A DNA stretch of 34,617 bases, from positions 1 to 34,617 of the forward strand of contig DXDD01000011.1 of the NCBI GenBank assembly GCA_019115665.1, given 5' to 3'. This DNA comes from Candidatus Eisenbergiella pullistercoris. Lineage in GTDB: Bacteria > Bacillota > Clostridia > Lachnospirales > Lachnospiraceae. The notes beneath the pieces are model-generated. The model saw only the letters and a program-made list of their open reading frames with translations, was not told the DNA's origin and searched no databases. Made by a program: the position numbers and the translations under genes. Below are positions 1 to 34,617 of the stretch, in pieces; positions within the stretch are counted from its first letter, which is position 1, and every line of letters begins with the position of its first letter.

Positions 1-2
1 GA

Positions 3-482
3 GCAAACGGAGTTGGTAAGACTACAACGTCAAATTCATTACTGCAAATGTGCCCTAATAGTGCATACGTTGACGCAGATTGGTGTAGAGCCATCAACCC
101 CTTTCAATTTACTGAAGCAACTAAGAAAACTGTAACAGACAATATCTTTTGCCTTTTCAAAAACTATTTATCATGTGATGACATCGAAACAGTAATTTTT
201 CCCTATGGTTTTCATGGAGAAAGAAAGCCAATTTATGATGAAGTAATTCGCAGACTAAGGGATGAAGGAATAGTCTTTGCTGAACACATTGTTATATTGA
301 AGTGTGAATATGAAGAAAACAAAAAGCGTTGTATCAAAGACAACCGAGATAATGAACGCATAGAGCGAGGAATGAAAAATACGTTCAATTTTTATGATGA
401 GTTGGAGTATCCTACAATAGATACAACATTCATGTCGCCAGGACAGGTTTCCCAAAAAATAATTGAGTTATTTTTTAGATGA
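3..482 (+). CDS. P-loop nucleotide kinase/AAA-type ATPase, 5'-truncated by window edge
   Basis: The reading frame is open from base 3 and begins inside a Walker A loop (ANGVGKTT), so the true start lies left of the window. The first internal ATG at 48 is not the start. About 159 residues are visible. A Walker A followed by a short single-domain protein with charged helices (EYEENKKRCIKDNRDNERIERG) resembles small P-loop kinases or AAA-type NTPases that phosphorylate a small molecule. The substrate cannot be told. The gene is clearly AT-rich with AT-ending codons, unlike every chromosomal gene from 1117 onward, and it adjoins what looks like a mobile-element relic, so recent horizontal transfer is inferred. 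It ends with TGA at 480-482, just before a strong terminator. The P-loop is certain; the function is not. Confidence 0.6.
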   Translation, partial: ANGVGKTTTSNSLLQMCPNSAYVDADWCRAINPFQFTEATKKTVTDNIFCLFKNYLSCDDIETVIFPYGFHGERKPIYDEVIRRLRDEGIVFAEHIVILKCEYEENKKRCIKDNRDNERIERGMKNTFNFYDELEYPTIDTTFMSPGQVSQKIIELFFR

Positions 483-504
483 ACTGTTCTTGCACAAAAA
501 ACGT

Positions 505-555
505 AAAATCCCGCGGATTTCATCCCCATCATAGGATGAAGTCTGTGGGATTTTT
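505..555. terminator. Bidirectional intrinsic terminator
   Basis: A long inverted repeat runs from AAAATCCCGCGGATTTCATCC to GGATGAAGTCTGTGGGATTTT, with a few G-U pairs, a short loop, A-rich on the left and T-rich on the right. It can therefore terminate transcription from both sides. It lies 22 bp downstream of the P-loop kinase stop codon. Confidence 0.8.
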
Positions 556-628
556 GTGTCTTCGGAAGCTGTGAAATATACAAGCCGGAGCAGATTTGTA
601 TATACACAGACGACGAAAACAGGGGTGT

Positions 629-721
629 CCAGAGGGGCGCAGCCCCTTTGGCTCTGGGTTTCCAACAGGGGCGAGCGGCATCCCTGTTGGCACACGACTT
701 TCTCCCGGAAAGTCTGGTGTG
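629..721. other. Three consecutive strong palindromes in a mobile-element-like segment
   Basis: Three stem-loops follow each other almost without spacing. The first has arms CCAGAG (629-634) and CTCTGG (652-657) around an inner AGGGGC/GCCCCT. The second is CCAACAGGG (662-670) with CCCTGTTGG (682-690). The third is CACAC-GACTTTC paired with GAAAGTC and GTGTG (691-721). The surrounding stretch 556-913 has no coding frame that I recognise. Palindrome runs of this kind occur in non-coding parts of conjugative elements, but their role here is unknown. Confidence 0.5.
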
Positions 722-913
722 TTAGACCTTTGCGGAGCAGATGGAAGCCGGAATTGTCGCACGCTCCGGAAAGTGTGGCTACAGTTGCGGCGTTCTGGCG
801 GGAAAGGTTGCCCCTTATGGGACAGCATAAGCGACAGAAAAAGGCTGGTAAGCGGGACAGATATGCGCTGTCCGCCAGTCGTATCCCCTGCTTGCGCCAG
901 CCTGCACAGCCGC

Positions 914-1092
914 TCATTGTTCCGGGGCGGCATTTTGCTTCTCCTGCGCGTGGTCTAAGGTGGATTGAAGAAATTCCGTCAGCGCCTGACCGAACTTGTC
1001 CAACGCTTCCTTTAGCACCCCGTCCATCCCCGCTGCGCTCTGGGCGACGGCGGCGGAAATCGCTTCCGGCGTGATGGCCTGAGGATGAACAC
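914..1092 (-). pseudogene. C-terminal remnant of an unidentified gene, cut at the element/chromosome junction
   Basis: On the minus strand an open frame reads toward a TGA at 914-916 and encodes about 60 residues ending ...HAQEKQNAAPEQ. The sequence looks like genuine protein: an Ala/Glu/Leu-rich amphipathic helix (EAISAAVAQSAAG, LKEALDKFGQALTEFLQS) with no start codon in place. Going upstream the frame becomes G-rich and hits a stop at about 1110, next to the 3' end of the flavodoxin gene. The likely explanation is a gene whose 5' part was lost at a recombination junction. The helical tail could belong to a relaxase or other conjugation protein, but I cannot identify the family. Confidence 0.4.
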
Positions 1093-1116
1093 CCCTCCCC
1101 CGTACCGCACGTCATC

Positions 1117-1878
1117 TCACAGAAACAGCTCGCATTCCTTCCTCTCTGAGCATGCCTTGTTCAGCATGGCGCTGACGGCCGCCAGCGCCGCGGGATTCAG
1201 CCTGCGCGCGGAGTGGGGGCAGAGGGAGACGCAGCGCATGCAGGAGATGCAGAGCGCGGCGTCTGTCTTTGCCGGATCCTGCCGGTCTATGGCCTGCACG
1301 GGACATTTTTGGGCGCATAAGCCGCATTTTAGGCAGGCCTCCGTGGGCTTTGGCACCATGCCGGATCCGCCGGCTTTTTTATAGGGGCGGCTGCCCGGGA
1401 TTTTTGGCTGCGGGGGATTTCCTTCGGCCAGCCGGGTGCGGATCTCCTGCGCGAAGGTATGGAGGCGGGCCCGGTCGCGGCCATCCGGGCGGCCTGCGGC
1501 AAACTGGCGGGCGATGGAATGCTCCGCGACTGCGGATACAGCGGCGATGACGTGAAAGCCGGCGCGGACGGCGGCATCCTGCAGCTCCGTAAGAGTATCC
1601 TCATAGGCCCGGTTGCCGTAAACGCAGAGCAGAACGGTCTTCGCTCCGTTTCCGCGGATGCCGGAGAGGCGTTCTGCAGCCGGGGCCGGCACGCGGCCGC
1701 CGTAGGAGGGGACCGCGATCAGGGCAAGGGCGTCTTCCACCAGCGAAATGCCGGAAAAGTCGGCCGCGCCGTCTGTGAGATCAAGGAAGACAGGTTTTTC
1801 TTCCCATTCCTCTGCCAGCATATCTGCCGCTTTCTTTGTTCCGCCGGTGGGGCTGAAACAGATTTCATAAAGCTTCAT
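1117..1878 (-). CDS. EFR1-type flavodoxin-ferredoxin fusion protein
   Basis: This is a 253-residue protein with an N-terminal flavodoxin-like domain followed by a two-cluster ferredoxin domain. The FMN phosphate-binding loop is SPTGGT at residues 9-14. A Gly-rich PSYGGRVPAPA segment follows near residue 60. The C-terminal part carries two classic 4Fe-4S motifs, CLKCGLCAQKCP and CISCMRCVSLCP. It should act as a cytoplasmic electron-transfer protein passing electrons between a flavin and Fe-S centres; the partner is unknown. The start at 1878 is chosen because an AAGGAG lies 10 nt upstream and the protein then begins directly with the flavodoxin strand MKLYEICFSPTGGT. An in-frame ATG at 1920 has no comparable support. 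The gene follows rqcH in the same direction and probably shares its transcript. Its 3' end abuts the foreign segment at 1090-1116. Confidence 0.85.
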   Translation of the reverse strand: MKLYEICFSPTGGTKKAADMLAEEWEEKPVFLDLTDGAADFSGISLVEDALALIAVPSYGGRVPAPAAERLSGIRGNGAKTVLLCVYGNRAYEDTLTELQDAAVRAGFHVIAAVSAVAEHSIARQFAAGRPDGRDRARLHTFAQEIRTRLAEGNPPQPKIPGSRPYKKAGGSGMVPKPTEACLKCGLCAQKCPVQAIDRQDPAKTDAALCISCMRCVSLCPHSARRLNPAALAAVSAMLNKACSERKECELFL

Positions 1879-1960
1879 CTCAGAAAATCTCCTTGTCTTC
1901 TTTGGGAGGGCCGTTGGCATGCTCTGCTCCGTTAAGGCCGGGAAAAGGCAGCGATTCCGG

Positions 1961-3712
1961 TCATTCCACCTGTTTCAGGCCGCTGATATCGGAATCGATC
2001 ATCATGGAGTAGTTGGTATAGTAGACCACAAAGCCGGGCTTTGCGCCGGCGGGTTTTTTCACGTTCTTCTTTTCCGTATAATCCACCTCTACCTTTTCGC
2101 AGCCCCTCCCTCTGGAATAGTAGGCGGCAAGCCTGGCGGCATCCTCGAAGGTGGCGTCGGGAAGCTCTGCGCCCTTTGTTTTCACGACCACATGGGAGCC
2201 GGGGATGCCCTTGGCGTGGAACCACCAGTCGCCGCCGGAGGCGAAGCGGAAGGTGAGGTCGTCGTTCTGATAATTGTTTTTTCCTACATAAATGTCATAG
2301 CCGTCGCTGCTGATGTAATGGAAGGGAACGCTGGTGATCTTCACTTTTTTGGCGCGGCCGCCGCCCTTTCTGTGAAGGTAGCCGCTTTCGATCAGTTCCT
2401 CGCGGATCTGGACCAGGTCGTCCTCCTTCTGGGCGATATCCAGGCTGGCGCTGATGGATTCCAGGTGCTCCACCTCCGCCTTTGTCTCCAGCGTCAGCTC
2501 GGAGAGGGCCTCGAAGGTGCGTTTCAGCTTGTTGTATTTTTCAAAATATTTTTTCGCGTTCTCGCCTGCGGTGAGGGTGGGATCCAGCGGGATGGTAAGG
2601 TCCTCTCCCGTATAGTAGTTGGGACAGGTCAGGGATTTCGCGCCGGGCTCGGCGCCGTAGCCGTAGGTGTTGAGAAGCTCGCCGTATACCCGGTATTTGT
2701 CCCGTTTTTCCGTGTCGCGCATCTGTTTGATCTGCAGGTCGTATTTTTTTACGTTGCGTTCCAGGGCGTTGGAAACGATGCGGCGCAGATCGGCGGAGCG
2801 CTGCCGGATCCGGGTGATCGTGTTTTTCTCCGCGTAATAGTCCTCCAGGAGCGCGGAAACGGAGGCGTAGTCCTTCCTTCTGTCGGCCGGATAGGAGGTC
2901 AGGGTCAGCGCGGCGTATTCCGCGGGAACCGGCGGCTTTCCTCCTTCGTAGACGATGCAGGGATGAAACTGCCCGGAGCGGATCTCTTCCATCATGGAGG
3001 AGAAGGCTTCCCACAGGGCCTGTCTGCCGTCTTCTTCCAGCGCCGCGGTGGACAGATCCGCGTTCCCGCCCGCACGGTGGCAGATCTCATGGGCAATGGC
3101 GGGGGACAGGCCGGTGAAGGAGGTGTAGAGCGCCTTGAAGCAGGGCTGCGCGCCGGAAAAGACGCGCTCCATGAAAAGCGCCCGGTCCGCTTCCAGCGGA
3201 TTGACCTTGTCCTGGGTATGGGGAATGAAGTAGTCCTTTCCCGGGAGCACCTCGCGCACGGAGCTGACCATGGCGGAAATGTGCTTGATGCTGTCGATGA
3301 TCACGTCGTTCTCGTCGCAGAAAATGATGTTGCTGTGCTTGCCCATCAGTTCGATGATGAGCTGCTTGGTGCGAAGGTCTCCCATTTCATCCAGGTGCTC
3401 GATCCGGAAATTGAGGATCCGCTCCATCCCGGGCTGGGTGATGGAAAGGATCCGGCCGTTCTGGATGTGCTTGCGAAGCAGCATGCAGAAGCCGGGAGCC
3501 GTGATGGGGCTGGTCTTGTTTCTGGACGTGAGGTAGGCCAGGGGAAGGGAGGCCGAAGCCGACAGGGTGAGCCGGTACTGGCTGCTGTTGTTTTTTATGG
3601 TAAGAAGCAGCTCGTCCGGTTCGGGCTGGGCGATCTTGTAGACCCGCCCGCCCGTGAGCGCATCGGAAAGCTCTTTGCGGACCGCTGCAATGGTAATGCC
3701 GTCAAATGCCAT
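1961..3712 (-). CDS. rqcH: RqcH, Rqc2/NEMF-homologue ribosome quality-control factor
   Basis: This 583-residue protein has the NFACT-N, coiled-coil and NFACT-R layout of RqcH (often annotated fibronectin-binding protein FbpA). In Bacillus, RqcH binds stalled 50S subunits and adds C-terminal Ala tails to unfinished peptides. NFACT-N is visible as GGRVYKIAQPEPDELLLTI (residues 21-39) and the conserved MGKHSNIIF segment. NFACT-R is visible at 493-512 as GGDWWFHAKGIPGSHVVVKT. A charged coiled-coil lies around 280-440. The Asp-Arg pair known as functional in Bacillus RqcH is Glu97-Arg98 here. The start at 3712 is supported by AAAGGAAG about 8 nt upstream and by homology starting at MAFDGITI. An upstream extension of the same frame passes through the divergent yicC region and is not coding. 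The gene has its own extended -10 promoter, divergent from yicC. Confidence 0.93.
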   Translation of the reverse strand: MAFDGITIAAVRKELSDALTGGRVYKIAQPEPDELLLTIKNNSSQYRLTLSASASLPLAYLTSRNKTSPITAPGFCMLLRKHIQNGRILSITQPGMERILNFRIEHLDEMGDLRTKQLIIELMGKHSNIIFCDENDVIIDSIKHISAMVSSVREVLPGKDYFIPHTQDKVNPLEADRALFMERVFSGAQPCFKALYTSFTGLSPAIAHEICHRAGGNADLSTAALEEDGRQALWEAFSSMMEEIRSGQFHPCIVYEGGKPPVPAEYAALTLTSYPADRRKDYASVSALLEDYYAEKNTITRIRQRSADLRRIVSNALERNVKKYDLQIKQMRDTEKRDKYRVYGELLNTYGYGAEPGAKSLTCPNYYTGEDLTIPLDPTLTAGENAKKYFEKYNKLKRTFEALSELTLETKAEVEHLESISASLDIAQKEDDLVQIREELIESGYLHRKGGGRAKKVKITSVPFHYISSDGYDIYVGKNNYQNDDLTFRFASGGDWWFHAKGIPGSHVVVKTKGAELPDATFEDAARLAAYYSRGRGCEKVEVDYTEKKNVKKPAGAKPGFVVYYTNYSMMIDSDISGLKQVE

Positions 3713-3751
3713 GATGTTTCTTCCTTTCTGAAAAAAATAAGGACTGTATCC

Positions 3752-3780
3752 AGTATACCAGCCCGTCCGTCTGCGCACAA
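3752..3780 (-). promoter_or_regulatory. Sigma-A promoter of rqcH
   Basis: On the minus strand TTGTGC (3780-3775) and TATACT (3757-3752) are separated by exactly 17 bp, with an extended -10 TGG before TATACT. It lies about 40 bp upstream of the rqcH start and back-to-back with the yicC promoter; the two -35 boxes are 7 bp apart. Confidence 0.7.
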
Positions 3781-3787
3781 GAGCTTC

Positions 3788-3816
3788 TTGACGGGTTCGG
3801 CGTTGTGCTTTATAAT
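3788..3816 (+). promoter_or_regulatory. Consensus sigma-A promoter of the yicC-remA-gmk-rpoZ operon
   Basis: TTGACG (3788-3793), a 17-bp spacer and TATAAT (3811-3816) make a near-perfect housekeeping promoter. The expected transcription start near 3823 leaves a leader of about 35 nt before the yicC ATG. Confidence 0.85.
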
Positions 3817-3856
3817 AAAATGAATTATGGGAATTTACAGATCCGGAGGAACGCAG

Positions 3857-4735
3857 ATGATAAAGAGCATGACAGGATTCGGGCGCTGTGAGGTCGCCGA
3901 GGCAGAACGAAAGATTACCGTGGAAATGAAATCCGTCAATCACCGTTATCTGGACGTAAGCATGAAGATGCCAAAGAAGCTGAATTTTTTTGAGGCTTCC
4001 ATCCGCGGCCTTCTGAAGGAATACATTCAGAGGGGCAAGGTGGATCTTTTCATATCCTATGAGGATTTCACGGAGAGCGGCGGAACGGTCAGGTACAACC
4101 GGGAGATCGCTGCGGAGTACCTGAAGTATCTGAAGCGGATGGAAGAGGATTTTTCCCTGAAAAATGATGTGAGCGTGTCGGTCCTTGCCCGGTTCCCGGA
4201 GGTCTTTTCCATGGAGGAGGCGGATCTGGACGAGGAGGGCATCTGGAAAACGCTGGAAAAGGCGCTGAGAGGGGCGGCGGAGGCTCTGATGCAGACCCGG
4301 ATCAGCGAAGGAGAGGCTCTGAAAAACGATCTGATCGCAAAGCTCGACGGCATGCTGGAGCATGTGGCCTTCATCGAGGCGCGCGCGCCTCAGATCGTGG
4401 CGGAATACCGTCAGAACCTGGAAGCAAAGGTGAAGGAGCTTCTTGCGGACGCCCAGGTGGATGAGAACCGGCTGGTGATGGAGGTTACGATCTTTGCGGA
4501 TAAGGTCTGCGTGGATGAGGAGCTGGTGCGCCTGCGGAGCCACATCGAAACCACCAGGAAGACGCTCCTTGAGGGCGGCAGCGTGGGCCGCAAGCTTGAT
4601 TTTATCGCGCAGGAGATGAACCGGGAGGCCAATACCATCCTCTCCAAGACGGCGGATCCTGCGACCTCCGATCACGCGATCGAGCTGAAGACCGAGATCG
4701 AAAAGGTGCGGGAGCAGATCCAGAACATCGAATAG
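3857..4735 (+). CDS. yicC: YicC/YloC-family endoribonuclease
   Basis: This 292-residue protein begins with the hallmark MIKSMTGFGR of the YicC/YloC family. It also contains the family's VEMKSVNHRYLDVSMKMP segment and the C-terminal GGSVGRKLDFIAQEMNREANT block, followed by a helix ending in IELKTEIEKVREQIQNIE. YicC-family proteins are reported as divalent-metal-dependent endoribonucleases acting on small or structured RNAs. The start at 3857 is chosen because GGAGG lies 7 nt upstream and the protein then starts with the conserved motif; the in-frame ATG at 3827 would add a non-conserved tail. It is the first gene of an operon with remA, gmk and rpoZ, the usual Clostridia order. Confidence 0.92.
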   Translation: MIKSMTGFGRCEVAEAERKITVEMKSVNHRYLDVSMKMPKKLNFFEASIRGLLKEYIQRGKVDLFISYEDFTESGGTVRYNREIAAEYLKYLKRMEEDFSLKNDVSVSVLARFPEVFSMEEADLDEEGIWKTLEKALRGAAEALMQTRISEGEALKNDLIAKLDGMLEHVAFIEARAPQIVAEYRQNLEAKVKELLADAQVDENRLVMEVTIFADKVCVDEELVRLRSHIETTRKTLLEGGSVGRKLDFIAQEMNREANTILSKTADPATSDHAIELKTEIEKVREQIQNIE

Positions 4736-4780
4736 GAACGGCCGGAGGGCCATTTCTCCAGTGTGTGAAGCGGAGGGCTT

Positions 4781-5041
4781 ATGAACCAGTTCATTCATGT
4801 GGGCTTTGGAAATATTGTGAATACGGATAAGGTGATCGCGGTGGTGAGCCCGGACTCGGCGCCGGTGAAGCGGATGGTGCAGACGGCGAAGGAGACGGGA
4901 ACGGCCGTGGACGCCACCCAGGGGCGCAAGACCAAGGCGGTTCTGGTGATGGAAAACGGACAGCTGGTGCTTTCCGCGCTGCTGCCGGAAACCATCGCGA
5001 ACAGGGCGCAGACCGGACGGGAGGATTTGGATGAAGCGTAA
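4781..5041 (+). CDS. remA: RemA/DUF370 extracellular-matrix regulator
   Basis: This 86-residue protein matches the RemA (DUF370, YlzA) family, with FIHVGFGNIVNTDKVIAVVSPDSAPVKR at the N-terminus and the ATQGRKTKAVLVM segment. In Bacillus subtilis RemA is a small DNA-binding protein that forms ring-like assemblies and activates biofilm-matrix and osmoprotection genes. In Clostridia its targets are largely unknown. Its last 11 bases overlap the gmk start, so the two are translationally coupled. The conserved position between yicC and gmk supports the call. Confidence 0.92.
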   Translation: MNQFIHVGFGNIVNTDKVIAVVSPDSAPVKRMVQTAKETGTAVDATQGRKTKAVLVMENGQLVLSALLPETIANRAQTGREDLDEA

Positions 5042-5663
5042 GGGAATTCTGATCGTGGTATCAGGCTTTTCGGGAGCGGGCAAGGGCACGCTCATGAAGG
5101 AGCTGTTAAAGCGGTATGACAATTATGCCCTGTCGGTTTCCATGACTACCAGGGAGCCCAGAGAGGGCGAGAAGGACGGGGTATCCTACTTTTTTGTGGA
5201 TAAGGAGACCTTTGAACGTTCGATCGCGGCAGACGGGCTGATCGAATATGCTTCCTACTGCGGAAACTATTACGGAACGCCCAGGGAGTACGTGGAAAAG
5301 TGTCTGGACGCGGGAAAGGACGTGATCCTGGAGATCGAGATCCAGGGAGCGCTCAAGGTGAAGGAGAAGTTCCCGGAGGCCCTGCTTTTGTTCGTCATGC
5401 CTCCTGACGCGGAGGAGCTGAAGCGGCGGCTGGAGGGCCGGGGGACGGAAAGCGCGGAGGTGATCCGAAAGCGGCTGGAGCGCGCCTGCGAGGAAGCGGA
5501 AGGAATCGAAAATTACGAGTATCTGATCATAAACGATGATCTGGAGGAATGCGTGCGCGAGATGCATGACATCATCGGCGCGGCGCGCAGGAATCCGGCA
5601 AGGAACCGGCGGCTGATCGCCGACATGCGTTCCGGACTGGAAGCAATAGTGAAAGGAGAATAA
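5031..5663 (+). CDS. gmk: Guanylate kinase
   Basis: Guanylate kinase phosphorylates GMP or dGMP to the diphosphate using ATP. The 210-residue length is normal. The P-loop is GFSGAGKGT (residues 12-20). The GMP-binding part is visible as SMTTREPREGEKDGVSYFFV, followed by EYASYCGNYYGTP and the EIEIQGALKVK segment. The lid region carries RLEGRGTES and R-rich helices. The start overlaps remA by 11 bp. GMP kinase ahead of rpoZ is a widespread Firmicute pairing. Confidence 0.96.
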   Translation: MKRKGILIVVSGFSGAGKGTLMKELLKRYDNYALSVSMTTREPREGEKDGVSYFFVDKETFERSIAADGLIEYASYCGNYYGTPREYVEKCLDAGKDVILEIEIQGALKVKEKFPEALLLFVMPPDAEELKRRLEGRGTESAEVIRKRLERACEEAEGIENYEYLIINDDLEECVREMHDIIGAARRNPARNRRLIADMRSGLEAIVKGE

Positions 5664-5667
5664 AAAC

Positions 5668-5931
5668 ATGTTACATCCCTCTTACAGTGATCTTATGAAG
5701 GTGGTAAACAGCGGCGTAAAGGAAGGCGAGGATAAGATCGTCAGCAGCCGTTATTCCATCGTGATGGCGACGGCCAAGAGAGCCAGGCAGATCATCGCGG
5801 GCGACGAGCCCATGGTGAGCATGAAAACGGGCATGAAGCCTCTGTCTGCAGCCGTTGAGGAGCTGAACGAAGGAAAGATCCGCATCCTGAGCGATGAGGA
5901 AGCGGCCGCGGAGCTTGGCGCGGAAGAATGA
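5668..5931 (+). CDS. rpoZ: DNA-directed RNA polymerase omega subunit
   Basis: The omega subunit assists folding and assembly of the beta' subunit in RNA polymerase. The 87-residue protein has the family pattern: MLHPSYSDLM at the start, the SRYSIVMATAKRARQI helix that contacts beta', and the KPLSAAVEELNEGKI segment. It begins 4 bp after the gmk stop, with GGAGAA as ribosome-binding site inside the end of gmk. It is the last gene of the yicC operon; a terminator follows within 10 bp. Confidence 0.94.
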   Translation: MLHPSYSDLMKVVNSGVKEGEDKIVSSRYSIVMATAKRARQIIAGDEPMVSMKTGMKPLSAAVEELNEGKIRILSDEEAAAELGAEE

Positions 5932-5940
5932 CGGAAAGGG

Positions 5941-5974
5941 AAAAGAGAAATTGCTTCGGGCGTTTCTCTTTTTT
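5941..5974 (+). terminator. Intrinsic terminator after rpoZ
   Basis: The stem AAGAGAAA/TTTCTCTT closes a 12-nt loop and is followed by TTTT. It ends the yicC-remA-gmk-rpoZ transcript and separates it from rimO. Confidence 0.7.
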
Positions 5975-6038
5975 ATCATGAAGAAAAGCCCGTCGTCAGA
6001 CGGACTTTGAAATCCGAAAAACCGATTGAGGAGTCTGC

Positions 6039-7376
6039 ATGAAAATATTGTTTGTATCGCTTGGCTGCGACAAAAATCTGGTGGACACGGAGATGATGCT
6101 GGGCATGCTGGCGGAAAGGGGACATACCTTTACGGACAGCGAGGAGGAGGCCCAGGCCGTGGTGGTCAACACCTGCTGCTTCATCGGCGACGCCAAGGAG
6201 GAGAGCGTGAATACCCTGCTGCAGATGGCGCAGCTGAAGAAGGAAGGAAGGATCCGGGTGCTCATCGCGGCGGGCTGTCTGGCCCAGCGCTACCGGGAGG
6301 AGATCCGGCAGGAGATCCCGGAGGTGGATGAGATCCTCGGGACCATGGCCATTGACAGCATCGCCGACGCCATCGACGAGGCGGAGGCGGGACGCGGGAA
6401 AGACCACATCACGGAGCCGGACGCGCCCATTGTCTACGGAAAAAAACGCAGCGTGACCACAGGCGGCCATTATGCCTATCTGAAGATCGCGGAGGGCTGC
6501 GACAAGCGCTGTACCTACTGCATCATCCCCAAGGTGCGGGGAAGCTACCGGAGCGTTCCCATGGAAGCGCTGGTAAAGGAAGCGGAAGAACTGGCGCAGG
6601 CGGGCGTGCGGGAACTGATCCTGGTGGCGCAGGAGACCACCGTTTACGGAAAAGATCTGTATGGGAAAAAGGCGCTTCCGGAGCTTCTGGAAAAGCTCTG
6701 CCGCATCCCGGGCCTGTACTGGATCCGCCTTCTGTACTGCTATCCGGAGGAGATCACGGATGAGCTGATCGCCTGCATGAAAAAAGAACCGAAGATCTGC
6801 CATTATCTGGATATGCCGATCCAGCATGCCTCCGACCGGATCCTAAAGAGGATGGGCAGGCGGACGAACCAGCAGGAGCTTAGGGAACGGATCGGCAGGC
6901 TGCGGGAGGAGATCCCGGATATCTGCCTGAGGACCACGCTGATCAGCGGCTTCCCGGGAGAGACCCAGGAGGAGTTCGAGGAGCTGTATAATTTTGCGGA
7001 CGAGATGGAGTTCGACCGTCTGGGCGTGTTTCCCTACTCTCAGGAGGAAGGGACGCCGGCGGCGGAATTTCCGGATCAGATCCCGCAGGAGGTCCGGGAG
7101 TCCCGCCGGGACGAGCTGATGGAGCTGCAGCAGGAGATCGCCTTTGAAAAGGCGCAGGCGCAGAAGGGCCGGACGCTCCTGGCCATGATCGAAGGAAAGG
7201 TGGAGGACGAGAACGCTTATGTGGCGCGGACCTATATGGACGCCCCGGGCGTGGACGGCCTGCTTTTCATCAATACGTCGAAGCAGCTTCTGACCGGAGA
7301 TTTTGTCAGGGTCCGGGTGACCGGGTCCTATGAATACGATTTGATAGGAGAACTGGAAGATGAATTTACCGAATAA
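6039..7376 (+). CDS. rimO: Ribosomal protein S12 (Asp) methylthiotransferase RimO
   Basis: RimO is a radical-SAM enzyme that methylthiolates the conserved aspartate of ribosomal protein S12. The 445-residue length is typical. The N-terminal MTTase domain has its three cluster cysteines at C10, C46 and C80 (SLGCDKNLVDTE, VVNTCCFIGD, AAGCLAQRY). The radical-SAM motif is CDKRCTYC (C154, C158, C161). The start MKILFVSLGCDKN is diagnostic of RimO rather than MiaB. A C-terminal TRAM domain covers about 375-440. GAGGAG upstream of the ATG supports the start. The 3' end overlaps pgsA by 17 bp. Confidence 0.95.
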   Translation: MKILFVSLGCDKNLVDTEMMLGMLAERGHTFTDSEEEAQAVVVNTCCFIGDAKEESVNTLLQMAQLKKEGRIRVLIAAGCLAQRYREEIRQEIPEVDEILGTMAIDSIADAIDEAEAGRGKDHITEPDAPIVYGKKRSVTTGGHYAYLKIAEGCDKRCTYCIIPKVRGSYRSVPMEALVKEAEELAQAGVRELILVAQETTVYGKDLYGKKALPELLEKLCRIPGLYWIRLLYCYPEEITDELIACMKKEPKICHYLDMPIQHASDRILKRMGRRTNQQELRERIGRLREEIPDICLRTTLISGFPGETQEEFEELYNFADEMEFDRLGVFPYSQEEGTPAAEFPDQIPQEVRESRRDELMELQQEIAFEKAQAQKGRTLLAMIEGKVEDENAYVARTYMDAPGVDGLLFINTSKQLLTGDFVRVRVTGSYEYDLIGELEDEFTE

Positions 7377-7896
7377 GCTGACCATACTCAGAATGATCAT
7401 GATCGTGCCCTTCGTGGTGTTCATGCTGGCTCCCGTGGGAGGCGCGGCAGGAAAATGGATCGCCCTCGTCCTGTTTGTCGCCGCCAGCCTGACCGACCTG
7501 CTGGACGGCAAGATCGCAAGAAAATACAACCTTGTGACCACCTTTGGAAAGTTCATGGATCCTCTGGCCGACAAGCTGCTGGTCTGCTCCGCCATGATCT
7601 GCCTGGTGCAGATGGGACGGATCCCCGCGTGGATCGTCATCATCATCATCAGCCGGGAGTTCATCATCAGCGGCTTCCGTCTGGTGGCATCCGATAAGGG
7701 CGTGGTCATCGCGGCCAGCTGGTGGGGCAAGTTCAAGACCACCTTCCAGATGGTGATGATCATCCTGATGATCGCGGACATCGCCGTGCTTTCCGTCGTG
7801 ACGCAGATCGTCATGTGGATCGCCCTGATCCTGACGGTGGTATCGCTGATCGATTATCTGATGAAAAACAAAGACGTGATGAAGGATCCCGCCTAA
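7360..7896 (+). CDS. pgsA: CDP-diacylglycerol-glycerol-3-phosphate 3-phosphatidyltransferase
   Basis: PgsA makes phosphatidylglycerol phosphate, the committed step to phosphatidylglycerol and cardiolipin, at the inner face of the membrane. The 178-residue protein carries the full CDP-alcohol phosphotransferase motif: D46, D49-G50, A53-R54, G63, D67 and D71. About five hydrophobic helices are visible. The N-terminal NLPNKLTILRM is typical of PgsA. Its start lies inside the end of rimO, with GGAGAACTGGAAG as ribosome-binding site, so the two are coupled. Confidence 0.94.
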   Translation: MNLPNKLTILRMIMIVPFVVFMLAPVGGAAGKWIALVLFVAASLTDLLDGKIARKYNLVTTFGKFMDPLADKLLVCSAMICLVQMGRIPAWIVIIIISREFIISGFRLVASDKGVVIAASWWGKFKTTFQMVMIILMIADIAVLSVVTQIVMWIALILTVVSLIDYLMKNKDVMKDPA

Positions 7897-7928
7897 GAGC
7901 TTACAACAGGGATCCGGGAGAGACAGCT

Positions 7929-9179
7929 ATGACAGTGGAACTGATCTGTGTGGGAACCGAGCTTCTGCTCGGGAATATCGTGAATACCAATGCGGCCTGG
8001 CTGGCGGAGCAGTGCGCGGCGCTGGGCCTGTCCTGCTACTACCAGACGGTGGTGGGAGACAACGCGCAGCGCCTGGCCGGCATCCTGCGGACCGGGCTGG
8101 AGCGCTCGGACATCCTGATCCTGTCCGGCGGCCTTGGGCCTACCCAGGACGACCTGACGAAAGAAACCGCGGCGCAGGTGTGCGGAAGGAAGCTTACGGA
8201 GGATGCGCGCAGCCTTTCCCGGATCGAGGAATACTTCCGGGAGCGGGGGCTGAAGATGACGGACAACAACAGAAAGCAGGCGCTGGTGCCGGAGGGCGCC
8301 CTTGTGGTGGACAATGACAACGGAACGGCGCCGGGCCTCATTCTGGAAAAGGACGGAAAGCGGATCATCCTGCTTCCCGGTCCGCCGAACGAGCTCATCC
8401 CCATGTTTGAAAAAAAGATCGCTCCCTATCTTCTTTCCCTGGATCCGGACGGCCCTTCCGTCATTTATTCCCGGACCGTGAAGATCTGCGGCCTGGGAGA
8501 AAGCGGCGTGGAGGCGATGATCACGGATCTGGAAGCGCTTTCCAACCCTACGGTGGCCCCCTATGCCAAAACGGGCGAGGTGCATCTTCGCGTGACCGCC
8601 CGCGCGGCGGAGGAAAAGGAAGCCAAAAAGCTGGTGAAGCCGGTGGTGAAGGAGCTGGAAAGACGGTTCGGCCGTTCGGTCTATACCACCAAAAACGAGG
8701 TGACGCTGGAGGACGCGGTGGTAAAGCTCCTGAAAAAGCATGGCCTGACGGTCTCGACCGTGGAATCCTGCACCGGCGGCCTGGCCGCGGGAAGACTGGT
8801 CAATGTTCCCGGCGTTTCCGATGTGTTTAAGACCGGGTTCATCACCTATTCCAACAAGGCCAAGCGTAAGCTCGTCGGCGTGAAAAAGGAAACGCTGGAA
8901 AGATACGGAGCGGTGAGCCCGGAGACCGCGCGGGAAATGGCGCTTGGCGCGGCGAAGGCTTCCGGCGCGGATGTGACGGTTTCCGTGACGGGGATCGCCG
9001 GGCCGGACGGCGGCAGCGAAGAAAAGCCGGTGGGACTGGTATATATGGCCTGTTTTGTCTGCGGAAACGTGTGGGTGGAGCGGTTCCAGTTTAAGGGAAA
9101 CCGCGCGAAGGTACGCGAAGCCTCCGTGGCTGCGGCGCTGACGCTGATGCGCGGCTGCATTCTGGAGGTGTTCGGCTGA
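7929..9179 (+). CDS. cinA: CinA: competence/damage-inducible protein with NMN amidohydrolase domain
   Basis: This 416-residue protein combines an N-terminal MoaB-like molybdopterin-binding fold (starting ELICVGTELLLGNIVNTN, with SGGLGPTQDDLTKE) and a C-terminal PncC domain (TVESCTGGLAAGRLVNVPG ... GIAGPDGGS). PncC converts nicotinamide mononucleotide to nicotinate mononucleotide in pyridine-nucleotide salvage; the N-terminal domain is linked to ADP-ribose pyrophosphatase activity in some CinA proteins. The start at 7929 follows GGGAG at normal distance. The same frame is open upstream inside pgsA, but that part is not homologous. It sits 32 bp after pgsA, upstream of recA as in many Firmicutes, though here one gene and a repeat region intervene. 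Confidence 0.94.
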   Translation: MTVELICVGTELLLGNIVNTNAAWLAEQCAALGLSCYYQTVVGDNAQRLAGILRTGLERSDILILSGGLGPTQDDLTKETAAQVCGRKLTEDARSLSRIEEYFRERGLKMTDNNRKQALVPEGALVVDNDNGTAPGLILEKDGKRIILLPGPPNELIPMFEKKIAPYLLSLDPDGPSVIYSRTVKICGLGESGVEAMITDLEALSNPTVAPYAKTGEVHLRVTARAAEEKEAKKLVKPVVKELERRFGRSVYTTKNEVTLEDAVVKLLKKHGLTVSTVESCTGGLAAGRLVNVPGVSDVFKTGFITYSNKAKRKLVGVKKETLERYGAVSPETAREMALGAAKASGADVTVSVTGIAGPDGGSEEKPVGLVYMACFVCGNVWVERFQFKGNRAKVREASVAAALTLMRGCILEVFG

Positions 9180-9224
9180 CAGGCAGGAGCAACGTTTGAG
9201 AGCGGGATGCTCGCGGAGGGAATT

Positions 9225-10871
9225 ATGAATCAGGGGCACGAGGAGGAGTATACATTCTGTCCGGACTGCGGGGCGCTTATGAAGGACGGCCTCTGCAGGA
9301 GCTGCGGCTTCCGGGAGGGGGCCGCCGGTGTGGAAGCTGCCGGTGTGGGAACCGCCGACGCGGAGAAGACCGGGGCGGAAGCTCCCGATGAGGAGAAGAC
9401 CGGGCCGGAAATTACCGGTGTGGAAGCTGCCGGACCGGAGGGGATGGAGAACCTGGAGGAGCGGCGGGAGCCGGAGGCGGATCGGGGGCCATATCCGGAG
9501 ACAGACCGGAGACCGTCCTTTTCCAAGGGGCCTCAGCAGGGGCAGACATATGAAGAAGATCGGGGATACACCGGAAACGGGATCCCTCCCCGCGGCGGAC
9601 AGGGCTATGGCACAGGAGGCTATGGCGGTCCGGGCGGTGCCGGAGGTCCCGGAAGCTACGGGCCGCAGGGTTATGGCCCACATGGCGCGGGAAGCTATGG
9701 CGGCCCGCACGGCGCAGGCAACCCGCATGACGCAGGCGGTCCGGGCGGTGCCGGAGGTCCCGGAAGCTACGGGCCGCAGGGTTATGGCCCACATGGCGCA
9801 GGCGGTCCGGGCGGCCCCGGCGCTCCCGGAGGTTACGGCCCCCAGGGGTATGGCCCGGGCAGTCCTGACGGTCCGGGCGGATTCCGGGGCTATGGTCCGT
9901 ACGGCTATGGCCCCGGCGGCCCGCGGCCGGACAGAAGGGGCGGCGGGAATACGCTCGCCATCGTGATCATCGTTATGGTGACGGTCCTGATCGGACTGGC
10001 GATGATCCTGTTTTTCCTTCTGGTAAGAGATTCGATGAGCGCTGCCCGGATTACAGAGAACAGCCGGCAGGAGGCGGCGCCTTTCCCTGAACAGGGAGAG
10101 GGAGAATGGTACGGCCGTCTTCCCTATGAGTATGACATGCCGGAGGAAGCGGCTCCGGGATCGGAGGAAACTGCTCCCGGATCAGAGGAGACGGCGCCGG
10201 AGGAGGCCTACATACCGAGCGCGGACGACGAGTACTATGTAACCCTGGCCAACGCGGTGCGGGATGATCTGAGTTATCGTGTGGAATGGGAGGAATACGA
10301 CCTGCGGGACGAAGAGACCGGAGCGACTGCGTCCGGCAGATATCCGCAGCTTTCCGGCGGAAATATTCCTCAGCTGGATCAGCTCAATGAACTGATCCGC
10401 TCAGAAGCCACCTATTTTTCCAGCCTGTATGAATACTACAGAGGATGGCAGGGGGAAAGCGTGGTCTACCATGCGGAGAGCATCGGATATGTGACCTATA
10501 TGGATGAAGAAAAGATCAGCATTGTGCTGCAGGAAGACTACGAAATGGACGGACAGTCCAGCATCTCCCTTTACAGCATCAACGTGGATCTCATCAGCGG
10601 CGAGATCATGGACAACGGCGGGCTGATCGAATACAGTCCGCAGCTGGCGGAGAGATTCCGCGATCAGAGCAGCCGCCAGAACGGTCGGGTGGAGGCCGTG
10701 GAAATGATGGACGATGAGCAGCTTCTGGATTTCCTTTCCGATGAAAATACGAACATTGTGTTCTATACGCCGATCGGCCTGGAAATCGGCTTCAATTATA
10801 CCACCAGCGACAGCACGGGCTGGGTGACGGCGACCATAAAGGATTACGCAGGCTACGTCCCGAAATTCTGA
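9225..10871 (+). CDS. Zinc-ribbon, Gly/Pro/Tyr-rich, single-pass membrane protein with RsiV/DUF3298-like extracellular domain
   Basis: This 548-residue protein has a clear modular plan. Residues 12-27 form a CPDC...CRSC zinc ribbon. An acidic Ala/Glu/Gly segment with internal repeats follows (about 30-95). Residues about 125-240 are a low-complexity domain built of GYG, GPQGYGP and GGPGG units. A single transmembrane helix spans about 243-267 (TLAIVIIVMVTVLIGLAMIL). The outer part has an acidic linker with PGSEETA repeats and a C-terminal domain (about 325-548) resembling the DUF3298/RsiV sensor fold, ending GFNYTTSDSTGWVTATIKDY. With no signal peptide, the Gly-rich part is probably cytoplasmic and the C-terminal domain outside. 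A perfect 65-bp duplication lies inside the Gly-rich part. The start at 9225 is preferred over 9207 because GCGGAGGG lies just upstream. Function unknown; an envelope sensor or anchor is plausible. Confidence 0.8.
   Translation: MNQGHEEEYTFCPDCGALMKDGLCRSCGFREGAAGVEAAGVGTADAEKTGAEAPDEEKTGPEITGVEAAGPEGMENLEERREPEADRGPYPETDRRPSFSKGPQQGQTYEEDRGYTGNGIPPRGGQGYGTGGYGGPGGAGGPGSYGPQGYGPHGAGSYGGPHGAGNPHDAGGPGGAGGPGSYGPQGYGPHGAGGPGGPGAPGGYGPQGYGPGSPDGPGGFRGYGPYGYGPGGPRPDRRGGGNTLAIVIIVMVTVLIGLAMILFFLLVRDSMSAARITENSRQEAAPFPEQGEGEWYGRLPYEYDMPEEAAPGSEETAPGSEETAPEEAYIPSADDEYYVTLANAVRDDLSYRVEWEEYDLRDEETGATASGRYPQLSGGNIPQLDQLNELIRSEATYFSSLYEYYRGWQGESVVYHAESIGYVTYMDEEKISIVLQEDYEMDGQSSISLYSINVDLISGEIMDNGGLIEYSPQLAERFRDQSSRQNGRVEAVEMMDDEQLLDFLSDENTNIVFYTPIGLEIGFNYTTSDSTGWVTATIKDYAGYVPKF
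9624..9799 (+). repeat. Perfect 65-bp direct repeat inside the Gly/Tyr-rich coding region
   Basis: Bases 9624-9688 and 9735-9799 are identical over 65 bp and offset by 111 bp (37 codons), so the frame is kept. The unit encodes GGPGGAGGPGSYGPQGYGPH. Identity at synonymous positions implies recent duplication or gene conversion and predicts length variation between strains. Confidence 0.9.
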
Positions 10872-10956
10872 AGAATCCGCCGCGCGGAAGGAGCAGCCTG
10901 GGACGGCCTGTCCCGCCTCCTGCGCGCGGCTTTGCTGTTGGGCTGCGGATAATGGC

Positions 10957-11032
10957 GGCCGGATGCTTTTTTTCTGTACATTTTCGTACGGCCTGCGCAG
11001 TAAATGCGCAGACCTGTTCAAATAGCAGTTAC
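10957..11032 (-). mobile_element. Truncated, decayed copy (C) of the 135-bp MITE-like element
   Basis: Read on the minus strand this matches the left part of the element at 27792-27926. In order it shows a GTAACTGCTATT end, the GGTCTGCGCA-TTTAC-TGCGCAGGCC hairpin, GTACGAAAATGTACAG, and GCATCCGGCC, where similarity stops. The third hairpin and right end are missing. It lies 82 bp left of the 53-bp periodic array. Confidence 0.7.
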
Positions 11033-11113
11033 TTTTATGGGATGGAAAAATACTGCGGCTGATTCCTTTTTCATATCGGAAAATCCCTGCTCGCCCCCGC
11101 CAGGATGCTCCGA

Positions 11114-11424
11114 TACGGTTTAAAATGCGAATCTGCATTGTATAACCGTACAAAAAGTTTAAATTGACGGTTAAAAAAGGGATTTTCCGATCCTTAACCG
11201 TACTTTTTGACCACTATTTCATCACCAGTACGGATAAATACCTGATTTTCTCATCTGTAACCGTATTTTCGGCCTGTCGGGTACGGTTAAAAACAGACTT
11301 TTCGATCTTTTTACCGTATTACGCCATAAAAAGTACGGTTCAGAACAGCACTTTCCGGAATTGGATCCGTAAAAAATGAATTTTTGTACGGATGAAAATC
11401 CATTTTTTTCGTTTTTTAACCGTA
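11114..11424. repeat. Array 1: inverted TACGG/CCGTA pairs every 52-53 bp (one 63-bp step)
   Basis: AACCGTA-type boxes begin at 11144, 11196, 11259, 11312, 11365 and 11418 (steps 52, 63, 53, 53, 53). ACGG cores begin at 11115, 11167, 11230, 11283, 11335 and 11388 (steps 52, 63, 53, 52, 53). Each CCGTA is followed by an inverted TACGG whose first base is 20-21 bp downstream, except 31 bp in the long unit. Sequence between the boxes is largely diverged while the boxes are kept. No protein-coding frame fits the region. It ends about 320 bp before the recA -35 box. The nature of the array is unknown; binding sites for a DNA-bending or multimeric protein would fit. Confidence 0.8.
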
Positions 11425-11429
11425 AACGG

Positions 11430-11525
11430 GCGGAATGCTTCCGTGGGAGGTCTGCGGAATGCTTCCGTGGGAGGTCTGTGGAATGCTTCATGGAAGGCCT
11501 GTGGAATGCTTCCGTGGAAGAGCCT
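11430..11525 (+). repeat. Four tandem 24-bp repeats, each with a CGGAATGCTTCCG palindrome
   Basis: Units span 11430-11453, 11454-11477, 11478-11500 and 11501-11525 (24, 24, 23 and 25 bp). The first two are identical. Most carry the small palindrome CGGAA-TGC-TTCCG. A fifth partial start (GCGGAAG) follows at 11526. The repeats directly abut array 1 and lie upstream of the recA promoter. No function can be assigned. Confidence 0.85.
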
Positions 11526-11744
11526 GCGGAAGGTTTGTCTGTACAAATCCGCGGAGCATTTTGCCGAGTCCCCTGCCCTGTGAGCAGGAACGATACCGGC
11601 GGCCGGAGCGCCGTTTTCTTATAAAAACAGGTGGATTTCGGGGCGAAAACGTGATAAAATAAATCACATTCATTTTTCAGACAGCCGATTCATCTGGCAT
11701 TTTCAGTATCAGGGCGTTTCGCCGCTTTTTTTCCGGAAAGAGAA
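11526..11744. other. Non-coding stretch upstream of recA with weak hairpins
   Basis: No gene is visible. Two weak terminator-like structures are present: CGGCG/CGCCG (11597-11613) followed by TTTTCTT, and GGCG-TTT-CGCC followed by a run of T just before 11732. Either could insulate recA from upstream transcription. GTGAT-N7-ATCAC at about 11651-11667 is a short inverted repeat of unknown meaning. Confidence 0.4.
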
Positions 11745-11773
11745 TTGACAAAACAGAACGGATGTTTTATGAT
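11745..11773 (+). promoter_or_regulatory. Sigma-A promoter of recA
   Basis: TTGACA (11745-11750), a 17-bp spacer and TATGAT (11768-11773) form a near-consensus promoter. The start site would be near 11780, inside the SOS box, leaving a leader of about 60 nt. Confidence 0.88.
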
Positions 11774-11779
11774 TAGAAA

Positions 11780-11791
11780 GAACACTTGTTC
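11780..11791. promoter_or_regulatory. LexA (SOS/Cheo) operator of recA
   Basis: GAACACTTGTTC is a perfect GAAC-N4-GTTC palindrome, the Gram-positive LexA box. It overlaps the predicted transcription start of recA, so LexA binding would block initiation. This supports DNA-damage induction of recA-recX. Confidence 0.88.
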
Positions 11792-11840
11792 TATAAAGAG
11801 ATTATACCGGCCTGCGGCGATAGAAGAACAGGAGGAAGAG

Positions 11841-12959
11841 ATGGAAAAGGAAGAAAAACTCAAGGCGCTGGAAGCGGCGCTTGGACAGATCGAGAAGCAG
11901 TATGGAAAAGGGGCTGTGATGAAGCTGGGGGATCCCTCTTCCCAGATGAACGTGGAGACCATTCCCACCGGTTCCCTCAGTCTGGATATCGCGCTTGGAC
12001 TGGGCGGCATTCCCAAGGGGAGGATCGTGGAGATCTATGGCCCGGAATCCAGCGGTAAGACGACGGTGACGCTCCACATGATCGCAGAGGTGCAGAAGAG
12101 GGGCGGAATCGCGGGCTTTATCGACGCGGAGCACGCGCTGGATCCCGTTTATGCGAAGAATATCGGCGTGGATATTGACAATCTGTATATTTCCCAGCCT
12201 GACAACGGGGAGCAGGCGCTGGAGATCACGGAGACGATGGTCCGCTCCGGCGCGATTGATATCATTGTTGTGGACTCCGTGGCGGCTCTGGTGCCGAAGG
12301 CGGAGATCGACGGCGACATGGGAGATTCCCATGTGGGACTGCAGGCGAGGCTGATGTCCCAGGCGCTGCGCAAGCTTACCGCCGTGATCAGCAAGTCGAA
12401 CTGCACCGTGATCTTCATCAATCAGCTGCGTGAGAAGGTGGGCGTGATGTTTGGAAATCCGGAGACGACGACCGGCGGACGCGCGCTCAAGTTCTATTCC
12501 ACCATCCGCCTCGATGTGCGGCGGATCGAGACGCTCAAGCAGGGCGGCGAGATGGTGGGAAACCGTACCCGCGTGAAGGTGGTGAAGAACAAGATCGCGC
12601 CGCCGTTCAAGGAAGCGGAATTCGACATCATGTTCGGAAAGGGGATTTCCAGAGAAGGAGATATACTGGATCTGGCGGTCGGCCTGAACATTGTCAACAA
12701 GAGCGGCGCATGGTTCGCCTATGAAGGGAACAAGATCGGCCAGGGAAGGGAAAATGCGAAGTCCTTCCTCGCGGATCATCCCGAGATCTGCGCGCAGATA
12801 GAACAGAAGGTAAGGGAGCACTATTTCTCCAGGCCGGAAGCGGCGGAAGGGGAACCGGCTGAAAAAGGGCAGGCCGAAAAGGGGCAGGCTGAAAAGAAAC
12901 AGGACGGGAAAGAGCAGGCTGAGAAGGGACAGACGCAGAAGGAGCCGGCAGAAGCATGA
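11841..12959 (+). CDS. recA: Recombinase RecA with a pentapeptide-repeat C-terminal tail
   Basis: RecA forms ATP-dependent filaments on single-stranded DNA, catalyses strand exchange and triggers LexA self-cleavage. The 372-residue protein has Walker A GPESSGKT (residues 67-74), the Walker B strand [15 protein letters not shown], the L2 region [20 protein letters not shown] and the usual C-terminal domain. Residues 340-372 are unusual: tandem five-residue units ([30 protein letters not shown]) replace the short acidic tail of most RecA proteins. The start at 11841 follows GGAGGAAGAG at ideal spacing; the in-frame TTG at 11745 lies in the promoter. The last four bases overlap recX. Confidence 0.97.
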
Positions 12960-13564
12960 CCGTGACCAGTATTGTGCCGGAGGGCCGGACGAGATATGCG
13001 GTTACGGTGGACGGAGAAGGCGGATTTGTCCTGTATCAGAAGGAACTTTCCGAATATCGGATCAGAGAAGGGGAGGAGCTTTCGGAGGAGACGCTCGCCG
13101 AGATCATGCGGAAGGTTCTTCCCCGGCGCGCGAAGCTGCGCTGCCTGAATCTGCTTAAAAGCCGCAGCTATACGGAGAAACAGCTTGCGGAAAAGCTGCG
13201 CGCGGGGAAATATCCGGAAGCCGTAATCGAAGAAGCGCTTTCCTATGTAAAATCCTTCGGCTATGTGGACGATGCGGCCTATGCCAGAAGCTACGCGGAG
13301 GATCAGATCGAAAAGAAGAGCGTCCGCAGGATCGCGGAGGAGCTTCAGAGGAAGGGCGTGGACCGAGGCCTGATCGAAGAGGCGCTTCTCTTTGTACAGG
13401 AGCGGGACGGAGGACAGGATGAGGAAGGAATGATCCGCAGGCTTCTGGAAAAGAAGCATTTTGATCCGGAAACAGCGGATTTTGCCGAAAAAAGGAGGAT
13501 ACAGGCGTTTCTGATGCGGAAGGGATTTACGGCGGACGGGATCCGCAGGGCCATGAACGGATGA
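12956..13564 (+). CDS. recX: RecX, RecA regulator
   Basis: RecX modulates RecA filament growth and activity. The 202-residue protein is the larger Firmicute type. It has an N-terminal beta segment ([28 protein letters not shown]) and repeated three-helix modules with typical signatures such as [39 protein letters not shown] and [15 protein letters not shown]. The start codon overlaps the recA stop by four bases, so translation is coupled and the gene shares the SOS-controlled promoter. Confidence 0.93.
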
Positions 13565-13581
13565 AAAATCCGCTTTTAGAC

Positions 13582-13610
13582 TTGACACGGCACCGGTTAT
13601 TTATTAAAAT
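13582..13610 (+). promoter_or_regulatory. Sigma-A promoter of rny
   Basis: TTGACA (13582-13587), a 17-bp spacer and TAAAAT (13605-13610) lie just after recX. The predicted leader of rny is about 90 nt and AT-rich. Confidence 0.8.
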
Positions 13611-13707
13611 TGTATCGTTGTAAACGATTATAAGAATGTTTGTATGTACATACATTCTATAACAGATATTCGTACAATGAAAATTAAATAAGGAGGTGCT
13701 CCTGTCT

Positions 13708-15255
13708 ATGCTTTATTGTGTGATAGCGGTAGCAGTCACGCTTGTGATTTCTATCCCTGCGACTTTTGCGGTAACTTCTGCATACAGGAAAAAGGAAACG
13801 GAAACGAAGATCGGAAACGCCGAGGAAAAGGCGAGAGAGATCATCGACGACGCTTTGAAGACGGCCGAGGCCAAAAAGCGGGAAGGTCTGCTGGAGGTAA
13901 AGGAAGAATCCATCCGGGCGAAGAACGAACTGGATAAGGAGATCAGGGAACGCAGAGCTGAGGTGCAGCGTTTTGAGAGAAGAGTCCAGCAGAAGGAAGA
14001 GAATGTGGACAAGAAGGCGGACGCCCTTGAGAAGAAGGAGTCTACGCTGGCGGCCAGAGAAAGCGAGATGGCAAAGCAGAGGTCCGAGATCGCAAAGCTG
14101 AATGAGCAGAGAATACAGGAACTGGAACGAATCTCAGGTTTAACCTCCGAACAGGCAAAAGATTACCTGCTGAAAATTGTTGAAGACGAAGTAAAGCATG
14201 AATCGGCCGTGATGATCAAGGATATGGAGGCCAGAGCGAAGGAAGAAGCGGACAAGAAGGCCCGGGAGTATGTGGTTACGGCGATTCAGAGATGCGCGGC
14301 CGACCACGTGGCGGAGGCTACCATTTCCGTCGTACAGCTTCCCAATGATGAGATGAAGGGAAGGATCATCGGACGTGAGGGCCGCAATATCAGAACCCTG
14401 GAAACGCTGACCGGCGTGGATCTGATCATTGACGATACGCCGGAGGCCGTGATCCTCTCCTCTTTTGACCCGATCAGAAGGGAGGTCGCAAGAATAGCGC
14501 TTGAGAAGCTGATCGTGGACGGCCGTATCCATCCCGCAAGAATTGAAGAGATGGTGGAGAAGGCGCAGAAGGAAGTAGAGGTAATGATCAAGGAAGAGGG
14601 AGAATCCGCACTGCTGGAGGTAGGCGTGCACGGCGTTCATCCCGAGCTTGTAAAGCTGCTTGGAAAGCTGAAGTTCAGAACGAGCTACGGACAGAATGCG
14701 CTGAAGCATTCCATCGAGGTGGCACAGCTGTCAGGACTTCTGGCCAGCGAGCTTGGACTGGATACGCGGATGGCGAAGCGCGCAGGTCTGCTTCATGATA
14801 TCGGCAAGGCCGTGGATCATGAGATGGAGGGCTCGCATATTCAGCTCGGCGTAGAGCTCTGCAAGAAGTATAAGGAATCTTCCGTTGTCGTCAACGCGGT
14901 GGAATCCCACCACGGCGACGTGGAACCGACTTCCCTGATCTCCTGCATCGTGCAGGCTGCCGACACCATTTCGGCGGCAAGGCCCGGCGCGAGAAGAGAG
15001 ACGCTGGAAACCTATACCAGCAGGCTGACGCAGCTTGAGGAGATCGCAAACAATTTCAAGGGTGTGGATAAATCTTATGCCATTCAGGCGGGCAGAGAGA
15101 TTCGTGTCATGGTTATTCCTGAACAGGTATCGGATGCGGATATGGTTCTGATGGCACGCGATATTTCAAAGGCGATTGAGGCCGATCTGGAATATCCCGG
15201 ACAGATCAAGGTTAATGTTATCAGAGAAAGCCGCGTTTCGGATTACGCAAAATAA
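13708..15255 (+). CDS. rny: Ribonuclease Y
   Basis: RNase Y is the membrane-anchored endoribonuclease that starts mRNA decay in Firmicutes. The 515-residue protein has one N-terminal transmembrane helix (residues 3-23), a long coiled coil (about 30-185, rich in E/K/A heptads), a KH domain with [12 protein letters not shown] at 218-229, and an HD hydrolase domain with the catalytic His363-Asp364 in [17 protein letters not shown]. The ATG at 13708 is chosen with AGGAGG (13691-13696) 11 nt upstream. The GTG at 13696 overlaps the Shine-Dalgarno itself and is unlikely. It has its own promoter and terminator. Confidence 0.95.
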
Positions 15256-15291
15256 CCGATCAGAAAAGGCAGTAAAAAGTCAGTCATTTGG

Positions 15292-15322
15292 GCCCTGCAG
15301 GCAAAACCTGCAGGGCTTTTTT
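15292..15322 (+). terminator. Intrinsic terminator after rny
   Basis: A perfect 10-bp stem GCCCTGCAGG/CCTGCAGGGC with loop CAAAA is followed by six T. It lies 37 bp after the rny stop. Confidence 0.93.
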
Positions 15323-15431
15323 CAATGTGCGCCCGGCCGCCGCCGTGTCCGTATGAACGGCCAATGGCCGGGCAGGCACAGAGGACGGCAATCGGAGAAA
15401 AAGGGAAATTTCGGAAAGGAGAAGAGAAAAA

Positions 15432-15971
15432 ATGGCGGAAGAATTTAAACGGTTGAAGAGGGAACTGGTCTATAAGGGCGCGATCGTGAATTTTTATAAG
15501 GATACGATCCAGGTCCAGAACGGCAACATTGTGGAATGGGATTTTATCGGACATCAGGGAGCGGCGGCTGTGGTGCCGGTCCGGGCGGACGGGAAGCTTC
15601 TGATGGTAAGACAGTATCGGAACGCGCTGGACAGATATACCCTTGAGATCCCGGCAGGCGGTCTGAACGGGGCGGACGAGCCCACAAGGGATGCCGCGGC
15701 GCGGGAGCTGGAGGAGGAAACAGGGTATGCTGCGGGAAAAATGGAGTGGCTGATCACGGTGCGCACAACAGTCGCCTTCTGTAATGAAAAGATCGACATC
15801 TATCTCGCGACGGATCTGACCCGCGGCCATCAGCATCTGGATGAGGATGAGTTCATTCATGTAGAGGCGTATACGGTGCAGGAGCTGTGCGACAAGATCC
15901 TGACGGGAGAGATAGAGGATTCCAAAACCATAGCGGCAGTTATGAGCTATAAGGCGAAATTCGGGCTTTGA
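15432..15971 (+). CDS. nudF: NUDIX hydrolase, ADP-ribose pyrophosphatase type
   Basis: The enzyme should hydrolyse ADP-ribose to AMP and ribose-5-phosphate. The 179-residue protein has a complete Nudix box at residues 77-99 (G77, E83, R91-E92, E95-E96, G98), preceded by the ADP-ribose-type PAGG. AAGGAG lies 10 nt upstream of the ATG. The next gene is spoIIM; nudF near spoIIM is also the Bacillus subtilis arrangement, which supports both calls. Upstream, GCCCGGCC (15331-15338) and GGCCGGGC (15366-15373) form an inverted repeat of unknown role. No clear promoter is seen in the 110 bp after the rny terminator. Confidence 0.9.
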   Translation: MAEEFKRLKRELVYKGAIVNFYKDTIQVQNGNIVEWDFIGHQGAAAVVPVRADGKLLMVRQYRNALDRYTLEIPAGGLNGADEPTRDAAARELEEETGYAAGKMEWLITVRTTVAFCNEKIDIYLATDLTRGHQHLDEDEFIHVEAYTVQELCDKILTGEIEDSKTIAAVMSYKAKFGL

Positions 15972-16037
15972 CCGTCCCTGCCGGCGGCAGACAGGAGGCC
16001 GAAAGGCTGGAGGACTGGAAGGGAGAGCCGTCTGGCC

Positions 16038-16088
16038 GGAATATTCCTCCGCCCGGAATGTCCCTCCGCCCGGAATATTCCTCCGCCT
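16038..16088 (+). repeat. Three tandem 17-bp repeats between nudF and spoIIM
   Basis: GGAATATTCCTCCGCCC, GGAATGTCCCTCCGCCC and a third unit identical to the first apart from its last base follow without spacing (16038-16054, 16055-16071, 16072-16088). Each begins with a GGAATATTCC-type palindrome. The repeat lies within the 167-bp gap upstream of the favoured spoIIM start, so it is leader or operator sequence rather than coding. Confidence 0.8.
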
Positions 16089-16138
16089 TCTGCGCATATA
16101 CTGAAAAAACAAAGCGGCAGAGGGCGGAGGGGTGCGCA

Positions 16139-16753
16139 GTGTGGAAATATGGGATAAGACCGGCTGCCGGTCCGGGACTTTCCGCAAAGCTCGGACGGCT
16201 GGCTTCCGGCTTTTTTCTTGCGGGCTTTCTGGCCGGCCTGATCCTGATCTTTGCCGGGCAGGAGAGCCTGGTACAGGGGTCGTCTTTTCTGGATTCTGCG
16301 AGTCTGGAGGGGCTTGCCGCCCTGCAGATCGACCGGCGCGGGCTTTTGCTTTACAGCATGAGGCAGCGTCTGCTGCCGGCAGGGATCCTGGTGCTCGCGT
16401 CAGCGGCCGGGATAGGAGGCGCAGCGGCCGCCTTTTTTCTGCTGTGGAGCGGCTTCTGCGCGGGAGTTCTGCTTTCCGTTCTCTCGCTTCGATACGGGAT
16501 CCGCGGCATCCTGCTGTTTGCCGGAGGCATTTTTCCTCAGGCAGCGGCGCTTGTTCCGGCGTTCTGGATGCTGTGCATCTGGTGCATGCTGAACGGCCGG
16601 GGGGCAGGGAAACCGTTTTTGGCGCAGAAAGCGCCGGGACTGTCCTCCGGCAGAGGAATTCTTCTCCTGATTCTGTGCATTCTGCTGGGAGGATGCGTCC
16701 TGGAGGCGTATGTGAATCCTCCTGTTTTGGGCAGAATGCTTCATTTTCTTTAA
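16139..16753 (+). CDS. spoIIM: Stage II sporulation protein M
   Basis: SpoIIM is a membrane subunit of the SpoIIDMP machine that dissolves septal peptidoglycan and drives engulfment. The 204-residue form has about five hydrophobic helices and ends with the family signature GGCVLEAYVNPPVL. I choose the GTG at 16139 because GGAGGGG lies at ideal distance upstream, the protein then has the usual SpoIIM length, and the 57 residues encoded upstream from the TTG at 15968 are non-conserved and include the 17-bp tandem repeats. The nudF-spoIIM order matches Bacillus. It implies a spore-forming ancestry for the host. Confidence 0.78.
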   Translation: MWKYGIRPAAGPGLSAKLGRLASGFFLAGFLAGLILIFAGQESLVQGSSFLDSASLEGLAALQIDRRGLLLYSMRQRLLPAGILVLASAAGIGGAAAAFFLLWSGFCAGVLLSVLSLRYGIRGILLFAGGIFPQAAALVPAFWMLCIWCMLNGRGAGKPFLAQKAPGLSSGRGILLLILCILLGGCVLEAYVNPPVLGRMLHFL

Positions 16754-16800
16754 AGCCGTTTTCCCATTTGTTAAAAAAACAGGAAGATTTTAATTTTCCC

Positions 16801-16829
16801 TTTTGCTTCTGCCTGTCAGATGTTATACT
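16801..16829 (+). promoter_or_regulatory. Putative extended -10 promoter of the DUF1538/P-II pair
   Basis: TATACT (16824-16829) is preceded by TGT, an extended -10. The -35 position 17 bp upstream (TTTTGC) is weak. The leader before the DUF1538 start would be about 85 nt. Confidence 0.5.
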
Positions 16830-16919
16830 GTATTTATATAGAGGAAAAATTCTTTTTTCGTCTTGCGGAATTGTCATTTTGGCCATTCGGCCGCGTTTCA
16901 GCAGAAAGGCAGTGGACAG

Positions 16920-18455
16920 TTGAAGGTATTTCAGACTATTCTTATGGAAAAAGCAGTGGAGACGGGGAAGGCCGTTCTTCCGGTACTGGGGATCGTGCTG
17001 GTCCTCTGTTTCAGCATCGCGCCGATCTCGCCGGGAATCCTGACGGCGTTTCTGGTCGGAGCGGTATTTCTGATGGCGGGCATGATCCTCTTTTCTCTGG
17101 GGGTGGACATGTCCATGACACTGATGGGGGAGCGGGTAGGTACCTGCATGACAAAGACGAGAAAGCTCTGGATCGTGGTCCTGATGGGCTTTGTGCTCGG
17201 CTTTATCATCACGGTGTCGGAACCGGATCTGCAGGTTCTGGCGGAGCAGGTTCCGTCCGTACCCAATCTGATCCTGATCGTTGCGGTTGCCGTCGGCGTG
17301 GGCATTTTCCTGGTCGTGGCGCTGCTTCGTATGTTTCTGGGCTTTGCGCTGCCTCCTTTGCTGGTGGCGTTTTACCTGGCGGTTTTTATTCTGGCCTTTT
17401 TCGTGCCGGACAGCTTTCTTGCCGTGGCCTTTGATTCCGGAGGAGTTACGACGGGGCCGATGACGGTTCCGTTCATTATGGCGCTGGGCGTCGGTATCGC
17501 GTCCATCCGAAACGACCGTCACGCTTCCGACGACAGCTTCGGCCTGGTGGCGCTCTGCTCCATCGGACCGATCCTGGCCGTGCTGATCCTGGGGCTGATC
17601 TATCATCCGGAAAGCAGTGAATATGCTCCGGATGCCATTCCGGAATTCGCCAGTTCCGTGGAGCTGAGCCGCTACTTCCTGGAAGCGCTGCCGGAATATA
17701 TGAAGGAGATGGCGGTTTCCCTGCTTCCTATTGTCCTGTTCTTCGGCCTGTTTCAGGTGATCTTCCGGCTGGTGCCGGCGAAGGGCCTGATTAAAATAGG
17801 GATCGGACTGGCCTATACATATGCTGGACTTGTGCTCTTCCTGACCGGCGTGAACGTGGGATTCAGCCCGGCGGGAAACTATCTGGGACAGGTGCTTGCG
17901 GCCCTGCCTTACCGCTGGATCATCGTTCCCATCGGCATGCTGATCGGCTATTTCATCGTGCGCGCGGAGCCTGCCGTATTCGTGCTCACAAAGCAGGTGG
18001 AGGAGATCACGGACGGGGCGATCTCCGCAGGGGCGATGGAACTGAGCCTTTCCATCGGCGTATCGGTTTCCCTTGGGCTTGCCATGGTGCGGGTGCTGAC
18101 CGGGCTTTCCATTTTCTGGTTTATCCTTCCGGGGTATGCCATTGCGCTTGGCCTGTCGTTTTTTGTCCCCAAGATCTTCACCGCCATCGCCTTCGACTCC
18201 GGCGGCGTGGCTTCCGGACCGATGACGGCGACCTTCCTTCTTCCGTTTGCCATGGGGGCCTGCTCGGCGGTGGGAGGAAACATCATTACGGATGCCTTCG
18301 GCGTGGTGGCGATGGTGGCGATGACGCCTCTGATCACCATTCAGATTCTGGGACTGATCTTCCAGATGCGCGCGGCGAAGGCGGAAGGAGAAGTCCAGGA
18401 GGCGTATGTGTCTGCCTTTGACGGAATGGGAGATCTGGATATCATTGAACTGTAG
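16920..18455 (+). CDS. DUF1538 family integral membrane protein (two repeated halves)
   Basis: This 511-residue, very hydrophobic protein matches the DUF1538 family. It consists of two homologous halves, each holding the signature AFDSGGV-x-x-GPMT (VAFDSGGVTTGPMTVPF near residue 180 and IAFDSGGVASGPMTATF near 430) and a conserved Gly-rich helix. Internal duplication with a repeated polar motif in a hydrophobic setting is typical of inverted-repeat transporters, so transport of an ion or small molecule is inferred, but the substrate is unknown. The TTG at 16920 is taken as start because AAAGG lies 10 nt upstream and family proteins begin MKVFQ-like. The TTG at 16863 and ATG at 16944 fit less well. 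The P-II-like gene follows after 41 bp. Confidence 0.82.
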   Translation: MKVFQTILMEKAVETGKAVLPVLGIVLVLCFSIAPISPGILTAFLVGAVFLMAGMILFSLGVDMSMTLMGERVGTCMTKTRKLWIVVLMGFVLGFIITVSEPDLQVLAEQVPSVPNLILIVAVAVGVGIFLVVALLRMFLGFALPPLLVAFYLAVFILAFFVPDSFLAVAFDSGGVTTGPMTVPFIMALGVGIASIRNDRHASDDSFGLVALCSIGPILAVLILGLIYHPESSEYAPDAIPEFASSVELSRYFLEALPEYMKEMAVSLLPIVLFFGLFQVIFRLVPAKGLIKIGIGLAYTYAGLVLFLTGVNVGFSPAGNYLGQVLAALPYRWIIVPIGMLIGYFIVRAEPAVFVLTKQVEEITDGAISAGAMELSLSIGVSVSLGLAMVRVLTGLSIFWFILPGYAIALGLSFFVPKIFTAIAFDSGGVASGPMTATFLLPFAMGACSAVGGNIITDAFGVVAMVAMTPLITIQILGLIFQMRAAKAEGEVQEAYVSAFDGMGDLDIIEL

Positions 18456-18496
18456 GTGATTTGATTGGCGCAGACGGCGCAGACGGGAGCGGACGT

Positions 18497-19183
18497 GTGA
18501 GCAGTGTATATTGTATGGTGACAATAACGGGAAGGAACCACGGGGAGCAGTTTTCTTCCCTGTTCCGGACCGAGCATCTTCCTGTGATGCTGCTGACGCT
18601 GGGAAACGGGACGGCGAGCAGCGAGATGCTGGACTATTTCGGCATGGAAAGCCGGGAAAAGATCGTGATCTTTACGGTGGTCACATGGGAGTCCTGGAGA
18701 CATGTGAAGGGACAGATGGAGCAGAAGCTGAATATCGATGTTCCCGGAACGGGAATCTCCTTTCTCATTCCGGTCAGCAGCGTGGGCGGAGGAAAGGCGC
18801 TCCGGTATCTTCTTGCCGGGCAGGAATATGAAAAGGAGGAGGAATCGGAATTGAAGAATACGGAGTATGAGCTTCTGGTCGTGATCTCCAATTACGGCTA
18901 CAATAATCTGGTGATGGAAGCGGCAAGGGAAGCCGGCGCGGGCGGAGGCACGGTGGTTCATGCCAGAGGCACCGGCAGAGAGCGCGCGGAAAAATTCCTT
19001 GGCGTGACTCTGGCGGAGGAGAAGGAGATGACCTTCATCGTGACCAGGACAGAGAAAAAGAATGAGATCATGAAGGCCATCATGGAAAAGGCCGGCATGG
19101 ACAGCAAGGCGAAATCCATTCTTTTTTCCCTGCCCGTGACGGAAACGGCAGGACTCAGGATCAGCGGAGACTGGAAGGGATAA
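18497..19183 (+). CDS. P-II-like signalling protein, two ferredoxin-like domains, partner of DUF1538
   Basis: This 228-residue protein looks like a tandem of two P-II-type domains. The C-terminal half is clearly P-II: GGGTVVHARGTG, KEMTFIVTRTEKKNEIMKAI and AKSILFSLPVTETAGL correspond to the core strands and nucleotide-binding loops. The N-terminal half (VYCMVTITGRNHGEQFSSLF ... GISFLIPVSSVGGG) is more diverged. P-II proteins bind ATP, ADP or 2-oxoglutarate and gate transporters through the T-loop. Lying 41 bp behind a DUF1538 membrane protein, in a GlnK-AmtB-like arrangement, it probably regulates that protein. The GTG at 18497 has GGGAG 7 nt upstream; the TTG at 18461 has no ribosome-binding site. 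Confidence 0.8.
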   Translation: MSSVYCMVTITGRNHGEQFSSLFRTEHLPVMLLTLGNGTASSEMLDYFGMESREKIVIFTVVTWESWRHVKGQMEQKLNIDVPGTGISFLIPVSSVGGGKALRYLLAGQEYEKEEESELKNTEYELLVVISNYGYNNLVMEAAREAGAGGGTVVHARGTGRERAEKFLGVTLAEEKEMTFIVTRTEKKNEIMKAIMEKAGMDSKAKSILFSLPVTETAGLRISGDWKG

Positions 19184-19203
19184 AACGAAGCCCGGCCGGC
19201 TTC
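19183..19203 (-). terminator. Probable terminator of aroF
   Basis: On the minus strand GAAGCC-GGCCG-GGCTTC is followed by GTTTTAT. It lies 23 bp past the aroF stop, in the convergent gap with the P-II-like gene. Confidence 0.5.
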
Positions 19204-19225
19204 CGTCTGCGGCTGAGGGGTAAGC

Positions 19226-20254
19226 TCATTCGTACTCCGCGATATCGTAAATGAGCCGTTCGGAATCCTCCCAGGACAGGCAGGGATCGGTGATGGATTT
19301 TCCGTATACGCCGCCGCCGACCTTCTGGCAGCCTTCCACGATATAGCTTTCGATCATCACGCCCTTGACCAGGGTATGGATGTCGGGATTGAGCTTTCTG
19401 CTGTGCATGACTTCCTTCACGATGCGGATCTGCTGCTTATGCTGCTTGTCCGAGTTGCTGTGGTTGGCGTCGATGATGCAGGCGGGATTTTTCAGCTCCC
19501 TTTCATTGTAAAGGGTCAGAAGCAGGTTCAGATCCTCGTAATGATAGTTGGGAATGTTGCGTCCGTGCTTGTTGGTGGCACCGCGCAGTACGGTGTGGGC
19601 CAGGTCGTTTCCGGTGGTGTTGACCTCCCAGCCCCGGTAGATGAAGGAATGGGGATGCTGGGCGGCATAGACGGAATTGAGCATGACGGAAAAATCGCCG
19701 CTGGTGGGATTCTTCATCCCGGCGGGAACGTCAAAGCCGCTGGTGGCGAGCCGGTGCTGCTGATCCTCCACGGAGCGGGCGCCGATGGCCACGTAGGAAA
19801 GGATGTCGGAGAGGTATCTCCAGTTTTCCGGATACAGCATCTCATCCGCGCAGGTCAGGCCGGATTCCTCCACCGTATGGATATGCATCTTACGCATGGC
19901 GATCAGGCCCTGCAGAAAATCAGGCTTCTTTTCCGGATCCGGCTGATGGACGAGGCCCTTGTAGCCGTCGCCTGTGGTCCGGGGCTTGTTGGTGTAGACT
20001 CTGGGGATCAGGATCAGCCGGTCCTTCACTTTTTCATTGACCCTGGCAAGGCGGGAAACATAGTCGCAGACGGCGTCCTCGTTGTCCGCGGAACAGGGGC
20101 CGATGATGACAAGAAATTTATTGCTTTTTCCGGTAAATACGTCGCGGATCTCCCGGTCGCGTTCCTCCTTGAGCCGGACGATCTGCTCCGGAACGGGATA
20201 ATCCCTGCGGATTTCTTCCGGCGTGGGAAGCTTTCTGACAAATTCAAAGCTCAT
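19226..20254 (-). CDS. aroF: 3-deoxy-7-phosphoheptulonate (DAHP) synthase, class I
   Basis: DAHP synthase condenses phosphoenolpyruvate and erythrose-4-phosphate, the first step of the shikimate pathway. The 342-residue protein is of the AroFGH type. It shows IIGPCSADN, PRVYTNKPRTTGDGYKGL, GARSVEDQQHR, GMKNPTSGDF and DANHSNSDKQH, which supply PEP, substrate and metal ligands. Enzymes of this class are normally inhibited by an aromatic amino acid; which one cannot be read here. The start has GGAG about 10 nt upstream. It is a single gene with its own consensus promoter, with no T-box or trp leader visible. Confidence 0.95.
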   Translation of the reverse strand: MSFEFVRKLPTPEEIRRDYPVPEQIVRLKEERDREIRDVFTGKSNKFLVIIGPCSADNEDAVCDYVSRLARVNEKVKDRLILIPRVYTNKPRTTGDGYKGLVHQPDPEKKPDFLQGLIAMRKMHIHTVEESGLTCADEMLYPENWRYLSDILSYVAIGARSVEDQQHRLATSGFDVPAGMKNPTSGDFSVMLNSVYAAQHPHSFIYRGWEVNTTGNDLAHTVLRGATNKHGRNIPNYHYEDLNLLLTLYNERELKNPACIIDANHSNSDKQHKQQIRIVKEVMHSRKLNPDIHTLVKGVMIESYIVEGCQKVGGGVYGKSITDPCLSWEDSERLIYDIAEYE

Positions 20255-20310
20255 TTTTCTGTAATCTCCTCATCTGTAAAATGGTAACAGGTATCCTTCA
20301 GACCGCGTCC

Positions 20311-20339
20311 ATTATAATATAGTTGGGCGCTGCTTGCAA
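20311..20339 (-). promoter_or_regulatory. Sigma-A promoter of aroF
   Basis: On the minus strand TTGCAA (20339-20334), a 17-bp spacer and TATAAT (20316-20311) precede aroF, with a leader of about 50 nt. Confidence 0.82.
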
Positions 20340-20364
20340 GTGCGCGCCAAAACCGGACGGCGGG

Positions 20365-20430
20365 GAGCCCGGCAGAAACGGCTGCCGAAAGGGCGGGAAG
20401 CCTGGCAGAAACGGCTGACGAAAGGATGGA
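20365..20430. repeat. Two tandem 33-bp imperfect repeats
   Basis: GGCAGAAACGGCTG begins at 20371 and again at 20404, a 33-bp period, each followed by (C/A)CGAAAGG. The first unit can form GGCAG-AAACGG-CTGCC. It lies between aroF and the flippase stop. Role unknown. Confidence 0.65.
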
Positions 20431-20450
20431 GAGTCTGGTTCAACTCCGGT

Positions 20451-21854
20451 TTACTGCGGCAGGCAGTAGCGCCTGAGCGGGACAAGGCTGAATACCGTGG
20501 TGAGAAGCTGGCCCAGAAGCATTCCGGTCAGATATCCTTTTATGCCGCAGACCGGGATGGCGTGGAAAACGAAGAGAAGGCGCAGCAGAAGGCTGGACAT
20601 GCTCAGACCGAAGGTATAGCCGGTCCGGCCGAGCCCATGGAGGATGCTGGTGAGGGTGGTGTTCAGATAGAGAAAGGGACAGAGACAGCCGAGCATCACA
20701 ATGAGCTGGCCGGCGAGCGGGCTGTCAAAGAGGAACAGGCCGATCCACTGTCCGGCGCACAGGAACAGAAAGCCGCAGGCGCCGCCCAGAGCGAAGCAGA
20801 AAAGGGTGCATTTCTGGACGGTCCTGCCGATCAGCCGCCGGTTTCCCTTTGCGTCCGCTTCGGAAACGGCCGGCATGAGCAGGACGGACACGGAATTGGT
20901 GAGCGTTCCCGGAAAAAAGATCAGGGGGAGGGCCATTCCGGTCAGTACGCCGTAGACGCTCAGGGATTCGCTGACAGAATAGCCGTATACCTGAAGCTTG
21001 GCGGGGATACAGGCCGCCTCCATGGCCTGAAGGAGATTGATGCACAGACGGTTCAGGCTCAGAGGGGCGGAAAAGGAAAGCATCCGCCGGGCCAGGGAGG
21101 AAAGGCGCAGACCCCGGAAGGAAAAAAAGCGCAGGGAGGAGAGACGGATGCGGAAATGGAGGCAGCCTGCCGTGACGGTAAAGAGCATGGAGGCCATTTC
21201 CCCGAGCACCATTCCGGCGGCGGCTGCGGCGACGGACAGCTCCCGGCCGTCCCGGAGGAACGAAAGAAAGATCAGCCAGACGCTTCCCACGCGGACCAGC
21301 TGCTCCAGAAGCTGAGCAGCCGCTGGCACGGAGGCCTTCCTCAGGCCGTAAAAATAGCCGTTGATGCAGGAATGTACGGCGGAAAAGGGAAACGACAGGG
21401 AGGCGATGCGCAGAAGGGGAGCGCAGCGCGGTTCAAAAAGCAGCTGCTCTGCGATAAAGCCGGAGAAGCACCACACGCCCGCGGTGCACAGGCAGGAGGA
21501 GGGCAGGGAAAAAAGCAGTCCCACAAGAAGGACGCGGATCCGTTCCGTCCGGCTGCCCGAAGGACTGTCTTCAGCAGCGCCGCTTCCGGCGGCGAACCGG
21601 GAGACGGCGTTCTGGATCCCCGCTGCGCTGAAGGAAAACACCAGGGATATCACGGGACCGATGAGCTGATAGATCCCGATATTTTCCTCGCCGAACAGGC
21701 GGGAAAGAAAGATCCGGTAAAAAAAACCGACCAGACGGCTGACAAGCCCTGTGACGGTCAGAATGAGGGTACCGGCGATGAAGGGATTCCTGAGCCTGGT
21801 GGCAAGAGCGGGAGGACAGGGGGAAAAGGGGGCTTTTTTATGGGAATTCAGCAT
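20451..21854 (-). CDS. SpoVB-like oligosaccharide/lipid flippase (MATE/MOP superfamily)
   Basis: This 467-residue protein has about 12-14 hydrophobic helices and the N-terminal signature of the SpoVB/MurJ-type MOP flippases (FIAGTLILTVTGLVSRLVGFFYRIFLSRLFGEENIGIYQLIGP). SpoVB-like proteins are needed for spore cortex assembly in Bacillus; relatives move lipid-linked sugars across the membrane. SpoVB, a polysaccharide exporter or another paralogue cannot be separated here. The first ATG at 21854 lacks a visible Shine-Dalgarno, which is unusual in this genome, so the start is less certain. It is transcribed divergently from the isc operon. Confidence 0.8.
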   Translation of the reverse strand: MLNSHKKAPFSPCPPALATRLRNPFIAGTLILTVTGLVSRLVGFFYRIFLSRLFGEENIGIYQLIGPVISLVFSFSAAGIQNAVSRFAAGSGAAEDSPSGSRTERIRVLLVGLLFSLPSSCLCTAGVWCFSGFIAEQLLFEPRCAPLLRIASLSFPFSAVHSCINGYFYGLRKASVPAAAQLLEQLVRVGSVWLIFLSFLRDGRELSVAAAAAGMVLGEMASMLFTVTAGCLHFRIRLSSLRFFSFRGLRLSSLARRMLSFSAPLSLNRLCINLLQAMEAACIPAKLQVYGYSVSESLSVYGVLTGMALPLIFFPGTLTNSVSVLLMPAVSEADAKGNRRLIGRTVQKCTLFCFALGGACGFLFLCAGQWIGLFLFDSPLAGQLIVMLGCLCPFLYLNTTLTSILHGLGRTGYTFGLSMSSLLLRLLFVFHAIPVCGIKGYLTGMLLGQLLTTVFSLVPLRRYCLPQ

Positions 21855-21902
21855 GGGATTACCGGAAACGTCTTTTTGAAAAAATATATGCAGGACCGGC
21901 AG

Positions 21903-21931
21903 TTGACAGAACGGATAGGCAATGGTATAGT
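21903..21931 (+). promoter_or_regulatory. Sigma-A promoter of the iscS-iscU-mnmA operon
   Basis: TTGACA (21903-21908), a 17-bp spacer and TATAGT (21926-21931) give a leader of about 95 nt. No IscR gene is present in the window. Confidence 0.82.
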
Positions 21932-22033
21932 TACTTCTGTAAAACGAAGCAGTTTGGTAGGAATTAAATGCGGCGGGCGGCCGGAGCGGCGGTCCGCGTT
22001 TGAGAAAATAGGAAAAAGAAAAGGAGAAGACAG

Positions 22034-23218
22034 ATGAAATCGCTGATTTATCTGGACAATGCGGCGACCACCCGGACTGCGCCGGAGGTAGTGGAAGCCA
22101 TGCTTCCGTATTTTTCAGAGCATTACGGAAATCCCAGCAGCATCTATTCGCTGGGAACGGAGACGAAGAAGGCGGTCAGCCAGGTGAGGGAGAGCATCGC
22201 GAAGAGCCTGGGCGCGGCCAATAATGAGATTTATTTTACCGCGGGAGGGACGGAAAGCGACAACTGGGCCATCAAGGCGACCGCAGAGGCCTATGCGCAG
22301 AAGGGAAAGCACATCATCACCTCGGCAATCGAGCATCACGCGGTGCTGCATACCTGCGAATATCTGGAGAAAAGAGGGTTTGAGGTCACTTATGTGGGCG
22401 TGGATGAGAACGGCATTCTGAAGCTGGACGAGCTGGAGCGCGCCATCCGTCCGGACACCATCCTCATTTCCGTCATGTTTGCCAACAATGAGATCGGAAC
22501 GATCCAGCCCGTCAAAGAGATCGGGCGGATCGCGAAGGAGCACGGGATCCTGTTCCATACGGACGCGGTGCAGGCCTACGGCCAGCTTCCCATCGATGTG
22601 GACGAGTATCAGATCGATATGCTCAGCGCCAGCGCCCACAAGCTGAACGGGCCCAAGGGGATCGGCTTCCTGTATATCCGAAAGGGCTTAAAGACCCGTT
22701 CCTTCATCCACGGCGGGGCGCAGGAGAGAAGCCGCCGCGCGGGCACGGAGAATGTTCCCGGCATCGTGGGCCTGGGAGCGGCAAGCGAACGTGCCTTTTT
22801 GCGGATGGAGGAGAAGACGAAAAAGGAAATCGAACTTAGGGATTATCTGATCTGCCGGATCGAGGAGGAGATTCCCTACTGCCGCCTGAACGGCGACCGT
22901 ACCAGAAGGCTTCCCAACAACGTGAACTTCAGCTTCCGGTTCGTGGAAGGGGAATCCCTTCTCATCATGCTGGATATGAGAGGCATCTGCGCTTCCAGCG
23001 GCTCCGCCTGTACCTCAGGCTCCCTGGACCCTTCTCATGTGCTTCTCGCCATCGGCCTTCCTCACGAGATCGCCCATGGTTCCCTTCGTCTGACACTCAG
23101 CGAGGAAACCACAAGGGAGGAACTGGATACCACGGTGGAGGCCATAAAGGAGATCGTGGCAAGGCTCAGGGACATGTCGCCCCTGTATGAGGATTTCATT
23201 AAGAAAGAAAAGAGGTAA
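22034..23218 (+). CDS. iscS: Cysteine desulfurase (IscS/NifS type)
   Basis: This PLP enzyme takes sulfur from cysteine as an enzyme persulfide for Fe-S clusters and thionucleosides. The 394-residue protein has the PLP-binding lysine at K203 (SASAHKLNGPKG) and the catalytic cysteine at C326 in the flexible loop ASSGSACTSG. It also has the N-terminal YLDNAATT and the conserved TEHHAV-like IEHHAV. The start has AAGGAGAAG just upstream. It is followed by iscU after 6 bp and then mnmA, so one operon supplies sulfur to both clusters and tRNA. Confidence 0.95.
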   Translation: MKSLIYLDNAATTRTAPEVVEAMLPYFSEHYGNPSSIYSLGTETKKAVSQVRESIAKSLGAANNEIYFTAGGTESDNWAIKATAEAYAQKGKHIITSAIEHHAVLHTCEYLEKRGFEVTYVGVDENGILKLDELERAIRPDTILISVMFANNEIGTIQPVKEIGRIAKEHGILFHTDAVQAYGQLPIDVDEYQIDMLSASAHKLNGPKGIGFLYIRKGLKTRSFIHGGAQERSRRAGTENVPGIVGLGAASERAFLRMEEKTKKEIELRDYLICRIEEEIPYCRLNGDRTRRLPNNVNFSFRFVEGESLLIMLDMRGICASSGSACTSGSLDPSHVLLAIGLPHEIAHGSLRLTLSEETTREELDTTVEAIKEIVARLRDMSPLYEDFIKKEKR

Positions 23219-23224
23219 AAATAG

Positions 23225-23668
23225 ATGTACAGCGAAAAGGTAATGGATCATTTTGAGCATCCCAGAAATGTGGGGGAGATAGAGAACGCCAGCGGCGTGG
23301 GAACGGTCGGAAACGCGAAGTGCGGGGATATCATGCGGATTTTCCTGGATATCGACGACGACGGAATCATCCGCGACGTGAAATTCAAGACCTTCGGCTG
23401 CGGAGCGGCCGTTGCCACCAGCAGCATGGCGACGGAGCTGGTGAAGGGAAAGACGGTTAACGAGGCCATGCAGGTGACGAATAAGGCGGTGATGGAGGCG
23501 CTGGACGGCCTTCCGCCGGTGAAGGTGCACTGCTCCCTGCTGGCGGAGGAAGCGATCCATGCGGCGCTCTGGGACTATGCGCAGAAGAAGGGTATCGTGA
23601 TCGAGGGGCTGGAAAAGCCCAAATCCGACATCCATGAGGGCGAAGAGCAGGAAGAGGAAGAATACTGA
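23225..23668 (+). CDS. iscU: Fe-S cluster scaffold IscU/NifU-N
   Basis: IscU is the scaffold on which 2Fe-2S and 4Fe-4S clusters are built with sulfur from IscS. The 147-residue protein has the three ligand cysteines C33 (AKCGD), C59 (TFGCGAA) and C103 (KVHCSLLAEEA), and the stabilising Asp35 after the first cysteine. The tail is extended and very acidic (HEGEEQEEEEY). The gene starts 6 bp after iscS and ends immediately before mnmA. Confidence 0.94.
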   Translation: MYSEKVMDHFEHPRNVGEIENASGVGTVGNAKCGDIMRIFLDIDDDGIIRDVKFKTFGCGAAVATSSMATELVKGKTVNEAMQVTNKAVMEALDGLPPVKVHCSLLAEEAIHAALWDYAQKKGIVIEGLEKPKSDIHEGEEQEEEEY

Positions 23669-23669
23669 T

Positions 23670-24857
23670 ATGGGTCCTAAGGTGATCGTGGGAATGTCCG
23701 GAGGGGTGGACTCCTCCGTGGCGGCCCTGCTGTTGAAGGAACAGGGCTATGAGGTGATCGGCGTCACCATGCAGATCTGGCAGGACGAACAGAGCGGGGC
23801 ACAGGAGAACTGTGCCTGTTCCGCGTTTCAGGAGCAGGAGGGCGCCCGTTTTGCATGTCGAAAGCAGCAGGGGGCCAGTTCCGCTTCCCGGGACCGGAAG
23901 GGCGCGGACGACGGAAGAGAGGATACGGGCTGCTGCGGCCTGAGCGCGGTGGAGGACGCCAGGAGAGTGGCGGATCATCTGGGCATTCCCTATTACGTGA
24001 TGAATTTCAAAAAAGAGTTCCGTCAGCATGTGATGGATTATTTCGTGGAGGAATATCTGCGCGGAAGGACGCCGAATCCCTGCATCGCCTGCAACCGGTA
24101 TGTGAAGTGGGAGGCCCTTTTGAACAAAAGTCTGGCCATCGGGGCCGACTATATCGCGACCGGCCACTATGCCCGCATCGACCGGCTGGAAAACGGCCGC
24201 TTCTGCATCCGCAATTCGGTGACGGCCGCGAAGGATCAGACCTATGCCCTCTACGCGCTGACCCAGGACCAGCTCGCCCATACCCTGATGCCCGTGGGGG
24301 CGTACACAAAGGAGCAGATCCGTCAGCTGGCGCAGGACGCCGGGCTTCCTGTCGCGCATAAAAAGGACAGCCAGGAGATCTGCTTCATTCCGGACCACGA
24401 CTACGCGGCCTTCATCGAACGGGAGCGGGGCGGACAGGTTCCCGGCCCCGGCAATTTCGTTTCCGCATCGGGGGAGGTGCTGGGCCGCCATAAGGGGATC
24501 ACCCACTATACGGTGGGACAGCGCAAGGGCCTGAACCTCTCCATGGGCCGTCCCGTGTTCGTGACCGCCATCCGTCCGGAGACCAACGAGGTGGTGATCG
24601 GGGAGGCTCAGGATGTGTTTACGGATCGTCTGACCTGCAGCGGCCTGAATTTCATGGCCATTCCGGATCTGAAAGAGCCGCGCCGCGCGGCTGCCAAGAT
24701 CCGCTACGCCCACGCGGGAGCGCCCTGTCTGATGGAGCGCATCGGCCCGGACCGTCTGCGCGTAACCTTCGACGAGCCCGTTCGGGCGGTGACTCCCGGC
24801 CAGGCCGTGGTGTTTTATGACGGGGAGTACGTGCTCGGCGGGGGGATAATCGAATGA
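23670..24857 (+). CDS. mnmA: tRNA-specific 2-thiouridylase MnmA with a repeat-containing insertion
   Basis: MnmA activates U34 of Lys, Glu and Gln tRNAs with ATP and inserts sulfur to give 2-thiouridine. The 395-residue protein has the PP-loop GMSGGVDSS (residues 8-16), the first catalytic cysteine region RTPNPCIACNRYVK, the second in KKDSQEICFIPD, and the tRNA/C-terminal barrel (HYTVGQRKGLNL). Between IWQDE (36-40) and CCGLSAVEDARRVA (88-101), where most MnmA proteins have about ten residues, there is a longer insert containing three 10-residue repeats (51-80). The start at 23670 is one base past the iscU stop, with GAGGAAG upstream. Its place behind iscS-iscU fits IscS as sulfur donor. Confidence 0.94.
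   Translation: MGPKVIVGMSGGVDSSVAALLLKEQGYEVIGVTMQIWQDEQSGAQENCACSAFQEQEGARFACRKQQGASSASRDRKGADDGREDTGCCGLSAVEDARRVADHLGIPYYVMNFKKEFRQHVMDYFVEEYLRGRTPNPCIACNRYVKWEALLNKSLAIGADYIATGHYARIDRLENGRFCIRNSVTAAKDQTYALYALTQDQLAHTLMPVGAYTKEQIRQLAQDAGLPVAHKKDSQEICFIPDHDYAAFIERERGGQVPGPGNFVSASGEVLGRHKGITHYTVGQRKGLNLSMGRPVFVTAIRPETNEVVIGEAQDVFTDRLTCSGLNFMAIPDLKEPRRAAAKIRYAHAGAPCLMERIGPDRLRVTFDEPVRAVTPGQAVVFYDGEYVLGGGIIE
23820..23909 (+). repeat. Three 30-bp repeats encoding a 10-residue insert repeat in MnmA
   Basis: Codons 51-80 form three units: SAFQEQEGAR, FACRKQQGAS and SASRDRKGAD, sharing the pattern xAx(Q/R)(E/K/D)(Q/R)xGAx. DNA is similarly periodic at 30 bp but diverged. The insert is hydrophilic and probably a surface loop. 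Confidence 0.75.
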
Positions 24858-24873
24858 CAGTTCTGAAATGGCG

Positions 24874-24910
24874 GAAGGCCCCGTTTTCAACGAGGCCTTC
24901 ACTTTGTTTT
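24874..24910 (+). terminator. Intrinsic terminator of the isc-mnmA operon
   Basis: GAAGGCC (24874-24880) pairs with GGCCTTC (24894-24900) and is followed by ACTTTGTTTT. It lies 17 bp after the mnmA stop. Confidence 0.75.
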
Positions 24911-25156
24911 ATGAAGTTTCTTTCGCAGAACTGCAACGCATATTTTTCTGACCGGCACAATTCCGTGTTTCCTTCAGCTGCTATTTATCATACCGGAGAA
25001 TTGTGACAGGATTATGTACGGATTCAAAAGAAATCATAAAAAAGAGCATGAAAACCTTTAAGAAAAGTTAAGAATTTTCGGCGGAATTTTCACATAAGAG
25101 CCGACGCCGGAAGGCTGCGGACGCAGGGACCGGGCGGATGCGGAAGAAAACGCCCG
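24911..25156. other. AT-rich regulatory-looking gap upstream of the arabinofuranosidase
   Basis: No gene is visible. Two direct GAATTTTC boxes (25072-25079 and 25084-25091) are spaced 12 bp apart, a possible operator for a sugar-responsive regulator, about 65 bp upstream of the -35 box. This is a suggestion from position only. Confidence 0.3.
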
Positions 25157-25185
25157 TTTACACGGACGGGGAAATTCTTTATAAT
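25157..25185 (+). promoter_or_regulatory. Sigma-A promoter of the GH51 gene
   Basis: TTTACA (25157-25162), a 17-bp spacer and TATAAT (25180-25185) lie about 50 bp upstream of the start codon. Confidence 0.85.
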
Positions 25186-25234
25186 GGAGACAGAAAAAAA
25201 GCCGCCCCGGAAGGGGGAGGCGGAAGGAGGATAT

Positions 25235-27202
25235 ATGAAGCTTACGATTTCAGGCAAAAAAGGAGTACCGGTTCAGGAGGGAATGATCGGACTGTTTTTT
25301 GAGGACATCAATTACGCGGCGGACGGCGGTCTGTACGCGGAGATGATCGAAAACCGGTCCTTTGAATTCCTGGACTGCTACGGAACGGTGGGCGACTACT
25401 ATACGAAGCAGGACAGCGGCTACGGCTGGAGCGCCACGAAGGAGTACGGAGAAGGACGGATGGAATACGTGATGGGAAGCCCTGTGGACCGGGCGAATCC
25501 CCATTACCTGCGGTTTACGGCAGGGCTTGCCGGACAGGGCTTTGCCAATAAGGCCTACGACGGCGTGAGGCTGGAAAAGGGAAAGGCTTACCGGGCGTCC
25601 TTCTATGCCAGATGCGTTTCCTTCCAGGGAGATTTTGAGGTATCCGTGGTGAAGGACAGGAAGGTTTACGCAAAAGCGGAGGTTTCCTGCATCCATGTGC
25701 CGGAACAGACCTGGCAGAAGTGGAACCGGTATGAAGCGGTGCTGACCGCCGGGGAGGATGTGCGCGGGGCGCAGTTCGTGATCTCCCTGACACAGCCCGG
25801 CGTGGCGGAGTTTGATTTCATTTCTCTCATGCCCCAGGACGCGGTGGCAGGGGTCTTCCGGAAGGATCTGTTTGAGCTGCTGAAGGGCTTAAAGCCCGGC
25901 TTCCTGCGTTTCCCGGGCGGCTGCATCATCGAAGGGAACACGCTGGACAACCGTTACCGCTGGAAGGAGAGCGTGGGCAGACCGGAGGGCAGAAGGAACA
26001 ACTTCAACCGCTGGGCGGTGCACGATACGAAGCCGGAGAACGGCTTCCACACCTGCTATTCTCACTATAACCAGTCCTTGGGCATGGGCTATTATGAATA
26101 TTTCCTGCTGTGCGAGCTGATCGGCGCGAAGCCCCTTCCCGTGCTGAACGTGGGCCTTGCCTGCCAGTATCAGTCCTATGAGCTGGTGGAGATGGACGAG
26201 CCGGAATTCCAGGAGTTCATTCAGGACGCGCTGGATCTGGTGGAATTCGCCAACGGCGCTCCGGATACGAAATGGGGAGCCCTGCGCGCGCAGATGGGAC
26301 ATCCCGAGCCCTTCGGCATGACCATGATGGGGATCGGAAACGAGCAGTGGCAGACGGAAAAAGTCGATTTCTTCGCCCGCTACGAGGCCTTTGAAAAGGC
26401 GATCCATGAGAAGTATCCGGATATGCTTCTGATCGGTTCCGCCGGCCCGGATATCACCTCGGAGCGCTACGACGCGGCCTGGAAATTCTATCATGAAAAG
26501 GCTCCGGCGCGGAAAAACTTCGTTTATGCGGTGGACGAGCATTATTATGTGAAGCCGGAGTGGCTGTATGAGCATGTGGATTTCTATGATGAGTATCCGA
26601 GGGACGTGAAGGTGTTTTCCGGAGAATACGCGGCCCATCCGGTGAACGGGATGAACCGTCCCGACGCCAACACCCTGGGCGGCGCTCTGGCGGAGGCGGC
26701 TTTCCTGACCGGCCTTGAGAGAAACGCGGACGTGGTGGTTCTCGCTTCCTACGCTCCCCTGTTCGCCCGCGTGGGCTATGCCCAGTGGTCTCCGGACATG
26801 ATCTGGTTTGACGACGCGCGCGCCTACGGCACGCCCAGCTATTTCGTCCAGAAAATGTACGCGGAAAACATGGGAACCGTGACCCTTTCCATGGACGGCC
26901 AGGAAAAGGAGCTGAGAAAGGAGAACGTCTACGCGAATGTTTCCCTGGATGAAAAGACCGGAGAGATCATCATCAAGGCGGTGAATCACAACGCGCAGCC
27001 CGCGGAGCTCGCCCTGGAGCTGGCGGATTTCGTACCCGCCGGAACCGTGCGGCTGCAGAGCATTTCCGGAAAGGAAGAGGACTACAACTGTATCACCGAT
27101 CCGGAAAGAGTGACGCTTCTGGAGGAAGAGGCCGCGTTTTCCGGCAGCCTTTCCCTTCCCGCAAACGGCTTCGTGGTGGCGAGGATCCCGGTGAAGGCCT
27201 GA
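25235..27202 (+). CDS. GH51 alpha-L-arabinofuranosidase
   Basis: The enzyme removes terminal alpha-L-arabinofuranosyl residues from arabinoxylan or arabinan oligosaccharides. The 655-residue protein has no signal peptide, so it should act in the cytoplasm on imported oligosaccharides. An N-terminal beta-rich, carbohydrate-binding-like region (about 1-205) precedes the catalytic barrel, which starts near FRKDLFELLKGLKPGFLRFPGGCIIEG. The acid/base is E370 in GIGNEQWQ and the nucleophile E464 in VFSGEYAAH; VDEHYYVKPEW lies between them. A C-terminal beta domain follows. The ATG at 25235 has GGAGG at ideal distance; an in-frame ATG at 25184 lies inside the -10 box. The gene stands alone, with no transporter or regulator adjacent. 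Confidence 0.92.
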   Translation: MKLTISGKKGVPVQEGMIGLFFEDINYAADGGLYAEMIENRSFEFLDCYGTVGDYYTKQDSGYGWSATKEYGEGRMEYVMGSPVDRANPHYLRFTAGLAGQGFANKAYDGVRLEKGKAYRASFYARCVSFQGDFEVSVVKDRKVYAKAEVSCIHVPEQTWQKWNRYEAVLTAGEDVRGAQFVISLTQPGVAEFDFISLMPQDAVAGVFRKDLFELLKGLKPGFLRFPGGCIIEGNTLDNRYRWKESVGRPEGRRNNFNRWAVHDTKPENGFHTCYSHYNQSLGMGYYEYFLLCELIGAKPLPVLNVGLACQYQSYELVEMDEPEFQEFIQDALDLVEFANGAPDTKWGALRAQMGHPEPFGMTMMGIGNEQWQTEKVDFFARYEAFEKAIHEKYPDMLLIGSAGPDITSERYDAAWKFYHEKAPARKNFVYAVDEHYYVKPEWLYEHVDFYDEYPRDVKVFSGEYAAHPVNGMNRPDANTLGGALAEAAFLTGLERNADVVVLASYAPLFARVGYAQWSPDMIWFDDARAYGTPSYFVQKMYAENMGTVTLSMDGQEKELRKENVYANVSLDEKTGEIIIKAVNHNAQPAELALELADFVPAGTVRLQSISGKEEDYNCITDPERVTLLEEEAAFSGSLSLPANGFVVARIPVKA

Positions 27203-27221
27203 GCAGGGGAGCTGCTCAGGC
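27197..27221. other. Hairpin overlapping the GH51 stop codon
   Basis: GCCTGAGCAG-GGGAG-CTGCTCAGGC is a perfect 10-bp stem that includes the TGA stop. No U-tract follows, so it is more likely an mRNA 3'-end stabiliser or Rho-independent-like pause than a classic terminator. Confidence 0.55.
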
Positions 27222-27318
27222 CGGTGCCGGGCAGCTGTTTGCCGGCTGACCGATTGTCTGCCGACTGGCCGGTGAACAGCTGCCGCTTCTGCGGCAGGCG
27301 GCAGCTTCAGCGGCAGGC

Positions 27319-27664
27319 CTCTGCGGCATACGGCAGCTCCTGCGGCAGAAATCAGAAGAATGGCATTCTGACCCGTAGAGATCGTGATCTCACTACGGCC
27401 AAAACAGGAAATTCCGCGTTTTGTACCGTAGATTTCAGTGGCCTTGTACGGTAGAAAATATAATTCTGTCATTTTTACCCGTAGTGAGAAGGGCTTTCCT
27501 ACGGTAGGAATCAGGAAAATTGTATTTTTACCCGTAGTGGGTGGGGAATTTCTACGGTAGGAATCAGGAAAATCAGATTTTTACCCGTAGTGAATGGCAA
27601 AATCCTGCGGCAGAAATCAGGGAAACCGCGTAACTGCCCGTAGTGAGAGGAATATCCCCACAGC
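27319..27664. repeat. Array 2: six (plus one partial) 53-bp tandem units with CCGTAG...CTACGG inverted pairs
   Basis: Unit starts (CCCGTAG or variant) are at 27372, 27425, 27478, 27531, 27584 and 27637, exactly 53 bp apart each time. A degenerate unit begins near 27319. Within units, CCGTAG occupies positions 2-7 and an inverted (C/G)T(A/G)CGG sits at 22-27; in the last unit the second arm has decayed. Units 3 and 4 are nearly identical outside the boxes (recent duplication), the others much less so. No coding frame is shared. The architecture equals that of the array at 11114-11424. Repeats are too diverged and lack spacers for a CRISPR. Confidence 0.88.
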
Positions 27665-27725
27665 AGGCGGCTTTCTCATGCCGGCCACGGTTCCGGAAGC
27701 CGGAAAAGGCGCTGAAAAACTACCC

Positions 27726-27783
27726 GCTGCTATTCCTCCAGGTCTGCGCATTTACTCGCAGACCGTGCGGAAACGTATCAGGA
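27726..27783 (+). mobile_element. Truncated, decayed copy (A') of the 135-bp MITE-like element
   Basis: It matches the first 58 bp of the full element: GCTGCTATTCCTCCAGG, the first hairpin with one base lost in its right arm, and GTGCGGAAACGTATCAGG. The rest is missing. The full copy A lies 8 bp downstream, separated by its own target duplication. Confidence 0.7.
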
Positions 27784-27791
27784 GGAGCAGG

Positions 27792-27926
27792 GTTACTGTT
27801 CCTCCAGGTCTGCGCATTTACTGCGCAGACCGTACAAAAACGTACAGGAAGGAAGCATCCGGCCCATCGCGAAGCGATTGGAATGGCTGGATGCCGTTAC
27901 TGTTCTGCCGAAGGCTGAACAGTAAC
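27792..27926 (+). mobile_element. 135-bp MITE-like element, copy A
   Basis: The element starts GTTACTGTTC and ends GAACAGTAAC, a perfect 10-bp terminal inverted repeat. It is flanked by the 8-bp direct repeat GGAGCAGG (27784-27791 and 27927-27934), as expected for a target duplication. Inside are three hairpins: GGTCTGCGCA-TTTAC-TGCGCAGACC (27807-27831), GCATCCGGCC...GGCTGGATGC (27855-27894) and GTTACTGTTC-N11-GAACAGTAAC (27896-27926). No coding capacity. The 123 bp from 27805 to 27927 differ from copy B at only three positions. A transposase must act in trans; none is in the window. IS families with 8-bp duplications (IS66, IS6, ISL3 and others) are candidate parents, but I cannot choose. 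Confidence 0.85.
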
Positions 27927-27976
27927 GGAGCAGGAGGAAAGCCCTGGAAAAGCCCTGGAAAAGAACGAAAAAGTAT

Positions 27977-28005
27977 TTGACAAATTTCCCGCCGGGTGGT
28001 AATAT
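27977..28005 (+). promoter_or_regulatory. Strong sigma-A promoter upstream of amt
   Basis: TTGACA (27977-27982), a 17-bp spacer and TAATAT (28000-28005) with an extended TGG. The start would be near 28012, directly in front of a terminator hairpin and 177 bp from the amt ATG. Confidence 0.82.
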
Positions 28006-28015
28006 ACCTCCCGTA

Positions 28016-28055
28016 AGGCGAAGAGGTCTGAAAAAGACCGCTTCGCCTCTTTTAT
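28016..28055 (+). terminator. Terminator/attenuator hairpin in the amt leader
   Basis: AGGCGAAG-A-GGTC pairs with GACC-G-CTTCGCCT around TGAAAAA, followed by CTTTTATT. It begins only about 4 nt after the predicted start site, so most transcripts should end after about 45 nt unless read-through is allowed. No second promoter is visible before amt, suggesting control by attenuation or a short independent RNA. Confidence 0.75.
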
Positions 28056-28188
28056 TGTCCGGATTTTCCTGCCGGAATTCCCCGGCCCCTTTTGGCGGAT
28101 CTCACACAGGAATAGCCGGATTTCTCCGCAGAGGGTGGATCAGAGGCGCCGCATCCTTTGTGATCAATCTGAACGGGAGGTAGAAGTT

Positions 28189-29955
28189 ATGAATGCTGTC
28201 ATGATCATTGATACTTTCTGGGTGCTCCTAGCAGCGATCCTGGTGTTCTTCATGAATCTGGGATTTGCCGCGGTGGAGGCGGGCTTCGCGAGAGCGAAGA
28301 ACACCGTCAACATCCTTTCCAAGAATTTCATCGTTTTTGCCGTTTCGTCCCTGGGTTTTCTGCTGCTGGGCTGGGGGCTGATGTTCGGAGGAGACAATCC
28401 CTTTGTGGGAACGAGCCATCTGTTTATTCTGGGCGGGGCGGATCTGTCCTTCTATGATAACACGCTGACTTCAAACGTTCCCTTCTGGGGCAAGTTTTTC
28501 TTCCAGCTGGTGTTCTGCGGGACCGCGGCGACCATCGTTTCCGGCGCGGTCGCGGAACGGATCAAGTATGTGGCGTTTATCCTGTTTTCCTTTGCGCTGA
28601 CCCTGATCCTTTATCCCATTGTGGGGCACTGGGTATGGGGCGGCGGCTGGCTGGCCGACATGGGCTTCATGGATTTCGCGGGAGACGCGGTGGTGCACTC
28701 CCTGGGCGGCTGGGGCGCGCTTTCCGGCGCTCTGATCCTCGGCCCGCGCATCGGCAAATATGGAAAGGACGGAAAGGCGAAGGCCATTCCCGGACACAGC
28801 ATGTCCCTCGCGGTGATCGGTCTGTTCGTTCTGTGGCTGGGCTGGTTCGGGTTCAATCCGGGCTCCACCATGAGCTTTCAGAACCCGGCGGATGTGGTCT
28901 CCATTCTGATGACCACGAACACGGCGGCCATCGCCGCAGTGCTGACCTCCACGGTCACCTCCTGGATTTATCTGGGAAAGCCTGATCTTGGCATGACCAT
29001 CAACGGCTGTCTGGCGGGCCTTGTGGGAATCACCGGTAGCTGCGCCTATGTAAGCGTGCTCAGCTCCCTGATCATCGGAGCCATCGCCGGTGTGCTCGTG
29101 GTTTTTCTGGTGGTATTTTTTGACAAAATCAAAATCGACGATCCGGTGGGAGCCACCTCGGTGCATCTGGGCTGCGGAACCTTCGGGACCTTGTGCGTGG
29201 GACTGTTCGCGCAGGAAGGCGTGACCAGCCTCTCCACCAGAAACGGCCTGTTCTTCGGCGGCGGCTTCGGCCTGCTGGGAATCCAGATCGTGGGTATCCT
29301 TGCCATCGGCGTTTTCGGCTTCGTGGCCACCGCGCTGGTCTGGATCGTCCTGAAAAAGACCATCGGCATCCGCGTGACGGCGGAGGAAGAGATCGCGGGC
29401 CTGGATATCGGCGAGCATGGAAATATGGCTTATCCGGATTTCGCGCCCATATCGGCCGCGCCGGTTTCCGGGATCCCTGCGAAAGAGGAGGCCGACCGGG
29501 TGGCCGCGGCTGTCGCTTCCGTGCCCGGCGCGCCTGCTGATGCGGCCGGAAAGCCTGCGGATGAGGTCCCTGTGATCCATAAGGAGAGGACGGCGGGGCC
29601 GAAGATGACCAAGGTTACGATCGTGACCAACCAGTCCCGGTTTTCCGAGCTGGAGAGCACGCTTTCCAGAATCGGCGTGACAGGCCTTACCATCAGCAAC
29701 GTGTTCGGGTACGGCATGCAGAAGGGTCATGAGGCGTGGTTCCGCGGCGCTCCTGTGGAAAGCAGGCTGCTTCCCAAGGTGAAGATCGACGTGGTGATCT
29801 GCAAGATCCCCGTGGAGACGGTCGTGAACGCCGTGCAGAAGGTGCTCTGTACGGGAAACGTGGGAGACGGAAAGATCTTTATCTATGACGTGGAAGATGT
29901 GGTGAAGGTCCGCACCAACGAACGCGGCTACGACGCGCTTCAGGATGAGGAATAA
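28189..29955 (+). CDS. amt: Ammonium transporter Amt fused to a C-terminal P-II domain
   Basis: The first about 415 residues form an Amt/Rh channel with eleven hydrophobic helices. The twin pore histidines are H170 (GDAVVHSLGG) and H326 (ATSVHLGCGTFG). After a Pro/Ala-rich linker (about 425-470), residues 473-588 are a P-II domain: TKVTIVTNQSRFSELESTL, a T-loop with YGMQKGHEAWFRGAPVESRLLPKVKIDVV, then GDGKIFIYDVEDVVKVRTNERG. Usually P-II is a separate trimer that plugs AmtB; here the regulator is covalently attached. The T-loop tyrosine that is uridylylated in enteric P-II is absent, so control must be by nucleotide or 2-oxoglutarate binding. The start at 28189 follows GGGAGG at 8 nt. Single gene with an attenuator-like leader and a strong terminator. 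Confidence 0.94.
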   Translation: MNAVMIIDTFWVLLAAILVFFMNLGFAAVEAGFARAKNTVNILSKNFIVFAVSSLGFLLLGWGLMFGGDNPFVGTSHLFILGGADLSFYDNTLTSNVPFWGKFFFQLVFCGTAATIVSGAVAERIKYVAFILFSFALTLILYPIVGHWVWGGGWLADMGFMDFAGDAVVHSLGGWGALSGALILGPRIGKYGKDGKAKAIPGHSMSLAVIGLFVLWLGWFGFNPGSTMSFQNPADVVSILMTTNTAAIAAVLTSTVTSWIYLGKPDLGMTINGCLAGLVGITGSCAYVSVLSSLIIGAIAGVLVVFLVVFFDKIKIDDPVGATSVHLGCGTFGTLCVGLFAQEGVTSLSTRNGLFFGGGFGLLGIQIVGILAIGVFGFVATALVWIVLKKTIGIRVTAEEEIAGLDIGEHGNMAYPDFAPISAAPVSGIPAKEEADRVAAAVASVPGAPADAAGKPADEVPVIHKERTAGPKMTKVTIVTNQSRFSELESTLSRIGVTGLTISNVFGYGMQKGHEAWFRGAPVESRLLPKVKIDVVICKIPVETVVNAVQKVLCTGNVGDGKIFIYDVEDVVKVRTNERGYDALQDEE

Positions 29956-29967
29956 GAGGAGAAATAC

Positions 29968-30010
29968 GGCAGCCGCCGGGTCCGGGACGACCGGATCCGG
30001 CGGCTGCCTT
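29968..30010 (+). terminator. Strong hairpin terminator after amt
   Basis: GGCAGCCGCCGG and CCGGCGGCTGCC form a long stem with inner TCCGG/CCGGA, followed by TTTG. It starts 13 bp after the amt stop. Confidence 0.75.
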
Positions 30011-30099
30011 TGACGGAAAGCCCAGAGGTGCGGAGCAATCGGCTTTCCAACGCGGAGACAGGCGGCAGTGGCCCGGAGCACGCGTGCATGCGCCGAATC

Positions 30100-30132
30100 A
30101 TCGACATCTGCCCGACGATCGACATCTGCCCG
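30100..30132. repeat. Two 15-bp direct repeats, 18-bp period
   Basis: ATCGACATCTGCCCG occurs at 30100-30114 and 30118-30132, in the convergent gap between amt and the YprB-like gene. No function is apparent. Confidence 0.7.
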
Positions 30133-30154
30133 GCAGCCTGACGGAAGCGTCCGT

Positions 30155-31465
30155 TCAGCTTTTTAAAAGGTGCGTTAGCAGATGCGCCGCGTAAGCGGAA
30201 AGAAGGGTCCCGTTCTTCAGGAAGGCGCCGTTCGCTTCAAAATAGCCTTCCCGGAAAGACGACGGCTTCCCGCCGCCGTTTTTCCCGGAGCCTTTTCCGG
30301 AAGAAGGAAAGGCCGGCGTCTGGACGCCCCGGCTGCCGGCCGGACGACCGGCAGAGGCAGAACGGCCGGCGGAGGAGGAACGGCCGGCGGAAGCGTGACG
30401 GGCTGCGTCCGGCGCGGCCTTCCCGCGCCGCCCCGGAGCCTGGCGGAAGAAAAGCGGAGCGAACAGGGCTTCCTCCGGAGCGCTTTCCTTCGTACCGCAG
30501 GGAAGGAACAGGGGGAGAAATTCTCCCGTCCTGCGGGTATAGCAGGTTTCCGGCGTGGCGGGAAGCCGGTGGGCCTTGTCCACGTAAACGGCAACCGACC
30601 GGTGGATGGCGCAGTCCTCCTCCGGCAGATAGGAATAATTTTTATAATCCGGATAGAAATGCTTCAGCTCACCGCAGAAAACGGGCGCTTTCAGAAGCCC
30701 GGAGCGTTCCTTCCCGGAAAAGAAGACGCCGTCCGCGTGCAGGGCGAGAGGGCGGGGGAGAGAAAGCGGCAGGCGGACGGGAAGGAGAAGTTCTTTTCCC
30801 GGGTTTCCCGCATAATCTGTACAGGAGGCAAGCTCCGCCCTGTCCGGCTCCGCCTCCGCCCCGGCAAGCGCCGGATAGGCCAGCATGGACAGGACGGAAA
30901 GCATGCCGCGGATATCGTCGGCGTTGTGCAGGAGCATGGCGGCAAGGAGCTGTTCGTCCCGGCTGATTCGATACTCCTGATACAGCGCGATCAGCTGGCC
31001 GCCGGTAAAGGGATCGGTCCGGTGGCTTCCCAGAAATTCCTCCAGAGTCTTCAGCCTGCAGCTGGAAAGCTTCAGCGCGTTTTTGAAGGGGCTGATCTGG
31101 CGGTAAAGGTCGGTCTGCTCCATTTCCGGCAGGGCGCAGGGCAGGCCGTATTTCCGGCATCTCGCCTGAAAAAAGGGCACGTCGAAGGTGGTCCCGTTGA
31201 AGTGAAACAGCCGTTTTTTTCCGGAAATGCGTTCGGAAAAGGCGGAAAGGAGCGCTTCCTCCTCGGACAGGTCCTCCGCCAGATACTGGCAGAGCACGAA
31301 GCGGCCCTCCTCCTCAAACGCCGCGCCGATCAGATACAGGACGGCGGATTTCGGAGAGAGGCCCGTGGTTTCGATATCAAAAAAAACAGCGTCCGAAAGC
31401 CCGCCCGTACAGGCTTCGGCCAGCGATGCAAGGGATTGTGAGATGGGTTCTGTTCTTGTTTTCAT
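30155..31465 (-). CDS. YprB-like RNase H-fold 3'-5' exonuclease
   Basis: This 436-residue protein has a DnaQ/RNase H-fold exonuclease domain of the YprB type: FFDIETTGLSP (motif I with catalytic Asp-Glu), HFNGTTFDVPFF (motif II) and LLHNADDIRGMLSVL (motif III with HNxxD). The C-terminal part (about 270-436) is Pro/Gly/Ser/Arg-rich, with SAGRSSSAGRSASAGRP repeats, then a final conserved ANGAFLKNGTLLSAYAAHLL. The substrate is unknown; YprB-like proteins are thought to process nucleic acids. The start is the ATG at 31465. No Shine-Dalgarno is seen and a perfect TATAAT lies only 6 bp upstream, so the mRNA is probably leaderless. An extension to 31615 would run through the promoter and the MITE-like element. 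Confidence 0.82.
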   Translation of the reverse strand: MKTRTEPISQSLASLAEACTGGLSDAVFFDIETTGLSPKSAVLYLIGAAFEEEGRFVLCQYLAEDLSEEEALLSAFSERISGKKRLFHFNGTTFDVPFFQARCRKYGLPCALPEMEQTDLYRQISPFKNALKLSSCRLKTLEEFLGSHRTDPFTGGQLIALYQEYRISRDEQLLAAMLLHNADDIRGMLSVLSMLAYPALAGAEAEPDRAELASCTDYAGNPGKELLLPVRLPLSLPRPLALHADGVFFSGKERSGLLKAPVFCGELKHFYPDYKNYSYLPEEDCAIHRSVAVYVDKAHRLPATPETCYTRRTGEFLPLFLPCGTKESAPEEALFAPLFFRQAPGRRGKAAPDAARHASAGRSSSAGRSASAGRPAGSRGVQTPAFPSSGKGSGKNGGGKPSSFREGYFEANGAFLKNGTLLSAYAAHLLTHLLKS

Positions 31466-31471
31466 GGCCGC

Positions 31472-31480
31472 ATTATACCA
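31472..31480 (-). promoter_or_regulatory. Extended -10 promoter giving a leaderless yprB-like mRNA
   Basis: On the minus strand TGGTATAAT (31480-31472) is an extended -10 box. With initiation 6-7 nt downstream, the first transcribed base falls on or beside the ATG at 31465. No good -35 box is present. Confidence 0.65.
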
Positions 31481-31539
31481 CAAATTTTGGGTTTCCTGTA
31501 GTATTTTGACGGAAATTAAGGTATGATACTGGTAATCGG

Positions 31540-31674
31540 GTTCCTGTTCAGACAGGTCTGCGCATTTACTGCGCAGACCGTATAAAAACGTACAGGCAGG
31601 AAGCATCCGGCCCATCGCGAAGCGATTGGAATGGCCGGATGCCGTTACTGTTCTGCCGAAGGCTGAACAGTAAC
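31540..31674 (+). mobile_element. 135-bp MITE-like element, copy B, in the rnf leader region
   Basis: It has the same length, order and hairpins as copy A. It starts GTTCCTGTTC (one mismatch to the A terminus) and ends GAACAGTAAC. The 8-bp flanks GTAATCGG (31532-31539 and 31675-31682) form a perfect target duplication, different from that of copy A. The identity continues 9 bp beyond (GTTCCTGTT at 31683-31691), making a 17-bp direct repeat around the element. It lies between the divergent yprB-like gene and rnfC, 94 bp before the rnfC start. Confidence 0.85.
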
Positions 31675-31768
31675 GTAATCGGGTTCCTGTTTGGGCCAGT
31701 GCCTGTCACTTGCCGGCGAACAGGGCCGGTATCTTTTTCCGACAGAAAAAAAGAAAGGAAAGAAGGCT

Positions 31769-33106
31769 ATGGCGAAGGCGAAGTTGACATTCATGGGCGG
31801 CATCCATCCGTACGACGGCAAAGCCATGTCCAGGGAAAAGCCCGTCAAAACGGTGCTCCCCAAAGGGGATCTGGTGTATCCCCTGTCGCAGCATATCGGC
31901 GCTCCGGCGAAGCCTGTGGTGCAGAAGGGCGACCGGGTGCTTACGGGCCAGAAGATCGCGGAAGCGGACGGATATCTTTCCGTCCCTATTTTCAGCAGCG
32001 TGTCCGGGACGGTGAAGGCCGTCGAGCCCCGGCGGGTGGTCACGGGCGACAATGTGATGAGCATCGTGGTGGAAAATGACGGACAGTATGAGGAGATCGT
32101 GTATCCAAAGGCAAAGCCTCTGGAAGCGCTTACGCGGGAGGAGATCCTTGCGTTTGTAAAGGAGGGCGGCGTGGCCGGAATGGGCGGCGCGGGCTTTCCC
32201 ACCCATGTGAAGCTGGCACCGAAGGAACCGGAAAAGATCGAATATGTGATCGCGAACTGCGCGGAATGTGAGCCTTATCTGACCTCGGACTACCGGCGTA
32301 TGATCGAGGAGCCGGACAGCCTGATCGACGGGCTGAAGGTGATCCTGTCCCTGTTCCCCAATGCCAGGGGAGTCCTGGCGGTGGAGGACAACAAGCCGGA
32401 GGCCATCCGCCTTCTGAAGGAAAAGACGGCGGGGGAGGCGCGCATCTCGGTGGCGAAGCTTCCGACCAAATATCCCCAGGGCTCCGAGCGTCAGCTGATC
32501 TACGCGGTGACGGGACGCGCCATCAACTCTTCCCAGCTTCCCGCGGACGCGGGCTGCATCGTGGATAACGTGGATACCATCGTGGCCGTGAACCGGGCGG
32601 TGCGGGAGAGAAAGCCGCTGATCACCCGGATCGTGACGGTGACGGGGGACGCGGTGGCGGAGCCGCAGAATTTTCAGGTGAGGATCGGCACCAATTATCA
32701 TGAGCTGATCGAGGAAGCGGGAGGCTTTGTGACGGAGCCCGCGAGGATCATATCCGGCGGCCCGATGATGGGCTTCGGCATCTTCGACCTGGACGTGCCC
32801 ACCACCCGGACGGCTTCGGCGCTTCTGTGCCTGTCAAAGGATGAGGTGGGGACGCCCTCCGCCTGCATCAACTGCGGGCGCTGCGTGGAGGCCTGCCCTT
32901 CCCGGCTGGTGCCCACGCTGCTGGAGCGGTATGCCGTCCATTATGATACGGAAATGTTCCTGAAAAGGGACGGGATGGAATGCTGCGAGTGCGGCTGCTG
33001 CAGCTATGTCTGCCCGGCGAAGCGTCAGCTGACCCAGGCGATCAAATCCATGCGCCGGATGATCCTGGCGGACCGGAAAAAAACGAAGGGAGGCGGCAAA
33101 GGATGA
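31769..33106 (+). CDS. rnfC: Rnf complex subunit RnfC (RsxC)
   Basis: RnfC is the NADH-contacting peripheral subunit of the Rnf ferredoxin:NAD oxidoreductase, which couples electron flow to Na+ or H+ export. The 445-residue protein begins with the family GGIHPYDGKAMS. It has the NADH/FMN-binding Rossmann-like region (GVAGMGGAGFPTHVKL, ANCAECEPYLTSDYR) and ends with two 4Fe-4S motifs: C366, C369, C372, C376 and C405/C408/C411/C415. The ATG at 31769 follows an AAGGAAAGAAGG stretch. It opens the rnfCDG operon; rnfD overlaps its stop by four bases. No clear promoter is visible between copy B of the MITE-like element and the gene. Confidence 0.95.
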   Translation: MAKAKLTFMGGIHPYDGKAMSREKPVKTVLPKGDLVYPLSQHIGAPAKPVVQKGDRVLTGQKIAEADGYLSVPIFSSVSGTVKAVEPRRVVTGDNVMSIVVENDGQYEEIVYPKAKPLEALTREEILAFVKEGGVAGMGGAGFPTHVKLAPKEPEKIEYVIANCAECEPYLTSDYRRMIEEPDSLIDGLKVILSLFPNARGVLAVEDNKPEAIRLLKEKTAGEARISVAKLPTKYPQGSERQLIYAVTGRAINSSQLPADAGCIVDNVDTIVAVNRAVRERKPLITRIVTVTGDAVAEPQNFQVRIGTNYHELIEEAGGFVTEPARIISGGPMMGFGIFDLDVPTTRTASALLCLSKDEVGTPSACINCGRCVEACPSRLVPTLLERYAVHYDTEMFLKRDGMECCECGCCSYVCPAKRQLTQAIKSMRRMILADRKKTKGGGKG

Positions 33107-34035
33107 GCGGACTGATGAAGGTATCATCCAATCCCCATATCCGGGACAAGGCGTCCACGGACAAGATCATGGGGGCGGTGATCGTCGCGCTTCTGCCGAC
33201 GACCCTGTTCGGCATCTGGAATTTCGGCATCCGGGCGGCGCTGATCATCGCCGTGACCGTTGCGAGCACGGTGCTGACGGAGCTGATCTATGAAAAACTG
33301 ATGAAAAAGGAGGTCACCATCTGGGATCTGTCCGCCGTGGTGACGGGACTGCTCCTGGCCCTGAACCTTCCGGTGAGCGTTCCCTGGTGGATCGGCGTGA
33401 TCGGAGGCGTATTCGCCATCCTGGTGGTGAAAATGCTGTTCGGCGGGCTGGGGCAGAATTTCATGAATCCGGCGCTGGGAGCCAGATGCTTCCTGCTGAT
33501 CTCCTTCGCGTCCATCATGACGGATTTTTCCTGCGACGCCTATACGGGGGCGACGCCCCTTGCCTCCCTGCGCGCGGGGGAGAGCGTGAACGTTCTGGAC
33601 ATGGTGATCGGCCGGGAGGCGGGCACCATCGGCGAGACCTCCATGCTCTGCATCGTGCTGGGAGCCTGCCTTCTGATCTGGCTGGAGATCATCGACCTGC
33701 GGATCCCGGGAACCTATATCGTTTCCTTCGTGATCTTTATGGCGCTGTTCGGCGGTCACGGACTTGACCGGTATTATCTGTCCGCGCAGCTGGCCGGAGG
33801 CGGACTGATGCTCGGGGCCTTCTTCATGGCCACGGACTATGTGACCAGGCCGGTGACGAAGAAGGGGCAGTACCTGTACGGCATTTTCCTCGGCGTGATG
33901 ACGGGGATCTTCCGGGTGTTCGGAGCCAGCGCCGAGGGCGTTTCCTACGCGATCATCCTGGGCAATCTCCTGGTGCCCCTGATCGAACGCACCACGCTTC
34001 CGAAGGCTTTCGGGAAAGGAGGGGAGCGCTCATGA
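33103..34035 (+). CDS. rnfD: Rnf complex subunit RnfD (RsxD)
   Basis: RnfD is an integral membrane subunit with covalently bound FMN. The 310-residue protein has about eight to nine hydrophobic helices and the flavinylation motif TGAT, with FMN expected on Thr151 (DAYTGATPLASLR). KMLFGGLGQNFMNPALGAR and TDYVTRPVTKKGQYLYGIFLG are family signatures. It overlaps rnfC and rnfG by four bases each, so the three genes are translationally coupled. Confidence 0.95.
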   Translation: MSGLMKVSSNPHIRDKASTDKIMGAVIVALLPTTLFGIWNFGIRAALIIAVTVASTVLTELIYEKLMKKEVTIWDLSAVVTGLLLALNLPVSVPWWIGVIGGVFAILVVKMLFGGLGQNFMNPALGARCFLLISFASIMTDFSCDAYTGATPLASLRAGESVNVLDMVIGREAGTIGETSMLCIVLGACLLIWLEIIDLRIPGTYIVSFVIFMALFGGHGLDRYYLSAQLAGGGLMLGAFFMATDYVTRPVTKKGQYLYGIFLGVMTGIFRVFGASAEGVSYAIILGNLLVPLIERTTLPKAFGKGGERS

Positions 34036-34617
34036 AGGGAATGCTGAAGGACACCGCCATTCTGTTTGCGATCACGCTGATCTCGGGACTGATCCTGGGA
34101 GCGGTCTATCAGCTCACCAAAGAACCCATCGCCGCGCAGGAAGAGAAGGCGAAGACAGAGGCGCGGCAGGAGGTGTTCGCGGACGCGGTCTCCTTTGCGG
34201 ATATGGCGGACTTTGATCCGGAAGCGGCGCAGGCCGTGCTGGATGCGGGCGGCTTTTCCGGCTGCGGCATCGACGAGTGCGCCCTTGCGCTGGACGACGG
34301 CGGAAACGGCCTGGGCTGGGTGCTCACCGTGACGGCCCATGACGGCTACGCGGGAGATATTCAGTTCACCATCGGCGTACAGAACGACGGCACCCTGAAC
34401 GGCATGTCGATCCTTTCCATCTCTGAGACGGCAGGACTCGGCATGCGGGCGGAGGAAGTGCTGGTCCCGCAGTTTGCGGGAAAGAAAGCGGAGCGCTTCG
34501 TATATACCAAAAGCGGAGCGGCTGCGGAAAATGAGATCGACGCCATCAGCAGCGCGACCATCACCACGGAGGCCGTGGTGGACGGCGTCAACGCGGGGCT
34601 GTATTATTTTCAGACGG
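34032..34617 (+). CDS. rnfG: Rnf complex subunit RnfG (RsxG), 3' end outside the window
   Basis: About 195 residues are visible before the sequence ends without a stop. A single N-terminal transmembrane helix (about 7-26, ILFAITLISGLILGAVYQLT) anchors an outer FMN-binding domain. The Thr that carries covalent FMN is T176 in DAISSATITTEAV; the common form of this motif is SGAT, here SSAT. The segment GVQNDGTLNGMSILSISETAGLGMRA is typical of RnfG. In Clostridia the usual continuation is rnfE, rnfA and rnfB. Confidence 0.93.
   Translation, partial: MKGMLKDTAILFAITLISGLILGAVYQLTKEPIAAQEEKAKTEARQEVFADAVSFADMADFDPEAAQAVLDAGGFSGCGIDECALALDDGGNGLGWVLTVTAHDGYAGDIQFTIGVQNDGTLNGMSILSISETAGLGMRAEEVLVPQFAGKKAERFVYTKSGAAAENEIDAISSATITTEAVVDGVNAGLYYFQT

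Follow-up and report, generated by a model that had tools for sequence, protein, structure and literature searches.

The DNA analysed, called the window here, is a 34,617-nucleotide stretch of Candidatus Eisenbergiella pullistercoris (contig DXDD01000011.1). It carries recA and, upstream of that gene, a regular array of short inverted boxes housed in a dispersed MITE-like element; a second array lies elsewhere in the window (Table 1). Six CCGTA boxes and six inverted ACGG cores had been read from the sequence alone, and both sets were recovered by script. The CCGTA boxes start at 11146, 11198, 11261, 11314, 11367 and 11420, in steps of 52, 63, 53, 53 and 53 bp, while the ACGG cores, which lie in TACGG boxes (starts 11114, 11229, 11282, 11334 and 11387) and in one variant, GACGG (11166), follow one another at 52, 63, 53, 52 and 53 bp. 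The distance from TACGG to CCGTA was 32-33 bp and that from CCGTA to TACGG 20-21 bp, with a single exception of 31 bp that accounts for the 63-bp step. There were no Rfam matches in the window at the gathering cut-off, and no tRNA gene was found in it.

Table 1. Features of the window and their coordinates.
Feature	Position	Strand	Evidence or remark
recA	11841..12959	+	begins 416 bp past the array; adjacent gene, considered outside the system
Dispersed MITE-like element bearing the recA-side array; left end GTTACTTTTATGGG, degenerate right end CCCTGTGAGCAGGAAC	about 11028..11591	.	DNA search and alignment of copies
Helically phased array made of 12 inverted boxes, TACGG/CCGTA with a single GACGG	11114..11424	.	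sequence reading and script
Variant box GACGG	11166..11170	-	retained as such in nearly all 27 copies aligned
CCGTA to TACGG at 31 bp, not 20-21 (one extra turn)	11198..11233	.	
24-bp tandem repeat GCGGAATGCTTCCGTGGAAGGCCT, right part of the MITE-like element	11430..11531	.	
Second array, CCGTAG-type boxes, 53-bp period	27373..27642	.	

Used as a DNA query, the region upstream of recA gave 58 matches in its own genome, itself included; 26 of the others were at least 290 bases long, many of them starting near the equivalent of window position 11028. The better-kept copies end in GTTACTTTTCA...TGAAAAGTAAC, which form terminal inverted repeats (seen in several among the copies listed; 30 were aligned). 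Target duplications read by eye measured 9 bp in one copy (L163) and 8 bp in another (L159) and were imperfect or unclear in other copies. The carrier of the recA-side array has the terminal inverted repeats and target duplications of a MITE, the right end being degenerate in the window copy, and the array itself is a dispersed copy spread by this element. Its position had suggested a special tie to recA, a proposal that failed when the recA loci of the genus were compared. Two species, G000 and G004, have the array ahead of the gene, whereas 10 of 10 other recA loci examined showed 0-2 boxes there (G009 yielded no recA). Because of this absence, and of the 26 long copies elsewhere in the genome, the array is not considered a feature of recA. 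That it is a dedicated control element of the gene, for which its presence in the two species could be cited, is scarcely credible, and the idea was dropped. The ORFs flanking 44 arrays were oriented ++ in 16 cases, -- in 6, -+ in 7 and +- in 7, with 8 arrays at ends; no orientation was preferred, and promoter-specific placement was also rejected.

The sequence-only reading had singled out the pair formed by CCGTA and an inverted TACGG, and a genome-wide search bore it out: CCGTA-N15/16-TACGG was found 223 times in the own genome and the reversed control pattern 7 times. A tandem three-box pattern occurred 207 and 199 times on the two strands, with 0 in the control. Among 12 other genomes of the genus, the pair was above control in three (G004, 164 vs 5; G009, 42 vs 5; G006, 21 vs 10) and marginally so in G005 (6 vs 3), but not in the remaining eight. 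When 397 Lachnospiraceae genomes were scanned, the three-box pattern was present at least once in 35 and at least five times over both strands in 18, the control reaching at most 2 per genome. A scan of named genomes with a 20-base pattern returned at least 98 stretches. Most of the 80 listed came from Lachnospiraceae or unresolved Clostridia, and the array-bearing records listed include Blautia sp. An81 and Drancourtella massiliensis An770. Five singletons outside Lachnospiraceae (L230, L234, L240, L254, L258) may be chance or coding repeats. A regular TACGG array was also seen in a record of Levyella massiliensis (L227), outside Lachnospiraceae, for which transfer and contamination are both possible. 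In viral contigs, no stretch matched the array pattern and no relative of the partner protein described below was confirmed; a phage origin was rejected on these grounds.

The proposal that boxes and geometry had been kept while the spacers diverged was borne out for the boxes by two comparisons. In 29 dispersed copies, the mean column majority was 0.995 in boxes and 0.884 in spacers (Mann-Whitney p 2e-16), as scored with box 6 set at 11262 for 11261, which swaps one spacer base and one box base. Orthologous arrays were then paired in order to part selection in place from copying. Twenty regions of G004 and its recA locus were matched to own-genome loci by flank similarity, 15 of the 21 were paired, and two pairs with non-homologous arrays (L413/window and L414/L060) were excluded, leaving 13; a position was scored as box if it lay in a box in either sequence. 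Identity was 693/706 (98.2%) in boxes vs 3078/3354 (91.8%) in spacers (Fisher p 1.6e-11), so that boxes changed about 4.5 times less than spacers, a difference to which gene conversion between copies may contribute.

A candidate protein partner emerged from the genes around the arrays. Clustering of 1303 ORFs under 56 genome labels, which may include one genome twice, gave a third cluster of 15 ORFs under 12 labels; two other clusters spanned more labels (24 and 13), and the first residues of the 13-label cluster suggest a transporter. Under 11 of the 12 labels the genes of the third cluster lay 25-119 bp from an array, which was always upstream, and the remaining one, under the twelfth label, is a 78-residue ORF at a distance of 2.9 kb. 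The family protein is about 264 residues long. In 69 sampled homologues (median pairwise identity 35%), the motifs RSKxE, PDF and EH were invariant and YxYE was also conserved. The E, D and E of the three invariant motifs, present in 69/69, are acidic residues of catalytic type that follow the motif pattern of the PD-(D/E)XK superfamily, and the C-terminus is predicted to form a PD-(D/E)XK-like nuclease domain.

Five of the proteins were scanned against Pfam and NCBIfam, and no model was reached at the curated cut-off in any of the five; the best sub-threshold match was DUF6376 (E 6e-4, one protein). The same scans gave no Pfam match to the HUH tyrosine transposase family (Y1_Tnp) and no ToxN/CptN/TenpN-type toxin in either collection. 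At these cut-offs, to judge by the five proteins, the family of about 264 residues is uncatalogued. The PADLOC models PDC-S68 and PDC-S69 have a homologous C-terminal nuclease domain. PDC-S68 was matched by 8/8 members (best E 1.2e-28), but its models are 1202-1273 residues long and the match covers only their end. PDC-S69, a 289-residue model, is nearer in size; it was matched by 7/8 members over about 130 residues, with a much weaker score (best E 9e-8). Matches in PHROGs were weak, some of them to entries named endonuclease or Holliday-junction resolvase. The best match by sequence among solved structures had an E value of 0.85, and a Foldseek search with a weak structure model (mean pLDDT 67.6, built with 6 alignment rows only) gave no PDB match at E <= 0.001.

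The family was found in 125 of 397 Lachnospiraceae genomes (E <= 1e-10). In a draw of 398 genomes from the phylum, 12 had a match, full-length only in Lachnospiraceae (5 genomes, the own genome included) and restricted to the C-terminal domain in the 7 others. The own genome has two copies of the gene, each beside an array, one with CCGTAC-type boxes (C126) and one with CCGTAG-type boxes (C167); the product of the latter matches only from model position 38 and may be truncated. These box types are similar to those of the genome's two main kinds of array: 30 of 40 arrays were C-majority and 8 G-majority, in a sample biased toward the C type. In 9 of 69 fetched partner-gene loci (L317, L321, L323, L326, L328, L329, L333, L338, L342), the C-terminus of rpsI was also present, hinting at an old shared locus. 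At one locus of an isolate genome (L123 in G385), the array-side partner gene is split by frame breaks and the array remains.

The linkage between gene and array was not confined to one box sequence. Periodicity was tested in the 560 bp upstream of 65 homologues, with 200 first-order shuffles each and a threshold of p < 0.01. Regions under 200 bp were left out, as was L385, a duplicate of L322 that was also left out of the 69-homologue and flank sets; L350, with a rounded p of 0.01, was not counted as significant. A significant period was found in 51 of the 65 regions and none in the other 14. The fundamental periods were 52 (6 regions), 53 (22), 54 (3), 62 (4), 64 (7), 71, 73, 74, 75, 83, 85 and 94 bp, with outliers at 26 and 45 bp, and 48 of the 51 were no more than 1.5 bp from n x 10.5. 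With the 51-55 bp class set aside, the proportion was 17/20, where the base rate is 0.32 (binomial p 1.5e-6, which overstates the evidence because the loci are related and some share a genome). Among the 24 of 69 homologues with 500 bp on both sides, 20 upstream regions were periodic vs 1 downstream. One homologue (L341) has its periodic region downstream of the gene and not upstream.

The upstream regions of 150 other genes, drawn from array-bearing loci, served as a control, and 36 of them also passed, with scattered periods, many of them multiples of 3 and seven at 51-54 bp. The shuffle null is therefore lax, so that quantisation, and not the p value alone, carries the argument. Periods of 10.0 and 10.5 bp could not be separated by R (0.73 vs 0.67 outside the 51-55 class) but only by zero phase. 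The claim that phase is kept in the recA-side array stood in part: most unit lengths found upstream of related genes are close to a multiple of 10.5 bp, but some of the phase signal within that array is due to tandem descent, and the comparison across loci is therefore the real evidence.

Single steps within arrays were less uniform. In the gene-linked array of C126, distances of 30, 21, 20, 20, 30, 30 and 42 bp alternate with the 32-33 bp steps. Of 24 unrelated non-canonical middle distances, five measured 22 bp, 10 measured 29-31 and two 42-43, the other seven being 25, 25, 26, 33, 34, 36 and 38; 7 of the 24 missed the phase by over 1.5 bp (25, 25, 26, 29, 34, 36, 38). These come from 31 rows hand-picked among the matches listed, with near-copies and several long or coding-like rows omitted, and one cluster merges 22 with 23. 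Nor did 10.5 bp stand out in a circular test of 67 mixed non-canonical single steps, where R was 0.41 at 10.5 and 0.52 at 11.5. Distance and polarity were counted in 51 upstream regions, a set that differs from the periodic 51 in that L355 and L377 are absent and L319 and L350 added. The median distance from array to gene was 61 bp, 39/51 arrays were A-rich on the gene strand, and GAAA exceeded TTTC in 35, with the reverse in 11 and ties in 5.

The letters of the boxes follow the lineage of the protein. The upstream pairs include TACGG/CCGTA, TACGTA, CCGACT/AGTCGG, GACACGCA/TGCGTGTC, GGGGCA/TGCCCC, GGGTAC/GTACCC and CAGCGG/CCGCTG, and box type clusters on the protein tree, with 8 changes against a shuffled mean of 15.2 and 0/500 shuffles as low (17 TACGG vs 48 other rows). 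If gene and array were partners, the box type beside the gene should foretell dispersed arrays in the same genome, as it did in both genomes tried (2/2). In G256, CCGACT-N20/24-AGTCGG gave 28 pairs on five contigs, 8 in the gene's own array and 20 away from it, mostly in 53-bp steps; in G271, ACACGC-N20/26-GCGTGT gave 22 pairs on three contigs, 8 in the gene's own array and 14 away, mostly in 52-53 bp steps. Each pattern occurred 0-1 times in each of 7 other genomes. The gene was detected in 14 of 18 genomes with strong TACGG arrays vs 111 of 379 others (Fisher p 5e-5), the 397 genomes of the array scan and of the gene scan being taken as one draw; in four array-rich genomes (G088, G099, G161, G364) no gene was detected.

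An array for a multimeric protein, as the sequence-only reading had supposed, is the best reading, because boxes and geometry are kept while spacers diverge and unit lengths lie mostly near multiples of 10.5 bp. The array would serve as a platform of double-stranded DNA whose partner protein is encoded at another place in the genome and is a member of the Lachnospiraceae family with a PD-(D/E)XK-like C-terminus whose cognate array mostly lies directly upstream of its gene. On the sequence comparisons given above, this putative nuclease-fold protein probably co-evolves with the phased arrays and binds them as adjacent protomers along a single face of the helix. Protomers would bind the inverted boxes 2, 3 or 4 turns apart and either assemble side by side or wrap the DNA. 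The protein would repress its own gene through the upstream array and would also occupy the dispersed arrays. Conservation of the active-site pattern points to a role for cutting or nicking at one stage or another, perhaps in defence or when arrays are amplified. A bolder version, unlikely in our estimation, has the phased arrays serving as an antitoxin or sensor at the DNA level, on which the nuclease, in active form, would be stored, kept silent and made to regulate itself; box specificity would diversify fast with the geometry fixed to whole turns, and the nuclease would be armed when invading DNA, damage or the loss of arrays released it. If the binding model is right, a major gut family has a protein-DNA pairing in which the letters of the site vary by lineage and the helical geometry is constant. 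Sequence recognition would be separated from assembly geometry, with many natural replicates in which to study each, and a large class of uncharacterised intergenic arrays would be explained and given a dedicated nuclease-like partner.

The nearest known organisation is the REPtron, outlined in PMC8266576 and PMC3733652 as a chromosomal RAYT (TnpAREP) gene beside its own palindromic REP/REPIN repeats, with dispersed copies and a repeat type that co-evolves with the protein. The array family is alike in three respects, 1) the gene adjoins cognate palindromic repeats, here on the upstream side, 2) cognate repeats are dispersed between genes of the same genome and 3) repeat type co-evolves with the protein. 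RAYTs, however, are HUH tyrosine transposases acting on single-stranded hairpins, whereas the array family has PD-(D/E)XK-like motifs; its repeats stand in tandem at spacings that are mostly whole turns, and nothing like the GTAG or CGTC tags reported in those two papers was recognised in them. Despite the like organisation, the two systems differ in enzyme superfamily and in phasing. The arrays might nevertheless be REPIN-like mobile repeats whose boxes are cut or nicked by the nuclease, amplifying and spreading them, with the phasing reflecting a synaptic complex and not a resident structure. The pairing of a gene with dispersed cognate repeats, the catalytic-type residues invariant in the 69 sampled homologues and the housing of the own-genome array type in a MITE-like element all fit such a scheme, as does the near-identity of units inside some arrays where the arrays at other loci of the genome have mainly their boxes in common, which is what local amplification would give. 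It is unlikely, however, since orthologous arrays keep their boxes in place, which pure spread does not need, the MITE ends can explain the spread in the own genome without a nuclease, and a simple scan gave no consistent ends around the arrays of other genera, only short matches taken as noise (an own-genome locus, L129, was the exception).

Tandem repeats directly upstream of a nuclease-like gene also recall the type III toxin-antitoxin systems ToxIN and CptIN, the latter reported in PMC4627078 from Eubacterium rectale, in the family's neighbourhood. The upstream repeats would then give rise, on transcription, to RNA hairpin units that keep the nuclease inhibited, with the inverted boxes forming stems; the short distance to the gene and the more frequent A-richness of the gene strand agree with this. 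But the antitoxin of the known systems is an RNA and their toxins belong to another family, and no toxin family was matched at the curated cut-off in the five proteins scanned. RNA units would not be expected to come in lengths quantised by whole turns, the strand polarity of the arrays is mixed, and arrays also lie far from the gene, in every gene orientation; an RNA antitoxin is very unlikely on this evidence. Neutral tandem duplication spread by a MITE, with box conservation and phase as by-products, would account for the many array units that are recent duplicates and for the unit order common to the own-genome copies. It is hardly tenable in view of the lower rate of box change in the 13 orthologous pairs, of a geometry kept in diverged lineages despite different letters, and of the upstream linkage of the arrays to one gene family.

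BIMEs and other helically arranged operator arrays are intergenic mosaics of inverted short units or phased sites for cooperative binding, and the present arrays resemble them in both respects; a dedicated PD-(D/E)XK protein that adjoins and co-evolves with them is not known to us. No description of an array paired with a nuclease-like gene was found in the open-licence PMC literature, as judged by titles and the starts of abstracts.

Other dispersed sequences lie close to the two arrays of the window. A palindromic element, CAGGTCTGCGCATTTACTGCGCAGACCGTAC..., occurs at 27797-27835 and 10984-11018 and in the flanks of several own-genome loci. A REP-like element with ends GTTACTGTTC...CAGCAGAACAGTAAC and a hairpin core CCATTCCAATCGC..GCGATTGG adjoins arrays at 27859-27928 and in the flanks of L170 and L174. 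At the intergenic site of the second array (27328-27642), where the own genome has CCGTAG-type boxes, the orthologous site in G004 (L413) holds a recA-type array element, and a short overlap at its left end (locus L190) suggests insertion into an older array.
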